64,000 bases of DNA from Verrucomicrobiota bacterium (lineage in GTDB: Bacteria > Verrucomicrobiota > Verrucomicrobiia > Limisphaerales > VHCN01): contig VHCN01000002.1 in NCBI GenBank assembly GCA_016871675.1, forward strand, positions 1 through 64,000. The letters run 5' to 3'. Below the pieces are notes generated by a model. That model was not told the DNA's origin and searched no databases. It saw only the letters and a list, made by a program, of their open reading frames with translations. Shown here piece by piece: positions 1 to 64,000 of this stretch. The translations under genes and the position numbers were made by a program. Every line of letters starts with the position of its first letter. Within the stretch, counting starts at the first letter, position 1.

Positions 1-488
1 CAGCCGTCGAGCGCGAGCAGGCCGGACTGTCCGCTGACCACGCCGCCTTGAGGCGTCGCGACGAAGTGCGTCATGCCATTCGCGCGCGCGACGGGCAGCA
101 GCTCCGAGTCGGGATTCACCGAGAGCCAGGAGCGGACTTCGGGATGATAGTCGCCCGATTCGACCATGTCGCGGCTCGCGCGGATGGCATCAATCTCGAT
201 CAGCCCGAGCGACGTGGACGACGCGATGAGGCCGGGGAACAGGTGAAGCCCCTTCAAGTCCACCGCCTTCGCGCCCGCGACTCGGATCTGCCTCGCCACC
301 GTTACAATCTTGCCGTCCCGAACGTGGACCTGCCCCGGCGCAAGCGTCTCGCCGGAAACGGTGTGAACGGACGCAGCGGAGAAGACGGTGTCGGCGCCGA
401 ACGCACCCGAGCCAGCAGCCAGGAGCGTCGCGACCGCAACCGCGGACGTCCGCCACTCCGCATTCCGCATTCCGGATTCCGCATTCAT
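1..488 (-). CDS. amidohydrolase-fold protein, partial (C-terminus outside window)
   Basis: The gene reads leftwards off the edge of the window, so only the first 162 or so codons are visible. The ATG at 488 lies 2 nt after the stop of the upstream paralogue and inside a heptamer repeat. After about 15 repeat-encoded residues comes a hydrophobic export signal ending near GAFGA, then the start of an amidohydrolase fold: a small beta domain with HTVSGETLAPG and LKGLHLFPGLIA. It is closely similar to the gene at 491-1915, sharing SPDSELLPVARANG-like and ATPQGG.VSGQSGL segments. Where active members have an HxH metal motif after PG-(L/I)-I-(D/A), this protein has SSTSLGL, so the first metal ligands are missing. 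It is probably an exported, non-canonical or inactive amidohydrolase paralogue co-transcribed with the two genes upstream. The family call is strong and the function unknown. Confidence 0.8.
   Translation of the reverse strand, partial: MNAESGMRNAEWRTSAVAVATLLAAGSGAFGADTVFSAASVHTVSGETLAPGQVHVRDGKIVTVARQIRVAGAKAVDLKGLHLFPGLIASSTSLGLIEIDAIRASRDMVESGDYHPEVRSWLSVNPDSELLPVARANGMTHFVATPQGGVVSGQSGLLALDG
454..488 (-). repeat. heptamer tandem array, CATTCCG family (five units)
   Basis: Five consecutive 7-base units of the CATTCCG type on the plus strand, the last ending in TTCAT. On the minus strand the array therefore supplies the ATG and first codons of the partial amidohydrolase gene. It begins 3 nt after the stop codon of the preceding gene. 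The same arrangement is seen at 1881-1915 and, degenerate, at 33158-33192. Confidence 0.85.
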
Positions 489-490
489 GA

Positions 491-1915
491 TCAGTTCGGC
501 TTCGGCCGGCTGTTGTAGCGCTGCCAGAGGCGCGTGTGTTTGCTGTCGAGCGGTTGCTCGACGCCCGCCAGCCACAGCCGCCGGACCTGCGCGCGCGTGT
601 CCAGCACGTCGCCGTCCATCGCGAAGAAGCTCGCCTCTTTGCCCGCGTCGATGCTCCCGAGCCGGTCCGCGACGCCGAGCGCCTCGGCGGCGTGGAGCGT
701 CATGCCCTTGAGCGCCTCGGTCGCGGGCAGGCCGAACGCCACCGCCTGCGCCGCGCGATACGGCAGGTTGCGCGCCTGCGACGCCGCGCGGCCGCCGAGC
801 CCCTCGCTGAAGATGACCTTCACGCCGGCGCGATGAAGCACGGCGGGGGCGGCGAAGTTCGCGTCGTAGGATTCCGAGTCGCGGTTCGGCAGGTCGAAGG
901 TGGATTCGTAAATGACCGCGACCTTGTTGCTCGCGAGCAGCGACGCCTCGCGCCACGCGTCGCGTCCGCCGGCGAGGATGATCCTGAACTTGTTCGTGTT
1001 CGCCCACGCGACCGCCGCGCGAATCTGGCGGAAATCATCCGCGTGCACCATCAGCGGACGTTCGCCGCGGACGAACGGAAGCATCGCCTCCCACGAAGGA
1101 TTGAGTGCGGGCGCGGCGGCAGTGTTCGCGGCCGCGGCTCGCCCCGCCTTGTCGTAGGCTCGCGCCTCGTCGAAGAAGTTTTGCAACTCCGCGAGCCTGC
1201 GCTGCCGGGCGCTCGCGCCTTCCTCCGCGGCAGGCGGGCCGCCACCGCGGCGTCCTCCGAAGCCGCCACCGCCGGCGCTCGGCCAGGCGACGTGCAGCGC
1301 GACGGGCGAGGCGACGGTCATCTCCTCCATGCCCCAGCCATTGATGCGCATGAGGCCGCTCTGTCCGCTGACCGTGCCGCCCTGCGGCGTGGCGAGAAAG
1401 TGCGTGATGCCGTTGGCCCGCGCCACGGGCAGCAGCTCGGAGTCGGGGCTGACGGACAGCCACGCGCGCACATCGGGGTTGAAGCTGCCGACCTCGCTCA
1501 TGTCGAGCGTGGCGCGGACGGAGCTGACCTCGACGAGCCCGAGCGAACTCGGCACGGCGATGAGGCCGGGATACAGGTGAAGCCCCTTGAGATCCACGAC
1601 GCGGTCGGCCTTCGCAGCGACGTTCACCGACACGGAGATGATTTTGCCGCCGCGCACCAGCACGTTGCCGGGCGCGAGCGTCTCGCCGGAGACGGTGTGA
1701 ACCGTGGCGCCGGTGAAGAGCGTGCTGGCGGCCTGGGTTGAACCGACTGAAAGAAGCAGCGCCGCGAGCACCGCGAGGGTCTGGACTGCGCCAGTCCTCG
1801 GGCGCTTTCGCGCGGGCTCCTTCAAGGAAAAGCGGCAGCGGACTGCCGCAGTCCAAAACGCTGGCGCGTCGTGCGTCCGCCATTCCGCATTCCGCATTCC
1901 GCGTTCCGCATTCAT
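491..1915 (-). CDS. amidohydrolase-fold protein lacking the HxH motif
   Basis: A 474-residue protein of the amidohydrolase superfamily, probably exported. The ATG at 1915 overlaps the stop of the upstream gene by one base (TGATG). The first 45 residues are encoded by a heptamer array and a hairpin pair. A signal-like segment follows (LAVLAALLLSVGSTQAAS), so translation could start further in, but no better start codon is evident. Family features include HTVSGETLAPGNVLVRGGKI, LKGLHLYPGLIA and a C-terminal LGVADRLGSIDAGKEASFFAMDGD typical of imidazolonepropionase-like members. The metal-binding HxH is replaced by PSSLGL, and a Gly-rich insertion (GGGGFGGRRGGGP) lies in the middle. Catalysis by the usual metal mechanism is therefore doubtful. 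Together with its two neighbours it forms a three-gene operon of related proteins. Confidence 0.85.
   Translation of the reverse strand: MNAERGMRNAEWRTHDAPAFWTAAVRCRFSLKEPARKRPRTGAVQTLAVLAALLLSVGSTQAASTLFTGATVHTVSGETLAPGNVLVRGGKIISVSVNVAAKADRVVDLKGLHLYPGLIAVPSSLGLVEVSSVRATLDMSEVGSFNPDVRAWLSVSPDSELLPVARANGITHFLATPQGGTVSGQSGLMRINGWGMEEMTVASPVALHVAWPSAGGGGFGGRRGGGPPAAEEGASARQRRLAELQNFFDEARAYDKAGRAAAANTAAAPALNPSWEAMLPFVRGERPLMVHADDFRQIRAAVAWANTNKFRIILAGGRDAWREASLLASNKVAVIYESTFDLPNRDSESYDANFAAPAVLHRAGVKVIFSEGLGGRAASQARNLPYRAAQAVAFGLPATEALKGMTLHAAEALGVADRLGSIDAGKEASFFAMDGDVLDTRAQVRRLWLAGVEQPLDSKHTRLWQRYNSRPKPN
1783..1854. repeat. paired short hairpins, possible REP-type element
   Basis: Two near-identical small palindromes, GGACTGCGCCAGTCC (1783-1797) and GGACTGCCGCAGTCC (1840-1854), bracket a 42-base segment. 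Each can form a 6-bp stem with a 3-base loop. The element lies inside the N-terminal codons of an amidohydrolase gene, next to the heptamer array at 1881-1915. The paired-palindrome form resembles bacterial REP/BIME elements; whether it is repeated elsewhere in the genome cannot be seen here. Confidence 0.6.
1881..1915 (-). repeat. heptamer tandem array, CATTCCG family (five units)
   Basis: Five 7-base units: three exact CATTCCG, one CGTTCCG and a final CATTCAT. Length and layout match the array at 454-488. On the minus strand it starts inside the stop codon of the 984-residue amidohydrolase and provides the start codon of the next gene. Confidence 0.9.
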
Positions 1916-4869
1916 CAGTGCTTCCCTCCGTGCGCGCAGTCGAGGCAGTCGTGCAGGTGGCTTTGGAACATCTCCAGCGCGGGGATGAAGAACAGCGCCT
2001 GCGCGGCTTCCGTCGCCTCGGCGCCCGCTCCGGCGCCGCCGCCGAGTTGCGCGGCCTTCTTCGCCTTCGCCACAAGGTCGTTCCGCTCCTTCGCGAGCGA
2101 GTCGGTGCGCGCGGGCACGAGCGCGCGGTCGAAGTATTTCTTCCCGTCAATCCACGTCTGCAAACACACCGTCGTCGAGTCGAGCGGGGACTTGCTCCAC
2201 ACGGCAAAGTCGGCGTCCTTGCCCGGTTCGAGCGAGCCGGTGCGCGCATCAATGCGGAGCTGCTTCGCCGGGTTGAGCGTGACGAACTTGAGCGCCTCTG
2301 TCTCGGAGGTGCCGCCGTATTTCACGGCCTTCGCCGCCTCGATGTTGAGCCGGCGCGCGAGGTCGCTCGAATCGGAGTTGAAGGACACCACCACGCCGCG
2401 GCTGTGCATGAGCGAGCCCGCGTGCGGGATGGCGTCATAGACCTCGAACTTGTAGGCCCACCAGTCGCTGAAGCACGAGCCGCCCGCGCCGTGCCGCGCG
2501 ATTTCGTCGGCGACCTTGTAGCCCTCGAGCACGTGCTGGAGCGTCGCCACGCGCACGCCGAAGCCCTCCATCGTCCGCAGGAACGCGACGATTTCATCCT
2601 GCCGGTAGCTGTGGCAATGGATGAGCCGCGTGCCGCGGATGATCTCGCCGACGGCCTCGAGCTCGAGGTCGCGGCGCGGCGCGGGCGTGCCGTTGCGGGC
2701 GGCATCGTCTTGTGCCTTGAGGTATTGCTGCGCGGCGATGAAGCGGTTCTGCATGAACGTCGGCACGCCCATGCGGGTCTGCGGGAAGCGCGTCGTGTTG
2801 CGGTCGCCCCAGTTGGATTGCTTCACGTTTTCGCCGAGCGCGAACTTGATGCCCTCGGGCGCGCCCGCGAACTTCAACGCCTCGGGACTCGCGCCGTCGC
2901 GCAGCTTGATCACGGCGTTCTGGCCGCCGATCGGATTCGCCGAGCCGTGCAGGTTGTTCGCCGTCGTCACGCCGCCGGCGAGTTGCATGTGGAGATTCGC
3001 GGTTTCCGAGTTCACCACGTCGCCGATGCGGACCATCGCGGACGACGGGAGGGTGCCCTCGTTGACGCCGCCGAGGATCATGCTGTGGCTGTGGCAATCA
3101 ATGATGCCCGGCGTGATGTGCCAGCCCTCGCCCGCGAGGATGAGCGTGTCCGGCCCGACGCGGACGCGCGCGGCGATGTTCGGGCCGACCGCCTGAATCC
3201 TCCCATCGGCCACGTAAAGGTCGGCCTTCTCGACGCGGCCGGCCGCGGCCGAAGTCCACACAGTCGCGCCGCCGATGAGCACGCCGCGCGGGGACGCGAG
3301 AGGGCCGCGGTTCTTCTGTGGCGGCTGCGCGTCGCGCTTCTTGAGCAGTTCGCGCAGCTCGGCGCCCTTCGGCGAGCCCTTCGCGCCCTTGTCGTCCTTT
3401 CCTTTTTCCGCGCCAGCGGCGGCTTTCGCGCCGGGCGGCCGGCGGCTGGCGGCGGGCGCGTTCGGCAGGTGGCGGCCGTCGATCCAAACTTCGCGCACGC
3501 GCGCGTCGGGGTTGAAGTAGCTGCCCTCGACGACGGTGAGGTTTGCGATCTTGCCGGGCTCGATCGTGCCGAGTTGCGCGTCCACGCCGCAGAGTTTCGC
3601 GGGCACGGTCGTGAGGGCCGCGAGCGCGTCGTTCTCGGACAGGCCGCGGTCCACGGCCTGTTGGAGGTTGCGGCGGAAGCTGCGCTTGTCCGCGAGGCCG
3701 TGCGTGGTGAGCGCGACTTCCTTGCCGAGCGAGCGGAGCAACGCGGGATTTTCGGGCGCCCAGTCCCACGCGCGGAGCGTGTCGAGCGAGACGCTGTGCC
3801 AGTCGTCCTCGTCGGGCATGCGCGGCGCGGCGGGCAGGTTCACCGGCACGATGAACGCCGAGTTCACGGCCTGCATCATGTCGGGCCGGCGCCATTCCTG
3901 TCCGCTCGCGACGACGTGGAAGTTCACGCCAGCCTCCGCGGCCACTCGCGCGGCGCGGTCCACCATCAACACGCTGCCGGGCTCGAACACGACGGTGGTT
4001 TTCTTCGTGATGGCGCGTTCGAGGGCTTCGAGCGCGGGGTTGAAGTCGGGGCGCTTGCGGCCCGCGGGCTTCTTCTCGTAATCGGCATGGTCGAGGAAGT
4101 AATGCCGCGCGTCGAAGAAGCTCTGCCGCACCGCGGCGATGACGCCCATGAGCGAGCCGGGGAACGGCGTCTGCGCGTTCGGGTCGGCCGGGCGGGGCGC
4201 GGACTCGAAGGCGACGTGCTGGAAGACATCGGGCTTGAGGATGGCTGTGTTGGGGTTCACGTCGCTGAGCAGGACGAATGCGCTCGTGCCGCGCAGGATG
4301 CCGCGCGCAGGCGTGGCGCTGCCGGCGGTGAAACCGACTTCGCGCAGCGACTCGAGCGCGCGCGCGTTCGGCGAATAGTCGGACGCGGCGCGCTTCTCGG
4401 GCGTGATGCGCGCGAGTTCGTAGCCGGGACCGGGATTGCCGGGGTCGCGTTCCTGGCCGGGCACGCCGAAGAAGTTGATGCCGCTCGTGAGTTCGCCGAT
4501 GGGCTCGGTCATCGTGGTGGCGACGGCGGAGACGTTCGTGCCCATCGTGAGATAGGCATCAATGAAGCCGGCGTAAATCGTCGCGCCCTTCAAGTCCCAC
4601 ACGCGCGCGTCGGCGGGCACGGCCGCATTGACGCCGACCGCCGTGATGAGCCCGTCGCGGATGATGACGTTCGCCTCGTCAAAAGTTTGTCCTGGCTTCA
4701 CAACCACCCTGCCGCCGACAAGAGCGTGCGCGCCGAGCGGCATGGGCCGATGCCCGGGCGGGAGCAAGTCGGCCGCACAAGCCGCACTCGCGGCGAGCGC
4801 GAGCAGCGAGGCGAACCGTGTCGGGGCACGGAGGCAGGTCCGGTGGAAGTGGAAACGCGCGTTTTTCAT
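1915..4869 (-). CDS. tandem double-domain amidohydrolase, exported
   Basis: A 984-residue protein with two amidohydrolase domains in one chain. The open frame extends far upstream, but the ATG at 4869 is followed by a clear signal peptide (LLALAASAACA, about residues 20-32), so that start is chosen. Domain 1 (about 40-430) has the fold signatures (VGGRVVVKPGQTFDEANVIIRDG, IEPGKIANLTVVEG), but its metal motif is degenerate: AGFIDAYLTMG instead of DxHxH. A Lys/Ala-rich linker (about 450-490) leads to domain 2, which keeps H593-S-H595 in ITPGIIDCHSHS. Domain 2 also has later candidate ligands LIHCHSY and ATLQHVLEGY, and an acidic FNSDSSD. One active and one pseudo-active domain is the simplest reading. 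The substrate is unknown, but members of this family include dipeptidases and imidazolone-propionase-like enzymes. First gene of the minus-strand operon; divergent from the gene at 5014. Confidence 0.85.
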   Translation of the reverse strand: MKNARFHFHRTCLRAPTRFASLLALAASAACAADLLPPGHRPMPLGAHALVGGRVVVKPGQTFDEANVIIRDGLITAVGVNAAVPADARVWDLKGATIYAGFIDAYLTMGTNVSAVATTMTEPIGELTSGINFFGVPGQERDPGNPGPGYELARITPEKRAASDYSPNARALESLREVGFTAGSATPARGILRGTSAFVLLSDVNPNTAILKPDVFQHVAFESAPRPADPNAQTPFPGSLMGVIAAVRQSFFDARHYFLDHADYEKKPAGRKRPDFNPALEALERAITKKTTVVFEPGSVLMVDRAARVAAEAGVNFHVVASGQEWRRPDMMQAVNSAFIVPVNLPAAPRMPDEDDWHSVSLDTLRAWDWAPENPALLRSLGKEVALTTHGLADKRSFRRNLQQAVDRGLSENDALAALTTVPAKLCGVDAQLGTIEPGKIANLTVVEGSYFNPDARVREVWIDGRHLPNAPAASRRPPGAKAAAGAEKGKDDKGAKGSPKGAELRELLKKRDAQPPQKNRGPLASPRGVLIGGATVWTSAAAGRVEKADLYVADGRIQAVGPNIAARVRVGPDTLILAGEGWHITPGIIDCHSHSMILGGVNEGTLPSSAMVRIGDVVNSETANLHMQLAGGVTTANNLHGSANPIGGQNAVIKLRDGASPEALKFAGAPEGIKFALGENVKQSNWGDRNTTRFPQTRMGVPTFMQNRFIAAQQYLKAQDDAARNGTPAPRRDLELEAVGEIIRGTRLIHCHSYRQDEIVAFLRTMEGFGVRVATLQHVLEGYKVADEIARHGAGGSCFSDWWAYKFEVYDAIPHAGSLMHSRGVVVSFNSDSSDLARRLNIEAAKAVKYGGTSETEALKFVTLNPAKQLRIDARTGSLEPGKDADFAVWSKSPLDSTTVCLQTWIDGKKYFDRALVPARTDSLAKERNDLVAKAKKAAQLGGGAGAGAEATEAAQALFFIPALEMFQSHLHDCLDCAHGGKH

Positions 4870-5013
4870 TTTGGGGCGGCGAGCCAGTCGGGTGACAGGG
4901 CGGGAGGCTAGGAATCCGCCGCGCGAGATGCAAGTTGGAAGCTGGCGCAATCCGGCCCGCCCCCGCCCAATCTCCCGCGTTGACACGACCGTCCGATGCG
5001 GTGAACTCAGCCC

Positions 5014-7203
5014 ATGCGAAACAGATTCCCCTCGTGTGCTGCCGCAATCGTCGCCGCGGCGGCGCTGTCCGGCGCCGCGCCGCTTTCCGCCGCGGACGTG
5101 GTCCAGGCCGACCTTTGTGTCTTCGGCGGCACGTCCGGCGGCATCGCGGCCGCGGTGCAGGCGGCGCGCATGGGCAAGTCCGTCGTGCTTGTCGAGCCGT
5201 CGAACTATCTCGGCGGCCTCACCACGGGCGGGCTCGGCGCGACGGACATCGGCAACAAGGCCGCCGTCGGCGGCGTCTCGCGCGAGTTCTACCACCGGCT
5301 TGCGCAGCACTACGCGAAGGAGTCGGCGTGGAAGCTCGAAACGGCCGCGCAGTATTTCGCGCGGCGCCGCGGCGGACAGGCCGGCGCGAGTTCGCTCACA
5401 GGCGCGGACGCGACGATGTGGACCTTCGAGCCCAAGGTCGCCGAGGCGGTCTTCCTCGACATGCTGCGCGAGGCGAAGGTTCCCGTGCACACGCAGCAGC
5501 GGCTCACCGCGGTGAAGAAATCCGGCGCGCGCATCACCGAGCTCGCCACGCAGCCGGGCAACACCTACCGCGCGAAGATGTTCATAGACGCCACTTACGA
5601 GGGCGACCTGCTCGCGAAGGCCGGCGTGAGCTACCACATCGGCCGCGAGTCGAACGCCACTTACGGCGAGACGCTCAACGGCATCCGCGCGCAGACGCCG
5701 CACCACCAGTTCACCGTGCCGGTGGATCCGTTCATGAAACCGGGCGACCCGTCGAGCGGATTGCTGCCCTTCATCCAGCCCGGCGACGGCGGCAAGCCGG
5801 GCGACGGCGACGCGCGCGTGCAGACCTACAACTACCGCCTCTGCTTCACCACCGACGAACGCAACCGCCTGCCCGCGGCGAAACCCGCCGCGATGCCCCA
5901 GGCGAAGTTCGACGCGCTCGTGAAGGCCGCGAACGGCAAGCTGCCCGTCACGCCGCCCGCGGATTACGACGCGGCGAAGTTCGAGCTGCTCGGCCGCTAC
6001 TGCGTCGCGCTCGTCGCCGCGAACAAGCAGCCGCGCCTCGCGCAATTCTGGAACCCCATCTGGATGCCCAACCACAAGACCGACATCAACAACAACGGCG
6101 GCTTCTCCACCGACTTCATCGGCGCGAACTGGGACTTCCCCGGGGCGGGCTACGAGCGGCGCGACGCGATCCGCCGCGAGCACGAGGACTACATCCGCGG
6201 CTTCATCACCTTCATGGCCACCGACCCGCGCGTGCCCGAGGACATGCGCCTCGAAATGCAGACGTGGGGCCCCGCGAAGGACGAGTTCACCGACACCGCC
6301 GGCTGGCCGCGCGAACTCTACGTGCGTGAGGGCCGCCGCCTCATCGGTGAAATCGTGATGACCGAGAAGCACTGCCGCGCGCAGGAAATCGTGAACGACC
6401 CCGTCAGCCTCGCCGCCTACAACATGGACTCGCACAATTGCCAGCGCATCGTGAAGAACGGCCGCGTCGAGAACGAGGGCGACGTGCAAGTCGCGCCGAT
6501 GAAGCCCTACCCCGTCTCCTATCGCGCCATCATTCCCAGGCAGGCGCAGTGCGAAAACCTCCTCGTGCCCGTGTGCCTCAGCTCGTCGCACATCGCCTAC
6601 GGCAGCATCCGCATGGAACCCGTCTTCATGATCCTCGGCCAAAGCGCCGCCACCGCCGCTGCCATCGCGATGGACGACAATGTCCCCGTGCAGAAGGTGA
6701 ACTACGACAAACTTCGCGCCCGCCTGCTCGCCGACAAACAAGTCCTCGAATGGAAAGGCCCCGCGACTGCGGGCGCCGGCGGCGGCAAGCTCGACGTGAA
6801 ACTCGACGGCATTATCCTCGACGACGCCGACGCGAAGCAGACCGGCGACTGGTCGCACTCGGCCTCCGTCGCGTATCGCGCGGGCACCGGCTACGCGCAC
6901 GACGGCAACGCGAACAAGGGCGGCGCCACGCTCACCTTCACGCCCGACATCAAGGACGCCGGCGAATACGAACTCATCCTCCTCAGCACGCCGAACCCGA
7001 ACCGCGCGAGCAACGTCCCCGTGACCGTCAGCACCGCCGCCGGCGCGACCCGGACCGTGACCGTGAACCAAAAGACCCAGCCGCTCCTCCCGCTCGGCAA
7101 GTTCCAGCTCCCCGCCGGCAGGCAAACCACCGTGACCATCTCGAACAAGGACACCGACGGCTACGTGGTGGTGGACGGGTTGCAATTGAAGCGGGTGAAG
7201 TAA
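5014..7203 (+). CDS. exported FAD-dependent oxidoreductase with C-terminal golvesin/xanthan-lyase-like domain
   Basis: A 729-residue protein. Residues 1-27 form a signal peptide (AAAIVAAAALSGAAPLSA). The mature part opens with an FAD/NAD dinucleotide-binding fold: FGGTSGGIAA at 37-46 and E61 at the end of the second strand. This is typical of the FAD_oxidored family (PF12831) common in Verrucomicrobiota and Planctomycetota polysaccharide-degrading clusters. Conserved later blocks include MFIDATYEGDLLAKAGVSYHIGRES and SSHIAYGSIRMEPVFMILGQSAATAAA. The last 140 or so residues (DWSHSASVAYRAGTGYAHDG through VVVDGLQLKRVK) look like the beta-sandwich domain found at the end of xanthan lyases and golvesin-type proteins. 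It probably oxidises a sugar or related substrate outside the cytoplasm. A TTGACA at 4980-4985 lies upstream but without a convincing -10 box. Confidence 0.88.
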   Translation: MRNRFPSCAAAIVAAAALSGAAPLSAADVVQADLCVFGGTSGGIAAAVQAARMGKSVVLVEPSNYLGGLTTGGLGATDIGNKAAVGGVSREFYHRLAQHYAKESAWKLETAAQYFARRRGGQAGASSLTGADATMWTFEPKVAEAVFLDMLREAKVPVHTQQRLTAVKKSGARITELATQPGNTYRAKMFIDATYEGDLLAKAGVSYHIGRESNATYGETLNGIRAQTPHHQFTVPVDPFMKPGDPSSGLLPFIQPGDGGKPGDGDARVQTYNYRLCFTTDERNRLPAAKPAAMPQAKFDALVKAANGKLPVTPPADYDAAKFELLGRYCVALVAANKQPRLAQFWNPIWMPNHKTDINNNGGFSTDFIGANWDFPGAGYERRDAIRREHEDYIRGFITFMATDPRVPEDMRLEMQTWGPAKDEFTDTAGWPRELYVREGRRLIGEIVMTEKHCRAQEIVNDPVSLAAYNMDSHNCQRIVKNGRVENEGDVQVAPMKPYPVSYRAIIPRQAQCENLLVPVCLSSSHIAYGSIRMEPVFMILGQSAATAAAIAMDDNVPVQKVNYDKLRARLLADKQVLEWKGPATAGAGGGKLDVKLDGIILDDADAKQTGDWSHSASVAYRAGTGYAHDGNANKGGATLTFTPDIKDAGEYELILLSTPNPNRASNVPVTVSTAAGATRTVTVNQKTQPLLPLGKFQLPAGRQTTVTISNKDTDGYVVVDGLQLKRVK

Positions 7204-7210
7204 GAGAATG

Positions 7211-7236
7211 GTGGCACCGGTCACGCTGCGACCGGC
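7211..7236. repeat. intergenic hairpin, copy 1 of a GGTGG.ACCGGTC element
   Basis: Starting 7 nt after the oxidoreductase stop, the sequence GGTGGCACCGGTC is followed by an imperfect inverted repeat (CCGGTC ... GACCGG). A second, more perfect copy lies at 50974-50999, also just after a stop codon. No T-tract follows, so this is more likely a REP-like or Rho-related 3'-end element than an intrinsic terminator. Confidence 0.55.
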
Positions 7237-7288
7237 GACAACTCGCAGCACAAGACGCTTGGACCCGAAACCGCCGCTTCCCCCGGTG

Positions 7289-7317
7289 TTGACAGCCTGA
7301 ATCGGAACGGGGATTCT
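7289..7317 (+). promoter_or_regulatory. candidate sigma70-type promoter
   Basis: TTGACA at 7289-7294, a 17-base spacer, then GATTCT at 7312-7317 (3/6 to TATAAT, including the A at position 2 and final T). The small gene at 7345 starts 28 bases downstream. The -35 is perfect and the -10 weak. Confidence 0.4.
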
Positions 7318-7344
7318 CGCCACAATCCGGAACAACTGCGGCCC

Positions 7345-7638
7345 ATGAAAACCACCTCGTTTGCCCTTTTCGCCGCGTCCATCATTGCCACGGCGCCCAC
7401 CTCCACCGCCCAGGAACGCGCCCGGGATGGCGAACGCGAAAAGCCCGCGCCGGACAAGGTCGCCCGCGGCCGCGAGGAAGCCCGGCGCGAAGGCGCCCCG
7501 CGACGCGATGCCGCGCCCCGCGAGGGCGAGCGTGGCGGCGACCTTGCCGCGCAGGTCAACGAACTCCGCGCCGAGATCGCCGAGATGCGCCGCGCGATGG
7601 CCGAGATGCGCCGGCTGCTCGAAGAGAAGAAGCGCTAG
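7345..7638 (+). CDS. small exported coiled-coil protein
   Basis: A 97-residue protein of unknown function. Residues 1-22 are a signal peptide (ALFAASIIATAPTSTAQ). A highly charged, Arg/Glu/Ala/Pro-rich stretch follows (about 23-65). The end is a short amphipathic helix with heptad-like spacing, AAQVNELRAEIAEMRRAMAE, suitable for a coiled coil. Its own promoter-like sequence lies upstream. It is a plausible periplasmic structural or adaptor protein; no family was recognised. Confidence 0.7.
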   Translation: MKTTSFALFAASIIATAPTSTAQERARDGEREKPAPDKVARGREEARREGAPRRDAAPREGERGGDLAAQVNELRAEIAEMRRAMAEMRRLLEEKKR

Positions 7639-7777
7639 CGGAGCGACCGTCTCGTGCGGGCAGTCGCGCCGGGTTCGATTCACCGGGACCCTTGCGGAAT
7701 TCCCGGCGAAACTTTCCGGCGCGGCCGCGTGTTGTCAGCATGTCCAGAAACGACGGCAGTCGAGAGGAAACCTGATT

Positions 7778-8329
7778 ATGACAATGGCAACTGTGCTTGC
7801 GTGGGTGGTTGGATTTCTCGGGACGATGCTCATGTTCGTCGCCTACTGGCTGGCGGCATCGGCGCTCTGCCCCAACGTCGTCGCCCGCGCCGCGGAACAA
7901 TACCGGCGTCCGTTCCGCCTCACTTTTCTCGGACTGCTGATGGTCCTCCCGCTCGTCCTGATCGCCATCGGGCTCCTGAAACTGAACAACCCGGTGGTGG
8001 TGATGCTTGGGATCGGAGTGATCGCGGGCAGCGCGCTGATCGGCTTTATCGGCTCGGCGGGCTTGTGCCTGCGCATCGGGCAGGGGCTCGCGTCGCCGTC
8101 GGATGAACAACAGCCGTGGCGCCGCGTGCTGCGTGGCGGCGTGGTGCTGGTGCTCACGTTTCTGCTGCCGTTCTTCGGGTGGTTCGCCCTGACCCTCTGG
8201 ACGCTTGTGTCGGGTTTCGCCGCCGCGGTGCTTTCGATCCGCGAGTCGAGGCGCGGCGCGACAGCGGTTCCACAACCGTCGCCGATGACGCCGCCGCCGA
8301 CCATCGCCGCGGGTTCCGCCACATCGTGA
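7778..8329 (+). CDS. small multi-pass membrane protein
   Basis: A 183-residue integral membrane protein with four clear hydrophobic segments: VLAWVVGFLGTMLMFVAYW near the N-terminus, LTFLGLLMVLPLVLIAIGLL, VMLGIGVIAGSALIGFIGS, and VVLVLTFLLPFFGWFALTL. A Pro/Thr-rich tail of about 25 residues closes it. The ATG at 7778 is preceded by a good ribosome-binding site (AGAGGA near 7763), which decides the start over the longer open frame. The stop overlaps the GTG start of the DUF1800 gene (GTGA), so the two are probably translationally coupled. Not assigned to a family. Confidence 0.75.
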   Translation: MTMATVLAWVVGFLGTMLMFVAYWLAASALCPNVVARAAEQYRRPFRLTFLGLLMVLPLVLIAIGLLKLNNPVVVMLGIGVIAGSALIGFIGSAGLCLRIGQGLASPSDEQQPWRRVLRGGVVLVLTFLLPFFGWFALTLWTLVSGFAAAVLSIRESRRGATAVPQPSPMTPPPTIAAGSATS

Positions 8330-9846
8330 AACTCGACCGGCGGCAGTTCCTTTGCGCAGGCGCGGGCGCCGCGGTGGCCGCCGCGGCGGGTTGCGACGTG
8401 CCGAAGCCGCTGCGGTCGGTGCTCCCGTTTCAGACGCAGCGTCCCCGGGCGAAGGGTCCGTTCCGCGCGCCGCTGTCCGATTCCATCGACCCCGTCTCGC
8501 ACGTCTTGAACCGCGTCACGTTCGGCGCGCGCCCCGGTGATTACGAGCGCGTGACGAAACTCCGCGCCACACCCGACGAGGCCGCGCGCGCGTTCCTCGA
8601 GGAGCAACTCGACCCGCATCGCATCGAGGACGATTATGCCGGGCACGCCGTGCGGACGTTCGAGACTTTGGGCGAACCGGTCGGCGAACTCTTCGAATAC
8701 CGCGAGCGGATCCTGCTCGACGAGTTGCAACGCGCGACGCTCACGCGCGCCATCCACAGCGAGCGCCAGCTCTGGGAGGTGATGGTCCAGTTCTGGAGCG
8801 ACCACTTCAACATCGACCCGTCGAAGGGCGACTGCGGCTGGCTCAAGACGGCGGACGACCGCGACGTGATCCGCGCGCATGCGCTGGGGCGGTTCAGCGA
8901 GATGGTCCGGGCGAGCGCGCTCAGCCCGGCGATGCTTTGCTACCTCGACGGCCGCGAGAATCGCAAGGCCCGACCCGAGGACCGCCCGAACGAGAACTAC
9001 GCGCGCGAACTGCTCGAGCTTCACACGCTCGGCGTCCACGGCGGCTACACGCAGCAGGACGTGATGGAAGTCGCGCGCGCGCTCACGGGCTGGACCGTGC
9101 GCGGGCCGGGCTCGAAGGGCTTCGGGCTTGGCCGGGTGGAGTTCCATCCGCATCTTCACGACAAGGACGGGAAGGTCATCCTCGGGAAAACCATCGACGC
9201 ATGGCCGGCCCCGCTGAAGAAGGAGGAACAATTCCGCCGCGGCGAGTGGGAACTCGAGCGCGTGCTGGAAATCCTGCTCAGCCATCCCGCGACGGCGCGC
9301 TACATCGCGCAGAAGCTCTGCCGCCGGTTCATCGCGGACGAACCGCCGGCGCCGGCCGTCGAGTCGGTCGCCGCCGCGTTCACCGCGAGCGGCAGCGACA
9401 TCCGCGAGACGCTGCGCGCGCTCTTCGCCACGCCGGAGTTCTGGGCCGCGCGCGGGGCCAAGCTCAAGCGCCCGTTCCATTACATCGTCTCGGCGCTGCG
9501 CGCGACCGACGCGGAGACCGAAGCGCCCCGGCAGCTTGTGCAAATCCTGCTGCGCATGGGCCACGCGCCGTTCACGTATCCGACGCCCGATGGATTTCCC
9601 GAAGAGGCCTCGCCGTGGCTCGGCACGATGCTGTGGCGCTGGAATTTCGCCACGGAACTCTGCCAGAACCACGTTGCGAAAACGAAAGTGAACCTCGACA
9701 CGCTGCGCGAAGCCTTCGGCGGTGACGACGGCGTGATGGCCCACCTGCTCGGGCGCAAGCCGACGCCCGCCGAATCCGCGAGCTATCACGAGAGCGGCGA
9801 GGGCGTCGCGCTCCTGCTCGCCTCGCCCGGCTTCCAGCGCTGCTGA
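8326..9846 (+). CDS. DUF1800 family protein
   Basis: A 506-residue DUF1800 protein (PF08811). The chosen start is the GTG at 8326, which overlaps the previous stop in GTGA and places a twin-arginine-type signal at the terminus (LDRRQFLCAGAGAAVAAAAGC, R5-R6, possible lipobox Cys23). DUF1800 signatures follow: HVLNRVTFGARPGDYERV, MVQFWSDHFNI, ENYARELLELHTLGVHGGYT and VARALTGWT. The family is nearly always encoded next to a DUF1501 protein, as here (4-nt gap). The pair is found mainly in Planctomycetota and Verrucomicrobiota and is thought to act outside the cytoplasm; biochemical function is not established. Confidence 0.92.
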   Translation: MKLDRRQFLCAGAGAAVAAAAGCDVPKPLRSVLPFQTQRPRAKGPFRAPLSDSIDPVSHVLNRVTFGARPGDYERVTKLRATPDEAARAFLEEQLDPHRIEDDYAGHAVRTFETLGEPVGELFEYRERILLDELQRATLTRAIHSERQLWEVMVQFWSDHFNIDPSKGDCGWLKTADDRDVIRAHALGRFSEMVRASALSPAMLCYLDGRENRKARPEDRPNENYARELLELHTLGVHGGYTQQDVMEVARALTGWTVRGPGSKGFGLGRVEFHPHLHDKDGKVILGKTIDAWPAPLKKEEQFRRGEWELERVLEILLSHPATARYIAQKLCRRFIADEPPAPAVESVAAAFTASGSDIRETLRALFATPEFWAARGAKLKRPFHYIVSALRATDAETEAPRQLVQILLRMGHAPFTYPTPDGFPEEASPWLGTMLWRWNFATELCQNHVAKTKVNLDTLREAFGGDDGVMAHLLGRKPTPAESASYHESGEGVALLLASPGFQRC

Positions 9847-9850
9847 CACG

Positions 9851-10978
9851 ATGCGCGCGAAACTCCAAGCCCACATCTCCGGCAACCGCGACGAACTCCG
9901 CACGCTGGTGATCATCTTCCTGCGCGGCGGCGCGGACGGCTTGAACATGGTCGCGCCCGTGCAGGACGCCGGCTATCACAAGGCCCGCCCGCGCATCGCG
10001 CTCAAGGAATCCGGCGCGCTCAGGCTCGACGGGTTTTTCGCGCTCCATCCGCTGCTCAAGGAACTCAAGCCCGGTTTTGACTCCGGCCAGCTTGGGATCG
10101 TCCACGCCGCGGGCTCCGAGGATTCCACGCGGTCGCACTTCGAGGCGCAGGACTTGATGGAGCACGGCGGCATCGTGGCGGGCGGATGGCTCGGGCGTTT
10201 TCTCCGTTGCAAGACGCCCGCCGCGGACGGCGCGCTCTCCGCGATCGCGCTCGGGCAGCAGCTCCCGGAAAGCCTCCGCGGCGCGCCGAGCGTGACTGTG
10301 CTCCGGTCGCTCGCGGATTTTTCTTTCGGCCGCGACGCGCGGAAGTTTCGACTCGGCCTCGAGAAACTCTACGAAGGCGGGCAGGACGCGCTCGCCGCCG
10401 CGGGACGCGACACGCTTGGGGCGCTGCGAAAAATCGAGGCTCTTCGAAAGACGCCCTATTCGCCCGCGCACGGCGCCGAATACGAGACGGGCGATTACAG
10501 CCGCGGCTTGCAGCAGATCGCCCAGCTCGTCAAGGCGCGCGTCGGCCTCGAGGCCGCCACGCTCGACCTCGACGGGTGGGACTCGCACTTCCAGCAGGGG
10601 TTCGTCATGGACCCGCGGATGATGCAGCTCTCGCGCGGGCTCTCGGCCTTCATGCGCGACCTCGGTGTGATGCTTGAGACCGTCTCGGTCGTGGTGATGA
10701 CCGAGTTTGGCCGGCGGTTTTTCGAAAACTCCGCGCTCGGCACCGATCACGGGCGCGGCAGCGTGATGTTCCTCGCGGGCGGCGGTGTGAAGGGTGGCCG
10801 CGTTTATGGCACGTGGCCCGGCCTGACCGATGACGTTCTCGAAGGCCCCGGCGACCTGCCCGTGACCACAAATTACCGCGACGTGCTCGCGCCCATCCTC
10901 GCGCGGCATGGCGCGGGCGCGGCGCTGTCCCGGATTTTCCCGGACCACGGGCTCAAGCCGCTCGGCATCTACGGCTGA
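9851..10978 (+). CDS. DUF1501 family protein
   Basis: A 375-residue DUF1501 protein (PF07394), related to the alkaline-phosphatase/sulfatase fold. The N-terminus shows TLVIIFLRGGADGLNMVAP, then HPLLKELKPGFDSGQLGIVHAAGSED and, near the end, VVVMTEFGRRFFENSALGTDHGRGSVMFLAGGG in which the Asp and His are probable metal ligands. Unlike many family members it has no evident export signal. If it is exported it may travel with the TAT-type DUF1800 partner encoded 4 nt upstream. Slightly shorter than typical members (about 400-450) because of the missing leader. Confidence 0.92.
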   Translation: MRAKLQAHISGNRDELRTLVIIFLRGGADGLNMVAPVQDAGYHKARPRIALKESGALRLDGFFALHPLLKELKPGFDSGQLGIVHAAGSEDSTRSHFEAQDLMEHGGIVAGGWLGRFLRCKTPAADGALSAIALGQQLPESLRGAPSVTVLRSLADFSFGRDARKFRLGLEKLYEGGQDALAAAGRDTLGALRKIEALRKTPYSPAHGAEYETGDYSRGLQQIAQLVKARVGLEAATLDLDGWDSHFQQGFVMDPRMMQLSRGLSAFMRDLGVMLETVSVVVMTEFGRRFFENSALGTDHGRGSVMFLAGGGVKGGRVYGTWPGLTDDVLEGPGDLPVTTNYRDVLAPILARHGAGAALSRIFPDHGLKPLGIYG

Positions 10979-11003
10979 GCGGCGGCGTCCCCGGGTTCGC
11001 CGG

Positions 11004-11816
11004 TCAGAACTTTGCGCCCGGCAGCACCACGGCGCCGGCTTCGTCCGCGAAGATCACCTTCACGTGCTGCTTCGCGCCGTCCGCGAAGTTCTTTGCGAGC
11101 CACGTCTCCACGAACTCGCACGCCTGCCTCCGGCACGTCTCGCGCACGAGCTGGATGTTCTCGCCCGCGCGTTCCTGCGCGAGGCCGCTGATGGATTTCT
11201 TCAACTCGTCCATCGCGTTCGCGTGGTCGCGGATCACGCTGCCCTTGCGGACCTCGTAGGTGATGCGCGACGCGTCCACGGCGGGAGTGTTGTGCCGGAT
11301 GGCCGGCGCGGTCACGCGCACGAGTCCGTTCACGAGCTCGAAGCGCCACTCGCCCGCGAGATCGAGGTAGTAGGTGCACTCGACCGGCGCGCGCGCCTCG
11401 ACGAACACATCCGGCAGCGGGATCAGCCCGAAGCCCGTTCTCGCCGAGCTGCGCTGCGTGAAGACCGCCGTCTCCTTGAGTTCCGCGACTTGCAGGCGGA
11501 GTTGTGGATTCACCGACGTGCGATGGCTTTCAAAGGTCCGCGTGATGGTCCCCTGTTTGAACGCGGCGGCAACGGTGGCGAGTTGTTTGCCCGCCTCGCG
11601 GATGACCTCCGCGCCGGCCTTGCCGGCCTGGTTCACCATTTCCGCGCCGCCCTTCGTCGCGGCATCCACCATGTCCACAGGTCCCCGGCAGGACTTGAAG
11701 AGGAGCACCATCGCCGTCACGAGGATGAGCACGATCAGCACCCACTTCACCGCCGACACCCACAACGCCTTCTCCGACGGCGGCTCTCCGGCCGGGGGCC
11801 TCTCGGCGACGTGCAT
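11004..11816 (-). CDS. membrane-anchored protein, possibly DUF4230-like
   Basis: A 270-residue protein with a single N-terminal transmembrane helix (WVLIVLILVTAMVLLF, about 25-41) after a short Pro-rich cytoplasmic tail. An amphipathic Ala/Gly-rich stretch follows (AATKGGAEMVNQAGKAGAEV), then a mixed alpha/beta domain with TITRTFESHRTSVNPQLRLQVAEL and VECTYYLDLAGEWRFELVNG. That last domain recalls DUF4230-type membrane proteins, but this is a tentative reading. It converges on the DUF1501 gene, with 25 nt between them. Function unknown. Confidence 0.7.
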   Translation of the reverse strand: MHVAERPPAGEPPSEKALWVSAVKWVLIVLILVTAMVLLFKSCRGPVDMVDAATKGGAEMVNQAGKAGAEVIREAGKQLATVAAAFKQGTITRTFESHRTSVNPQLRLQVAELKETAVFTQRSSARTGFGLIPLPDVFVEARAPVECTYYLDLAGEWRFELVNGLVRVTAPAIRHNTPAVDASRITYEVRKGSVIRDHANAMDELKKSISGLAQERAGENIQLVRETCRRQACEFVETWLAKNFADGAKQHVKVIFADEAGAVVLPGAKF

Positions 11817-11978
11817 GCGGCAGTGCTACCAGAGCGCGAAGCTCCGCGCAAGGCCCGCGCCCGCGCGGACTTTGTAATTGTCCCGCGCCCGGGGCGGCGG
11901 CTTATCTCGCAGGGTTTTGGGATGGACGTGTCGCGGGCACGGACCTTGTGCGTCTTCTTCGGCTGGACTGGTAGTGCG

Positions 11979-12023
11979 CGCAGCTTGATGGCTGCGGGCC
12001 CATCGCGGGCCGGTGTTTCGGCC
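11979..12023. other. cluster of three hairpins in a divergent intergenic region
   Basis: The 266-base gap between 11816 and 12083 holds three adjacent or overlapping inverted repeats: CGCAGC/GCTGCG around TTGATG (11979-11996), GGCCC/GGGCC around ATCGC (11997-12011), and GGCCG/CGGCC around GTGTTT (12008-12023). The last two share bases and so are alternative structures. This could be a leader or attenuator-like region for the gene at 12083, or a REP cluster. No T-tract is present. Confidence 0.45.
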
Positions 12024-12082
12024 GGAAATCGGTTCGTGTCCGGTCCGCGCGGGTGGTAGTCTTCGCGGAGCATTTCAAGCCC

Positions 12083-13522
12083 ATGAACCCGACCGCCGCG
12101 CCGCCATCCCACGCCGCCGATTACAAACCGCTCCACGGCCTGCCCGCGCTCGGCGGGTTGTGCACGATGGCCGAAGCGATGAAGCCCGGCCTGTCCGTCG
12201 AAGCGTGTGTCGCGCAGCTCAAGCGCCTGCACTATCTGTTCCGCCGGTTGCACCAGGTGTTCACGGCGCGCATCACGGCGGAGCCCGTCTACGAGCTCAA
12301 GAGCGCCTTCAGCCTGCACGCGCACTACTGCGCCGAGCACACCGCCGCGTTGCGCAAGCGCGTGACCGAGATGCGCGAGCCGCCTTACGGGCTCGAGGAG
12401 GTGCCGCACGCCGCACTGGAAATCCTCTGCGACGAAATCCTCGCGGCGCCAACAACGGGAGAACTGCTGCTCGGCCTTTATGAGCAGGCGCTGCCCGCGC
12501 TGAAGGCCGGGCTCGAATCGCACATCGCGGCCACGAACCCGCTTGTGGACGCGCCGAGTGTGCGCGTGTGCCGCTTCGCCCTGCTCGAGGTGGGCGACAT
12601 GCTCGACTTCGGCGCGAAGGCCGTGCCGTGCCTTGTGGACGCGCCGAGCCGCGCTGCGCTCGCGCCGTGGCTTGCCGTGCTCGAGGCGTGCGTTGCCGCG
12701 TCCCGCCCTGGCGAAGCAATCACGCTTCCCGCGCGCGTGCATTCCGCCAAGCCGTTCCGCTACGACGGCACGCCGCGCCGCGACGGGCGCTTCCCCGACC
12801 CCTACAACATGGGCGTGAACGCGGAGGTGTTCCTCTACGACCAGTCCATGCCCGCGGAGCCCAAGACGCTGATGATGTTTTACAAGCGGCTCCGCGAAAT
12901 TGACGTGCCGGAGATGATGGCGAGCATCATCACCGAGACGCGCGGCAAGCCGTGGGGGTATTACCGCGACATGACGCGGCAGCTCTGGGACGAGGCGCGC
13001 CACGCGATGATGGGCGAGGTGGGCTTCGTGCAGGCGGGCGTGGACTGGCCGCGCGAGGTGATGGTGAATTTCACGTGGTCGCTCGGCCTCAACACGCAGC
13101 TCACGCCGCTCGAGCGGCACGCCGTCCTCTACTTCATCGAACAGGGCCTCATGCCGCGCAACGGCAAGCGCTTCGAGTGGGAGGTCGGCCTCGCATCGGG
13201 CAACGGCCTGTCCGCGCTGTTCCAGGATTACGACTGGGCGGACGAGGTGCTGCACGCGCGCATCGGCCGGGACTGGTATCTGCCGGAATTCACCGACCCG
13301 AAGACGGCCGTGAAATACGGCGACGACTGCTGGTCCAAGGTGCTGATGAACTGGTCGGGCTGGCGCGAGAAGGGCCTCACGCAGCATCGCAACTGGTGGC
13401 CGGGCTGTTATCGCGCGGCGTGCAAATCGCGGGGCGTCGAGCCGGACCCGGCCGTGGCGGCGTTCAGCACGACTTACGAGCAGGTGCGCGCGGATTTGAA
13501 ATCAATCTCGGGGTCGGCGTGA
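12083..13522 (+). CDS. ferritin-like (putative di-metal) protein
   Basis: A 479-residue, largely helical, cytoplasmic protein. The ATG at 12083 has a GGAG 12 nt upstream; a start at 12053 is also possible. Several helices carry Glu and His spaced as in ferritin-like di-iron proteins: AHYCAEHTAAL near the N-terminus, CRFALLEVGDMLDF in the middle, WDEARHAMMGEVGF (ExxH-type) and DWADEVLHARIGRDW (ExxxH) toward the end. These suggest a four-helix di-metal centre assembled from distant segments. No specific enzyme family was recognised. The ferritin-like reading is an inference from motif spacing. It sits alone between divergent and convergent neighbours, followed by tRNA-Arg. Confidence 0.75.
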   Translation: MNPTAAPPSHAADYKPLHGLPALGGLCTMAEAMKPGLSVEACVAQLKRLHYLFRRLHQVFTARITAEPVYELKSAFSLHAHYCAEHTAALRKRVTEMREPPYGLEEVPHAALEILCDEILAAPTTGELLLGLYEQALPALKAGLESHIAATNPLVDAPSVRVCRFALLEVGDMLDFGAKAVPCLVDAPSRAALAPWLAVLEACVAASRPGEAITLPARVHSAKPFRYDGTPRRDGRFPDPYNMGVNAEVFLYDQSMPAEPKTLMMFYKRLREIDVPEMMASIITETRGKPWGYYRDMTRQLWDEARHAMMGEVGFVQAGVDWPREVMVNFTWSLGLNTQLTPLERHAVLYFIEQGLMPRNGKRFEWEVGLASGNGLSALFQDYDWADEVLHARIGRDWYLPEFTDPKTAVKYGDDCWSKVLMNWSGWREKGLTQHRNWWPGCYRAACKSRGVEPDPAVAAFSTTYEQVRADLKSISGSA

Positions 13523-13534
13523 ACCCCGCGGGGT
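13523..13534. repeat. 12-bp palindrome ACCCCGCGGGGT, copy 1
   Basis: A perfect palindrome directly after the stop codon of the ferritin-like gene. An identical copy lies inside the glycosidase gene at 19781-19792. In GC-rich DNA this could be chance; its placement right after a stop codon makes a REP-like or 3'-end role possible. Confidence 0.4.
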
Positions 13535-13553
13535 GCCCACACGGCCAAACTGC

Positions 13554-13582
13554 TTGCCAGTGCCGGAGACGTGGGACATCTT
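13554..13582 (+). promoter_or_regulatory. candidate promoter for tRNA-Arg
   Basis: TTGCCA (5/6 to the -35 consensus) at 13554-13559, a 17-base spacer and CATCTT at 13577-13582. The predicted transcription start falls a few bases before the tRNA 5' end at 13593, as expected for a single tRNA unit. Confidence 0.4.
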
Positions 13583-13592
13583 CCGCGCGTTC

Positions 13593-13669
13593 GCGCGAGT
13601 AGCTCAATTGGATAGAGCGTCGGCCTCCGGAGCCGAAGGTTGTGGGTTCGAGCCCCGCCTTGCGCACCA
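13593..13669 (+). tRNA. tRNA-Arg (anticodon CCG)
   Basis: A 77-nt cloverleaf can be drawn by eye. The acceptor stem GCGCGAG pairs with CTTGCGC (one G-U), and the D arm is GCTCAATTGGATAGAGC. The anticodon stem TCGGC/GCCGA has loop CTCCGGA, giving anticodon CCG, which reads the arginine codon CGG. The T arm is GTGGG/CCCGC with loop TTCGAGC. The discriminator A and the terminal CCA are encoded in the DNA. Confidence 0.96.
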
Positions 13670-13693
13670 CTTCTTCCACCGCCGCGTCGCGAA

Positions 13694-14476
13694 TCAGCCG
13701 CCCCGTCCCGAGGCCGCGCTCATGGCTATCATGTCGGTGAAGCGCTTGTTGTCTGCGCGGATGCGTGAGGTGAGCGTGCGGCAAATCGCCACCAGGAACG
13801 GCGTGGCGAGCTCGGGAGCCTCTGTCGTGAGGCGCATGAGCGAGTCAGCGGAAATCTTGAGCAGGGTGCAGTTGAGGTTGGCCACGACATCCGCGGCGCG
13901 GGGGCCGTGGTCGAAGAGCGCCATGTCCCCGAAAAACTCGCCGACGCGCAGCGTCGCGAGGATTTTCTCCTTGCCGCCGACAAACGTGCGCACGCGCGCC
14001 TCGCCGTCGAGCATGAGAAACATGGAGTCGCCGGGTTCGCCCTTCTTGACGATCTCGCGGAATTGCGCGGCCTGGACGACTTCCATGAACTGCGCGAACC
14101 GGCCGATTTGCTGGTCGGTCATGTCGGAGAGAATCTTCACGCGGCGAAGATGGCCGGGCTTGATGCCGGCAATGAGCGGGCTGGCCTGTGCCGGCGCGGA
14201 GGCCGGCGAACCGCCGCCCTGAAAGCGGCCCTTGGTGTCCGGGAGCGCGCTGGCCTTGTGCCAGCTGTCGGCTTTCTCGGAGAAGATCCACGTGTCGGCG
14301 AGCACGCGCTCGTCCGCGATCCATTCGACGAGGGTCGGCAAATCGACCGGGCCGTAGACGACATCGTCCACCGCCCAGATTTTGAAACCGGGGCCCGTCG
14401 CGGCCGCGACGTCGGTCGCCGCGCCTGCGGCGGCTTCCGTCGACTCCCCAGCTCCCTGTTGCTCTTCCGGGTTCAC
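13694..14476 (-). CDS. GYF_2 domain plus cyclic-nucleotide-binding domain protein
   Basis: A 260-residue cytoplasmic protein. After an Ala/Gly/Thr-rich head of about 30 residues comes a GYF_2-type domain (PF14237; KIWAVDDVVYGPVDLPTLVEWIADERV ... W.F.E....WHKASALP). A short Gly/Pro linker leads to a CRP-like cyclic-nucleotide-binding domain (about 125-245): VKKGEPGDSMFLMLDGEARV, LRVGEFFGDMALFDHGPRAADVVA. This last block is the phosphate-binding cassette, with its Glu and Arg present. There is no helix-turn-helix after it, so it is not a CRP transcription factor. It probably senses cAMP/cGMP or acts as an effector by protein contacts. The GTG at 14476 is the only start in frame. Confidence 0.85.
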   Translation of the reverse strand: MNPEEQQGAGESTEAAAGAATDVAAATGPGFKIWAVDDVVYGPVDLPTLVEWIADERVLADTWIFSEKADSWHKASALPDTKGRFQGGGSPASAPAQASPLIAGIKPGHLRRVKILSDMTDQQIGRFAQFMEVVQAAQFREIVKKGEPGDSMFLMLDGEARVRTFVGGKEKILATLRVGEFFGDMALFDHGPRAADVVANLNCTLLKISADSLMRLTTEAPELATPFLVAICRTLTSRIRADNKRFTDMIAMSAASGRGG

Positions 14477-14586
14477 GAGCGTCTTGTAGCCAATCCGGGA
14501 AATCGTTGGAAGGAAAATTACGGAGTCGTTCCCGTCGATCTCAGGCTTGCCGCCGGGCCGCGCTTTGTGTTCCGTCGCGCGTGTCG

Positions 14587-15198
14587 ATGCTCCGCGCGCG
14601 CGCCGCCATTTTCGATCTCGGCAAGGTCCTCGTCGACTTTGACTACGGCATCATGGCGCGGGCGCTCTCGGCACGGAGCGACATGTCGGGCGGCGAATTG
14701 CGCGCGCTGCTCGATCAGTCGAGCTTGTTGCACCGCTACGAGTCCGGAGCGATGACGACGCGGGAGTTCTTCGCCGAGGTGCAGTCGCGGAGCGGGTTTC
14801 GAGGGACCCTGGACGAGTTCGCCGGGGTGTTCGCGGACATCTTCACGCCGATCGCGCCGATGGTCGCGCTCCTGGAGCGGCTCGTCTCACAGGGCGTGCC
14901 GACGTTTGCGTTCTCGAACACGAACGAACTCGCCGTGCGACACCTTCGCGCGCGGTTTCCATTCATGCACCAGTTCAATGCGCTCGTGCTCTCCTACGAG
15001 CACGGCGCGATGAAGCCCGACCCGCGGCTCTACGAGGCGGTCGAAGGCGTCACGACATTGCGCGGGGGCGGGTTGTTCTACCTCGACGACCGGCCGGAGA
15101 ACATTGAGACGGCGCAAACGCGCGGCTGGCAGGCGGTGCTGCACGAAACGCCCGAGAAGTCCATCGAAGCGGCTCGCCGCGCCGGAGTGCTCCGTTGA
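14587..15198 (+). CDS. HAD-superfamily hydrolase
   Basis: A 203-residue haloacid dehalogenase-like hydrolase, subfamily with a helical cap. Motif I is IFDLGKVLVDFD; its first position is D but the usual DxD second Asp is G (DLGKV), as in YihX-like alpha-D-glucose-1-phosphatase relatives. Motif II is FAFSNTNE, motif III lysine is in GAMKPDPRLYEA, and motif IV is FYLDDRPENIETA. The substrate is likely a small phosphorylated metabolite. The ATG at 14587 is preferred over upstream in-frame codons because motif I then starts about eight residues in. It runs into the 3' end of the frameshifted gene on the other strand. Confidence 0.88.
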   Translation: MLRARAAIFDLGKVLVDFDYGIMARALSARSDMSGGELRALLDQSSLLHRYESGAMTTREFFAEVQSRSGFRGTLDEFAGVFADIFTPIAPMVALLERLVSQGVPTFAFSNTNELAVRHLRARFPFMHQFNALVLSYEHGAMKPDPRLYEAVEGVTTLRGGGLFYLDDRPENIETAQTRGWQAVLHETPEKSIEAARRAGVLR

Positions 15199-15438
15199 AG
15201 GTCTGCATCGCGTCCCCGAACGCCTTCGAGCGCGGGAAGGTCCGCCCATCGCCCGACGATCGAGACCACATCGGCGCGCGCCTCCCTGCGCCGGGGCGTT
15301 CGTCGCAACGTCCAGTGCCGGGCCGTATGCGATGCAGCCCGGTTCGGCAAGCACCGTCGGCACGAGCGCCCGCAGTTCAGCGAGGAATTCCCCGCGCCTG
15401 CCCGGGTTGAGTTCAATCGTGGCGATGACGTGGATCAT
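15199..15438 (-). pseudogene. antibiotic-biosynthesis-monooxygenase (ABM) domain protein, frameshifted remnant
   Basis: From the ATG at 15438 the frame reads MIHVIATIELNPGRRGEF, then ALVPTVLAEPGCIAYGPALD. This is a textbook ABM-family N-terminus (dimeric alpha+beta barrel, small monooxygenases and regulators). After NAPAQGGAR the matching residues continue in another frame (ADVVSIVGRWADLPALE, compare the family's DVVTIVE.W..L.AL), and the expected AHxxxPH end is missing. One indel near 15270 explains the break, and the 3' end is lost where the HAD gene begins. The start is coupled to the acyltransferase stop by ATGA, so the intact gene belonged to that operon. A sequencing error could also explain the shift. 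Confidence 0.6.
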
Positions 15439-16652
15439 GATTGGGTGGGTGTGCAGTCGCGCGATCGCGGGCCGTTGAGCAACGTCCCCACGACCGTGTA
15501 GCGGACGCACCAGTGGTAGCTTCCGTAAAGCACCGCGAGCGCGATGGTCATCAGCAGCGCGAACTTCGCGAATACATTCATCTGCCACTTCGACACCAGC
15601 ACCTGCAGCATCACGACCACCGGCAGGTGCGCGAGGTAAACCCAGTAGGCCGAGTCCGACAGGTAGCGAATCCACGGCCGCGACACATCCGCAAAGCGCA
15701 GGAACAACCCCATCACGCCAAATGTCGCGAGCCACGCATAAAGCGCCGAGCCCAGGCACGCCTGCGCCTTGAGCGCGGGGTGCAGCAGCTTGGGCGCGGT
15801 CCCCTGCGCGACGAGCGCCCCGGCGTGCATCAGCCAGAACGGAATCGCAAGCACGGCACAAATCCATGCCTGCCTCTTGATGGCGTCGAGCAATTCCACG
15901 TGCCGGTGAAGAAACCACCCGAAGCCGAAGAACATCCCGTAATACACCAGCGCGCGCGGACTCGGCAGAAGCGACACGCCCGGCATCGGCTCGATCTCGC
16001 CCCATTGGCGCGACGTGAGGAGCAGCAGAAACGCGGGCACGGCGAGCAGGAACGGAGTCCACAACTTCCCCGCGACCGCACCAAAGGCGCGGTCGAGCGA
16101 CGTTGCGAATTCCCGCGCGCCCGGCTTCGCCAGGAGCGCGCCGAGTCCCGCCGCCGCCGCGTAGACGATGCAGAGGTAATACAAGAACCACAGGTGCCAG
16201 GGGATGAACACCGAGATGATGAATCCCCCGGCGAAGAACTTCGCGAGCCAGCCCTTGTCCATGGACCACGCGAGACCGACCAGCGGAGAAATCGTCACGA
16301 GCCCCAGCACGAAGGGCAGACCGATGCGTTTCGCGCGGTGCGCGATGAAAGCGTCGCGCCCGAGCCGTTCGAGGAGCATGTGGCCGAAGAATCCCGCGAT
16401 CAAAAAGAACAACTGCATGCGGAAGCCGTGGATGACGCCGACGGAAAGATCGAAGACGGGATGCCGCTTCACATCCTGCGCCGCCCAGTCGGGAATGTTC
16501 AGCGTCATGAACGAAATGGCCGCGTGCAGGTATACGCCCAGGAGCATCGCGGCCGCGCGCAAGCTGTCCAGCGCGTGAAAACGCGCCGCGTTCGACGCCA
16601 CCTCCGGCAGTGGAGGCGGACCCTCGGGTAGCGGTGGAGGTGGCGCGGGCAT
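15435..16652 (-). CDS. acyltransferase family 3 membrane protein
   Basis: A 405-residue integral membrane protein of the acyltransferase-3/OpgC-like family. After a Pro-rich head, ARFHALDSLRAAAMLLGVYLHAAISF carries the family's characteristic R-x10-H motif in the first helix. About ten hydrophobic segments follow, for instance MQLFFLIAGFFGHMLL, FVLGLVTISPLVGLAW, LWFLYYLCIVYAAAAGLGALL and YWVYLAHLPVVVMLQVLV. Such proteins acylate or succinylate periplasmic glucans, surface polysaccharides or lipids. The ATG at 16652 is preferred to the longer frame because the N-terminal extension is unlike the family. The stop overlaps the ABM gene start (ATGA). Confidence 0.85.
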   Translation of the reverse strand: MPAPPPPLPEGPPPLPEVASNAARFHALDSLRAAAMLLGVYLHAAISFMTLNIPDWAAQDVKRHPVFDLSVGVIHGFRMQLFFLIAGFFGHMLLERLGRDAFIAHRAKRIGLPFVLGLVTISPLVGLAWSMDKGWLAKFFAGGFIISVFIPWHLWFLYYLCIVYAAAAGLGALLAKPGAREFATSLDRAFGAVAGKLWTPFLLAVPAFLLLLTSRQWGEIEPMPGVSLLPSPRALVYYGMFFGFGWFLHRHVELLDAIKRQAWICAVLAIPFWLMHAGALVAQGTAPKLLHPALKAQACLGSALYAWLATFGVMGLFLRFADVSRPWIRYLSDSAYWVYLAHLPVVVMLQVLVSKWQMNVFAKFALLMTIALAVLYGSYHWCVRYTVVGTLLNGPRSRDCTPTQS

Positions 16653-16791
16653 CGCGATTGGGCCGCAGCGTAGGAATGCGCCCCGCGCCCCGGAAGAATA
16701 AAGTGTCGCGAGTCGCGGTGCCTTTGGGAGCCACCCGCGGGTCATTCGCCTTGCCCGCGCCGGCCTGTTCGCGCCAGCATCGCGCATCCTC

Positions 16792-18090
16792 ATGAACAAC
16801 CCCGCGCCGGCCCCTCCATCGCGATGGTATCAAGGCGTCTCGCGCTACCAGTGGCTTGTGCTTGCGATCGCGTCGGCGGGCTGGGTCTTCGACACCTTCG
16901 AAGGGCAGATTTTCAACATCACGCGCCAGCAGATGCTCGCGGACATTCTCGGCCCGGGCGCGACGGAGGCGGACATCAAACGCTACGGGGATTTTTTCCT
17001 CGGCGTGTTCCTCGCGGGCGGGACGCTCGGCGGCATTCTCTTCGGCTCGCTCGCGGACCGCTGGGGCCGGCGGCCGACGATGGTCGTGACCATCCTGATG
17101 TATTCGGTGTTCAGCGGGCTCACGTATTTCGCGGACTCGCTGTGGCAGGTGGCCGTGCTGCGGTTCCTCGTGGCGATGGGCGTCGGCGGCGAATGGTCGG
17201 TGGCCGCGGCGCTCGTGGCCGAGGTGTTTCCACAGCACGCGCGAACACACGCGTCGGCGATCTTCCACTCGACGAGCATTCTCGGCACGTGGATGGCCGC
17301 GTGGGCGGGCTTGTGGGTCGGCGCCGAGTGGCGGCACGCGTATCTCATCGGCATCCTGCCCGCGCTGCTCGTGCTGTGGGTGCGCGCGAGCGTGAAGGAA
17401 CCCGAGCGCTGGACCGCACTCGCCGAGAAATCCGCGCGCGGCGAGCCGGTGAATCGCGGCAGCCTCGGCGAACTCCTCGGCGACCCGCGCTGGCGTGGCC
17501 GCGCCCTGCTCGGCTTGCTGCTCGCGGCGGTCGGGCTCAGCACGTTTTGGGGAGTGGTCATCGCGGGACAGGATCTGGCGCGCGAGTTTCTCCTCCGCCA
17601 CGGCACGGACGCGAAGGTCGCCGCGGAAAAAGCCAAGGTCGCCTACGGCTACGTGCAGGCGACGGGCGGCGGACTCGGGCTGCTGTTCTTCGGCCCGCTT
17701 GCGGCGCGGCTCGGGCGCAAGCGGGCATTCGCGCTCATGCACGTGCTTGCGCTGTGCATCGTGCCGGTGGTGTGCTGGCTGCCGCAAAGCTACGAGGCGC
17801 TGCTGCTGTTGCTGCCGGTGTATGGCTTCCTCACGCTCAGCATCCACGCGGGCTACGCGATTTACTTTCCCGAGTTGTTTCCGACGCATCTGCGCGCGAC
17901 GGGCACGGGCTTCTGCTTCAACGGCGGGCGCATCCTGTCGGCGGGCGCGCTCGTGTTCGCCGGCTGGCTCAAGGGGCTTCCCGGAATGGACCTGCGGCTC
18001 GCGGTCACGCTGCTCGCGCTGACGTTCCTGTTGGGGCTCGTGGTGTTGAAGTTCCTGCCGGAGACGAAGGGCGCGCCGTTGCCGGACTGA
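16792..18090 (+). CDS. major facilitator superfamily transporter
   Basis: A 432-residue, 12-helix MFS permease. The loop 2-3 signature appears as GILFGSLADRWGRRPTM, and its counterpart in the second half as FFGPLAARLGRKRAFA. FDTFEGQIFNITRQQML in the first helix region and RFLVAMGVGGEWSVAAALVAEVFP in helices 4-5 match the metabolite/sugar-porter subgroup that includes aromatic-acid and sialic-acid symporters. YFPELFPTHLRATGTGFCFNGGRI is the conserved TM10-11 region. It probably imports an organic acid or sugar by proton symport. Divergent from the acyltransferase gene; its partners are not clear from context. Confidence 0.9.
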   Translation: MNNPAPAPPSRWYQGVSRYQWLVLAIASAGWVFDTFEGQIFNITRQQMLADILGPGATEADIKRYGDFFLGVFLAGGTLGGILFGSLADRWGRRPTMVVTILMYSVFSGLTYFADSLWQVAVLRFLVAMGVGGEWSVAAALVAEVFPQHARTHASAIFHSTSILGTWMAAWAGLWVGAEWRHAYLIGILPALLVLWVRASVKEPERWTALAEKSARGEPVNRGSLGELLGDPRWRGRALLGLLLAAVGLSTFWGVVIAGQDLAREFLLRHGTDAKVAAEKAKVAYGYVQATGGGLGLLFFGPLAARLGRKRAFALMHVLALCIVPVVCWLPQSYEALLLLLPVYGFLTLSIHAGYAIYFPELFPTHLRATGTGFCFNGGRILSAGALVFAGWLKGLPGMDLRLAVTLLALTFLLGLVVLKFLPETKGAPLPD

Positions 18091-18096
18091 GCCGCG

Positions 18097-18942
18097 TCAT
18101 CGCAGCCGGATGTCGGGCAACGCCGCCACGAAATCCGCCACCGTGATGCTCGCGTCCGCGTGCAGTCGGATGAGCGACGCGGGACACCCGGGCGCGACCG
18201 GTCCGTGCAACACGCGCCGGACGACCGCGCTCTGCCACGGGCGGTTGCAGTAGAGCCGCACGCGGCGCGACGCGAGGATTTCCTTCATGCCCACCGTCAC
18301 CGCGCGGCGCGGGATGACCTCGATGCTGCCGCCGACGGTATTCGCGTTGATGGTGCGAGTCTCGCGCGAGAGCCCCAGCACGCGCGTGGGCAGCGCGGCG
18401 CATTGCTCAACGGTCGAAGTTTCGCCCGGCTCAGGCGGTTCATTGAATGCGATGTGCCCGTTGATGCCGATGCCGCCGAAAGTCGCGTCCACGCCGCCGC
18501 GCGCGTCAATGAGCCGCTGCACCGCGCCGCAGTCGCGCGGGTCGGGGCAGACGCGGTTCTCCGGCAGCGGCGCGAGTGCGGGATCGAGCAGATCGTAGAA
18601 CGCGCGCTTCAAGTAGCCGCGGAAGCTCAGCGGATGCGACTCGTCGACCCACACATCGGAGTCGGTGAGGTATTCGTCCATCTGCACGAAAACCGTCTCG
18701 CGACAATCAATGCGCTCGTCGTTGATGGACCTGGCGAGCAGGGGCCAGTGGTCCACCGGGCCGACCGGCACGATGAGCGTCGCCGCGCGGCCTTGCGAGC
18801 GGGCTTCCAAAATCTCCGCCTTCATCGCATCGGCGAGGTCGCGCGCGATGGACGCCATGTCGCCGAGCACGCAAACCTTTACAGGCGCGCCGTGACCGAG
18901 CGATTCACGCGACACGCGCAAGTAGTCGGGCAGCGATTCCAT
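18097..18942 (-). CDS. glucosamine-6-phosphate deaminase/isomerase-like (NagB family)
   Basis: A 281-residue member of the NagB/6-phosphogluconolactonase-like fold. FVQMDEYLTDSD holds the catalytic Asp equivalent to E. coli NagB D72. GGIGINGHIAFNEPPEP matches GGVGNDGHIAFNEP, keeping the His and Glu of the D141-H143-E148 relay but with Asn where Asp141 stands. TVGMKEILASRRV is the conserved GVGTILDAKEV-like phosphate loop. True GlcN-6-P deamination is therefore uncertain; a related isomerase or lactonase reaction on an aminosugar or sugar phosphate is possible. It lies 24 nt downstream of the glycosidase gene, suggesting a small sugar-utilisation unit. Confidence 0.85.
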   Translation of the reverse strand: MESLPDYLRVSRESLGHGAPVKVCVLGDMASIARDLADAMKAEILEARSQGRAATLIVPVGPVDHWPLLARSINDERIDCRETVFVQMDEYLTDSDVWVDESHPLSFRGYLKRAFYDLLDPALAPLPENRVCPDPRDCGAVQRLIDARGGVDATFGGIGINGHIAFNEPPEPGETSTVEQCAALPTRVLGLSRETRTINANTVGGSIEVIPRRAVTVGMKEILASRRVRLYCNRPWQSAVVRRVLHGPVAPGCPASLIRLHADASITVADFVAALPDIRLR

Positions 18943-18966
18943 CAGTGGTGAGGCGAAGCTGCCTGC

Positions 18967-19953
18967 TCACTCCTTCAACGCCAGCGACGAGGCGTCGCAC
19001 ATCGCGAAGCGCAACTCGTGCGCGCCGTCCGCGCGGGCGCACTCGTAGAACAGATGCGCCCGGTCGCCCACGGTCACGGCGCTGAGATAGCGCAGCGAAC
19101 CGGACGCGTGCGGGCTGGTGAACGCGGGGCCACCCGGCGTGAGCGGTGTCCAGTGCAGCAGGTCTGTTGAAGCGGCGAGGCCCGTGCGCTCCTCGTAGTT
19201 CTCTGATTCGCTCGCGCTGCCATCGTAGAACGCAAGCCACCGTCCGCCGCTGGAAACGACGCTGTTGATGCGCTGGCAATAACTGTCCCAACCGGTCGCG
19301 CCGGGCTTCAGCACGACGCCGCGCCAGTCCCACCGCTCAAGGTCGCGCGACGTCGCGAGCGCGGTGGCGCTGACGCATTCGCCGGTGTTGAAGATGTCGA
19401 GCGTGGAGTGCGATCCGGCGTGGGTGCGCGCCGTGGGCACCGCGACGCTGAGGAACAGGTGGAACACGCCGTCCTTCTCGAAGAGCCACGGGTCCTTCAC
19501 GCCCTCGAGGCCGAACGGCGACGCGGTGAACACCCGGCGCGACTTCGCGGGGTCGAGCGCGTCGAGCCGCGGTGCGCGCAACGCTTCGACGCACCAGCGG
19601 CCGTCCGCGGGATCGACGAAGCTCACGAAGTAACGCCACAAGCCGTCGGCGTCCTTGTGCAGGCAACAGCGTTCGATGGAGGCGGTGTTGAACCTGTCCT
19701 TCGTGACGGACCACACGTCGTGCCAATGCACGAGGTCGGTGGAGCGCGCGATGCGAGCCTCGCCGCCGCGGTCGGGTTGCACCCCGCGGGGTCGGCGCAG
19801 GCGATACGTGAGATACCAGGCGTTTTCATCCGGCGCGTAGCAGACGCCGGGCGCGCCGGCCCAGTAGCCGCGCCCGGCGCCGGGCGGTTCTCGCAGGACT
19901 CGGCCGGACGCGAGCCAGTCGGAAGTGAGGGAAGTCGCGGGCACGGCCGTCAT
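18967..19953 (-). CDS. five-bladed beta-propeller glycosidase-like protein (GH43/GH130-type)
   Basis: A 328-residue protein with repeated propeller blades of the GH32/43/62/68/130 superfamily: YWAGAPGVCYAPDENAWYLTYRLRR, EARIARSTDLVHWHD, GVKDPWLFEKDGVFHLFLS, ATSRDLERWDW and YERTGLAASTDLLHWTPL. The repeated S-x-D-L-x-x-W elements mark blade edges, and the KDPWLF aspartate is a candidate catalytic or substrate residue. No signal peptide is present, so it may act on imported oligosaccharides. The ATG at 19953 overlaps the lysA stop (ATGA); a GTG nine bases earlier is also possible. The gene contains a second copy of the palindrome ACCCCGCGGGGT at 19781-19792. Confidence 0.82.
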   Translation of the reverse strand: MTAVPATSLTSDWLASGRVLREPPGAGRGYWAGAPGVCYAPDENAWYLTYRLRRPRGVQPDRGGEARIARSTDLVHWHDVWSVTKDRFNTASIERCCLHKDADGLWRYFVSFVDPADGRWCVEALRAPRLDALDPAKSRRVFTASPFGLEGVKDPWLFEKDGVFHLFLSVAVPTARTHAGSHSTLDIFNTGECVSATALATSRDLERWDWRGVVLKPGATGWDSYCQRINSVVSSGGRWLAFYDGSASESENYEERTGLAASTDLLHWTPLTPGGPAFTSPHASGSLRYLSAVTVGDRAHLFYECARADGAHELRFAMCDASSLALKE

Positions 19954-21248
19954 TTCTGCCACGGGGCGAAACGCTCGTTGGCCCAGATGTCCCCGGTGCG
20001 TTGTCGCGCGCGGACGAGGGCGGCGTTGCGGCCGTTGACGAGCACTTCCGCCGCGAGCGGGCGCGTGTTGTAGTTCGAGCCCATCACGGAGCCGTAAGCG
20101 CCGGTGCTCAGCAGCGCGAGGTGGTCGCCCTCGGCGACGCGCTGGAGCGGCCGGTCCTTCGCGAAGTAATCCCCCGACTCGCAGATGGGCCCGACCACGT
20201 CGGAGGAGACGAGCGCCCCGCGCTTCTGCCGCACCGGGACGATCTCGTGGAACGAATCGTAAAACGCCGGGCGGATGAGGTCATTCATCGCGGCGTCCAC
20301 AATGACGAAGGTCTTCCTGCCGGTGCGCTTCACGTATTCGACGCGGGTGACGAGCGCGCCGGCGTTGCCGACGATGAAGCGGCCGGGTTCGACGAGGATG
20401 CGCAGGCCGAGCGGCTTGAGCAGCGGGACGAGCCGCGCCGCGTAGGCCGCGGGCGTGAGTATGTTCTTCGCCGCGGCCGTCCCCCACCACGCGCCGGGAC
20501 CGCTGGCGAGCGCCGGCTTGTAAATGATGCCGAGCCCGCCGCCGATGCTGAAGAACTCGAAACGATGCCGCGCGGCGAGCTTCTGCACGAGGGGCAGGAC
20601 TTTCTTCACGGCCGCCTCGAACGGCGACACGCTCGTGAGCTGCGATCCGATGTGCATTTGGATGCCGCGCAACCGGAGATTCTTGAGCTTCGCGGCACGC
20701 GCGTAAACGCCCTCAACCTGCTCGAACGCGATGCCGAACTTGTTCTCGTAAGTGCCGGTGGTGATCTTGGCGTGCGTGCCCGCGTCCACGTCGGGGTTCA
20801 CACGAACGGCAACAGGCGCGATCGTCTTGAGCCGCGCGGCGACGCGATTGATGCGCGAGAGCTCGGGCTCGGACTCGACATTCAAGGAATAAATGCCCTT
20901 GCGCAGCGCGAACTCGATCTCGGCCTCCGTCTTGCCGACGCCCGCGAACACGCACTTTCGCGGGTCGCCGCCCGCGGCGAGGACGCGGCGGAGTTCGCCG
21001 TCGCTGACCACATCGAACCCGCCGCCGAGGTCGGCGAGGGTGCGCATGACGGCGGCGTTGGAGTTGGCCTTCATCGCGTAGCAGACGAGGTGGTCGAGCG
21101 GCGCGAGGGCGCGGTCGAGCTTGCCGAAATGATCCTCGAGCGTGTGCTGCGAGTAGATGAAGAGCGGCGTGCCGAACTTCTGGGCGAGTGACTCGACGCT
21201 CACCCGCTCGCAGAACAACCGGCCGCCGACGCAATGAAAGTCATGCAT
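19950..21248 (-). CDS. lysA: diaminopimelate decarboxylase
   Basis: A 432-residue PLP-dependent decarboxylase of the alanine-racemase fold (family III). It catalyses the last step of lysine synthesis, meso-diaminopimelate to L-lysine. K60 in CYAMKANSN is the Schiff-base lysine. [62 protein letters not shown] and [14 protein letters not shown] are all diagnostic, the last holding the Cys that contacts substrate across the dimer. Length matches the family (about 410-430). It is the first gene of a minus-strand unit that continues, with a 4-bp overlap, into a glycosidase and then a NagB-like gene. Confidence 0.97.
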
Positions 21249-21313
21249 GGCGCGGAGTTATGCCAAAGCGCTCCCTGCCGTTCAAAGGAATTGAGCTTGC
21301 GCCGCACCGACGC

Positions 21314-21342
21314 TTGACACCAACCGGGCGACGGCACATTGT
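21314..21342 (+). promoter_or_regulatory. candidate promoter of the first prepilin module
   Basis: A perfect TTGACA at 21314-21319, 17-base spacer, then CATTGT at 21337-21342 (A2 and T6 of the -10 conserved). It would give a leader of about 75 nt before the prepilin ATG at 21425. Confidence 0.4.
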
Positions 21343-21424
21343 TTTTTCACCCAGTTTGTTTCATGAGGCCGCCTGTGCCAGCAGCAAACCATCGCGCACG
21401 GCGTGTCTCCAGGCCTCAACAACG

Positions 21425-22255
21425 ATGACGACCTCCTCCACAACTCCCGTGCATTCCTCCCGAACCCACCGCGGCGGGAAAGGCTTCACCCTGATCGAAC
21501 TCCTCGTCGTCATTGCCATCATCGCGATCCTCGCCGGCTTGCTGCTTCCGGCGCTGGCGAAGGCGAAGGGGAAGGCCCAGCAATCCAAGTGTCTCAACAA
21601 CTGCAAGCAGCTCACGACCGGCTTCCTGATGTATGTCGGCGATTTCGACGACGCTTTCCCGAGCGGCGCGTCCCAGAACGCCAACGGCGCGCAGCCCGAG
21701 GATTGGATTCACTGGCAAAACACGCCGATTCCGCCCAACGCGATCACGGGCACTCCACGGGACATTTCCAAGAGCCAGATCGCCCCCTACATCGGCGGCC
21801 TGACCATGGCTGCCCGGACCAATGTGAGCGTGCTTCGTTGCCCCGCTGACTTGGAATGGGACAAGCGGCCGAACCCTCAAGTGGCCACGCGCATGCCGTT
21901 CCGATACAGCTTCGCCCTCAACGCACGGATGGATTTCACAGCGGGCCAAGGGATGGCGACCGGCATCAATCTCAACCGCACCTCGATCGTCATCAACCGT
22001 TTGATCAATGTCACGAGGCCCGAAATCAAGTTCATGGTCGCCGAGGAGCGAGGTGGCCCGGAGGACGGCCGCGGCATCTATCCGTTGACTGGCCCGCAGT
22101 CCGAATGGATATCCGACGGGCGCTGGGTGGGGAGCAACGATCCCTTCACGGTGCGTCATGCGCTCAAGGCAAACACGGGCTTCGCGGACGGTCACTGCGA
22201 TACGCTGAACTACACGAATGCCTTCAACGACACGTTCGCTGTCGCGCGGAATTGA
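21425..22255 (+). CDS. prepilin-type (type II secretion/pseudopilin-like) protein, module 1
   Basis: A 276-residue protein with a class III leader: Thr/Ser-rich head, then [19 protein letters not shown]. Prepilin peptidase would cleave between G and F, with the essential Glu at +5. The hydrophobic helix is followed by [22 protein letters not shown], the form common in Verrucomicrobiota, and a large variable C-terminal domain. This ends in [23 protein letters not shown], the H-x-G-x-x-N-x-x-F-x-D-G-H motif of DUF1559-like pseudopilins. It is probably exported and assembled or anchored at the cell envelope. A small lipoprotein gene follows 17 nt downstream. The start at 21425 places the leader at a normal length. 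Confidence 0.92.
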
Positions 22256-22272
22256 AATCGGATCATTGCGCC

Positions 22273-22683
22273 ATGGATACGAAAACCGGACTCCAAGTGC
22301 TTGCCGCCGTCTGCTTATTGGCATCGGCATGCAATCGGGAAACGCCGGCTCCAGCAGCGCCGGTCCAAATCAATCCTCCGCCGTCTGCCGCACCGCCTCC
22401 GCCGCAGCCCCCCGTCGCGCCGGCGGCGCAGCCAACCCCTTCGACAGAACCCGCGCCGGCGGTTTCGGGAAGTCGAATCGCGACCCCGGGCGAGATCGAA
22501 GCCTACAACAAGGCCCTGTTCGAGTATTGCCACCGGGTGAGCGACATCCCCAGCGATCTGGCGGACTTGAGGCAACGCCGGGCACTGCCCCCCCTGCCCA
22601 CTCCACCTCCTGGCAAGCGGCTCGTTTACAAGCCCGATTTGAAGGCCATGGATTATCGGACCGCGAAGATTTATCTGGACTGA
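22273..22683 (+). CDS. small proline-rich lipoprotein, partner of prepilin 1
   Basis: A 136-residue protein with a lipobox (LLASAC, Cys20). A Pro/Ala-rich tether follows (about 25-75), and then a C-terminal domain of about 55 residues: [37 protein letters not shown]. The same domain plan recurs in the lipoproteins at 23684 and 58930. The tether is long enough to let the domain reach into the periplasm or across peptidoglycan, perhaps to contact the co-encoded pseudopilin. No known family was recognised. The pairing with prepilins suggests an accessory role in pilin-like assembly or secretion. Confidence 0.75.
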
Positions 22684-22754
22684 CTGGCCGATCGCGCGAC
22701 TCTCACTCGCGTGAGTCCTCGCGCATAGCGCGCCGCCCTGTTGGCAGATTCACG

Positions 22755-23675
<921 letters not shown>

Positions 23676-23683
23676 ACCGATCC

Positions 23684-24235
23684 ATGGCACACATTCAAAA
23701 CCAGCCACGCGCCCGAGCCGTGGATTTTTCCCCATTCCGGGAGCGGACGCGCTTCAACGTCAGCGCGTTGTCGTGCGTGCTGCTGTCAGCGTGCCTCGGG
23801 CTGGTTGCCTGCACAAAGACTCCGCCGCCATCCACCAGTCCGCCCGTTGTGGCCAAGCCTGCACCGCCACCCGCGGCAGCGACTCCGGCTGCGCCAGTCA
23901 CTCCCAGTGGTGCAGCGGCACCGTCCGTCCCCGCACCGGTTACGAGTCGGCCGGACGTTTCAGAAGCTCCGGCCTCCGGCGTCAACGAACTCAAATCTGG
24001 AGCGGATATCGACCCGAACGCGGGCGCGAACTTGAAAGGCGGAGAACTCGCCACGCCGGCGGTGTTGGCAGCCTATAACAGGCGGCTCGCGATGGTGAAC
24101 CAGTCCATTTCCGACTACCCGCAATCGCTCGAACAACTCAACAAGTGGCCGATGATGCCGGCACTCCCCAAGGCCCCGCCGGGGCAGCGACTAGGCTACG
24201 ATCCGAGGACGAAGAGGCTCTTCCTCGCGCCGTAA
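23684..24235 (+). CDS. small proline-rich lipoprotein, partner of prepilin 2
   Basis: A 183-residue protein starting 8 nt after prepilin 2. A basic head of about 25 residues is followed by a hydrophobic stretch with two possible lipoboxes (LLSAC, Cys37; LGLVAC, Cys43). A Pro/Ala/Thr/Ser tether of about 90 residues leads to a C-terminal domain VLAAYNRRLAMVN, SDYPQSLEQL, LPKAPPGQRLGYDP. This aligns with the end of the lipoprotein at 22273. The N-terminal start is uncertain (a GTG lies 12 nt upstream). Function inferred only from its constant pairing with a pseudopilin. Confidence 0.75.
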   Translation: MAHIQNQPRARAVDFSPFRERTRFNVSALSCVLLSACLGLVACTKTPPPSTSPPVVAKPAPPPAAATPAAPVTPSGAAAPSVPAPVTSRPDVSEAPASGVNELKSGADIDPNAGANLKGGELATPAVLAAYNRRLAMVNQSISDYPQSLEQLNKWPMMPALPKAPPGQRLGYDPRTKRLFLAP

Positions 24236-24484
24236 GGCCGCGGGAGCGCGTCAAGGTCGCCCGGGAGCCCCCATCAAAGTCATTGACACCGTCCGGCTGC
24301 TTCTTCAGCGTGTCCGCGCACTGACCGCCTGATAACCGCTTCCGACCAGTTCCCGAGCGGAAAAAATCCCCGGCAGGACACAGCTTCGGCTTGAACAATC
24401 ACCGCGATTGGCCGTCCAATTCGCCGTTCACCACGCAAGCTCCGGCTGCTTTGCCCTGCCGTCGTTCTCATTGACTGTCATATT

Positions 24485-26005
<1,521 letters not shown>

Positions 26006-26044
26006 GAGCGCCCATCTTCCGATCGGCGCGGCCCACCGCACCGG

Positions 26045-27049
26045 ATGAACTGCTTCGTTACCGGCGCCACGGGCTTCATCGGCGCAAACCTCGTCCACGA
26101 ACTCCTCGCGCGCGGGCATCGCGTCCGCGCCCTCGCGCGCGCCACGAGCGACTTGCGCGGCTTGCGGGGCGCGGACTTCGAGCGCGTGGACGCGCCGCTC
26201 ACCGACCGCGCCGCTCTCGCGAAAGCCATGCGCGGCTGCGACTGGTGCTTCCACGTCGCCGCGAGCTACCACCTCTGGCTGCCCGACTACGCGCCGATGT
26301 TCCACGCCAACGTCGACGGCACGCGCGCCGTTCTGTTGGCCGCGGGCGACGCGAATTGCGCGCGCATCGTTTACACCAGCACCGTCGGTTGCATCGGATT
26401 GCCGCGTGAAGTGGACGGCACCGTCACGCCGACCGACGAATCCACGCCCGTGGACGAGGCGCAAATGCGGAACCCCTACAAGCTCTCCAAGTGGCGAGCC
26501 GAAGTCGTCGCCCGTGGCCTCGCCTCCAAAGGCCTGCCCGTGGTCATCGTGAACCCGAGCGCGCCCGTCGGCCCGCGCGACGTCAAGCCCACGCCCACCG
26601 GCAAGGTCATCGTGGACTTTCTCAACCACGCGATGCCCGCGTATCTCGACACCGGGCTCAACTGGGTCCACGTGCGCGACGTCGCCACCGGCCACATCCT
26701 CGCTGCCGAACGCGGGCGCGTGGGAGAGCGATACATCCTCGGCAGCGCCGACGGCAACTGGACGATGAAGCAGGCGTTCGCCGCACTTGAGGAACTCACC
26801 GGTGTTCGCGCCCCGCGGATGCGGATACCTTACACAGTCGCCCTCGCCGCGGCGCACGTGGACGAGGTGGTTTCAACGTTCACCGGCAGGCCGCCCAAGG
26901 CCCCGCTCGCCGGTGTCCGCATGGCGCGCTACAAGATGTTCTTCAACCCCTCGAAGGCCGTTCGCGAACTCGGCCTGCCGCAGACACCGCCGCGCGATGC
27001 CCTCAAGGACGCGGTCGGGTGGTTTCGCGCGAACGGATACGCGAGCTGA
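26045..27049 (+). CDS. hpnA: hopanoid-associated sugar epimerase, HpnA-like (NAD-dependent epimerase/dehydratase)
   Basis: A 334-residue short-chain dehydrogenase/reductase of the extended type. The NAD(P)-binding motif is VTGATGFIGANL (residues 5-16), the catalytic serine region is IVYTSTVGCIG, and the active-site pair is Y145-x3-K149 (NPYKLSKW). VIVNPSAPVGPRDVKPTPTGK and LNWVHVRDVATGHILAAERG are close to HpnA proteins, which are usually found in hopanoid or carotenoid-type squalene clusters. No squalene-hopene genes are visible here, so the pathway assignment rests on sequence form alone. It converges with proA, 18 nt apart. Confidence 0.85.
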   Translation: MNCFVTGATGFIGANLVHELLARGHRVRALARATSDLRGLRGADFERVDAPLTDRAALAKAMRGCDWCFHVAASYHLWLPDYAPMFHANVDGTRAVLLAAGDANCARIVYTSTVGCIGLPREVDGTVTPTDESTPVDEAQMRNPYKLSKWRAEVVARGLASKGLPVVIVNPSAPVGPRDVKPTPTGKVIVDFLNHAMPAYLDTGLNWVHVRDVATGHILAAERGRVGERYILGSADGNWTMKQAFAALEELTGVRAPRMRIPYTVALAAAHVDEVVSTFTGRPPKAPLAGVRMARYKMFFNPSKAVRELGLPQTPPRDALKDAVGWFRANGYAS

Positions 27050-27067
27050 GCCCCGCGCCGCGAAGGC

Positions 27068-28354
27068 TCAGCTCCGGATCTGCCCCGTGCCGATGCCGAG
27101 CCACTTGTAGGTCGTCAACTCCTCAAGTCCCATCGGTCCGCGCGCGCCGACCTTGTCGGTGCTGATGCCGATTTCCGCCCCCATCCCAAACTCGCCGCCA
27201 TCGGTGAACCGCGTGCTCGCGTTCCAATACACCGCCGCCGAGTCCACCTCCGCCAGGAAGCGCCGGGCCGTCGCCTCGTTGCCCGTCACGATGCTGTCCG
27301 AGTGCGCCGAGCCGTAGTGCGCGATGTGCTCCATCGCCGCCTCCACGCCGTCCACCACGCGCACGTTCAGCACGAGGTCGTTGTATTCCGTGAACCAGTC
27401 TTGTTCGGTCGCGGCCCTGATGGCCGATGGCCGATGGCCGATGGCCGATCGACACACGTCCAGCGAATCAGCGTCAGCCCGCAACTCGACCTTCTTGTCC
27501 GCGAGCTTCGGAGCGATTTGCGACAGGAATCTCCCGGCGACCGGCCGGTCCACCAGCAACGTCTCCATCGCATTGCAGACCGCGGGGCGCTGGCACTTGG
27601 CGTTGAGCACGATCGCCCCGGCCATGTCGAGGTCGGCGTCGCGTTCCACAAACACGTGGCAGACGCCCTTGTAATGTTTGATGACCGGCACCCTGCTGCA
27701 CTCCGCCACGGCGCGGATGAGCCCCTCGCCGCCGCGCGGCATGCAAAGGTCCACGTATTGCGTCAGCGAAAGCAGCGCGGGAATGGCGTCGCGCTCCGCG
27801 GTGGGCACGACCTGGATCGCGTGCGCGGGGAAGTTCCCGACCGCGCGCTGCGCCGCCTCGACCATGATGCCGCCGAGGGCCCGGTTGGAATTCAGCGACT
27901 CCCTGCCACCGCGGAGGATGGTGGCGTTGCCGGACTTGAGGCAAAGGCTCGCCGCGTCCGCGGTCACATTCGGGCGCGACTCGTAGATGATCACGACCAC
28001 GCCGATGGGTGTGGAGATTTTCCGCAACCTCAGCCCGTTCGGCCGCACGCGCTCGTCGAGCACGCGCCCGACCGGGTCGGGAAGCGCGGCGACTTCGCGC
28101 AGTCCATTCGCCATCGCGCGGATGCGCTTCCCGTCGAGCCGCAAGCGGTCGAGCATGGCTTCCGGGAGTCCGGCACGCGCGCCGCCGTGCATGTCGAGCA
28201 AATTGGCGGCGAGAATGTCGGCCTGCTCGTTTTCCAGGCCATCCGCCATCGCCACGAGGCACTCGTTCTTCTCCGCCGTCGTGAGGCGCGCCAGTTCACG
28301 CGACGCGGCCTTCGCCTGCTTCGCGAGTTGCGTGACCTGTTCCACCAGCGACAT
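27068..28354 (-). CDS. proA: gamma-glutamyl phosphate reductase (glutamate-5-semialdehyde dehydrogenase)
   Basis: A 428-residue aldehyde-dehydrogenase-fold enzyme of proline synthesis that reduces glutamyl-5-phosphate with NADPH. Diagnostic segments are PIGVVVIIYESRPNVTADAA, CLKSGNATILRGG, MPRGGEGLIRAV, GVCHVFVERDADLDMA, the catalytic cysteine in RPAVCNAMETLLVD, and FTDGGEFGMGAEIGISTDK. The ATG at 28354 is preferred over the TTG at 28372. Between ELRADADSLD and ATEQDW, a variable loop in the family, lies an in-frame insertion encoded by a GATGGCC heptamer array (residues AIGHRPSAI). No proB is adjacent. Confidence 0.97.
   Translation of the reverse strand: MSLVEQVTQLAKQAKAASRELARLTTAEKNECLVAMADGLENEQADILAANLLDMHGGARAGLPEAMLDRLRLDGKRIRAMANGLREVAALPDPVGRVLDERVRPNGLRLRKISTPIGVVVIIYESRPNVTADAASLCLKSGNATILRGGRESLNSNRALGGIMVEAAQRAVGNFPAHAIQVVPTAERDAIPALLSLTQYVDLCMPRGGEGLIRAVAECSRVPVIKHYKGVCHVFVERDADLDMAGAIVLNAKCQRPAVCNAMETLLVDRPVAGRFLSQIAPKLADKKVELRADADSLDVCRSAIGHRPSAIRAATEQDWFTEYNDLVLNVRVVDGVEAAMEHIAHYGSAHSDSIVTGNEATARRFLAEVDSAAVYWNASTRFTDGGEFGMGAEIGISTDKVGARGPMGLEELTTYKWLGIGTGQIRS
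27419..27453. repeat. heptamer tandem array, GATGGCC family (in proA)
   Basis: Four exact copies of GATGGCC (27419-27446) followed by a fifth diverged unit GATCGAC. The array lies wholly within proA and is read in frame, encoding IGHRPSAI-type residues in a loop that is variable between ProA proteins. Exact identity of four units suggests a young or actively homogenised array. Confidence 0.9.
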
Positions 28355-28422
28355 CGGGGCGAAGCTACTCAAACTCCCGTGGCCGGGGAAGCGGTTTGCC
28401 GCGGGTCAAACCGGCTGAGGGC

Positions 28423-31269
28423 TCAATCGCCCGCCCTGCCTCGTCGCTCCGAAGCGCGGCGGCGCGCCTCGCGCATCGCGTCAAAGTTGGACGCGTCGGA
28501 TGCGGGGGTCTCTGGCGGTTCGGAGGTCGCCGAAGTTCCCGCCGCTTGGGAAGCCGGCTTCGATGCTGGTCGCGGCGCGAGCGCGGGCGAAATCGGGGCG
28601 CGCTTGCGGCGCTTGAACGTCTCGAACACGGAAGACGGTCTCGACGCAGGCGTTTGCGCGGGTTCCTCTTCCTCCGCTTTCGCGGCGACCGGACGCCTTC
28701 TTCCGAGACGCGCGACGAGGCCGGTTCGCCGTTCGAGCACTTCGGCGAGGAAGACCAGCAGCGCGGCGAGCACCAGCCACAGCGCGAGGTCCACCAACCG
28801 CGGGCGAACGGGCAGTGTTTTCCAAATCGAGGGAAGCTCGACGCGCGCCTCGCCGCCGGTCGCGGCGGAGAGTCGCTCAAGCGTGACCTTGCCGCGGTCC
28901 GCGGGCGTCGGCGCAAACTCGGGCGAATACGCCAGGCACACCGGCGCCAGCGTGACCGGGTTCAGGCCGGGAATCTGCACGGTGTTGAGCACGGTCTCGC
29001 GCCCGCGGATGGGCACGACCGCTTCGAGCAGGTCGGCGGATTTCCATGCGAGCGGCAGTTGCATCCGCGCCGGGGGCTGGCCGGGGATGCCGTGAAGCGC
29101 GGTCACCTTCGGCGCGGCAGCGAACGGCTCGGACTTGCGCTCGGGGTCGAGGTGCAGTTGCACGTAGCAAACACCGTCGCGGACTTCCTGAGTGAGCAGC
29201 ATGTTGTCGGGGAGTTGCGGTTGCTCGCCGGCGGTCCAGCGGATTTGCGTCGCGTAGAAGTCACCGACGGTTCCCCATTGCGCGAGCGGTCCGGCGAATG
29301 GTCCGTCCGCCTCGCCGGTGAAGGCGAGCACGCGGCCGCTGCCGGCCTGCCACGCGGCGATGACGGGCGCGGCGTATTCGTCCTCGCTGAGGATCGCGAG
29401 GTTGGCCTCGGGCCGGATGTAGCAAAGGTTGTAGCCGCCGACCGCGGGCACCTTCCAGTCGCCGAGCCCGCCGAGCGAGCCGAAGCCCGCCGTGGTCTTC
29501 ACGGGCGTCTCCTGCTCGACGAACGTGCTGCGCGCGACGGTGAACGTGTCCTGCGCGAAGATGCGCGGAATCTCCGTGGGCTGGTCGGTGAAGTAGATGT
29601 TCCCCTCGCCGAGCCGGGCGATGTCGATGAGCAACTGCGCGTCCACGTCCTGCTCCGTGCCGAGGCCGATGACGCTGACGGTGATGCCGGCCTCGCGGCA
29701 TTTGGCGAGGAGTTCCTGGTAGCGTCCTGGTTCCTCGGAGTCCGCGGCATCGGCGAAGAGGATGATGTGCCGCGTCTCGGACCTGGCCTTGAGGATCATC
29801 TGCGACGCGCCGACGAGCGCCTCGTAGATGAAGATGCCGCCGCCCTGCGAATCAATCGAGAGGATCTTCCCGCGATCGGATTTCACGCGGTCGGCCGTGG
29901 CGATGTCCACGATGATGTGTGGCGAGGAATCCACGGCGAGGACACCGAGTTCGTCGCCCGGCCCAAGCATGTCGAGCACCTGGACCGTGCCGATGTTGGC
30001 GAGGTCGATCTTCCGCTTGCCGTTGCCGACGGGCGCCTGCATCGAGCCGGAGCGGTCGAGCGCGACGACGATGGCGAGCGAGAGCTTGCGATGCTCGCGG
30101 CGCATTTCCATCGAGACAGGCAGGATGCGCTCGAACGGCGAGCCGAAGTAACCGCCGGGCGCGTAGCTCTTCTTGCCGCCGGTCATCATCAACCCGCTGC
30201 CGGTCGTCTCGACCCACGCGGCGATGGTCTCCATGCCCGCGCCGCCGAGGTGGCCGGCCATCACGTTCTCGACGAGGACGGCGGAGTATCTCGAAAGCTC
30301 CTCGAGCGACCAGCGGCACTCGGACGGGCGTTTGGCCGCGAGGTCCACGCCGCCCGCGCGCAGCAACTTCACGAGGCCGGAATTCTCGCCGTTGTTCGAC
30401 ACGGCGAGAATCGAGCGCGGGCCCTTCACGCCGACGAGCGCGCGGGCGGTGTTGTTCTCCGGCACCGGGTCGGCGGCCGCGGCTTTCACGTTCAACTGAT
30501 ATGGCGTCGTGCCCGGCTGGGTCGCCCGGTCGCGGAAGAGCAGGCGCGAAAGCCCCGCGGGCACGGCGCGCCGGCCCGATGCGATGACCGTCGCGCCGCG
30601 GTTGAGCTGGAATTCCACCTCCTGCTCGATCGAGGACTGCACCCAGGCCGTCATCAGATAACCCTGGCCGGGCAGCACCGAGTCGGGCGTCTGGAAGCCC
30701 GCGATCGCGAGGTCGTTCACGCCCGGTCGCGCGAGGTGGCGATGATCCACGGCGATGCCGCGCCCGGTCGCGCGCGCCGTCGCCGCGCCGGGATCGCGAC
30801 CGGTCCATTTGCCGTCGGAGAGCACGAGCACGCGGCCGCCCGCGTCCGGCGGGATGAGCGCGAGCGCAGTCTCGAGCGCGTCGCCGAGGTTCGACGCCTC
30901 GGGGCCGGCTTGCGCGTTGAAGCCCGCAAATTCCCCGCGCTGCGGAGGCCGCTCGACGACGGCGGACTGGCCGAACGAAACGACCGCGAGCTGGTCGCGC
31001 GGGCCCATCGCCTTCTGGATGAGGTCCACGGCTTCTTTCTCGGCCGCGAGCGCATCCGGCGGCATGGACTCGCTGCGGTCGGCCACGATCACGACCGTGC
31101 CGGAACGATCGGGCAGCTTGATCGCGGGCTGGCAAAGCGCGAGCACGACCAGCGCAAGCGCGGCCATGCGCAGCGCGCGCAGGAGCCGCGTTGGCAACGG
31201 CCACATGGCCAGCAGCACCCCGAGCGGGATGAGCAGCACCAGCCAGATGGGTTGGGCGAGGATCAGCAC
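28423..31269 (-). CDS. large membrane protein with two VWA-type domains and a glutamine-amidotransferase-like domain
   Basis: A 948-residue protein starting with GTG (31269). Two N-terminal helices (LVLLIPLGVLLAMWPL and MAALALVVLALCQPAI) precede a first von Willebrand A domain with MIDAS motif DRSES (about residue 65). A GATase-like Rossmann segment follows (RSILAVSNNGENSGLVKLLRAGG ... AAWVETTGSGLMMTGG), then a second VWA domain with DRSGS (VVALDRSGSMQAP) and ITVSVIGLGTEQDVDAQLL. A C-terminal helix (LVDLALWLVLAALLVFLAEVLE) is followed by a Pro/Arg-rich cytoplasmic tail of about 100 residues. This architecture is typical of VWA proteins in MoxR operons of Verrucomicrobiota and Planctomycetota. 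It is the last gene of the eight-gene operon, 46 nt after the BatA-like gene. Confidence 0.88.
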   Translation of the reverse strand: MLILAQPIWLVLLIPLGVLLAMWPLPTRLLRALRMAALALVVLALCQPAIKLPDRSGTVVIVADRSESMPPDALAAEKEAVDLIQKAMGPRDQLAVVSFGQSAVVERPPQRGEFAGFNAQAGPEASNLGDALETALALIPPDAGGRVLVLSDGKWTGRDPGAATARATGRGIAVDHRHLARPGVNDLAIAGFQTPDSVLPGQGYLMTAWVQSSIEQEVEFQLNRGATVIASGRRAVPAGLSRLLFRDRATQPGTTPYQLNVKAAAADPVPENNTARALVGVKGPRSILAVSNNGENSGLVKLLRAGGVDLAAKRPSECRWSLEELSRYSAVLVENVMAGHLGGAGMETIAAWVETTGSGLMMTGGKKSYAPGGYFGSPFERILPVSMEMRREHRKLSLAIVVALDRSGSMQAPVGNGKRKIDLANIGTVQVLDMLGPGDELGVLAVDSSPHIIVDIATADRVKSDRGKILSIDSQGGGIFIYEALVGASQMILKARSETRHIILFADAADSEEPGRYQELLAKCREAGITVSVIGLGTEQDVDAQLLIDIARLGEGNIYFTDQPTEIPRIFAQDTFTVARSTFVEQETPVKTTAGFGSLGGLGDWKVPAVGGYNLCYIRPEANLAILSEDEYAAPVIAAWQAGSGRVLAFTGEADGPFAGPLAQWGTVGDFYATQIRWTAGEQPQLPDNMLLTQEVRDGVCYVQLHLDPERKSEPFAAAPKVTALHGIPGQPPARMQLPLAWKSADLLEAVVPIRGRETVLNTVQIPGLNPVTLAPVCLAYSPEFAPTPADRGKVTLERLSAATGGEARVELPSIWKTLPVRPRLVDLALWLVLAALLVFLAEVLERRTGLVARLGRRRPVAAKAEEEEPAQTPASRPSSVFETFKRRKRAPISPALAPRPASKPASQAAGTSATSEPPETPASDASNFDAMREARRRASERRGRAGD

Positions 31270-31282
31270 TGCAAGATTTCCG

Positions 31283-31310
31283 AGTTCAAGGTTTCAAGTT
31301 TCAGGTTGGC
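31283..31310. repeat. heptamer tandem array, AGTTTCA family (intercistronic)
   Basis: Four 7-base units related to AGTTTCA (AGTTCAA, GGTTTCA, AGTTTCA, then GGTTGGC) in the 46-base gap between the BatA-like gene and the VWA gene. It starts 5 nt beyond the BatA-like stop codon. Degenerate but with period 7 throughout. Confidence 0.65.
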
Positions 31311-31315
31311 TGCGG

Positions 31316-33070
31316 TCACACGCGGCCTTTGCTTTGGGTCACGAGAACGAGGTGCGCGGCGAGCACGACGAGGGTGCCGAGCAGGAAGAGCCACACGACG
31401 GTGCTGTATTCGAGGCGCATGTCGCCGGGCCGCTCCCACTGCCCGAGGCGCGGCGCGGCGGCGCGACCGAGGTCGGATTCCTCGGGCGAGAGAAAGTTCA
31501 CCGCGAACTGGTTCGTCGCGCCGCCCGCGACGACCGCATGCAAGCCGGTGGTCTCGGGCTCGACCAGCAGGTTCGCGCCGGGTTGCGCCACTTCCTTCGC
31601 CGAGCCGTCCGCGCGCAGCAGTTTCACCGGTCCGCCCGGCGAGCGGAACGGCACGTCGCTGCCGAGGCGGAAGTTGTGCTCCGTGAGGCCCGGGGTTTCG
31701 CGCGACCGCCACGCGAGCAGGTTGTGGAACAACACGGGCCAGTTCGGCGTGTTGATCAGCGTGGACTGTGCGGGCGAGTGGAACAGCGCGACCTGCTGCC
31801 GGCCGAGCGCGTCCGTTTGCGCGAGCAACAGCGGCGTGTTGCCGGCGGTGATGACGGGCAGCGCGCCGGGCGGGTTCGTGGCGGATTCGGCGGACCACAG
31901 CACGCCCTCGAGTTCGAGGCCGCGCGTGAGCGGGTGACCCGCATCGAGCACGAACGGCCCGGTGAACGCGGTGACATTCGTGCCGGCGACGAAGCGCAGT
32001 CCCCACACGTTCGTGCCCGCGGGCGCGGCGCGGCCGGTGTGGATGACGAGTTCGGGCTGCGCCGTCACCGTGGAGCGGAGCCCGGTGGCGTCAAGCGTCC
32101 GCTGGATGAGCGCGCGGAGCGGTTCCTCCTCGATCGAAACCTGCACGCGCACGCGCTTGCGCGGCGGCGGAAGCAGCACCACGCGGTTGTCGGCGGCGAG
32201 CGAGTCCGCGGGCAGCACCGCCTCGATGGGCCCGGTCGCCGCGGGAAGCTGGAGGATGACGCGCTGGCGGCCGTTGGGCTCGAAGTTCAGCTCGGAGCGG
32301 TGCAGCAGGTTGGAGCCGGACATCACGCGCAATTCCGCGGCGGACGGCGATTTCGAATAGCTGCCGACTTCGAGCAGGCAGCGGTCGTTGTCGCCGTGCG
32401 CGGTGCGGGTCGCGTTGATGAACGCGAGGTTCGGCTCCGGCGCGCCGAAGCCCCACCATTGGAGGCGTCCGCCGGAAAACTCCGTCTGCGGCGGCGCGTG
32501 ATCGGTCAGCACAAGCAAGTCGGCCTGCGGCCCGCCGAGGTCGGAGGCGAGCCCGATGGCGGCGTCGAGCGAGGCCGTGGGCGCCTGGCAGCGCCATTGC
32601 GCGAGGAGCGCCGGGAGTTCGCGCGGGTTGGTGACGGGCGCGCCGAGCACGCGGGGTTTCGGGCCGGCCAGCACGAGGCGGATCGAAAGGAACTTGCGCC
32701 CCTTGAGGAGCGAGTTGACGGCGGCGACGGCGCGGGCGCGCGCGGTGTCGTTGCCGCGGCCTGCGAGCATCGAGAGCGAGTCGTCGAGCACGATCACGAG
32801 CGGCCGCGTGGTTTGCGGCAGCTGCCAGCGCGGGCCGGTCGCGGCGCACACCAGCAGCGTGAGCGCGAGCAATTCGAGGAAGAACACAAGCGGGAGTTGC
32901 AGCCGCTGGACTTTTGCGCCGCCTTCGCGCGATTGCATCTGAAACTGCCAGAGCAGGAGCGACGACACCTGGCGCCGGCGGAACTTGTTCCGCAGGATGT
33001 AAATCGCCGCCAGCGTTGGCAGCGCCGCGGCGGCGAGGAGCGCGAGCGGATAAGTCAGGAGGGGCAGCAT
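31316..33070 (-). CDS. BatA-type VWA membrane protein
   Basis: A 584-residue protein. The ATG at 33070 begins a BatA N-terminal pair of hydrophobic segments: LLTYPLALLAAAALPTLAAIYIL, then NKFRRRQVSSLLLWQFQ and PLVFFLELLALTLLVCAATG. A VWA domain with MIDAS motif DDSLSM (VIVLDDSLSMLAGRG) follows. The middle and C-terminal regions are beta-rich (EVGSYSKSPSAAELRV..., FRSPGGPVKLLRADG), with a final transmembrane helix (VVWLFLLGTLVVLAAHLVLV) and a short basic tail. In this gene class the VWA domain faces the periplasm and is thought to work with the MoxR chaperone ATPase. The open frame continues further upstream, but that part is unlike the family. Confidence 0.85.
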   Translation of the reverse strand: MLPLLTYPLALLAAAALPTLAAIYILRNKFRRRQVSSLLLWQFQMQSREGGAKVQRLQLPLVFFLELLALTLLVCAATGPRWQLPQTTRPLVIVLDDSLSMLAGRGNDTARARAVAAVNSLLKGRKFLSIRLVLAGPKPRVLGAPVTNPRELPALLAQWRCQAPTASLDAAIGLASDLGGPQADLLVLTDHAPPQTEFSGGRLQWWGFGAPEPNLAFINATRTAHGDNDRCLLEVGSYSKSPSAAELRVMSGSNLLHRSELNFEPNGRQRVILQLPAATGPIEAVLPADSLAADNRVVLLPPPRKRVRVQVSIEEEPLRALIQRTLDATGLRSTVTAQPELVIHTGRAAPAGTNVWGLRFVAGTNVTAFTGPFVLDAGHPLTRGLELEGVLWSAESATNPPGALPVITAGNTPLLLAQTDALGRQQVALFHSPAQSTLINTPNWPVLFHNLLAWRSRETPGLTEHNFRLGSDVPFRSPGGPVKLLRADGSAKEVAQPGANLLVEPETTGLHAVVAGGATNQFAVNFLSPEESDLGRAAAPRLGQWERPGDMRLEYSTVVWLFLLGTLVVLAAHLVLVTQSKGRV

Positions 33071-33157
33071 CGGGAAGGGCGGAGGGCGAGCAGCCGGAGC
33101 GCCGCGCGGTTGCGGCTGCATGTGACATGAGGCGCCGGGCCGCTTCGGCGTGGCGGC

Positions 33158-33192
33158 AATTCCGTGGTTCGCATTCCGAAGTCCACTTTCAT
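33158..33192 (-). repeat. degenerate heptamer array, CATTCCG family
   Basis: Five 7-base units, diverged from CATTCCG but ending like the other two copies in TTCAT. It overlaps the stop codon of the DUF58 gene in an ATGA, just as the arrays at 454 and 1881 sit on gene junctions. A 45-codon frame opens from its ATG (33192) and closes at 33055 inside the BatA-like gene; it looks like repeat-derived junk rather than a gene. Confidence 0.6.
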
Positions 33193-34055
33193 GCGGGCAG
33201 GAGCACACCGGCTTGCTCGAGGGCCGCGAGGGCGCCTTCGAAATCGTCGTCGGCCACGGGCACGAGGCGCGCGCCGCACTGGCGGCAGGCGTCGTGCCAC
33301 GCCTCCTGGTGGCGCGCGAGGTTGTCGCGGTATTCGCCCGCGACCGCGGCGTCCACGAAGAGGTCGAGGCCCTCGCCCGTCTCGCTGTCCACAAGGTGGA
33401 TGTTGCCGTGTTCGGGAGGTTCCGAGTCGGCGCGCGCGAGCAACTGGATGACGAACACTTCGGCCGCCGAGTCCGCGAGCCGGCGCAACACCGACAACGG
33501 GTTTCCCGGCCAGAGCAGGTCGCTCACGAGCACGCGGATGCCGAGCCGGCGAAGCCGGGGCGGCAGGATGGCGAACGATTCCTCGATGTTGCGCCTGCTC
33601 TCGAAGGCGAAGCCATCCCACGCCGACGGGCGCAGCGCGTCGTTGGCCACGCGCTGGAAGCCGTCGCCCGCGAGCCACGCGGCGTGCGTGCATTGCGCGT
33701 TTTCGGCGGCCATCGCGAGCGCGGCGGCGAGGCGCAGGAGCGCGGTGGATTTTTCCGAGCCGTCGAGCCGCATGGAGCGCGAGCCGTCGAGCACGAGGTC
33801 GAGGTGCGGGTTCACCTCCTCGCGGAAGAGCTTGATCGTGAGCCGGTCGCTCCGGGCGAAGACGTTCCAGTCGATGCTGCGCAAGTCGTCGCCGGGCTGA
33901 TACTCCCGGTAGTCCTGGAAATCGATCGAAGTGCCGGCGCGGCGGCCGATGCGGCTGCCGGATTGTCCGGCGAGCGCGCTTTGCGGCAGGGCGAGCGCGT
34001 AGCGCAGGCCGAGGGCTTCGCCGGCTTGGAGATGGTCACGGGCCGCGGTTTCCAT
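33189..34055 (-). CDS. DUF58 domain protein
   Basis: A 288-residue cytoplasmic protein of the DUF58 family. Its core signature is DFQDYREYQPGDDLRSIDWNVFARSDRLTIKLFREE, followed by a VWA-like fold with DGSRSMRL (DxSxS MIDAS). GIRVLVSDLLWPGNP and VQLLARADSEPPEHGNIHLVDSE-like blocks continue the fold. DUF58 proteins are nearly always encoded beside a MoxR AAA ATPase and BatA-type proteins and probably present substrates to that ATPase. Start ATG 34055, 13 nt after the ABC permease gene. Confidence 0.93.
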   Translation of the reverse strand: METAARDHLQAGEALGLRYALALPQSALAGQSGSRIGRRAGTSIDFQDYREYQPGDDLRSIDWNVFARSDRLTIKLFREEVNPHLDLVLDGSRSMRLDGSEKSTALLRLAAALAMAAENAQCTHAAWLAGDGFQRVANDALRPSAWDGFAFESRRNIEESFAILPPRLRRLGIRVLVSDLLWPGNPLSVLRRLADSAAEVFVIQLLARADSEPPEHGNIHLVDSETGEGLDLFVDAAVAGEYRDNLARHQEAWHDACRQCGARLVPVADDDFEGALAALEQAGVLLPA

Positions 34056-34068
34056 GGGTCGGGTGCGC

Positions 34069-35607
34069 TTACTTCACCGGCAGGGGCGGCGGCGCGGGGT
34101 TCTCCGGGCGGACGTAGGTTTTGAAAGCGCGGACTTGCTTGAGAAACCACGGCACGTTGACGGCCGCCATCAGCAGGGCGAAGCACAGGCTGAACGCGAG
34201 GTGGTGGCTGAGGTGGGCGGTGTCCTTGAGCGCGAACACATTGAACACGCTGCCGAGTTGCCGCTGTTGGAGTGTGTCCCACGTGAGCTTGTTCATGAAG
34301 AACAGCGCGAGGTTGGGCAGCACCGCCCACAGCGCGGGCACCAGCATCGCGAGCAGGCCCGCCATCATCGGACCGCGTTGAGGGAAGAAGCGCCGGTGCA
34401 GGAACAGCCCCGCGAGGCAGTAAGCCAGCGTGTAGGCAAACACCGCGGTGGAGCTCTGGAGAAAGTCGAGCGGCATGACCACGGTCGCGGGCGTGATTGA
34501 CCGGTCGTTGAACCACTCGCTCAGCAGCCACATGAACCCGAGCGTCACCGCGCCGAGCAGCGTCGCCCATGCCAGGCCGCCCGCGGAACCGTTGTAGAAG
34601 AAAAACGCGATCCAGCGCCGCGCCGGGTGGGTGGGAATCGCCCGCGCCACGCGCACGCTGCGTTCATCGCCTTCCGAGACGCCGAGCAGGAGCATCAGCA
34701 CCACGAACACCATCGTGATGGCCATCCACGCCTCGATGGGATCGATCCAGCCCTTCACGATGAACCACCCGAGCGCGGTCGCGCCGCCGATGAACCACGA
34801 GGCGGTGATGTAAACGCGGACGGGCATCGTGCGGTTGGAGGACGCCGGCGAGATCATCGCGATGGAAGCCACGTGCAGCAGGCCGAACGTAAGCCCGCCG
34901 AGCAGCACGGCCGTCAGCGCGTCGCCCCAAAACGACCACGACCCAAGCCGGCTGCCCACGCCGCTTTGAAGCATGAAGAACGACATGCCCGTGAGCCCGA
35001 CGACGCAACTGATCCCGAATCCGATCACCGGCAGCGCGATGAGAATCTTGAATCCCCTCGTCGCGGGCAGGCACGCCAGGAAGATGGCCGCTTGAATGGC
35101 GAGCACGTCCGCAAGGAACACGGCCGAGAGCGCGATGAAAATGGTGGGCAGGTCCACGCCGCGCAGAAGGTTCGTAAACACGAGGAAGGGCATGCACACG
35201 CTGAAGAACAGCACCGTCAGGTAAATGCCGCACATCAGCTTGCCGCGGATGATCCGCGCGGGGCTGAGCGTGGTGATGTAGAGCAGGTCCACGTTGTGCT
35301 CGGACCGCTCCGCCGCGAGCCGCACCGCGACATAAAGCGGGATGAACAGCAGGCTCATGAACGTGAGGATCGGCAGGAACACCTGCACGATGTCGCGCCC
35401 GAGCGCCTGCCGGCCCCCGCTCACACCTGCGAGCGAGCCACCCGCCATGACGCTGTAGCCGACGAGCATTCCGAGCATCGTGAAGAACAGCACCGCGAGG
35501 AACAGCAGCAGCATGCCGGTCACGGCCCAGCTCCGGACAGCTTGCCGGAGTTCTTTCACGACGACGGGGTTGAGTTCCCACGCGCGCAGTCTGGCGAGTG
35601 CGGCCAT
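34069..35607 (-). CDS. ABC-type transporter membrane subunit (ABC-2-like)
   Basis: A 512-residue permease with about 12 hydrophobic segments. NPVVVKELRQAVRSWAVTGMLLLFLAVLF is the typical N-terminus of ABC-2/NosY-type permeases. AAERSEHNVDLLYITTLSPARIIRGKLMCGIYLTVLFF is the conserved coupling region of the family (x-ERxxxTxxLLLxTPLSxxxIVxGK). The chosen ATG at 35607 lies 2 nt after the stop of the ATP-binding subunit gene. The second half repeats the TM layout with a soluble loop near 340-370. It probably exports a lipid-linked or large substrate, or works on envelope remodelling, as a partner of the ATPase at 35610. Confidence 0.88.
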   Translation of the reverse strand: MAALARLRAWELNPVVVKELRQAVRSWAVTGMLLLFLAVLFFTMLGMLVGYSVMAGGSLAGVSGGRQALGRDIVQVFLPILTFMSLLFIPLYVAVRLAAERSEHNVDLLYITTLSPARIIRGKLMCGIYLTVLFFSVCMPFLVFTNLLRGVDLPTIFIALSAVFLADVLAIQAAIFLACLPATRGFKILIALPVIGFGISCVVGLTGMSFFMLQSGVGSRLGSWSFWGDALTAVLLGGLTFGLLHVASIAMISPASSNRTMPVRVYITASWFIGGATALGWFIVKGWIDPIEAWMAITMVFVVLMLLLGVSEGDERSVRVARAIPTHPARRWIAFFFYNGSAGGLAWATLLGAVTLGFMWLLSEWFNDRSITPATVVMPLDFLQSSTAVFAYTLAYCLAGLFLHRRFFPQRGPMMAGLLAMLVPALWAVLPNLALFFMNKLTWDTLQQRQLGSVFNVFALKDTAHLSHHLAFSLCFALLMAAVNVPWFLKQVRAFKTYVRPENPAPPPLPVK

Positions 35608-35609
35608 CC

Positions 35610-36539
35610 TCACTGAACGCCTCCCTTCGTCACATTCATGAAAATGTCCTCCAGGTTCGCCTTGGTCTGCCGGAACTCGGCGACTTTGAACCCCTTCGCC
35701 ACGAGACCGCCGAGCAGTTCGCTCGAACGCGCCTCCTCGCCCTCGAGCTCGAAGTAAACCTCGCCGTTCACCTCGCGCGCGCCGACGACGTTCGGCGTCT
35801 GCAACAGTTCCTTCAACAGGTCGTGCTGCCGGTCGAGCACGCGGACGCACAGCGCGCGGTGCGGCGTGCTCTTCTTGAGCACGTCGTCAATCGTGCCGGT
35901 CTCGAGGATCTTGCCGCGCTCGATGATGACCACGCCGTTGCAGATCTCGGTGAGCTCCGTGAGGATGTGCGAGCTGATGAGGATGGCCTTCTTCTGCTGC
36001 GCGAGCAGGATGAGCAACTCGCGCAGTTCCACGCGCGCGCGCGGGTCGAGTCCCGCCGCGGGCTCATCGAGGATGAGCACGTCCGGATTCGGGATGAGCG
36101 CGCGGCCAAGCGTGACGCGCTGCTTCATGCCCTTGGACAGCGCCTTGATCTGCTTGTCGAGGATGGTCGTGACGCCGGTGAATTCCTCGACGGCGCGGAC
36201 CGCGTCGCCGCGCGCGCTGCCGCGAAGCCCGTAGGCGCGCGCGAAGAAGTCGAGATACTCGTGCACCGTCACGTCGGCGTGCGCGGGGAGCGAGTCGGGC
36301 ACGTAGCCGACGGTGCGGCGCGCGTATTCGGGTTCCTCGCGCACGGAGACGCCGTTGATGAGCACGTCGCCGCTGGTGGGTTCCTCGAGCGTGGCGATGA
36401 CGCGCATCGTGGTGGTCTTGCCCGCGCCGTTGGGACCGACGAAGCCGAAGACGTGGCCGGAATCGAACGAAAAGGAAATCGTGTCCACCGCGACCGTGCG
36501 GGCGAAGCGCTTGTGGAGGGCCTGGACCTGGACTTTCAC
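35610..36539 (-). CDS. ABC transporter ATP-binding protein
   Basis: A 309-residue ATPase. Walker A is GPNGAGKT at 35-42, the Q loop is near LEEPTSGDVLINGVSV, and the signature is LSKGMKQRVTLGRAL. Walker B is LILDEPAAGLDPRARVELREL and the switch His is ILISSHILTEL. The C-terminal extension of about 80 residues (VLDRQHDLLKELLQTPNVVGARE ... KANLEDIFMNVTKGG) is typical of drug/lipid exporters and gliding-type (GldA-like) ATPases. The start is a GTG overlapping the preceding stop (GTGA), so translation is coupled to the upstream membrane protein. Confidence 0.94.
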   Translation of the reverse strand: MKVQVQALHKRFARTVAVDTISFSFDSGHVFGFVGPNGAGKTTTMRVIATLEEPTSGDVLINGVSVREEPEYARRTVGYVPDSLPAHADVTVHEYLDFFARAYGLRGSARGDAVRAVEEFTGVTTILDKQIKALSKGMKQRVTLGRALIPNPDVLILDEPAAGLDPRARVELRELLILLAQQKKAILISSHILTELTEICNGVVIIERGKILETGTIDDVLKKSTPHRALCVRVLDRQHDLLKELLQTPNVVGAREVNGEVYFELEGEEARSSELLGGLVAKGFKVAEFRQTKANLEDIFMNVTKGGVQ

Positions 36540-38887
36540 TTTACATCCTCCGGTGAGAGCACGCCGTAGACGAGCGACCTGGTCCGCACGGCAGTTTTCC
36601 CACCGAGCGCGTTCTCGAGAAACGGCGCGTCGGCCAGGATCGCGATGTAAGTGTTGGGCCGCAGACACGAGGGCGAGTCGGAAACCATCGGGGGCCGGGT
36701 GGCATCCCACGTCGCAGACTTGAAGAACTCGTGCAGCCCGGTGGCCGGCGCGGTGACGCGGTGGTTCAAGTCCGGCGGTTCGAGCGCCACTTTCTGGCCG
36801 GCGACGATGTTCTGCGCCTTGCGGATGACGCCGTTCGTGTCGGCGAACCACAGCGTCTCGATGTTCGCGCCGAGTCCGTTGACGACGGCGAGGTTGCCCC
36901 CGGTGCGCTCGAGTTGCACACGTTCGCGGCGGGTCTCGGACTTGCGCAATTGGAAGTGCGCGGGCACGCGCGCCGTCACCCAGCCGCGGCGGAAGTGCTG
37001 CACCTGCGTGAGTTCCACCTCGACCGGTGAGCCGTCCTGCCGCGGGCCGTAGCCACGCAATTCCCCGGCGAAACCCACGGGCGTGGCCTCGGTGTCGTAG
37101 CTGAAGCGCAGCCCGTCGCCCGGCGTGAGCGGCGCGTAGAAGGCGGTCGCGCCGAGCGTCGTCGCGCGGTGCGAGTGCTGGTCGAGCAGCGTCACGCCCT
37201 CGATGCGCGCGTGCGGTGTGATGCCCTCGCTGAGCAGCGACCAGCCGAAAACCAGCAGGCACGTCACGGCCGAGATGGCCGGGATGGTCCACAGCGCCCA
37301 GATGCGGCGGTTGGTGCGCGCGAGCACGAACAGATTCAGCGGCCCGACCACGAGGATGAAGAGCAGCATGATTGCCACGAGACCGCGCACGGGAATCTGC
37401 AGGTCGGCGATGACGGGGAAAGCCGCGTTGGCCGCGTTCATGTCTGCGGTTTGCGGCCACGCGCTGCCGGAACTCCGGCCGAGGTCGCGCAGGAAGCGGA
37501 CCTGCAGCGGGCTGAGTGACGCGGTGGCGGCGCTTGCGAACAGCACGCACTGTCCGAAACCGACATGAAACAGCCGCGTGCCGGACCTCGCATCGCTGGA
37601 GCCCGGGTGTGGATGGGACACGTTCGCATTCCACGGCGCGGGAATCGGAATGTCGCCGAAGACGACGAGGCTGCCGCCGGCATTGACCCAGTTCCACAAT
37701 GCGGCCTGCGTGCCGGGCGGCATGGCCATGAAGTCGGCGCGCATCACGAGGATCGCCTCGAACGGCGTGAACGCGAGCCAGTGGTCGCGCCACGCGTTGG
37801 CCTCCATCTCGGCGCGCAGCACGGTGGGGGAAAGCTCGGCCGGCGACGCCGAGCGGCCGCCGCCGTAGCGGACGTTGTAGGTGCTGCTCGCGCGCGCGCC
37901 GGTGGCAAACACACCTGCCCGGCCGTCGTGCAGTTCGACGGCGTCGAGCGTCAAGCTCATGGGCGAGATTCCCGGCGTGAATTCCACGCGCACCGTGGCG
38001 ATGGCGTTCGTGTTGGTGAACGGCCCGAATTCCCACGCGGGATAGCCGCCGTAGGTCATGTTCATGACCGGCGGCATGTTCGTTCCCGTGAATCGCGCGA
38101 GCTCGGCCTTCGAGGCGTCGAGCAGGACCATCGTCGCCACGTTGGGCGGCTGGCTGCGCGTGTAAAGCCGGACTCGCGTCGCCGCGCGCGCGGGCGAGAA
38201 ATCCGCCTCGAACCACTCCGCGCCGGTGCCGCCACTCAATTCCGGAGACCACGCGTTCGGAGCCATGCCGGCGCCCCGGCCTGCGTTCGGATGGCCGGTG
38301 GCCATGTGCGCGGAGTAGGGGCCGGTCCTCAAAGGCGCCGAGGTCGCGCTCTCGCCCTTGAGCAGTTTGTCGAGGTCGTCGCTGTTGAGGCTGCGGCTCA
38401 CGAGAAACGTCCCCGCGTGAACGCCGCCGGAACCGGCGAATCCCGCGCGGTGGCGGAGGCCCGCGGGCAGCGTCACCGTGCCGCGGCGCCGGCCATCCAC
38501 AGAAACTGTCATGAGGTTGTTCCCGTAAATCGGCACGGGCGGCTGCCACAGCGAGATGGTGAGCGCGGAGTTCGGGCCGACGGTCACCGACCGGCTCAAC
38601 CGCTGGAGGCGCGTGCCGTAGTTGTGCGACTGGTTCGGCATCTCGATGCCGACTGTGCGCGAGCGGTCGGGGGAATGATTCTCCACGAGCACGCGGTGCT
38701 CGACGTAGCCGTGGTGCGTGTCGCCCTGGAAAAAAACCTGCGGCTGGATGGAGATGTCATCGAACCGGTCCGCGGCGAAAACCGGGGAACCGACGGCAAC
38801 GACGGCAACGAGGAGCGCGAACAGGCTGCGCGGTCTTCGATTCCGCCCGCCGCCCTTCACATTTCGCATGGTCGGGTCGCCGTTCAT
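36536..38887 (-). CDS. exported membrane protein of the MoxR operon, function unknown
   Basis: A 783-residue protein. A signal peptide (SLFALLVAVVAVGSPVFAA, about 20-40) leads to a long extracytoplasmic part. Its first third is beta-rich (VFFQGDTHHGYVEHRVLVENHSPDRSRTV...), and the middle has a GATase/DUF4350-like segment (NAWRDHWLAFTPFEAILVMRADFMAMPPGTQAALWNWVNAGGSLVVFGDIP). Two adjacent helices (GLVAIMLLFILVVGPLNLFVLA and WTIPAISAVTCLLVFGWSLL) follow, then a C-terminal domain of about 250 residues. The start is ATG 38887 in TGATG with the MoxR stop, or a GTG one codon earlier. The same plan (signal, GATase-like, two helices, soluble tail) occurs in gene clusters with ABC exporters, suggesting that it forms a complex with the transporter encoded next. 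Confidence 0.78.
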   Translation of the reverse strand: MNGDPTMRNVKGGGRNRRPRSLFALLVAVVAVGSPVFAADRFDDISIQPQVFFQGDTHHGYVEHRVLVENHSPDRSRTVGIEMPNQSHNYGTRLQRLSRSVTVGPNSALTISLWQPPVPIYGNNLMTVSVDGRRRGTVTLPAGLRHRAGFAGSGGVHAGTFLVSRSLNSDDLDKLLKGESATSAPLRTGPYSAHMATGHPNAGRGAGMAPNAWSPELSGGTGAEWFEADFSPARAATRVRLYTRSQPPNVATMVLLDASKAELARFTGTNMPPVMNMTYGGYPAWEFGPFTNTNAIATVRVEFTPGISPMSLTLDAVELHDGRAGVFATGARASSTYNVRYGGGRSASPAELSPTVLRAEMEANAWRDHWLAFTPFEAILVMRADFMAMPPGTQAALWNWVNAGGSLVVFGDIPIPAPWNANVSHPHPGSSDARSGTRLFHVGFGQCVLFASAATASLSPLQVRFLRDLGRSSGSAWPQTADMNAANAAFPVIADLQIPVRGLVAIMLLFILVVGPLNLFVLARTNRRIWALWTIPAISAVTCLLVFGWSLLSEGITPHARIEGVTLLDQHSHRATTLGATAFYAPLTPGDGLRFSYDTEATPVGFAGELRGYGPRQDGSPVEVELTQVQHFRRGWVTARVPAHFQLRKSETRRERVQLERTGGNLAVVNGLGANIETLWFADTNGVIRKAQNIVAGQKVALEPPDLNHRVTAPATGLHEFFKSATWDATRPPMVSDSPSCLRPNTYIAILADAPFLENALGGKTAVRTRSLVYGVLSPEDVK

Positions 38888-39927
38888 CACGCCGCGGTTT
38901 CGAGCTTCACGTCGGCGGGGAGTTTCAGGCCCGTCTCGTCGAGTTTGCCGACGAGGTCGTTCACGACGGCCGTGGTGTCCACGCGGTCGAAGCGCGCCTG
39001 GTAGTTCAGGATGATGCGGTGGTTCATCACGGGCTGCGCGACGGCTTTCACGTCCTCGAAGCCCACGGTCGGTCGCCCCGCGATGAGCGCGTGCGCCCGC
39101 GCGGCCTCCGCGATGGCGATGGCGGCGCGCGGCGAGGCGCCGTAGGTGACGTAGCGGTTCACAAGCTCGGTCGCCTCAGCGGCGTCGCGATGCGTGGCGG
39201 CAACCACGCGCGAGATGTATTGCGCGACGGGCTTGGGCAGGAAGATGCGGTCCATCGTGCGGAAGAGGTTTTCGAGCTGGTCGCGCTCGAGCTGCCACGT
39301 CGGCTCGGGCAGTTCGCCGCGGCGCCGGTCGGCGATGATCTGGTGCAGCACGCCGGCGTCCACGTTGTTGACGAGCAGACGGAAGAGGAAGCGGTCGAGC
39401 TGCGCCTCGGGCAGCGGATAGGTGCCTTCGAGCTCGATGGGGTTCTGGCTCGCGAGCACGAAGAACGGCCGCGGCAGCTTGCGCGTGGTGCCGAGGAGCG
39501 TCACGGTCGCCTCCTGCATCGTCTCAAGCAGGGCGGATTGCGTCTTGGGCGAGGCGCGGTTGATCTCGTCGGCGAGGAGGATGTTGGTGAAGACGGGTCC
39601 CGGCTGGAAGACCATCTCGCGGTGGCCGGGCGAGGTTTCCTGGAGGATGTGGGTGCCGAGGATGTCGCCGGGCATGAGGTCGGGCGTGAATTGAACGCGC
39701 CGGAAATCGAGCTTCATGATGCGGCCGATGGTGCGGACGAGCGCGGTCTTGCCGAGGCCGGGCAGACCTTCGAGCAGCACGTGGCCCTGGCTGAGCACGC
39801 CGATGAGCACGAGGCGGTGCAGTTCCGCGCGGCCGAGCAGGATGGAATCCATCTGCGCGAGGATGCGCGCGCTCAACTCGGCGGCGGGCTGGAGTTCGTC
39901 GGGTTTGAGGACGGCGGCGGTGGTCAT
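38887..39927 (-). CDS. MoxR-family AAA+ ATPase
   Basis: A 346-residue AAA+ chaperone-like ATPase. Walker A is GLPGLGKT, Walker B is ILLADEINRASPKTQSALLETMQE, sensor 1 is FFVLASQNPIELEGTYPLPEAQLDRFLF, and the C-terminal lid helix region carries VTYGASPRAAIAIAEAARAHALI. MoxR proteins are thought to help mature or insert metal cofactors or assemble partner VWA proteins. The DUF58 and VWA partners are encoded downstream in the same operon. Full family length. A gap of 88 nt separates it from the upstream gene. Confidence 0.95.
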   Translation of the reverse strand: MTTAAVLKPDELQPAAELSARILAQMDSILLGRAELHRLVLIGVLSQGHVLLEGLPGLGKTALVRTIGRIMKLDFRRVQFTPDLMPGDILGTHILQETSPGHREMVFQPGPVFTNILLADEINRASPKTQSALLETMQEATVTLLGTTRKLPRPFFVLASQNPIELEGTYPLPEAQLDRFLFRLLVNNVDAGVLHQIIADRRRGELPEPTWQLERDQLENLFRTMDRIFLPKPVAQYISRVVAATHRDAAEATELVNRYVTYGASPRAAIAIAEAARAHALIAGRPTVGFEDVKAVAQPVMNHRIILNYQARFDRVDTTAVVNDLVGKLDETGLKLPADVKLETAA

Positions 39928-40015
39928 GCGGGTGATGGATTGAGTGGATGGAGATTACAGGCCGGAGACAGCGTTGTGGATACAGACTTTTCCGCCCTGC
40001 TCGAGATGGGCGCGA

Positions 40016-41410
40016 TCAGTTGTCGCGCTTGAAGAAGCGGTTCACCGCGCCCTTGTGGGCGGGGAGGATGACCTGCGCGCGCGCGTTCCCGCCGCCGGCC
40101 GCCGCGGCGTTCAGGGCGCCGGACAGCGCGGTGGCCTTTTCGCCGGTCACCTCGGGCGCGGCCTTGCTCATGCCGACGAGCTGCGCGTCCTTCATCGCCG
40201 AAAGCTGCGAGGGCGGCAGCGTCTGCTCCTTGAAGCCGATGTCGTTCTCGTCGCTCGGGTCCTTCCAAGTGAGCGGCGCGTCCCCGCGGCCGCGGTCCAC
40301 GCCGCCGTTGCCGAGCAGCTCGATGAGAATCTCCAGCGCGATGGCGTCGGACCCGTTCTCGGAGAGGAACGCCGCGAGCGCGCCGGGATTCGGCGAACGG
40401 CCGGCGTTCTTGCAGACGCCAACCAGCTCGGCGTCAATGAGCCGGAGGTTTTCGAGCTTCGCGAGGATGGCCTCGATTTTTTCCTTGCTCGCGCCGATGG
40501 CCTTCATGAGCTCCTTCATCTGTTCGGAGGAGAGCTTGCCGTCCTTGGCGGATGCGAGGAGTTCGGGCGGGAGCGAGGCGTTGAGCAGGCCCTGATCGAG
40601 CTTGGCGGCGTTGAGCAGCGAGGCGAGTTCTTGCGCGGCCTTCGTGAGCACCTCGCCCGCCGTGCTGTCGGGAAGCTGGCTCATCGCGCTCGCGAGCGCC
40701 TCGGATTGCGCGAGCGACTGCATCTTGGCGATGGCTTCCTCGGCGGCCTGCTTGGCGAGGTCCTGCGTGGATTGCTGCAAGTGGTCGAGCGCCTCCCAGG
40801 TCTTGGCGGGGTCCTTGCCGAGCGCTTCCTTGCCGAGCTTGTTGAGCTCGCTCTTGAAATCGGCGGCCTTGTCTTCCTTGAGAATCTTCTCCTCCTCGAG
40901 CGCCTCGATCTGGGCGGAAAGCTCCTCGACGATCTTGCCGATCTCGAGCGGCCGCTGAAAGCCGAGCGCCGTGTAGCGGTCGGGAATGATGAACGTGAGC
41001 GCGAGAAACAGCGCGGAGACGCCGAAGAGGTTGAGCGCGCGGCCGCTGCGCCAGCGAAGCGCCGGCGGGCGCGCCTCGGGCATCCGGCCGGCCCAGCTCG
41101 AAACATCCGCCTGCTCCGCAGCCATGATGAGCCCGCCGGAACCACTGTGCCGGTCAAGCTCGGCGCGCACCGCGGAGAGCGCGGGCTTTCGCCGCGACTC
41201 GAGCCAGACTGCGGCCGCGATGATCGGCACCAAGCCGAACATCCCGAGCATGAGCTGGTGCACGGGCAGGCGCGTCATCGTGCGTGCGAGCAGCACCAGC
41301 ACTCCGAGCGCGAGCATCCAGACCGTGGCCCAGCGGAGCGCGGTGCGGAACGCGAGCAGGCGGACGATGCGGCCGGAGAATTCGCGCAAGGCTCGTTGAT
41401 GGGCATCCAT
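40016..41410 (-). CDS. membrane protein with coiled-coil region, first gene of the MoxR operon
   Basis: A 464-residue protein. Three hydrophobic helices occur at the N-terminus (WATVWMLALGVLVLLAR, LMLGMFGLVPIIAAAVWL, LNLFGVSALFLALTFII). A long helical, Lys/Glu/Ala-rich part follows (KIVEELSAQIEALEEEKILKE ... LAKLENLRLIDAEL), with strong coiled-coil character. The C-terminal 90 residues are Gly/Ala-rich and end in NRFFKRDN. DUF4175-like proteins of similar plan stand at this position in MoxR operons of related phyla, but the match is only structural. It probably forms part of the membrane complex served by MoxR. Confidence 0.75.
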   Translation of the reverse strand: MDAHQRALREFSGRIVRLLAFRTALRWATVWMLALGVLVLLARTMTRLPVHQLMLGMFGLVPIIAAAVWLESRRKPALSAVRAELDRHSGSGGLIMAAEQADVSSWAGRMPEARPPALRWRSGRALNLFGVSALFLALTFIIPDRYTALGFQRPLEIGKIVEELSAQIEALEEEKILKEDKAADFKSELNKLGKEALGKDPAKTWEALDHLQQSTQDLAKQAAEEAIAKMQSLAQSEALASAMSQLPDSTAGEVLTKAAQELASLLNAAKLDQGLLNASLPPELLASAKDGKLSSEQMKELMKAIGASKEKIEAILAKLENLRLIDAELVGVCKNAGRSPNPGALAAFLSENGSDAIALEILIELLGNGGVDRGRGDAPLTWKDPSDENDIGFKEQTLPPSQLSAMKDAQLVGMSKAAPEVTGEKATALSGALNAAAAGGGNARAQVILPAHKGAVNRFFKRDN

Positions 41411-41537
41411 GATCAGGCAGGATTCGTTGGCTGCAAACTACGCCCACGGGGCGCGGAGCGTCAAGCGGCGCGGGCGCACGGTGGGACGACAGCCTTTTGT
41501 CGTGACTCGACCTTCGCGACGGGATACTCGTTGCCGC

Positions 41538-43700
41538 GTGATTACTCCTGCGAGCGTGACGGGGCGTGGGTGGCGTTCGCGCCGGGCTTCGGCGCTCGCG
41601 GTGTTGCTCGCGTTCGCCTGCCTACATCTTGTGAAATCCCACGCCCGCGCCGCCTCGAAATCCCCAACGCCCGTGCCGCCTGTCGCCAAGAAGGCGCCGC
41701 ACGAGGTCAAACTCCACGGCGAACGGCGGGTGGATGATTACTTCTGGCTGCGCGAGAAGACCAACGCCGCGGTGCTCGCGCATCTCCGCTCGGAAAACGC
41801 CTACACCGACGCGGTGCTCAAGCCGACGGCGAAGTTTCAGGCGTCGCTCTACAAGGAGATGCTCTCGCGCATCAAGGAAACCGATTCGTCGGTGCCGCAC
41901 CGGATGGGCGGGTGGCTCTACTACTCGCGCACGGAGAAGGGCAAACAGTATCCCATCCTCTGCCGGAAGAGTCCGGCGCCGGGCGCGAAGGAAGTCGTGC
42001 TGCTCGACTTGAACCAGCTCGGCAAGGGCAAGCCTTACGTCGCGCTCGGCGCGAGCGACGTGAGCGACGACGGCCATCTGCTCGCCTACTCGCTCGACTT
42101 CACCGGCTTCCGCCAATACACGCTTTTCGTGAAGGACCTGCGCACCGGCAGGCTGCTCGCGGACCGCGCGGAGAAGGTCGGCACGGTCACCTGGGCGGCG
42201 GACAACAAGACGCTGTTCTACACCGTCGAGGACGATGCGAAGCGCCAGTATCGCCTGCACCGGCACGAGCTCGGCGCCCGGAAGGACCCGCTTGTGTTCG
42301 AGGAAAAGGACGAGTTGTTCGACATCGACGTGGGCCGCACGCGCAGCAAGGCGTTTCTTCTTTGCAGCTCGGGCAGCAAGACTTCGGACGAGGTGCGTTA
42401 TTTGCGAGCGGACGATCCCGGCGGCGAGTGGAAGGTCATTTCCAAGCGCGAGGCCGACCACGAATACGACGTGGACCATCACGGCGAACTTTTCTACATC
42501 CGGTCCAACAAGGGCGGGCGGAACTTCCACCTGGCGACGGCGCCCGTAAAGGACCCGTCCCAGAAAAACTGGCAAGTCGTGGTCACGCACCGGCCGAAGG
42601 TGATGATCGCGGGCGTGGACCTGTTCAAGGACCACTCCGTGTTGCTCGAGCGCGAGGACGGCCTGCCGCACTTGCGCGTGACGGAGCTGAAGACCGGGAT
42701 CAACTGGCGCGTGGAACTTCCCGAGCCGGTGTATGACGTGTATCCCGCCGAGAACGAGGAATTCGACACGGCGACGCTGCGCTACACCTACGAGTCGCTC
42801 GGCACCCCGCGCAGCACGTTCGACCTCGACCTCGTCCGGCGCACGTCGAGCCTGCTCAAGCGCCAGGAAGTGCCGGGCACGTTCAACCCCGACGACTACC
42901 GCACCGAGCGACTGCACGCCGCCGCCCCCGATGGCACGAAGGTTCCCATCTCCGTGGTCTATCACAAGGGCACGCGCCGCGACGGTTCCGCGCCCCTGCT
43001 GCTCGACGGCTACGGCGCCTACGGCAGCCCGAACGACGTGGGCTTCTCCTCCTCCCGGCTGAGCCTGCTGGATCGCGGCTTCATCTTCGCCATCGCGCAC
43101 ATCCGCGGCGGCGGCGAACTCGGCAAGCCGTGGCACGACGACGGCCGGATGATGAACAAGAAGAACACGTTCACCGACTACATCGCGTGCGCGGATTTTC
43201 TCGTCGCGGAGAAGTTCACCCGGCGAGACCGGTTGATGATCACGGGCGGCAGCGCGGGAGGCTTGCTCATGGGCGCCGTGCTCAACGCGCGGCCCGACCT
43301 CTGCAAGGCCGCGGTGCTGCACGTGCCGTTCGTGGACCTCATCAACACCATGCTCGACGAGTCGCTGCCGCTCACGATCACGGAATTCGAGGAGTGGGGC
43401 AACCCGAAGAAGAAGTCCGAGTTCGACTACCTGCGCACCTACTGCCCCTACTCGAACCTGCGCGCCACCGCGTATCCTGCGATGCTCGTGAAGACGTCGC
43501 TCAACGACAGCCAGGTGATGTATTGGGAGCCGGCCAAATACGTCGCCAAACTCCGCACCCTCAAGACCGACGCCAACCCGCTGCTGCTCAAGATCAACAT
43601 GGACGCCGGCCACGGCGGTTCCTCCGGCCGTTACGACCACCTCAAGGAGATCGCCCTCGATTACGCGTTTCTGCTCAGCCAGGCCGGGATCGCGAAGTGA
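41538..43700 (+). CDS. oligopeptidase B-like serine peptidase (family S9), exported
   Basis: A 720-residue prolyl-oligopeptidase-fold enzyme. The GTG at 41538 is chosen because a signal-like segment follows (RASALAVLLAFACLHLVKSHARA); a GTG at 41556 is an alternative. The N-terminal propeller has YFWLREKTNAAVLAHLRSENAYT and WAADNKTLFYTVEDDAKRQYRL. The catalytic domain holds the nucleophile in ITGGSAGGLLMG, the Asp in KTSLNDSQVMYWEP and the His in DAGHGGSSGRYD. SYGAYG-like DGYGAYGSPNDVGF and IAHIRGGGELGKPWHDDGRM are oligopeptidase B hallmarks. It cleaves peptides after basic residues in studied homologues. A GATACT at 41523-41528 may be its -10 element. Its stop overlaps the next start (GTGA). 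Confidence 0.93.
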   Translation: MITPASVTGRGWRSRRASALAVLLAFACLHLVKSHARAASKSPTPVPPVAKKAPHEVKLHGERRVDDYFWLREKTNAAVLAHLRSENAYTDAVLKPTAKFQASLYKEMLSRIKETDSSVPHRMGGWLYYSRTEKGKQYPILCRKSPAPGAKEVVLLDLNQLGKGKPYVALGASDVSDDGHLLAYSLDFTGFRQYTLFVKDLRTGRLLADRAEKVGTVTWAADNKTLFYTVEDDAKRQYRLHRHELGARKDPLVFEEKDELFDIDVGRTRSKAFLLCSSGSKTSDEVRYLRADDPGGEWKVISKREADHEYDVDHHGELFYIRSNKGGRNFHLATAPVKDPSQKNWQVVVTHRPKVMIAGVDLFKDHSVLLEREDGLPHLRVTELKTGINWRVELPEPVYDVYPAENEEFDTATLRYTYESLGTPRSTFDLDLVRRTSSLLKRQEVPGTFNPDDYRTERLHAAAPDGTKVPISVVYHKGTRRDGSAPLLLDGYGAYGSPNDVGFSSSRLSLLDRGFIFAIAHIRGGGELGKPWHDDGRMMNKKNTFTDYIACADFLVAEKFTRRDRLMITGGSAGGLLMGAVLNARPDLCKAAVLHVPFVDLINTMLDESLPLTITEFEEWGNPKKKSEFDYLRTYCPYSNLRATAYPAMLVKTSLNDSQVMYWEPAKYVAKLRTLKTDANPLLLKINMDAGHGGSSGRYDHLKEIALDYAFLLSQAGIAK

Positions 43701-44689
43701 CGCGCACGGCCGAGGATTCACTCCACGGCGGCCATCGCAACATCCGGCTGCGGCATGAGACGGCGTGCCCTCGGTGCCGTGACGCAGGCGGACGCGTCTC
43801 CGGCTGCACAACCTGCGGCGGGACCGGTGTGATGAAACGCGCGCTGGAACACGATGCGGACATTCCGCCCGGCGGCCGACAGGGACAGACCGTGCGGATA
43901 TCCGGCCCCGGCGACTTGCTCATCCACATCCACCCTCTCAAACACGCGGCCTTCGCCGGCGAGGGCGCCGACCTTTCGGCGCAGGTGGAGATCACCCCGT
44001 GGAAGGCCGTGCTCGGCGCGGTCATCCCCATCAAGACCCTCGAGCGGCGCGCGAACCTGCGCATCGCACCCGGCACGCATGCCGTCCAGCGCCTTCGCCT
44101 GCGCAAGCTCGGGCTTGCCACCGAGTCGGGCGAAAGAGGCGACCACTTCGTGATCGTCAACATCCCGGTGCCCAACTCCGTCACGGACGAGGAGCGCGTG
44201 ATGTGGGAGCGCCTGGCCGAAGTGTCCTCGTTCAATCCGCGTCATGGATCGCGGCGGCGGTGCGCGCGCCCGATTCGAGCGCGAAACATCCGGCGTCAAA
44301 TGAGACTTGCCAACCCGCTGACGCGACTCCATAACAGCCGCCGCAATTCGAACAACCACGCTCTATGGCCGACATCGCCAACAGATATCCCGAGAACAAG
44401 GAAGGCCGCTTTTTCGTGGACAACCAGTGCATCGACTGCGACCTGTGCCGCGAGACCGCGCCGAACAACTTCACCCGCAGCGACGACGGCGGATACTCCT
44501 ACGTTTACAAGCAACCCGAGGGCGAGGACGAGGAGCGCCAGTGCAAGGAAGCCAAGGAAGGCTGCCCGGTCGAGGCCATCGGAGACGGCACCTAGCCGCA
44601 TCCCGGATTTCTTCGTAACGCCCGCCGCGCCCGCGACGGGCGTTTCCATTTTTGCCTTGCCGCTTGCCGCCCGGAACCCGACGCGTTGA
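43697..44689 (+). CDS. DnaJ C-terminal-domain protein without a J domain
   Basis: The GTG start overlaps the peptidase stop (GTGA). The first 190 or so residues match the substrate-binding half of DnaJ/CbpA. They run EDSLHGGHRNIRL, then a half zinc centre CPRC...GCTTCGGTG, then DIPPGGRQGQTVRISGPGD. Next are LLIHIHPLKHAAFAGEGADLSAQVEITPWKAVLGAVIPIKT, IAPGTHAVQRLRLRKLG, and finally DEERVMWERLAEVSSFNPR. There is no J domain, so it cannot stimulate Hsp70 in the usual way, and only two of the four CxxC motifs remain. The homologous part ends near 44250, but the frame stays open to 44689 and runs through the whole ferredoxin gene. The tail is Arg/Pro-rich and probably an artefact of a lost stop or an indel; the true end is uncertain. 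Confidence 0.7.
   Translation: MTRTAEDSLHGGHRNIRLRHETACPRCRDAGGRVSGCTTCGGTGVMKRALEHDADIPPGGRQGQTVRISGPGDLLIHIHPLKHAAFAGEGADLSAQVEITPWKAVLGAVIPIKTLERRANLRIAPGTHAVQRLRLRKLGLATESGERGDHFVIVNIPVPNSVTDEERVMWERLAEVSSFNPRHGSRRRCARPIRARNIRRQMRLANPLTRLHNSRRNSNNHALWPTSPTDIPRTRKAAFSWTTSASTATCAARPRRTTSPAATTADTPTFTSNPRARTRSASARKPRKAARSRPSETAPSRIPDFFVTPAAPATGVSIFALPLAARNPTR
44365..44595 (+). CDS. 4Fe-4S single-cluster ferredoxin
   Basis: A 76-residue ferredoxin. Cluster ligands are visible as C22-x2-C25-x2-C28 (CIDCDLC) and the distal C67-P (GCPVEAIGDGT), with an extra C60. The acidic, short form is common for monocluster ferredoxins that serve as electron donors to Fe-S oxidases or cytochromes. Codon use is normal, and an intrinsic terminator follows at 44617. 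It lies inside the extended frame of the DnaJ-like gene, in a different frame. No strong ribosome-binding site is seen, so it may be translated by coupling or from a weak site. Confidence 0.93.
   Translation: MADIANRYPENKEGRFFVDNQCIDCDLCRETAPNNFTRSDDGGYSYVYKQPEGEDEERQCKEAKEGCPVEAIGDGT
44617..44653 (+). terminator. intrinsic terminator after ferredoxin
   Basis: Perfect 8-bp stem AACGCCCG/CGGGCGTT (44617-44624 with 44637-44644), a 12-base loop and a T-rich run TCCATTTTT. It ends 22 nt downstream of the ferredoxin stop begins, closing the peptidase-DnaJ-ferredoxin unit. Confidence 0.8.
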
Positions 44690-44726
44690 TGAACTTCGCG
44701 GGAATGCCGTCCAACCCGCACTCCGA

Positions 44727-47411
44727 ATGAACCGGATCCCTGCCCTCCTCGCCTGCGCCGCGCTTTCCACGGAAGCCGCGTCGCCGGACCGCGCCGACTA
44801 CGGGGCACAGGTCAAGCCCGTCCTCGCCGCGCGCTGCTACGCCTGCCACGGCGCCCTCAAGCAGCAGGCCGGGTTGCGCCTCGACACCGCCGCGTCCATC
44901 CGCAAGGGCGGCAAGAACGGCCCGGTCATCGCCGCGGGCAGCCCGGAGAAGAGCCGCCTCGTCGGGCGGATCACCGCGAAGCACGAGGACGAGCGCATGC
45001 CGCCCGAGGGCGAGGCGCTCAAGCCCGAGGAAATCGCCGCCATCACCGCGTGGATCAAACGGGGCGCGTCCGCTCCCGCGAACGAACAACCGGAGCGCGA
45101 CCCGCGCGACCACTGGGCGTTCAAGCCGCCGGTGAAAGTCGCGCTTCTCCAGATTGGCAATCGGCAACCGGCAATCGGCAACCCTGTTGACTCGTTCCTC
45201 GAATCCACCCGCCGCAAGCACGGCCTCTCCGCCGCGCCACCCGCGGAGAAATCCATCTGGCTGCGCCGTGTCACACTCGGCCTCACCGGCCTGCCGCCGA
45301 CACTTGCGGAATTGCGCGCGTTTGAGGCGGATGCTTCGCCGCAGGCCCGCGAGCGTGTCGTCGAACGGTTGCTCGCGAGCGCGCACTACGGCGAACGCTG
45401 GGCGCGGCACTTCATGGACATCTGGCGCTACAGCGACTGGTGGGGACTCGGCGCGCAGCTTCGCTACAGCCAGAAACACATCTGGCACTGGCGCGACTGG
45501 ATCGTCGAGTCGCTCAACGCCGGCAAGGGCTACGACCAGATCATCCTCGACCAACTTGCCGGCGACGAACTCGCGCCCGACGACCTCGGCACGCTGCGCG
45601 CCACGGGCTTCCTTGCGCGCAACTACTATCTCTTCAACCGCACGACATGGCTCGATGAAGTCGTCGAGCACACGAGCAAGGCGTTCCTCGGCCTCACGAT
45701 GAACTGCGTCAAATGCCACGACCACAAATACGACCCGCTCACGCACACCGATTACTACGCGATGCGCGCGATCTTCGAGCCGTATCACGCGCGCCTCGAC
45801 GAACTGCCCGGCGAGACCGACCTCGAAAAGGGCGGCCTGCCGCGCGCGTTCGACCTGCACATCGACCGGCCGACGTTCATTCATCTCAAGGGCGACGAAA
45901 AGCGCCCGGACACCAACACCGTCATCCGGCCCGCGGTGCCCGCCGTGCTCGCGTTCATGAAGTTCGAGCCGAAGCCCGTCGCGCTGCCGCCCACCGCGCA
46001 CCAGCCCGCGCTCCGGCCGTTCGTCCTGGAGAACCACCTCCGCGCCGCCGACAAACAAATCGCCGACGCCCGCGCCGCGGTCGAGCAAGCCAAGGCAACG
46101 AACGCCCCGGCCGCCCGCGAAGCCGCCGTGCGCGCCGCCGGACTCGCGCTCGCCGCCGCAGAGTTGCGCCCGGCGATGGTCCGCGCCATCTGGGAAGCCG
46201 ACCACCCTCGCGCCGCCTCCATCCCATCGGTCGCACTTTCCGAGAAAGCCGCGCGCACCGAAGCCAGGTTCAAACTCGCCCTGGCCGAAGCCGACCTCGC
46301 GAAAGCCGAAGCGGACTCGTCCACTGCTGCCGCCGCGAAAAAGAAGGACGACCCCGCCCAAAAACTGAAGGCCGCGAAGGACGCGCTCGAAAAGGCGCAG
46401 AAACTCGCCGCCGCGCCCGGCACGAATTACACCTCCATCCGCGCAACCCTCAAGGCGCAGGAAGGGCCCGACGAAACCGAGGCGCACCGCGCGCTGCCGT
46501 ATCCCGCCACAAGCACCGGGCGACGCACCGCGTTTGCGCAGTGGATCACCGACCGGCGCAATCCCCTCACCGCGCGCGTGCTTGTGAATCACGTCTGGAC
46601 GCGGCACTTCGGCCAGCCGCTTGTGGCGAATCTCACCGACTTCGGCCGCCGTTCGCCTGCACCGCCGCACCAGGATTTGCTCGACTGGCTCGCGGTGGAT
46701 TTCATGGAGCACGGCTGGAGCCTCAAGCACCTTCACCGCAAGATGGTCTTGTCGGAGGCGTATCGGATGGCTTCGACACACGAAGGCAACGAAGGAAACA
46801 AGCACAGAGCGAAGCCGTCGTTGACTGCGTTTCCTGCGGTTCAAAGGAACCTTCTGACCGACCCGGAGAATCGATTCTTGTGGCGCATGAACGCGCAACG
46901 GATGGACGCACACGCGCTGCGCGACAGCCTGCTGCACCTCGCGGGCTTGCTCGACCCGAAGTTGGGCGGGCCCACCCTCAATCCGAAGGTCGAGGACACT
47001 GCGTTCCGGCGCAGCCTCTACTTCACGCAGTCGCCGGAGGACTTGAACAAGTTCCTCGAGATGTTCGACAACGCGAACACGAAGGAATGCTACCGCCGCG
47101 CCGAGAGCATCCTGCCGCAGCAGGCGCTCGCGCTCGCGAACAGCAAGCTCTCGGCGACCGCCGCCGCGAAGCTCGCCGAACGGCTCGCGAAGGACTGTGC
47201 GGACGCGTCGGAGGACGAGTTCATCCGCGTCGCCTTCGAAACCGTGCTCGCGCTCAAGCCCACCGACGATGAGCGACAAGCCTGTTTGGAGAGTCTCGCA
47301 AAGTTCCGCGCCGCGCTCGAGTCGCGCAAGCATCCGCAAGTGGAGTCCAAAGCCCGCGCCGACCTCGTCCACGCGCTGCTCAATCACAACGACTTCATCA
47401 CAGTGCGGTGA
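44727..47411 (+). CDS. PSCyt1-DUF1549-DUF1553 protein (planctomycete-type cytochrome c)
   Basis: An 894-residue exported protein. A short signal peptide leads to the PSCyt1 domain with one haem-binding motif C37-Y-A-C40-H41 and ERMPPEGEALKPEEIAAITAWIKRGA. DUF1549 (PSCyt2) follows, with RRVTLGLTGLPPTLAELRAF, ERWARHFMDIWRYSDWWG and FLGLTMNCVKCHDHKYDPLTHTDYYAMRAIF (a second CxxCH). An Ala/Lys/Glu coiled-coil segment (about 425-560) precedes DUF1553 (PSD1): ARVLVNHVWTRHFGQPLVANLTDFG, DPENRFLWRMNAQRMDAHALRDSLL, YFTQSPEDLNKFLEMFD. The family abounds in Planctomycetota and Verrucomicrobiota and usually pairs with DUF1501, absent here. Two repeat-encoded inserts interrupt the variable linkers (see 45153 and 46781). 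Function not established. Confidence 0.93.
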   Translation: MNRIPALLACAALSTEAASPDRADYGAQVKPVLAARCYACHGALKQQAGLRLDTAASIRKGGKNGPVIAAGSPEKSRLVGRITAKHEDERMPPEGEALKPEEIAAITAWIKRGASAPANEQPERDPRDHWAFKPPVKVALLQIGNRQPAIGNPVDSFLESTRRKHGLSAAPPAEKSIWLRRVTLGLTGLPPTLAELRAFEADASPQARERVVERLLASAHYGERWARHFMDIWRYSDWWGLGAQLRYSQKHIWHWRDWIVESLNAGKGYDQIILDQLAGDELAPDDLGTLRATGFLARNYYLFNRTTWLDEVVEHTSKAFLGLTMNCVKCHDHKYDPLTHTDYYAMRAIFEPYHARLDELPGETDLEKGGLPRAFDLHIDRPTFIHLKGDEKRPDTNTVIRPAVPAVLAFMKFEPKPVALPPTAHQPALRPFVLENHLRAADKQIADARAAVEQAKATNAPAAREAAVRAAGLALAAAELRPAMVRAIWEADHPRAASIPSVALSEKAARTEARFKLALAEADLAKAEADSSTAAAAKKKDDPAQKLKAAKDALEKAQKLAAAPGTNYTSIRATLKAQEGPDETEAHRALPYPATSTGRRTAFAQWITDRRNPLTARVLVNHVWTRHFGQPLVANLTDFGRRSPAPPHQDLLDWLAVDFMEHGWSLKHLHRKMVLSEAYRMASTHEGNEGNKHRAKPSLTAFPAVQRNLLTDPENRFLWRMNAQRMDAHALRDSLLHLAGLLDPKLGGPTLNPKVEDTAFRRSLYFTQSPEDLNKFLEMFDNANTKECYRRAESILPQQALALANSKLSATAAAKLAERLAKDCADASEDEFIRVAFETVLALKPTDDERQACLESLAKFRAALESRKHPQVESKARADLVHALLNHNDFITVR
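45153..45182. repeat. heptamer tandem array, ATCGGCA family (in the PSCyt1/DUF1553 gene)
   Basis: Four 7-base units ATTGGCA, ATCGGCA, ACCGGCA and ATCGGCA plus two bases, read in frame as IGNRQPAIGNP. It replaces the linker between the cytochrome domain (HWAFKPPVK) and DUF1549 (VDSFLESTRRKHGL). Confidence 0.9.
46781..46798. repeat. 9-base tandem repeat, CGAAGGCAA family (in the DUF1553 domain)
   Basis: Two 9-base units, CGAAGGCAA and CGAAGGAAA, encode EGNEGN in frame. They form the core of an insertion of about 25 residues (to about QRNLLTD) between the helix KMVLSEAYRMAS and DPENRFLWR, where relatives have a short loop. Confidence 0.6.
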
Positions 47412-47444
47412 GCGGCCGCCCGGTGTGTCCAGCCCGCGGTTCGA

Positions 47445-48602
47445 CTAGTTGTAGAAAAACGTGAACCGCACGTCGCGGTAGTCCCCTTCGATCTGCCGGC
47501 GCATGTCGGCCGGCCACTTGGGAAACGGCGCGGGCGCGAGAATCCCGCGCTGGCAGAAGTAATCGAAGAATTCTCCCACGGTGCTGTCCTCCACCTTCAA
47601 GTCGCTCACCCGGCCGTCGGGATGCAGCTTGAACCGGATGATCACCTTGCCGCGCGGCGTCGCCTTGTCACCGATCGCCTGAAACCAGCTTTGCTGGATG
47701 GACGCGATCAATGCGGCGTCATACGCACCGAAGAGCGAGCCGCGCACATCGAGGCCGACGTCGCCGATGCGGCGCACGCCGCCGTCCTGAATCATCCGCT
47801 GGCCCGCAATCGTGAGGCCCTGCTCTGCGGGCCGCACCTGTGAAAGCAGTCGCGGCTTGTCGCGCGGCGCGGCGGGCGCGGGCTGCAAATCCTGCGGCCC
47901 TCCGGACTTCGCCTCGGTGAACTTCGGTTCCGGCGGCGGCTTCATCGGACGCAAATCGCCCGGTGCAGGGACCGGCTGCGGGCTGGGTCTGAGTTCGGCG
48001 ACCTGCGGCTTCGATGCGGGTGGTGCGGGAGCGACTGGCTCCGGCGGCTTGGGCGGCGCGACGGGCAGCGGCGGTGTCGGGGCGGCCTTGGGCTCGGGCG
48101 GTTGCGGCTTGGGCGGCGGCGCGGGTTCCTCCGGCTTCGGCGTGGCCGCGGGGCGCGGCTGGTCGGCCTCCAGAATTTTCGGCAGGAGCTTTTGTTTGCC
48201 TTCAATGTTGGGATCGTTCGTGTCGCGCTTCGGCTCGGGATTCGCGGCGCGAGTGCTGTGCGTGGACATGAACTTCGCGTTGGGCGGGGGATCTTCGACG
48301 GCCTGGCGCGGATCAACGTCCACAAACGTAAGCACCACCTCGCGCTCCGGTTCGGGCTTCGCGGGCACGGGGAGTTTCGCGCGCTCCTGCGGAGTGGGCG
48401 GCCTCGGCATGAGGAACTTCAACTCCGTGATTTGCCTCACCCATCTCGGCAGCGGCAGGTCCACGATGCCGAACTTCCGCGCGAGCACGAACCCTCCATA
48501 GAGCGAACAATGCAGGGAGAGCGACAGCGCGAGCGCGAATGTCACGCGGTCGCGCCGCAGCCATTCGCGCCAGACACTCTCCCGTTTTTCGCCCGCATCC
48601 AT
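47445..48602 (-). CDS. TonB-like energy transducer
   Basis: A 385-residue protein. One transmembrane helix lies near the N-terminus (VTFALALSLSLHCSLYGGFVLA, about 19-40). A long periplasmic Pro/Lys/Glu-rich spacer follows (about 75-245, many PxP and KP repeats). The C-terminal domain of about 110 residues has YDAALIASIQQSWFQAIGDKATPRGKVIIRFKLHPDGRVSDLKVEDSTV and the closing FPKWPADMRRQIEGDYRDVRFTFFY. This is the TonB_C-type alpha/beta fold that contacts outer-membrane receptors. No exbB or exbD lies nearby, so it would use components encoded elsewhere, or act in another envelope complex. Of three in-frame ATGs (48638, 48614, 48602) the last puts the helix at the usual distance. Confidence 0.85.
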   Translation of the reverse strand: MDAGEKRESVWREWLRRDRVTFALALSLSLHCSLYGGFVLARKFGIVDLPLPRWVRQITELKFLMPRPPTPQERAKLPVPAKPEPEREVVLTFVDVDPRQAVEDPPPNAKFMSTHSTRAANPEPKRDTNDPNIEGKQKLLPKILEADQPRPAATPKPEEPAPPPKPQPPEPKAAPTPPLPVAPPKPPEPVAPAPPASKPQVAELRPSPQPVPAPGDLRPMKPPPEPKFTEAKSGGPQDLQPAPAAPRDKPRLLSQVRPAEQGLTIAGQRMIQDGGVRRIGDVGLDVRGSLFGAYDAALIASIQQSWFQAIGDKATPRGKVIIRFKLHPDGRVSDLKVEDSTVGEFFDYFCQRGILAPAPFPKWPADMRRQIEGDYRDVRFTFFYN

Positions 48603-48732
48603 CGCATGCAGCATGCTCGACGCGACGCGTCCGGGCAACTGTTTGTTCGGAAATGCCGCGCATCACACCGATGCCCGGAAACCTTTTCTCGTTCACTCGC
48701 AGGTCGAATTCACTCAACCTCCCGGAACGTTC

Positions 48733-49908
48733 ATGCCGGCGGCCAGCGACCCAAAATCCCGAGACGATCGGTTCATGCGCCTGGCATTGCGCCTGGCGCG
48801 ACGCGCACTCGGCGACACCTCGCCGAACCCGCTCGTGGGCGCCGTGCTCGTGAAGTCCGGCCGCATTCTCGGCCGCGGCTGGCATCGGCGCGCCGGCGAA
48901 CCGCACGCCGAGGTCGAGGCGCTTGCCGATGCCTCGCGTCGCGGCCATTCCGCGCGGGGTGCGACGCTTTACGTCACGCTCGAACCCTGCTGCACGCAGG
49001 GCCGCACGCCGCCGTGCACCGAGGCCATCATCGCCGCCCGGATTGGCCGCGTCGTCGCGGCTGCGACCGACCCGAATCCCGCGCACCGCGGCCGCGGCTT
49101 GCGCCTGCTCCGCCGCGCGGGAATCGCGGTCGCCTCGGGCGTATTGGGGCGCGAAGCCGCGGGCCTCAACGAATCCTTCAACCACTGGATCGTGCATCGC
49201 ACGCCGTTCGTCACGGTGAAGTCCGCAATGACACTCGATGGGAAAATCGCCACCGCGGCCGGCGAATCCAAGTGGATCACCGGATCAATCGCGCGCGCCC
49301 ACGCGATGCAACTGCGCCGCGCGAACGACGCCGTTCTCGTCGGCATCAACACCGTGCGGGCGGACGACCCGTCGCTGACGTTCCGGCCTGCCGGGCGTTC
49401 AAGGTTCAAAGTTCGAAGTTCAAAGTTGAGGGCAATCCCGCGCCGCCGGGTGATTCTCGACACACGGGCCCGCACGCCGCTTTCGGTGAAAGTCCTCAAT
49501 GATGAGTATGCGCCAGGAACGATCATCGTCGCCGGCCGCAAAGCGCCCGCCCGCCGGGTGGCCGCGCTGGCGAAACGCGCCCGCGTCTGGCTCGCACCCG
49601 TCCGGAGTGGACGTATCGACCTTCGTTGGGTTCTGCGGAAACTCGGTGACGAGGGCGTCACGAGCGTGCTTGTCGAGGGCGGCGGCGAGGTGAACGCCTC
49701 GTTTCTGATGGGCGGCCATGCGCATCGCGTCGCATTCTACTACGCGCCAAAGGTCCTCGGCGGGCGCGACGCCCGGCGGGCGGTTGCGGGCGTTGGCGCG
49801 GCGAAGCTCTCCGAAGTTCTGCAACTGTTCGAGGTCGAGTCGCGGCGCCTCGGGGCGGACTTGTTGCTCACGGCGAGAGTGGCGCGACGATCCAATGTCG
49901 GTAACTGA
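48733..49908 (+). CDS. ribD: bifunctional riboflavin biosynthesis deaminase/reductase
   Basis: A 391-residue enzyme for the second and third steps of riboflavin synthesis. The N-terminal deaminase has zinc ligands H58 (PHAEVEA), C86 and C95 (EPCCTQGRTPPC) and the catalytic E60. The C-terminal reductase starts at PFVTVKSAMTLDGKIATAAGESKWITG and continues through AVLVGINTVRADDPSLT, VLVEGGGEVNASFL and FYYAPKVLGG. Length is normal apart from an in-frame insert encoded by an AAAGTTC heptamer array after DPSLTFRPAG. The ATG at 48733 is preferred over a start at 48613 because the deaminase then begins at the usual place. No other rib genes are adjacent. Confidence 0.96.
   Translation: MPAASDPKSRDDRFMRLALRLARRALGDTSPNPLVGAVLVKSGRILGRGWHRRAGEPHAEVEALADASRRGHSARGATLYVTLEPCCTQGRTPPCTEAIIAARIGRVVAAATDPNPAHRGRGLRLLRRAGIAVASGVLGREAAGLNESFNHWIVHRTPFVTVKSAMTLDGKIATAAGESKWITGSIARAHAMQLRRANDAVLVGINTVRADDPSLTFRPAGRSRFKVRSSKLRAIPRRRVILDTRARTPLSVKVLNDEYAPGTIIVAGRKAPARRVAALAKRARVWLAPVRSGRIDLRWVLRKLGDEGVTSVLVEGGGEVNASFLMGGHAHRVAFYYAPKVLGGRDARRAVAGVGAAKLSEVLQLFEVESRRLGADLLLTARVARRSNVGN
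49401..49428. repeat. heptamer tandem array, AAAGTTC family (in ribD)
   Basis: Four 7-base units AAGGTTC, AAAGTTC, GAAGTTC and AAAGTTG, read in frame as RFKVRSSKL. The location is a loop between DPSLTFRPAG and RRRVILDTRARTP that varies in length among RibD proteins. Confidence 0.88.
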
Positions 49909-49963
49909 CGCGGGCGAACGCGCCCGACTCGACAACGGAGTGTCGAGCCACGGGCTTTCCCGT

Positions 49964-49991
49964 TTGACTGCGCGGGTTGTTTGCCGACAAT
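49964..49991 (+). promoter_or_regulatory. candidate promoter giving a leaderless transcript
   Basis: TTGACT (49964-49969), 16-base spacer, GACAAT (49986-49991, 4/6). Only six bases separate the -10 from the ATG at 49998, so the predicted transcription start coincides with the start codon. No ribosome-binding site precedes this ATG, in keeping with leaderless initiation. Confidence 0.45.
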
Positions 49992-49997
49992 GCCGCC

Positions 49998-50945
49998 ATG
50001 AAACTTCCCGTGTTCCTCGCCACCGTCGCCGCGTCCACACTTACCGCAGCCGCGCAGGTCAATGTCGTGCAGAAAGTCGCGCCCGATGTTTACTTTCATG
50101 AGGGCGACATCGGCCGCAAAGGCCACTGCAACAACGGCTGGATCGTGTTTGCCGACTATGTGCTCGTGGTGGACGGCAATTTCCCGAGCGGCGCGCTCGA
50201 AGTCATCCCGAAAATCAAGGAAACCGCCGGCGGCAAACCGATCCGCTTCGCGTTCGACACGCATCATCACGGCGACCACGCCTACGGGAACCAAGTGTGG
50301 CACGAGCATGGCGCGATTCCCGTGGCGCACACGGGCGTGATCACCGAGATGAAGCGCTACGAGACGAATTATTTCGGCGGCAAAGGCCCCGGCCGCTGGG
50401 AGGACGCCGCGAAAGGCCGCAAGGACGTCGCCGACAGCAAGCTGAAACCGCCCACGGTGCTGTTCAGCAAGGACCTCATCTTTGATGACGGCACGCGGCG
50501 CGTCGAATTGCTGCACTTCGGCGTCGCGCACACGCACGGCGACGGATTCGCGTGGCTGCCGAAGGAAAAGATACTCTTCACCGGCGACGCCTGCGTGAAC
50601 GGCCCGTGGAACTACGTCGGCGACGGCAACATCGGCGAGTGGATCAAAACCCTTCAGGCCGCGCAGAAACTCGGCGCGACAAAGATCTGCCCCGGCCACG
50701 GCCCCGTCGGCGGCGCGGACGTGCTTGAGGACCAGATCAGTTTTCTCATGGCGCTCCGCACCGAGGTGAAGAAACTCGCGGACGCAAAGAAGTCGCCCGA
50801 GGAGGCGCAAGCCGCCGTGGACACGGTGAAGGAAGCCATCCGCAAGAACGCCCGCATCGCCCGCTACATCGGCGGGATGTTTCCCGCGCAAGTGGAGAAG
50901 GCGTGGACCGAGGCCGGCGGCAGGCCGTTCCCGAAGAAGCCGTGA
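49998..50945 (+). CDS. exported MBL-fold metallo-hydrolase
   Basis: A 315-residue metallo-beta-lactamase-fold protein with a signal peptide (PVFLATVAASTLTAAAQ, 1-20). The zinc motif HxHxDH is H89-x-H91-x-D93-H94 (DTHHHGDH). Further ligands are likely in GVAHTHGDGFAWLP, LFTGDACVNGPWNYVGDG and ICPGHGPVGG. The pattern is closest to the subgroup annotated as quinoprotein-relay or class B3-like hydrolases, with a C-terminal helical extension (EVKKLADAKKSPEEAQAAVDTVKEAI). Substrate unknown. The promoter is close enough to suggest a leaderless mRNA. Confidence 0.88.
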   Translation: MKLPVFLATVAASTLTAAAQVNVVQKVAPDVYFHEGDIGRKGHCNNGWIVFADYVLVVDGNFPSGALEVIPKIKETAGGKPIRFAFDTHHHGDHAYGNQVWHEHGAIPVAHTGVITEMKRYETNYFGGKGPGRWEDAAKGRKDVADSKLKPPTVLFSKDLIFDDGTRRVELLHFGVAHTHGDGFAWLPKEKILFTGDACVNGPWNYVGDGNIGEWIKTLQAAQKLGATKICPGHGPVGGADVLEDQISFLMALRTEVKKLADAKKSPEEAQAAVDTVKEAIRKNARIARYIGGMFPAQVEKAWTEAGGRPFPKKP

Positions 50946-50978
50946 GCGCCCCGCGGCCGCGCTGAGAGCAGAGGTGGA

Positions 50979-50999
50979 ACCGGTCGCGCCGCGACCGGT
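50979..50999. repeat. intergenic perfect hairpin, copy 2 of the GGTGG.ACCGGTC element
   Basis: A perfect 10-bp stem ACCGGTCGCG with CGCGACCGGT around a single C, preceded by GGTGGA. It lies 33 nt after the MBL hydrolase stop and upstream of tilS. It matches the element at 7211-7236 in the flanking GGTGG, in ACCGGTC and in GCGACCGG. No T-run follows. Confidence 0.65.
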
Positions 51000-51031
51000 C
51001 GTGAAGCGCCGTAAATTGTCCCGCCGTTGGC

Positions 51032-52456
51032 ATGAACCTCGTCACTCACGTCGAGCGCACCCTCGGCTCGCGCAAGCTGCTGCGCGACGGACAGTCCGTA
51101 TTGGTCGCCGTGTCCGGTGGAGTGGACTCGATGGTGCTGCTCGATGTGCTGCACCGCCTCGCACCGAAGCACGGGTGGAAACTGACCGTTGCCCATTTCA
51201 ACCACCTGCTCCGCGGCCGCGCGAGCGACGGCGATGAGAAGTTTGTGAAAGCCGCCGCGGCGGAGCGCGGGCTCCCATTTGTCTCGGACCGCAGAAACGT
51301 GCGGGCACGCCAGCGCATGTCCAAGTTGTCGCTGGAGATGGCGGCACGCGAGGTGCGCCACGTCTTCCTTGCGAGGGAAGCGAGGTCGTCCGGCTGCGCA
51401 GCCATCGCCCTCGCTCATCACGCCGACGACCAGGCGGAGCTGTTCCTCATCCGGCTGCTTCGGGGCGCGGGCGGGCAGGGGTTGGGGGGAATGAAGTGGA
51501 GTTCACCGTCACCAATGCGGGAACGAAACCGGCTCGTCCGCCCGCTCCTGGACGTGCGAAAGGCCGATCTGCTGACGCATGCGCGGCGCAACCACATCCG
51601 CTTCCGCGAGGACGCGAGCAACCGCTCCCCCGACATTCTCCGCAACCGGATCCGGCACGAGTTGCTGCCGCTCCTCGCGCGCAAGTATCAGCCGTCCGTG
51701 GTGAACGTGGCCCTGCGCGCGATGGACATCACGGAAGCGGAAGCGGAGTTCGTGATGTCGGCCGCGCAACGCTGGCTCCTCGCGCGCCGTCGGCCGCGGT
51801 TCGACCGGCTTCACGTCGCCGTGCAGCGTCAGGTGTTGCGGACGCAACTCGCGGATGCGTCCGCATCCACCGAGTTCCACATCGTCGAGAAGCTGCGGTT
51901 GAATCCGGGCAAAGCGTTCACCGCAGAACGCGGAGTCCGCGTGTGGCGCGACGAAAACGGCACCGTCGCCAGCCGGCACGGTGAACCGGGCGGGCTCACG
52001 TTCAAGTTCAGCGGCGCGCCGCTCGACTTGAAGCCGCGGCGCGGCGAGCGGCAATTCGGCGGTGTGCGGATCACGTGGCTGCGCCGGCCGCGGAATGCGT
52101 CGGACGCGCGGCGTTTCCGTCCTGCGCCGGGCTTCGAGCGGTTTGATGCGGACAAGGTCGGCCGCTTCATCCGCCTGCGCCACTGGCAGCCGGGGGACCG
52201 GTTTCAGCCCATTGGCATGGATCGCGACGTGAAGCTTCAGGATCTGTTCACCAACGCGAAGATCCCCGCGGAGGAACGGCGCGGGCTGATCGTCGCTGCG
52301 GACCTGCTTGGGGAGAGGTCCTTCTGGGTCGAGGGGCTGCGCATCGGCGAGAGCTTCAAGGTCACGCCTCGAACGAAGCGCGTGCTCGAATGGCGCTGGG
52401 AACGCGCGCCTGCTGCTTCCGGCTCGGTGCGACCTACTGTCCCGCCTGCACCTTGA
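51032..52456 (+). CDS. tilS: tRNA(Ile)-lysidine synthase
   Basis: A 474-residue N-type ATP pyrophosphatase that attaches lysine to C34 of tRNA-Ile(CAU), changing codon reading from AUG to AUA. The PP-loop is S28-G-G-V-D-S33 in LVAVSGGVDSMVLLD. HFNHLLRG, ALAHHADDQAELFLIRLLRG (the conserved HHxDDQxET-type motif), RPLLDVRKADLLTHA and ASNRSPDILRNRIRHELLP are diagnostic. The C-terminal TilS domains are present (IRLRHWQPGDRFQPIGMDRDVKLQDLFTNAKIPAEER). The 3' end overlaps the convergent FKBP gene by 23 bp. Confidence 0.96.
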   Translation: MNLVTHVERTLGSRKLLRDGQSVLVAVSGGVDSMVLLDVLHRLAPKHGWKLTVAHFNHLLRGRASDGDEKFVKAAAAERGLPFVSDRRNVRARQRMSKLSLEMAAREVRHVFLAREARSSGCAAIALAHHADDQAELFLIRLLRGAGGQGLGGMKWSSPSPMRERNRLVRPLLDVRKADLLTHARRNHIRFREDASNRSPDILRNRIRHELLPLLARKYQPSVVNVALRAMDITEAEAEFVMSAAQRWLLARRRPRFDRLHVAVQRQVLRTQLADASASTEFHIVEKLRLNPGKAFTAERGVRVWRDENGTVASRHGEPGGLTFKFSGAPLDLKPRRGERQFGGVRITWLRRPRNASDARRFRPAPGFERFDADKVGRFIRLRHWQPGDRFQPIGMDRDVKLQDLFTNAKIPAEERRGLIVAADLLGERSFWVEGLRIGESFKVTPRTKRVLEWRWERAPAASGSVRPTVPPAP

Positions 52457-53165
52457 TCAGCTCGATGTCGAAGATCAGGGTCGAGTTGGGGCCGATGGGG
52501 CCGCCGGGCGTGCCGCGCGCGCCATAGGCGAGTTCGGAGGGGATGTAGAGCTGCCACTTCGCGCCTTCCTTCATGAGTTGCAAGGCCTCGGTCCAGCCGG
52601 CGATGACGCGGTTGACGGGAAAGCTCGTCGGCTCGTTGCGCTTGTAGGAGCTGTCGAACTCGGTGCCGTCGATGAGCGTGCCACGGTAGTGCGTGGTGAC
52701 GGTGTCGCTGGCCTTGGGCGTCTTGCCGGTGCCGTCCTTGATGACCTTGTATTGCAGGCCGCTGGCGGTGGTCTTCACGCCTTCCTTCTTCTTGTTCGCG
52801 GCAAGCCAGGCATCGCCGTCCTTCTTGTTCTTGTCGCCGGCTTTCTTGGCATCGTCGGCTTCCGCGGTGGCGAGCGCCTGCCGCTTGGCGGCGAGGGTCT
52901 GCTGCAAGGTCTCCATCGCGGCCTGCATTTCCTCGTCGGTGAGGCGCGGTTTCGCGCCGGAGAGCGCGTCGCGCAGGCCGAGGGCGAGCGACTCGACGGT
53001 GACTTCCACGCCGCTGCGCTTCATGTTCTTGCCGATGTCCAGGCCGATGGAGTAGCCGATCTTGTCCTTGATGTCCTTGAGCGGGACGGTCTCGGGTTTG
53101 TCCGCGGCGAGGGCAAGGGCGGCGAGGGCGCACGACGCGACGCCGGCGATGAGGAAGGGTTTCAT
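52434..53165 (-). CDS. FKBP-type peptidyl-prolyl isomerase, exported
   Basis: A 243-residue protein of the FkpA/Mip type. It has a signal peptide (IAGVASCALAALALAAD, 1-21) and an N-terminal dimerisation segment (KIGYSIGLDIGKNMKRSGVEV ... RLTDEEMQAAMETLQQTL). A Lys-rich helix leads to a C-terminal FKBP domain (about 130-243): VTTHYRGTLIDGTEFDSSYKR, FPVNRVIAGWTEALQLMKEGAKWQLYIPSELAYGARG and LIFDIELIKV. The active-site residues (Tyr, Phe, Asp, Trp and the AYG loop) are kept. It probably acts as a periplasmic folding helper. The ATG at 53165 directly precedes the signal. Confidence 0.95.
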   Translation of the reverse strand: MKPFLIAGVASCALAALALAADKPETVPLKDIKDKIGYSIGLDIGKNMKRSGVEVTVESLALGLRDALSGAKPRLTDEEMQAAMETLQQTLAAKRQALATAEADDAKKAGDKNKKDGDAWLAANKKKEGVKTTASGLQYKVIKDGTGKTPKASDTVTTHYRGTLIDGTEFDSSYKRNEPTSFPVNRVIAGWTEALQLMKEGAKWQLYIPSELAYGARGTPGGPIGPNSTLIFDIELIKVQAGQ

Positions 53166-53271
53166 TCGATGGTGGTTGTATTGGTTTGGCCAGCGGACTG
53201 GCACGCAAGGGGCAGACGCTAACAGGAAGGCAGGCCGCGTCAATGAACGAACTGAGGCTTGCGCGCGAGTG

Positions 53272-54027
53272 TTACAGAAGGCGCTTGGCGCGCTTGACCC
53301 ACACGCGTTCCTGGGCGCGCTGGAATCCGGGCGCGTGCGCGTGATCGTCCACGACTTCCTGGAGCAGGGCGCGCGCCTCGTCGGTCGCGCCGCCGGCGCG
53401 GAGCAACTCGGCGAGTTGCACCCGGGCGCGGGCGTAGGAATTCTGTTCGAGCACCCGGCGCCATGCGGTGATGGCGGCGTCCCTTTCGCCGAGCGCGGCG
53501 AGGGTCTCGGCAAGCGCCATCTGAGTGTGGCCGTAATCATGGCGAGGGTCGGCGGCGGCGACTTGCTCCAGAAACGGCCGGGCTTCCGCGGGGCGCTTGA
53601 GGCGGAGCAGGCACTGGCCGAGGTGCGCGCGGAGGTCGGGATCCTCGGCGTCGCGCTCGAGGGCGGCGCGGTAGCAGGCCTCGGCCCTCGCGAGCTTGCC
53701 TTGCTGGAAGAAGATGTCGCCCAGCTGGAGGTGGTGATGGGCTTTGTCGAGATGGTGGATTTGCGACTCGAGTTCCTTGATGCGCTTGCGATTCCACGCG
53801 CCGGGCAGCTCGAATCCGCGCGTGGCGGACGCCGCGTTCCGAAAGACGAGGAAGAAGTAGAGGATCGCGTTGAGCATCGGGAAGATGAAGATGAACACCG
53901 CCCAGATCCACTCGCCGCGCCGGATGGCATCCACGAGCATCCACACGGTGAACACGGTGAACACCCAGAAGACCGGGTTGCTCGCGAGCGCCTCGAAGCT
54001 GAACCCATCCGTGATGAAGGCAAACAT
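53272..54027 (-). CDS. membrane-anchored TPR protein with PLDc_N-like head
   Basis: A 251-residue protein. The first 60 residues have two hydrophobic stretches (NPVFWVFTVFTVWMLVDAIRRGEW and IWAVFIFIFPMLNAILYFFLVFR) that match the PLDc_N/cardiolipin-synthase N-terminal pattern. The remainder is helical with three to four tetratricopeptide repeats: HLQLGDIFFQQGKLARAEACYRAALERDAED, LRAHLGQCLLRLKRPAEARPFLEQ, MALAETLAALGERDAAITAWRRVLEQ and VQLAELLRAGGATDEARALLQEV. It is probably a scaffold held at the inner membrane. Start ATG at 54027; the longer open frame upstream belongs to the neighbouring region. Confidence 0.82.
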   Translation of the reverse strand: MFAFITDGFSFEALASNPVFWVFTVFTVWMLVDAIRRGEWIWAVFIFIFPMLNAILYFFLVFRNAASATRGFELPGAWNRKRIKELESQIHHLDKAHHHLQLGDIFFQQGKLARAEACYRAALERDAEDPDLRAHLGQCLLRLKRPAEARPFLEQVAAADPRHDYGHTQMALAETLAALGERDAAITAWRRVLEQNSYARARVQLAELLRAGGATDEARALLQEVVDDHAHAPGFQRAQERVWVKRAKRLL

Positions 54028-54076
54028 GGTGACGCCGATGGCCCCGCGCCGCGCGGCGGCCGGGTTTCGTGCCGGG

Positions 54077-55621
54077 CTAAGCGAGCGCGTCGTGGTGCCA
54101 GTGGAGGTCCGCGTCCTCCCGCCGCGGGCCGCGGGCTGATGCGGTCTGGGGCGGCGCCGTCGGGTTCTTGAAGTCAATCCCCGCGAGCTGCGTGTAGTGG
54201 CGGAAGACGTCCGTGTTTTGGATGAAGCCGCGGAAGCGCTCGGCGCCGGGGCCGAGGGCGAGGATGGGCACGTAGTCGGCCGTGTGGGTGTTGGCGGACC
54301 AGCCGATGCCGATGTGGTTGCCCATGAGCTGGCCGAGTTGCGAGCTCCAGTTGGATTGCAGCCCGTAAAGCGCGCGGCCTTTCTTCTCCATGAACGGCAG
54401 GAGCGTCGCAAGCTGGTCGGCGCGGATTTCGTAGCCGGTCGCGTCGAGGATCACCCGGGCGACGTCGGCGGGTTCGCGCGGCACCTTGAAATCGACCGGG
54501 TATTCCTCCGAGCCGAGCGTGGTGGCGATGTAGCTGAAGCTGCGGCGGACGTTCAGGAGGTTTTTGAAGAGCGGGTCGCTCAAGTTGTATTCGCGGCCGG
54601 CGCCGTTGAGGCCGGGGTTGCCGGTGCCATGGTCGGTGGTGAAAACAAGCAGCGTGTCGGGATGCCGCTTCTGGAATTCGAGGCAGACGTCCATCGCCTC
54701 GTCGAACGCGATCTGGTCGTGCAAGGCGGCCGCGGCGTCGCACGCGTGCCCGCCGTGGTCCACGCGTCCGCCCTCGACCTGCATGATGAAGTGCGGCTCG
54801 CGCTGGAGTTTCTTGAGCGCGAGCGTCGTGAGTTCGGCGAGCGTCGGCGCGGCCGCCTTCGCCGCGTCGTCCGCGCGGGCATCGAGCGTGAACGGCAGGT
54901 GGCTGATGGCGAACGTGCCGAGCCAGGGCTTGTCGAGGGGCGCGGCGCGAAGTTCCGCGGCGGTCTTCATCACCGCGTAGCCGGCGGCCTTGTAATCGGG
55001 GTAGAGGTCGAGGACGAGCCTGCGCTTGACCGGATCCTTCATCAGCGCGGGATCGAAGTAGTGCTGGCCGCCGCCGAGAAGGACTTCGATCTTGCGTTCG
55101 AGGTATTGCTTCGCGATGGCGGGTGCCGCCTCGCGCTTGAGTCCGCTCGCGGCGAATCCCGCGGGCGTGGCGTGGGTGATCTCCGTCGTGGTGACGAGAG
55201 CGCGTTTCCATCCGGCTTCGCCGAACAGCTCGTAAAGCGTCCGCAGTGTCGTGCCGTCCGGCAGGATGTTGACCGTGCCGTTGACGATGCGCGAGCCGCT
55301 GCCCCATGCGCAGGCGGATGCGGATGAGTCGGTCACGAGCGAGTTGAGCGAGCGGACATCCATGACGCCCGTGTGCGTGTCCGGGCGGTTGAGGAGCTGC
55401 ATCCACGTGAGCCCCCGTCCGCGGAGCAAGTGCGAGAGATGGTCCGCGCACGTGAGCGTGCCGCTGCTCATGCCGTCGGCGACGAGGTGGATGATGTGGC
55501 GCGGCTTCTGCCCCGGGCGGGCGCCGGAGGGCTCGGCGGGGCGGGTGACCTGCGGGGCCACGAGCGACGTGGCGGCAATCGCGCCCGACTGCGTGAAGAA
55601 CCGGCGGCGGTCGAAAGGCAT
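54077..55621 (-). CDS. alkaline phosphatase (PhoA family), TAT-exported
   Basis: A 514-residue phosphomonoesterase. The N-terminus MPFDRRRFFTQSG is a twin-arginine signal. HLVADGMSSGTL holds metal-binding D49. VTDSSASACAWG carries the nucleophile S99 after D98, as in DSxAS of PhoA. VTTTEITHATPAGF, MQVEGGRVDHGGHACDA (metal ligands Glu/Asp/His), LLVFTTDHGTGNPG and WSANTHTADYVPILALGPGA complete the active site. It would release phosphate from organic esters outside the cytoplasm. The 3' part converges on nothing; the TPR gene follows after 49 nt on the same strand. Confidence 0.95.
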   Translation of the reverse strand: MPFDRRRFFTQSGAIAATSLVAPQVTRPAEPSGARPGQKPRHIIHLVADGMSSGTLTCADHLSHLLRGRGLTWMQLLNRPDTHTGVMDVRSLNSLVTDSSASACAWGSGSRIVNGTVNILPDGTTLRTLYELFGEAGWKRALVTTTEITHATPAGFAASGLKREAAPAIAKQYLERKIEVLLGGGQHYFDPALMKDPVKRRLVLDLYPDYKAAGYAVMKTAAELRAAPLDKPWLGTFAISHLPFTLDARADDAAKAAAPTLAELTTLALKKLQREPHFIMQVEGGRVDHGGHACDAAAALHDQIAFDEAMDVCLEFQKRHPDTLLVFTTDHGTGNPGLNGAGREYNLSDPLFKNLLNVRRSFSYIATTLGSEEYPVDFKVPREPADVARVILDATGYEIRADQLATLLPFMEKKGRALYGLQSNWSSQLGQLMGNHIGIGWSANTHTADYVPILALGPGAERFRGFIQNTDVFRHYTQLAGIDFKNPTAPPQTASARGPRREDADLHWHHDALA

Positions 55622-55685
55622 GGCGAAAACTAGCCGCTGCCCGCGGCGAAGCCAACGGGGAATTGCCTGCCGCGCCTCGCGCGAC

Positions 55686-56351
55686 CTACAGCCGCTTGAT
55701 GCGCACGTTGCGGAAGGCCACCGGGTCGCTGTGTCCTGCGAACCCGAAGTGGCCCTTCGTGCGCGTGAGGCCGGGATGCTTTGACTTGGCCATGAACGTC
55801 CCGGGATCGATCTTCGCGAGGTCGGTGTCGAGGATGACTTCGCCGTTGAGCACGACCTTGATGGTCGAGCCTTTCACGGTGACTTCCTGCTCGTTCCATT
55901 CGCCGTTGGGTTTCTGGAAGCCGCGCTTCGCGCCGGCCATTCCGTAAGCGGAGCCGTGGACTTGCCGCGGGTCGAGCTTGCCGCGGACCTTGTCGTAGTT
56001 GTCGTCGAGCACCTGCACCTCGCACATGCCGACGTAGGCGGTGTCGCCCGAGCCCGGGTAGCGAATCGCCAGGCCGTTGTTGCCGCCGGACGGGACCTTG
56101 AACTCGAGCCGCACGATGAAGTCGGCGTATTCCTCCTTCGTGTAGATCGTGCCGCCCTTGCCCTTCTTGCAGACGATCGCGCCCTGGACGACTTCGTAGT
56201 TGTCCACCGGGCCCGACCAGCCCTCGAAGTCCTTTCCATTGAAAATGGAGACGAAGCCGCGCTCGGGGTCGGGCTGAAGACTCGCGCACGCTGCGGCGCC
56301 GGCGACGGCGGCGGAAGCGAAGGCGACGGTGAGAATGCGATGAGCGTTCAA
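55686..56351 (-). CDS. DUF1080 (3-keto-disaccharide hydrolase-type) lipoprotein
   Basis: A 221-residue protein. It appears to start with TTG (56351) since no ATG or GTG lies at the right place. A lipobox (GAAACAS, Cys22) follows a hydrophobic leader. The rest is the DUF1080 beta-jelly-roll (PF06439), with FVSIFNGKDFEGWSG, YADFIVRLEFKVPSGGNNGLAIRYPG, MCEVQVLDDNY, GSAYGM, GEWNEQEVTVKG and FGFAGHSDPVAFRNVRIK. Related domains act on 3-keto sugars or bind glycans. A second DUF1080 gene lies 29 nt upstream, so the two form an operon. Confidence 0.9.
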   Translation of the reverse strand: MNAHRILTVAFASAAVAGAAACASLQPDPERGFVSIFNGKDFEGWSGPVDNYEVVQGAIVCKKGKGGTIYTKEEYADFIVRLEFKVPSGGNNGLAIRYPGSGDTAYVGMCEVQVLDDNYDKVRGKLDPRQVHGSAYGMAGAKRGFQKPNGEWNEQEVTVKGSTIKVVLNGEVILDTDLAKIDPGTFMAKSKHPGLTRTKGHFGFAGHSDPVAFRNVRIKRL

Positions 56352-56380
56352 GTGAGAGTCGTTTGGAGGGTTGCCTTCGA

Positions 56381-57145
56381 TTACTTCCCGGGTTGGATTT
56401 CGCGGATGAAGATGTTTCGCCAGCGGATTTCACCGCCGTGGGTCTGGAGCTGGATCGGGCCTTTCTCGGGCACGGAGGTCTTGCGGTCGTAGTAGTTCTC
56501 CATGCGCGCCTTGTCCACGACGAGCTTGTCGTTGAGCCACACGGTGACGATGTCGCCCACCATGATGATCCGGAACTTGTTCCACTCGCCGAAGGGCTTG
56601 TCGGCGATGACGAGCGGGTCCTTGCCGGGCGCGCCGGCGCTGTTGTTCCAGAGTCCGCCGGAGCCTTTGGGCTTGCCGAGCTTCACGGCTTGCTCGCTCG
56701 TTTCGGTCGAGTCCCAGATTTGCACCTGCGGCACGCCGCGCAGGTAGATGCCCGAGTCGGCGAGCGGCACGGTCTTGTATTCGACGAGGAGCTCGAAGTC
56801 GCCGTAGTCCTTCTCGGTGCTCGCGTAGGCGCCAAAGCCGTCGTTCACGAGTTCGCCGGCTTCGACATACCAGTGCGGTTTGCCGGTCTTGGCGTTGAGT
56901 TCCATCATCGAGCCCTTCTGGTCGGCGGCGGTCCATTTGAGGATTTGCCCGGCGCGCGCCTCGGGCGTCATCGCGAGCAGCTTGCGGTGGTCGAAGGTCG
57001 TGCCGCCGCGAAACCCCGCGAGGTCCTTGCCGTTGAAGAGCGCGGTGAAGCCCTTGGGCGGTGTCGCCTGCGCCTGCGCGGAGGCGGGCGCGAGCAGTGA
57101 CGAGAGTGCAGTGGCAATGAGCAGGAGCGGGGTTCGAGTGTGCAT
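56381..57145 (-). CDS. DUF1080 (3-keto-disaccharide hydrolase-type) protein, exported
   Basis: A 254-residue DUF1080 protein with a signal peptide (LLLIATALSSLLAPASAQAQ, 1-26). Signatures: FTALFNGKDLAGFRGG, YGDFELLVEYKTVPLADSGIYLRGVPQVQIWD, GGLWNN, WNKFRIIMVGDIVTVWLNDKLVVD and GPIQLQTHGGEIRWRNIFIRE. It is a diverged paralogue of the downstream gene, with an insert of about 35 residues (TFDHRKLLAMTPEARAGQI). The ATG at 57145 is followed directly by the signal. The selenoprotein gene ends 140 nt upstream, so co-transcription is possible. Confidence 0.92.
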   Translation of the reverse strand: MHTRTPLLLIATALSSLLAPASAQAQATPPKGFTALFNGKDLAGFRGGTTFDHRKLLAMTPEARAGQILKWTAADQKGSMMELNAKTGKPHWYVEAGELVNDGFGAYASTEKDYGDFELLVEYKTVPLADSGIYLRGVPQVQIWDSTETSEQAVKLGKPKGSGGLWNNSAGAPGKDPLVIADKPFGEWNKFRIIMVGDIVTVWLNDKLVVDKARMENYYDRKTSVPEKGPIQLQTHGGEIRWRNIFIREIQPGK

Positions 57146-57285
57146 GAGTCGTTCCGGTTTGTAGCGGGATTGGGGGGCGCGGTCAACGGGCAGTCGCGGA
57201 CTTCCGGCCCGGAGCCACGCATGAGCCCGGGCCTCCGCGCTCTGTTTGACACCGATGCCAACCTCCTCGGACGGGTGGAGGCGCG

Positions 57286-57957
57286 CTACGGTTTCGCGGC
57301 ACCGCCAAGATTCTGCTCCAGCCAAGTCCGCGCCGTAGTCACGCTTGGCGGGAAGCCGCCGGGTCCGGGCCCACCCATCACGGCGATTTTGCCCTCCCTG
57401 TCCACCACGTATATGCGGTCCGGCCACGCGGCGTAAGCTTTGTTCGCGGCGTCATCCATGCCGTCCACGAGGCAGGGCAGTTTGATCTTGAGCATCGCGC
57501 AAGCTTGGGCCGCGACTTTGTTGCGTTCCTCGATCGTCTTCGGGTCCTTCACCAAAACGCCCTGCCGCTCGTTCTGCGGCACCTGCCAGCCGTCCGTGGG
57601 GTGGGCTTCTTTGATGTAAACCATGAAGAATTCCGCCTTGTCCTTGAACTGGTCGTAAATGCGTTCGAGGGAACCAACCTGGTCCCGAAAAGGCGGTCAT
57701 GTGTAGCTGCCGAAAACAAGGACCACGGGCTTCTTGCCGCGGAAGCTCGCGAGTTGCACCTCGCGGTCACCCTCCTTGGTCTTGAGCTTGAAGTCGGGCG
57801 CGGTGTCGCCGACGCGCAGGTTGGTTTGCGTGCGGAGGTCGCCCGCGCGCTTGCCGGCCTTCTGCTGGGCGCCGGGTCGTGGTTGCTGTTGCGCGAGGGC
57901 CAAGGCGGCAGTGACGGCGAGTCCGATGGCGACAAGGGCAAGGGGCGTCGGTTTCAT
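57286..57957 (-). CDS. iodothyronine deiodinase-like selenoprotein (UGA = Sec87), exported
   Basis: A 223-residue protein if the in-frame UGA at 57699-57697 is read as selenocysteine. A signal peptide (residues 1-22, ending LALAQ) is followed by a thioredoxin-fold lead-in (LRVGDTAPDFKLKTKEGD, FRGKKPVVLVFGSYT). U87 then stands in GSYT-U-PPFR, exactly where deiodinases have Sec in GSCT-U-PxF. The frame continues without any other stop for 136 codons, with family residues E117 and H119 (VYIKEAHPTDGW, compare IYIEEAHASDGW of vertebrate enzymes). Further matches are LPCLVDGMDDAANKAYAAWPDRIYVVD and GKIAVMGGPGPGG. A SECIS-like hairpin follows the UGA. It is probably a periplasmic selenol redox enzyme; deiodination itself is not implied. 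Automated gene calling would split or truncate it. It starts 32 nt after a prepilin gene. Confidence 0.88.
57669..57686 (-). promoter_or_regulatory. candidate bacterial SECIS element
   Basis: On the minus strand, GGGACC-AGGUU-GGUUCCC can fold into a 6-bp stem (GGGA/UCCC and CC/GG, with one bulged U) and a 5-base apical loop AGGUU. The loop starts 16 nt after the UGA. It has G among its first two bases, as described for SelB-dependent bacterial SECIS elements, and resembles the AGGUCU loop with bulged U of E. coli fdhF. Confidence 0.7.
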
Positions 57958-57989
57958 GGGGGATTGGGTGGGCTTTGAACGTCGAGAAG

Positions 57990-58910
57990 CTAGTCCCCGA
58001 CTGCGACGGTCCACATGCCGGTCTGCACTCCGCGGGCCGTGCCGCGCCCGAGCGTGCGCAGCGGTTCGAGGAACTCGGCGTGTCCGTCCACCATCAGGTA
58101 GTTGAACTTGGCGTTGTGATACTGGGCCGACCTGATGCCGTTGCCTGCCTGGATGTGGTTGGCGTCGGTGGAATTGGGGATGAACGCCTGCGTCATGTTG
58201 CCCTGCATGGAAGTGGCGTGGACTTTCTCAGTCATCAACATGGTGCCGGTCGGGTCGTTGATCATGCTCGAGTGGAAGTAGGCCTCGCCTTGCGGGCCGT
58301 TGATGGTCTGTGAACCCGGCAGGGGGTTCATCCAGTTGACTCCCATGGCCAGGCTGGCGTTGCCGAAATTCCAGTTCAGCCCGATGCCGGTCTGGTTGCC
58401 CGGCGCGGGCGGCCAATCCACCGCCTGCGGCGCGCGGCCGCCGATCGTGATCTGCCCCATGTTATGGCGCGGCATCACGTAACTGCGGCGCAGCGCGAGG
58501 TAGTTGGAGTTGACGTTGTTCACGTTCGCCTGGTTCTCCACTTTGTCGGACGGACACTTGATGATGCGCATGCCCCGTGTGCCGATGACGGATGGATTCG
58601 CCAACTCGACCGGCAGGTAGGTGGCGCCGAGATACGAGCTGAGCAAGTCATCCCAACTGATCTGCGGCGGGCGGTCCGAGATCACCCGGTAGCCCGCAAT
58701 GACCACCTTCTCATCGTTGTCGCCGGAATACAGGTGCGCCGCCGTCCCGATCTGCTTGAGGCTGTTGAGGCACTGGCCCGACTGCGCCTTCTTCTTGGCC
58801 GTCGCAAGCGCGGGCAGGAGCATGCCGGCGAGGATCGCGATGATAGCGATGACCACGAGCAATTCGATGAGCGTGAATCCGCGCGGGGTTGCTTTTGCTT
58901 GTGTTCGCAT
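57990..58910 (-). CDS. prepilin-type protein, module 3
   Basis: A 306-residue protein with a class III prepilin leader ([20 protein letters not shown]; cleavage G/F, Glu at +5). [25 protein letters not shown] follows, then a C-terminal domain ending in [18 protein letters not shown], the H-x-x-x-x-N-x-x-x-V-D-G-H form of DUF1559-like pseudopilins. It is more distant from modules 1 and 2 than they are from each other, and has the related internal piece [10 protein letters not shown] lipoprotein gene precedes it by 19 nt, in the reverse order to modules 1 and 2. The ATG at 58910 gives a short leader. Confidence 0.92.
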
Positions 58911-58929
58911 GGTGGAAGCTGCGGTTTGG

Positions 58930-59343
58930 CTACTTCTCCTTGATCCGGATTTGCACCGGGTCAATCACCCACTGCTTGCCCGCCGGCGGCTGCGGCACGC
59001 GCGGGATGAGCTTCAGATCGACCATTTCCTGAAACGTCTTCGGCACCCGGCCGGAGGCGTTTGCATAATCCTGCAGGATCGAATCAAGACTGTTCAAATC
59101 CATCGGCTGCTCCCGCGGTTGCGGGGCGGACGCCACCGGCCGCGCCGGTGCCGGCGGTGCAGTGACCGTCGCGGGCGCGACCACCCGGGGCGGAGTTGAA
59201 GGCGCGGGTGCGGGCTGCGGCACGGCGACGGCCGGAACCGGTGGCGCGGGTTCCTTCCTCGTGCAACCCGCCGCCAGCCCGAGCACCAGCCACGTGAGGC
59301 ACACGGGGCCGCTCAAGTTCGCGAAGGGGCGCGTCAAATTCAC
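58930..59343 (-). CDS. small proline-rich lipoprotein, module 3
   Basis: A 137-residue protein starting with GTG. The lipobox is LGLAAGC (Cys27). A Pro/Ala/Val tether (about 28-78) leads to a C-terminal domain [23 protein letters not shown] followed by [14 protein letters not shown]. This aligns with the ends of the lipoproteins at 22273 and 23684 (P-x-L-P-x-x-P-x-G-K-x-L-x-Y-x-P). It stands upstream of its prepilin, in an apparent operon lipoprotein, prepilin, selenoprotein. Divergent from the DEAD-box helicase gene. Confidence 0.75.
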
Positions 59344-59440
59344 AGCCTGTTGAAACTGTTGCCAATGTAATCAAGCCCCGCTGGCCGGTCAACACACTTT
59401 CCCTTTCCGTCCCCCCTGACCGTGGGCTAGCCTGCGCCGC

Positions 59441-60679
59441 ATGCCGTTTACCAAACTCGGCCTTTCCAACGCGATGCTCGAGGGCGTCCGCGCGATGGGC
59501 TACGTCGAACCCACGCCCATCCAGCTTCGTGGCATCCCGCTCATCATGGAGGGCCGCGACATCATCGGCAGCGCGCAGACCGGCACGGGCAAGACCGCCG
59601 CCTTCGCGCTGCCCATCCTCTCCAAGCTCGACAAACACGCCCCCGGTTCACCCCGCGCGCTTGTCCTCGAACCCACCCGCGAACTCGCCTCGCAGGTCGA
59701 GACCGCCTTCCGCGACTACGCGCGCTTCACCGACCTGCGCGTGGCCGTCCTCTACGGCGGCGTCGGCTACGGCGCGCAGATCGAGGCGCTCACGAAGGGC
59801 GTGGACGTGATCGCCGCCACGCCCGGCCGGTTGCTCGACCACATGGAACAGGGCCGTTGCCGGCTGGACCGCGTGCAGTTCCTGGTCATTGACGAGGCGG
59901 ACCGCATGTTCGACATGGGCTTCCTGCCGGACGTGAAGCGCATCGTGCAGAAATGCCCCGCCCAGCGGCACACGTCGCTCTTCAGCGCCACGATCCCGCC
60001 GGCCATCGAGACGCTCATCTCGTGGGCCATGCGCTCGCCGGAAACCATCGAGATCGGCGCGCGCCGCTCGCCCGCCGACACCGTCAAGCACGTCCTCTAC
60101 CCGGTGAACTCGGCGCAGAAGGACGACCTGCTCCTCGCCCTGCTCGACCGCGTTCACTACGACTCGGTGATCGTCTTCTGCCGCACCAAGCACGGCGCCG
60201 ACCGCGTCGCGGCCACGCTCAAGCGCGCCAACCACTCCGTCGCCGTGCTCCACTCAAACCGCACGCAGGCCGAGCGCGAGCACGCCCTCAAGGGCTTCCG
60301 CGAGGGACGCTACGAGGTGCTCGTCGCCACCGACATCGCCGCGCGCGGGCTCGACATCGCCAACGTCAGCCACGTCGTCAACTACGACGTGCCGCAGCAC
60401 CCGGAGGACTACGTCCACCGCATCGGCCGCACCGGCCGCGCGGAGAACACCGGCGACGCCTTCACCATCATGATCGCCGAGGACGCCACGCACGTGTTCG
60501 CCATCGAGCGGTTCATCGGGCGGGCGGTCGAGCGCGTGAAGCTGGAAAACTTCGCCTACAAATACACGGCGCTGTTCGAGCAGGGAAAACCCGGCGCGCC
60601 CACGCCGCACGAGATGAAGGCCCGCGCCGTGCGCATCGGCAAGGGCTACCACTTCGGCCGGAGTGGAAGAAGGCGGTGA
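59441..60679 (+). CDS. DEAD-box RNA helicase (RhlE-like)
   Basis: A 412-residue ATP-dependent RNA helicase with all core motifs. The Q motif is GYVEPTPIQLRGIP, motif I is SAQTGTGKT, Ia is LEPTRELASQVE, II is DEAD in VIDEADRMFDMGFLPDV, and III is LFSATIP. The second RecA domain has IVFCRTKHGADRVAATL, VATDIAARGLDIANVSHVVNYDVP and motif VI HRIGRTGR. The C-terminal tail is short (about 40 residues). Likely role: ribosome assembly or RNA turnover, especially in the cold. Confidence 0.97.
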   Translation: MPFTKLGLSNAMLEGVRAMGYVEPTPIQLRGIPLIMEGRDIIGSAQTGTGKTAAFALPILSKLDKHAPGSPRALVLEPTRELASQVETAFRDYARFTDLRVAVLYGGVGYGAQIEALTKGVDVIAATPGRLLDHMEQGRCRLDRVQFLVIDEADRMFDMGFLPDVKRIVQKCPAQRHTSLFSATIPPAIETLISWAMRSPETIEIGARRSPADTVKHVLYPVNSAQKDDLLLALLDRVHYDSVIVFCRTKHGADRVAATLKRANHSVAVLHSNRTQAEREHALKGFREGRYEVLVATDIAARGLDIANVSHVVNYDVPQHPEDYVHRIGRTGRAENTGDAFTIMIAEDATHVFAIERFIGRAVERVKLENFAYKYTALFEQGKPGAPTPHEMKARAVRIGKGYHFGRSGRRR

Positions 60680-60682
60680 AGC

Positions 60683-61039
60683 ATGCGTTTATCCCCTCGG
60701 CACCGAGCGGACTCCGGCTTCAAGCAGGACGAGCTGGCGATGGTTGGCGCGGGGCTGCTGTTTGTGCTTGCGCCTGCCACACCCGGGTTAGTCCGTCGCG
60801 CGCAGGAGAGGAGGCGCGCCGGCTGCACTACCCATTTGAAACAGATGCGCGGCGCACTTCGAAACTGGGCGCGGGAAAATAGGAAGACTACTGCGGACAC
60901 ATATTCTCTCACGAACGCTACTTTGTTTGCGTTTTTGAAAGGCGCCGTGCTGCCGGTCTGTCCGGCGGGCGGCCGCTACTCACCGGGCACAAACATCGCC
61001 GACGCGCCCACGTGCAACTTTCCCGGCCACACCTTGTAG
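60683..61039 (+). CDS. divergent, possibly decaying pseudopilin
   Basis: A 118-residue protein that keeps the skeleton of a pseudopilin. GFKQDELAMVGAGLLFVLAP still has the G/F cleavage pair and a Glu at +5, but with charged residues where TLI stands. Then CTTHLKQMRGALRNWARENRK corresponds to C.NNLKQIG.A...WA.DN, and LFAFLKGAVLPVCPAGGRYSPGTNI ... CNFPGHTL matches the Cys-rich end of ComGC-like family members (CPAGGTY ... C.IPGH.L). It could be a functional minor pseudopilin with an altered leader or a relic. The helicase stop is only 3 nt upstream, so it is probably co-transcribed, and it precedes an LptF/G-type gene. Confidence 0.7.
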   Translation: MRLSPRHRADSGFKQDELAMVGAGLLFVLAPATPGLVRRAQERRRAGCTTHLKQMRGALRNWARENRKTTADTYSLTNATLFAFLKGAVLPVCPAGGRYSPGTNIADAPTCNFPGHTL

Positions 61040-61066
61040 CCAAACGTTCCGGCGCGTCCGGATGCC

Positions 61067-62179
61067 ATGAAGACGCTTCACCTCCACCTCACACGCCAGG
61101 TCCTGCAGACGCTGGTGATGACGGTGCTGGTGTTCACCTTCGTGCTGCTGCTGGGCAATGTGCTGCGCGAGGTGATGGCGATGCTCGTGAGCCGGCAGGC
61201 GACGCCCGGCGGCGTGGCGCGCGCCATCGCGCTGCTCATCCCCTACGTGCTCGTGTTCGCGCTGCCGATGGGCCTGCTCACGGCCACGCTGCTCGTCTTC
61301 GGCCGGTTCAGCGCGGACCAGGAACTCACCGCCGCCCGGGCGGGAGGCATCAGCCTGCTCGCGCTCGTCGCGCCCGTGCTCGCGCTCGCCGCCGCGCTCA
61401 GCCTGTTGTCCGCCGCCGTCAACTGCGAGGTCGCCCCGCGCTGCCGCGTCGCCTACAAGGCGCTGCTCGACGACCTGCGGAACATCCCGCCCACGGCGCT
61501 CATCCCGGAGAACAAGTTCGTCACGGACTTTGACGGCTGGGTGGTGTATGTCGCCCGCCGCCGCGGCGAGGTGCTTGAGGATGTGCTGCTGTTCCGGCTT
61601 GAGAAGGGCGAGGTCGTCCAGCGCACGCGCGCGCGCCGCGCCACCATCACCGTCAACGCCGCCGAGCGCGAGCTGGAGTTCAACACGGAGGACACGTCCA
61701 TCTTCCTGCGCGTCCAGCGCGAACAGCCGTCCGGCCCGGAAGCGGTCTGGCAGCCCGTCCACGTCGGCGAGATGACGGTGCCGATGAAGTTCAAGCCCGC
61801 GGTCGAGCAGGACGCGAAACCGAAACTCAGCGAGATGACGTTCACGCAGCTTCGCGCCGAACTGCGCGAGGCGCGGGCGCGCGGGCTGGAGACGTCGCCC
61901 ATCCTCGTGCAGCTCCACCGCATGGTGTCGTTTTCGTTCGCGTGCATCGGCTTCACGCTGGTCGGCATTCCGCTGGGCATCCACGCGCACCGGCGCGAGA
62001 CGAGCGCGGGCGTGGCGATGGCGCTGCTGCTGGTGCTGGTTTACTACAGCTTCTTCATCCTCGGGCAGGCGCTCGAAATGCGCGCGGCGTGGCAACCGCA
62101 CCTGCTGATGTGGGTGCCGAACTTCCTCTTTCAATGCCTCGGCGCGTGGCTGTTGTGGCGCGCGGACCGCGGCGCTTGA
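61067..62179 (+). CDS. LptF/LptG family permease
   Basis: A 370-residue integral membrane protein of the YjgP/YjgQ family (PF03739). It is one half of the LptBFG transporter that extracts lipopolysaccharide from the inner membrane. Six helices lie in two groups of three: TLVMTVLVFTFVLLLGNVL, AIALLIPYVLVFALPMGLLTATLLVFGRFSADQELTAARAGG (the conserved coupling helix region) and LALVAPVLALAAALSLL, then at the C-terminus MVSFSFACIGFTLVGIPLG, GVAMALLLVLVYYSFFIL and PHLLMWVPNFLFQCLGAWLLW. A periplasmic beta-jelly-roll domain lies between. Its presence indicates an LPS-type outer membrane. Whether F or G cannot be decided by eye. Confidence 0.92.
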   Translation: MKTLHLHLTRQVLQTLVMTVLVFTFVLLLGNVLREVMAMLVSRQATPGGVARAIALLIPYVLVFALPMGLLTATLLVFGRFSADQELTAARAGGISLLALVAPVLALAAALSLLSAAVNCEVAPRCRVAYKALLDDLRNIPPTALIPENKFVTDFDGWVVYVARRRGEVLEDVLLFRLEKGEVVQRTRARRATITVNAAERELEFNTEDTSIFLRVQREQPSGPEAVWQPVHVGEMTVPMKFKPAVEQDAKPKLSEMTFTQLRAELREARARGLETSPILVQLHRMVSFSFACIGFTLVGIPLGIHAHRRETSAGVAMALLLVLVYYSFFILGQALEMRAAWQPHLLMWVPNFLFQCLGAWLLWRADRGA

Positions 62180-62263
62180 CCCCGGAGCCCGCCGCCAACG
62201 GACGGTCACGCAGGCCGGACACTACACCGGCGCAAGATGGGTTTTGCAGAGGGCTCCATCCTT

Positions 62264-62281
62264 CCTTTGCGCCTTTGCGCC
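62264..62281. repeat. 8-base tandem repeat CCTTTGCG (convergent intergenic)
   Basis: Two exact copies of CCTTTGCG plus CC in the 120-base gap between the convergent LptF/G and feoB genes, about 18 nt beyond the feoB stop. Short, but of the same style as the heptamer arrays elsewhere in the window. Confidence 0.5.
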
Positions 62282-62299
62282 AAGCCGGGCCTGCGGCGT

Positions 62300-64000
62300 T
62301 CAGTTGAAACCGAGCAACCGGCCGCCCTGATACGTGATGAACGCCAGCCCCCACGCGAGCGCGCCCATGTAAAGCCACTGGATGATGGGCCACTTCCACG
62401 AATTCGTCTCGCGCCGCACCACGGCCACGGTGCTCACGCATTGGAGCGCGAAGACGTAGAAGACCATCAGCGACACCGCGGTGAGCGGCGTGTAGGCGGG
62501 CGAACCGTCGGTGCGCTTTTCCTGCTGCATCGTCTTGGCGAGGTTCGCGGACGCAGCCTCTTCGGTGTCGGCGCTGCCGACGTTGTAAACGACGGACATG
62601 GTGCTCACGAACACCTCGCGCGCCGCGAACGACGCGACGATGCCGATGCCCATCTTCCAGTCGAAGCCCAGCGGCGCGATCGCGGGCTCGATGACATGAC
62701 CAAGACGACCGGCGAAGGAGAGGCGAAGTTGGTCGCCGGCCGACGGCGCCGCATTCGGCGGACCGGTTCGGCTTGTCTGGCCTGACGCTTCCAACTTTGG
62801 ATACGTCGCCAGAAACCACAACAGGATGTTGATCCCCAAAATCACCGTGCCGGCGCGGCGCAGGAAGAGCTTCGAGCGGTCCCACATGTGGCGCAGCGTC
62901 ACCGCGAGCACGGGCCGTTTGTAGGGCGGCAGTTCCATGATGAGCATCGGCGCCGCGCCCTTGAGCAGCGTTTTCTTGAAGACCCACGCCATGCCCAGCG
63001 CGCCCGCGATGCCGAGCAGATACATCGCGAGCATCGTCAGCCCGCCGAGTTTGAAGAAGCCCAGCACGCGCACGTCCGGGATGCACGCCGCGATGAGCAC
63101 CGTGTAAACCGGCAGCCGCGCCGAGCAGCTCATCAGCGGTGCGACCAGAATCGTGACGAGCCGGTCCTTCGGCGACTCGATGGTGCGCGTGGCCATGATG
63201 CCGGGAATCGCGCACGCGAACGACGAGAGCATCGGGATGAAGCTCTTGCCATGCAGCCCGACCTTGCTCATGAGGCGGTCCATCAGGAACGCCGCGCGCG
63301 CCATGTAGCCCGTGTCCTCGAGCAGGCTGATGAAGAGAAACAGCAGGCAAATCTGCGGCAGGAACACCACCACCGCGCCGACGCCGGCGATGACGCCGTT
63401 GACGAGCAGGTCGTTCAATTCGCCCGGCGGAATCGCGCCGCCGACTGTTTTGCCGAGCCAGCCGACCGCGCCTTCCATCCAGCCCATCGGGATTTCGGCA
63501 AACGTAAAGATGCTCTGGAACATCAGCGCCATGAGCGCGACGAAGATGGCGAACCCGTAAAACCGGTGCGTGAGCACGCGGTCGAGCTTGTCGCTGAACG
63601 TCTCGCGCAACGCATCGGCCTCGGTGACCACGCGCCGTGCGATTCCGCCGATGCGGGAGTAGCGGGCCTCGATCGCGGCGCTGCGCCAGTCCACGCCGGC
63701 GGCGTCGAGCCGCTGCCGCGCCGCGAGGACGGCCGACTGGATTTCCACCGGAAACGGCGCGGAGTGCGAGGCGAGTCCCTTTTCGTCGGAGAGCAGCAGC
63801 AGCGCCTCGGCGCGCGCGGAGGTGAAACGCGCCGGCGCGAGTTTCTCCATCATCGCGGCGAGCGTGGCAACCTCGTCGGAGAACCGCGCCGGCAGGTCGC
63901 AGAAAGTCCGCGGGGTGCGCGGGGCGAGACCCGGGTGGCCGGGCTTGGTGAGCATGGCGCGCAACTCCGCCACGCCGTCGCCCCGGCTCGCAACGAGCGG
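62300..64000 (-). CDS. feoB: ferrous iron transporter B, partial (N-terminus outside window)
   Basis: About 566 C-terminal residues of FeoB; the GTPase domain lies beyond the right edge. The visible part begins in the helical spacer, then the membrane core with gate motifs: FFLPQICLLFLFISLLEDTGYMARAAFLMDRLM, KSFIPMLSSFACAIPGIMATRTI, LVTILVAPLMSCSARLPVYTVLIAAC and FDWKMGIGIVASFAAREVFVSTMSVVYNV. The cysteines in the CAIPG and SCSARLP gates are present. Between LATYPKLEAS and FAGRLGHVIEPAI lies a Gly/Pro/Ser-rich loop of about 25 residues. It imports Fe(II) across the inner membrane. The feoA gene is not in view. Confidence 0.95.
   Translation of the reverse strand, partial: PLVASRGDGVAELRAMLTKPGHPGLAPRTPRTFCDLPARFSDEVATLAAMMEKLAPARFTSARAEALLLLSDEKGLASHSAPFPVEIQSAVLAARQRLDAAGVDWRSAAIEARYSRIGGIARRVVTEADALRETFSDKLDRVLTHRFYGFAIFVALMALMFQSIFTFAEIPMGWMEGAVGWLGKTVGGAIPPGELNDLLVNGVIAGVGAVVVFLPQICLLFLFISLLEDTGYMARAAFLMDRLMSKVGLHGKSFIPMLSSFACAIPGIMATRTIESPKDRLVTILVAPLMSCSARLPVYTVLIAACIPDVRVLGFFKLGGLTMLAMYLLGIAGALGMAWVFKKTLLKGAAPMLIMELPPYKRPVLAVTLRHMWDRSKLFLRRAGTVILGINILLWFLATYPKLEASGQTSRTGPPNAAPSAGDQLRLSFAGRLGHVIEPAIAPLGFDWKMGIGIVASFAAREVFVSTMSVVYNVGSADTEEAASANLAKTMQQEKRTDGSPAYTPLTAVSLMVFYVFALQCVSTVAVVRRETNSWKWPIIQWLYMGALAWGLAFITYQGGRLLGFN

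Follow-up and report, generated by a model that had tools for sequence, protein, structure and literature searches.

Tandem arrays of the heptamer CGGAATG stand at two consecutive junctions of an amidohydrolase operon in a Verrucomicrobiota bacterium (GenBank assembly GCA_016871675.1), and we consider it likely that they are heptamer repeats of a known class that landed at gene edges, were captured there as start codon and leader, and have been tolerated. Such capture would concern one paralogue and probably two. The arrays look like ordinary repeat DNA that came to be used, and not like a signal made for starting genes.

The window analysed, the first 64,000 nt of contig VHCN01000002.1, begins with three consecutive amidohydrolase genes on the minus strand, in the order two-domain protein (ending at 1915), gene 2 and gene 1, the last of which runs into the contig edge. 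The Pfam search covered the two-domain protein and gene 2, and gene 1 was assigned as a paralogue of gene 2, with which it is 62–64% identical. Gene 1 is intact: it continues on contig C12, which overlaps the start of the window by 177 nt with 1 mismatch, and the joined frame has 457 aa. The features of the operon and its two junctions are:

1915..4743, minus strand: upstream two-domain amidohydrolase (Pfam, gene caller, relatives' loci)
1925..1929, minus strand: GGAGG resembling a Shine-Dalgarno site, outside the repeat and 9 nt upstream of the ATG at 1915
1913..1915, minus strand: first ATG of gene 2, sharing a base with the upstream stop, with a second repeat ATG at 1895-1897
1874..1915, minus strand: array J2, ATGAATG CGGAACG CGGAATG CGGAATG CGGAATG plus the tail GCGGACG
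1778..1856, minus strand: second insert, lying after J2 and ahead of the presumed signal peptide, with GGACTGCGGCAGTCC and GGACTGGCGCAGTCC at its ends
491..1915, minus strand: gene 2, amidohydrolase (PF01979), 474 aa (Pfam, relatives' matches)
491..493, minus strand: TGA stop codon of gene 2, with 2 nt between it and the ATG at 486-488
486..488, minus strand: first in-frame ATG of gene 1, which apart from this and the second repeat ATG (468-470) showed no usable start
454..488, minus strand: array J1, ATGAATG CGGAATC CGGAATG CGGAATG CGGAGTG, the shared tail extending to 447
1..488, minus strand: gene 1, amidohydrolase paralogue, cut by the window and contig edge (sequence, contig overlap)

The initial annotation had described both arrays as adjoining upstream stops and as encoding the same first residues in two proteins, and this was borne out. 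Within the window, GGAATGCGGAATG (≤2 mismatches) has 9 matches, 8 of them in J1 and J2, compared to 2.04 expected and a maximum of 6 in 100 shuffles, and the two junction arrays received TRF scores of 53 and 60. At J2, where the tandem array proper occupies 1881-1914, the stop TGA (1915-1917) and the ATG overlap as TGATG. A 42-nt block (1874-1915 and 447-488) is present at both junctions with 92.9% identity; its common form is ATGAATG CGGAAYS CGGAATG CGGAATG CGGARTG GCGGACG, and the N-terminus MNAE.GMRNAEWRT common to both proteins is repeat-derived. The second insert occurs at full length in one copy in the genome.

Alternative starts were examined in detail for these two genes. Both had been proposed to take their start codon from the repeat, a proposal that fared better for gene 1 than for gene 2. 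From a GTG that lies 87 nt before gene 1, within gene 2, as far as codon 64, the frame of gene 1 holds no ATG, GTG or TTG besides the two repeat ATGs (488 and 470), which supports the repeat ATG being required as its start. A presumed signal peptide (MRNAEWRTSAVAVATLLAAGSGAFGA, read by eye) directly follows the gene 1 leader. An in-frame CTG is also present at 422. The ATG at 484 was rejected as the start of gene 1 on account of stops in its frame, the right ATG being 488-486. For gene 2, a repeat start is likely because of the GGAGG 9 nt before its first ATG, with in-frame TTG 1825 and GTG 1771 as possible alternatives, the latter picked by our custom gene caller. That this first ATG was itself supplied by the repeat is uncertain, since several relatives' genes begin ATGAA and ATG 1915 may thus be a start that predates the array, which would have come to lie directly behind it.

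The two junctions are probably not independent. Over 380 aligned bases the DNA of gene 1 and gene 2 is 72% identical, compared to 93% for the array blocks, and J1 and J2 both finish in an identical, irregular and out-of-step TGGCGGACG tail that stands behind an array only at these two places in the fetched sequence of the genome; at a two-unit site (C5:6983), TGGCGGTTC comes next. It is therefore probable that one junction array was copied from the other, or that a single source gave rise to both, and we treat the pair as one case. A search of this genome for a fixed 3' boundary of the arrays found none. The initial annotation had added a third member of the family:

33158..33192, minus strand: site proposed as a third array, following the stop of DUF58 (33189-33191), one 13-mer match

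The match has 2 mismatches, chance alone predicts about 2 matches of this kind in the window, and it contains no in-frame start for the gene that follows. The location 4 nt after the DUF58 stop is correct; the array itself cannot be told apart from chance.

Comparison with relatives showed that the repeat-derived leader of gene 2 is not shared. Of 78 genomes sampled in the order, 38, counting this one, contain a homologue of gene 2 (E ≤ 1e-30), the sampled relatives representing other families of the order. The 39 match rows from other genomes all begin at residue 21 or later, 23 of them at residues 47–64, so the 14 repeat-derived residues are not common to relatives. In 26 of 29 loci the gene 2 relative has a relative of the two-domain amidohydrolase ahead of it, and no GGAATGC array occurs in the junction or leader of any of the 29, which hold only a single GCATTCC (locus L328). 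Period-7 arrays of other units were found at the junction or leader in 4 of these loci (L317, L319, L320 and L328) and in none of the 29 equal stretches inside the gene (other periods, 0 to 2 of 29), so that the leader of this gene is a repeat-tolerant place. Ordinary junctions, with AAGGAGG before the ATG, also occur in relatives, for example at L324.

We propose the following course of events. The repeat class is already known from Xanthomonas, cyanobacteria, Geobacter and Beggiatoaceae, and CGGAATG would be a further unit of it. Heptamers would arise or land at many places and survive best at gene edges; here, arrays would have landed just behind a stop, where the following gene begins or a few bases into it. 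CGGAATG is free of stops in all frames, and since its length of 7 is not divisible by 3, an array of at least three units provides an ATG in every frame, so an array lying between a stop and a gene would easily be read as start plus leader. The 14 extra residues would precede the presumed signal peptide and be tolerated there, and one array would probably have been copied to the other junction.

To characterize placement beyond the window, we tabulated GGAATGCGGAATG-like sites (≤2 mismatches, merged) over 2.24 of the 3.61 Mb of the genome, using a custom hexamer gene caller whose called starts are its weak point. The pattern gave 73 sites, compared to 12 for the reversed and 35 for the shuffled pattern; for the whole genome, unmerged, the count was 132 vs 25. 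Outside genes there were 25 sites vs 5 for either control, and inside called genes 48 (21 with and 27 against the gene) vs 7 reversed and 30 shuffled, so that the proposal that all copies sit on operon junctions fails. Many of the in-gene sites may be chance matches, since 30 of the 35 shuffled-control sites also fall inside genes. The single orientation proposed for the family is true within the window only: a hand count at co-directional junctions in the 2.24 Mb (n = 22) gave 9 sites with the genes and 13 against. Twelve with-gene sites precede a same-strand gene, and 4 of these provide an in-frame open ATG upstream of the called start (both window junctions, C6 and C29), while in 2 more weak sites the called start itself lies inside the site. 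Multi-unit arrays in the same orientation before a same-strand gene had an in-frame open ATG in 4 of 4 cases, as the unit predicts.

CGGAATG is one of many different heptamer units in this genome. Period-7 arrays of any unit numbered 70 in the 2.24 Mb, compared to 18 at period 8, 9 at period 10 and 6 at period 11, none of these periods being a multiple of 3 either, and 38 of the 70 lie outside genes, an intergenic excess given that genes cover 89% of the sequence (custom gene caller). Periods 6, 9 and 12 yielded 46, 36 and 40 arrays, of which 7, 5 and 8 were outside genes, and period 14, a multiple of 7, yielded 35. A gene edge is no more than 10 nt away from 21 of the 36 intergenic period-7 arrays, compared to a mean of 12.7 when arrays were moved within their own spacer (p 0.0005) and 6.2 when they were placed in any spacer. 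Under the same-spacer null, the excess is seen near starts (16 vs 9.5, p 0.004) and is not clear near stops (11 vs 8.6, p 0.14), a pattern that might indicate some function ahead of start codons. Arrays filling the spacer to within 25 nt on both sides showed no excess (6 vs 6.9 expected).

In place of a fixed orientation, the arrays follow another non-random rule. On the GGAATG strand, the 5' end is closer to a gene than the 3' end in 18:6 of 24 sites of this genome (hand count), and in 34:9 of 43 intergenic arrays with both flanks called among the matches listed for the GTDB collection (p 0.00017), where 80 loci are listed of at least 119 stretches with exact three-unit arrays, not a random sample, and genes come from a cruder composition caller. 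In three repeat-rich genomes selected for many arrays (G123, G274 and G283) the ratio is 15:2 (p 0.002). Among the GTDB matches listed, 13 of 26 arrays have their 5' end no more than 10 nt past a stop and 4 of 25 have it at most 10 nt from a start, compared to 2 of 18 and 2 of 25 for the 3' end. In PMC4692102, the same polarity, with the 5' end of the G-rich strand nearer an ORF whatever the direction of that ORF, is reported for GGGAATC in two Xanthomonas and for GGGGA(C/T)T in Nostoc, and the CGGAATG arrays follow it.

The rule was also examined for other units. For all heptamers of this genome, with the strand defined by G>C, the ratio is 24:10 (p 0.024), or 27:15 (p 0.088) at a looser threshold; a version defined by the purine-rich strand failed (20:16). 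Polarity at periods 6, 8, 9 and 14 was not significant, the closest being period 14 (23:11, p 0.058). Single units gave 21:3 for AAAGTTC, which is without any GG, 12:3 for GCCGATT, 12:3 for CAGTGTT, 12:4 for GGATTGC and 8:3 for GGCCGAT, with the limits that the orientation of AAAGTTC and CAGTGTT was set after some arrays had been seen, that unit families overlap and that p-values are optimistic. GCCGGTT was not significant (11:7); its sites (56 vs 31) and those of GGCCGAT (52 vs 30) are only moderately above their reversed controls. GGCGCGT was uninformative, with 247 sites vs 246 for the reversed control. Part of the proximity to stops arises because first units such as CTGAATG, ATGAATT and TTAATG contain TGA or TAA and end the gene that reads into the array. 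For the opposite strand at starts, one guess is an avoidance of GGA-rich, Shine-Dalgarno-like sequence just before starts. The presumed neutrality of the arrays does not explain the polarity.

That polarity, together with placement near gene edges and above all near starts, would be in line with the arrays being RNA- or DNA-level regulatory sites for a binding factor, as proposed for TAACTGA, with the overlap of start codons a by-product; the resemblance of GAACTTT arrays to promoter -35 boxes fits as well. We nonetheless regard this as unlikely, since the units are many and unrelated and exact three-unit arrays are confined to 14 of the 387 genomes sampled in the phylum, with this one counted (no control match). 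We give still less weight, as a very improbable reading, to the heptamer being a selected translation-start module, a self-contained and frame-proof start site built from the GGA and ATG of each unit. Each GGA does stand 7 nt before the ATG of the next unit, ATG occurs in all frames and gene 1 is left without another usable start, but arrays at co-directional junctions face against the genes no less often than with them (13:9), just the 2 of 25 GTDB cases noted above have the 3' end at most 10 nt from a start, and the GGAGG of gene 2 is outside the repeat. Least probable of all is phase variation, in which 7-nt slippage of a tandem unit not divisible by 3 at gene starts would turn downstream genes on and off, since an ATG in every frame and the lack of stops make the start insensitive to copy number, the units are imperfect, and the authors of PMC4692102 judged it unlikely for their heptamers.

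Capture of landed repeats, the reading we prefer, would make this operon a clean case of a repeat taken up by a gene as start and leader, and it carries a warning for annotation that MRNAEC-type N-termini can be repeat DNA. A wider generalization, tentative and in our view rather unlikely, is that polar heptamers form one cross-phylum class obeying a single strand rule that needs no three-layer G-quadruplex, with the unit setting the signal that is donated (starts for CGGAATG, -35 boxes for GAACTTT); if true, repeats would again and again supply new starts and promoters at gene edges. Among the 80 GTDB matches listed are Planctomycetota, Acidobacteria, Gemmatimonadetes, Verrucomicrobia, Chloroflexi and Bacteroidetes, as well as Desulfobacterales, Microbulbifer and Streptomyces, and some are isolates. 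Our search of open-licence texts found no publication on the CGGAATG unit and none on heptameric repeats in Verrucomicrobia.

The heptamers of Xanthomonas and Nostoc were described in a 2015 paper of which Rehm is reportedly the first author, and the cyanobacterial heptamers of Calothrix are named STRR. Several points of comparison can be drawn. First, the Xanthomonas GGGAATC/GGGANTN and Nostoc GGGGA(C/T)T repeats resemble CGGAATG, according to PMC4692102, in their 7-nt length, G-rich strand, heterogeneous units and intergenic excess, and in lying near stops on the coding strand or near starts on the non-coding strand, some overlapping stops. CGGAATG differs from them in having GG runs only, and so at most two-layer quadruplexes (by sequence, no G run of 3 or more as needed for three layers), in its ATG, which can act as a start, and in a larger in-gene share, 31 of 84 GTDB arrays among the matches listed (crude caller) vs 7–11% in two Xanthomonas. 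The present arrays extend the placement rule to more phyla and to units without long G-runs, which weakens the quadruplex explanation of it. Second, the Calothrix heptamers mentioned in that text are, as here, tandem with several units per genome, though they belong to another phylum and have other units. Third, GGGACCG of Geobacter metallireducens, repeated 4 times at 49 places, likewise forms tandem heptamers within and between genes; in PMC2700814, this other unit is interpreted as regulatory. Lastly, TAACTGA of Beggiatoaceae (MacGregor 2015, PMC4679880) shares with CGGAATG the 7-nt direct repeats at gene junctions, some overlap with upstream stops and a patchy distribution over phyla. In the Guaymas strain it stands mostly just before start codons. 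The forward orientation with an end a few nt ahead of the start that marks repeats of this type is not the rule for CGGAATG among the GTDB matches listed (3' end within 10 nt of a start, 2 of 25). TAACTGA also carries stops in every forward frame, whereas CGGAATG is stop-free and can contain a start.

Between array J2, the CGGAATG heptamer array at the start of the amidohydrolase gene (gene 2), and the presumed signal peptide of that gene lies an additional short element.

1778-1856: 79-nt insert separating J2 from the presumed gene 2 signal peptide

This insert has near-inverted GGACTGC termini. Its full-length copy is unique in the source genome, where C60:11892-11977 matches it in part.

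Some CGGAATG-type arrays in other genomes (L166, L171, L228 and L234) are bordered by AATTCGG at the left and CGGAATT at the right, possibly a fixed end pair. At L373-L383, in the repeat-rich genome G283, the arrays reach up to 36 units, and several begin with GAATTAT- or GAATGCT-like units and finish with a GAATGCG-like unit, as if the unit sequence shifted along the strand, judging from the array ends, which were the only parts compared. The array at L226:4003-4030 lies within a called gene whose flanking sequence we take to be ybeY-like, and it is perhaps an in-frame insertion.

A different heptamer, GAACTTT, forms arrays in sense orientation shortly upstream of starts in the source genome, with the array end of the 19 listed lying -9 to 53 nt upstream of the start. 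Examples are:

C10:13375-13401: GAACTTT array
C11:18861-18892: GAACTTT array
C22:13579-13610: GAACTTT array

Motif positions were counted over 1178 upstream regions of this genome. TANNNT peaked 10-19 nt upstream of starts (129, vs 22-57 per 10-nt bin between 20 and 99 nt), and the peak of TTGAC lay at 30-39 nt (37, vs 7 for its reverse complement); these positions suggest that many mRNA leaders are very short or absent. TTGAAC was strand-biased 20-49 nt upstream (50 vs 16 for the reverse complement), and TANNNT followed it at 17-18 nt in 5 of 63 sites and at 24-25 nt in 5 of 63, with ~0.5 expected per spacing. Because of this bias and spacing excess, the GAACTTT arrays look like tandem -35 boxes.
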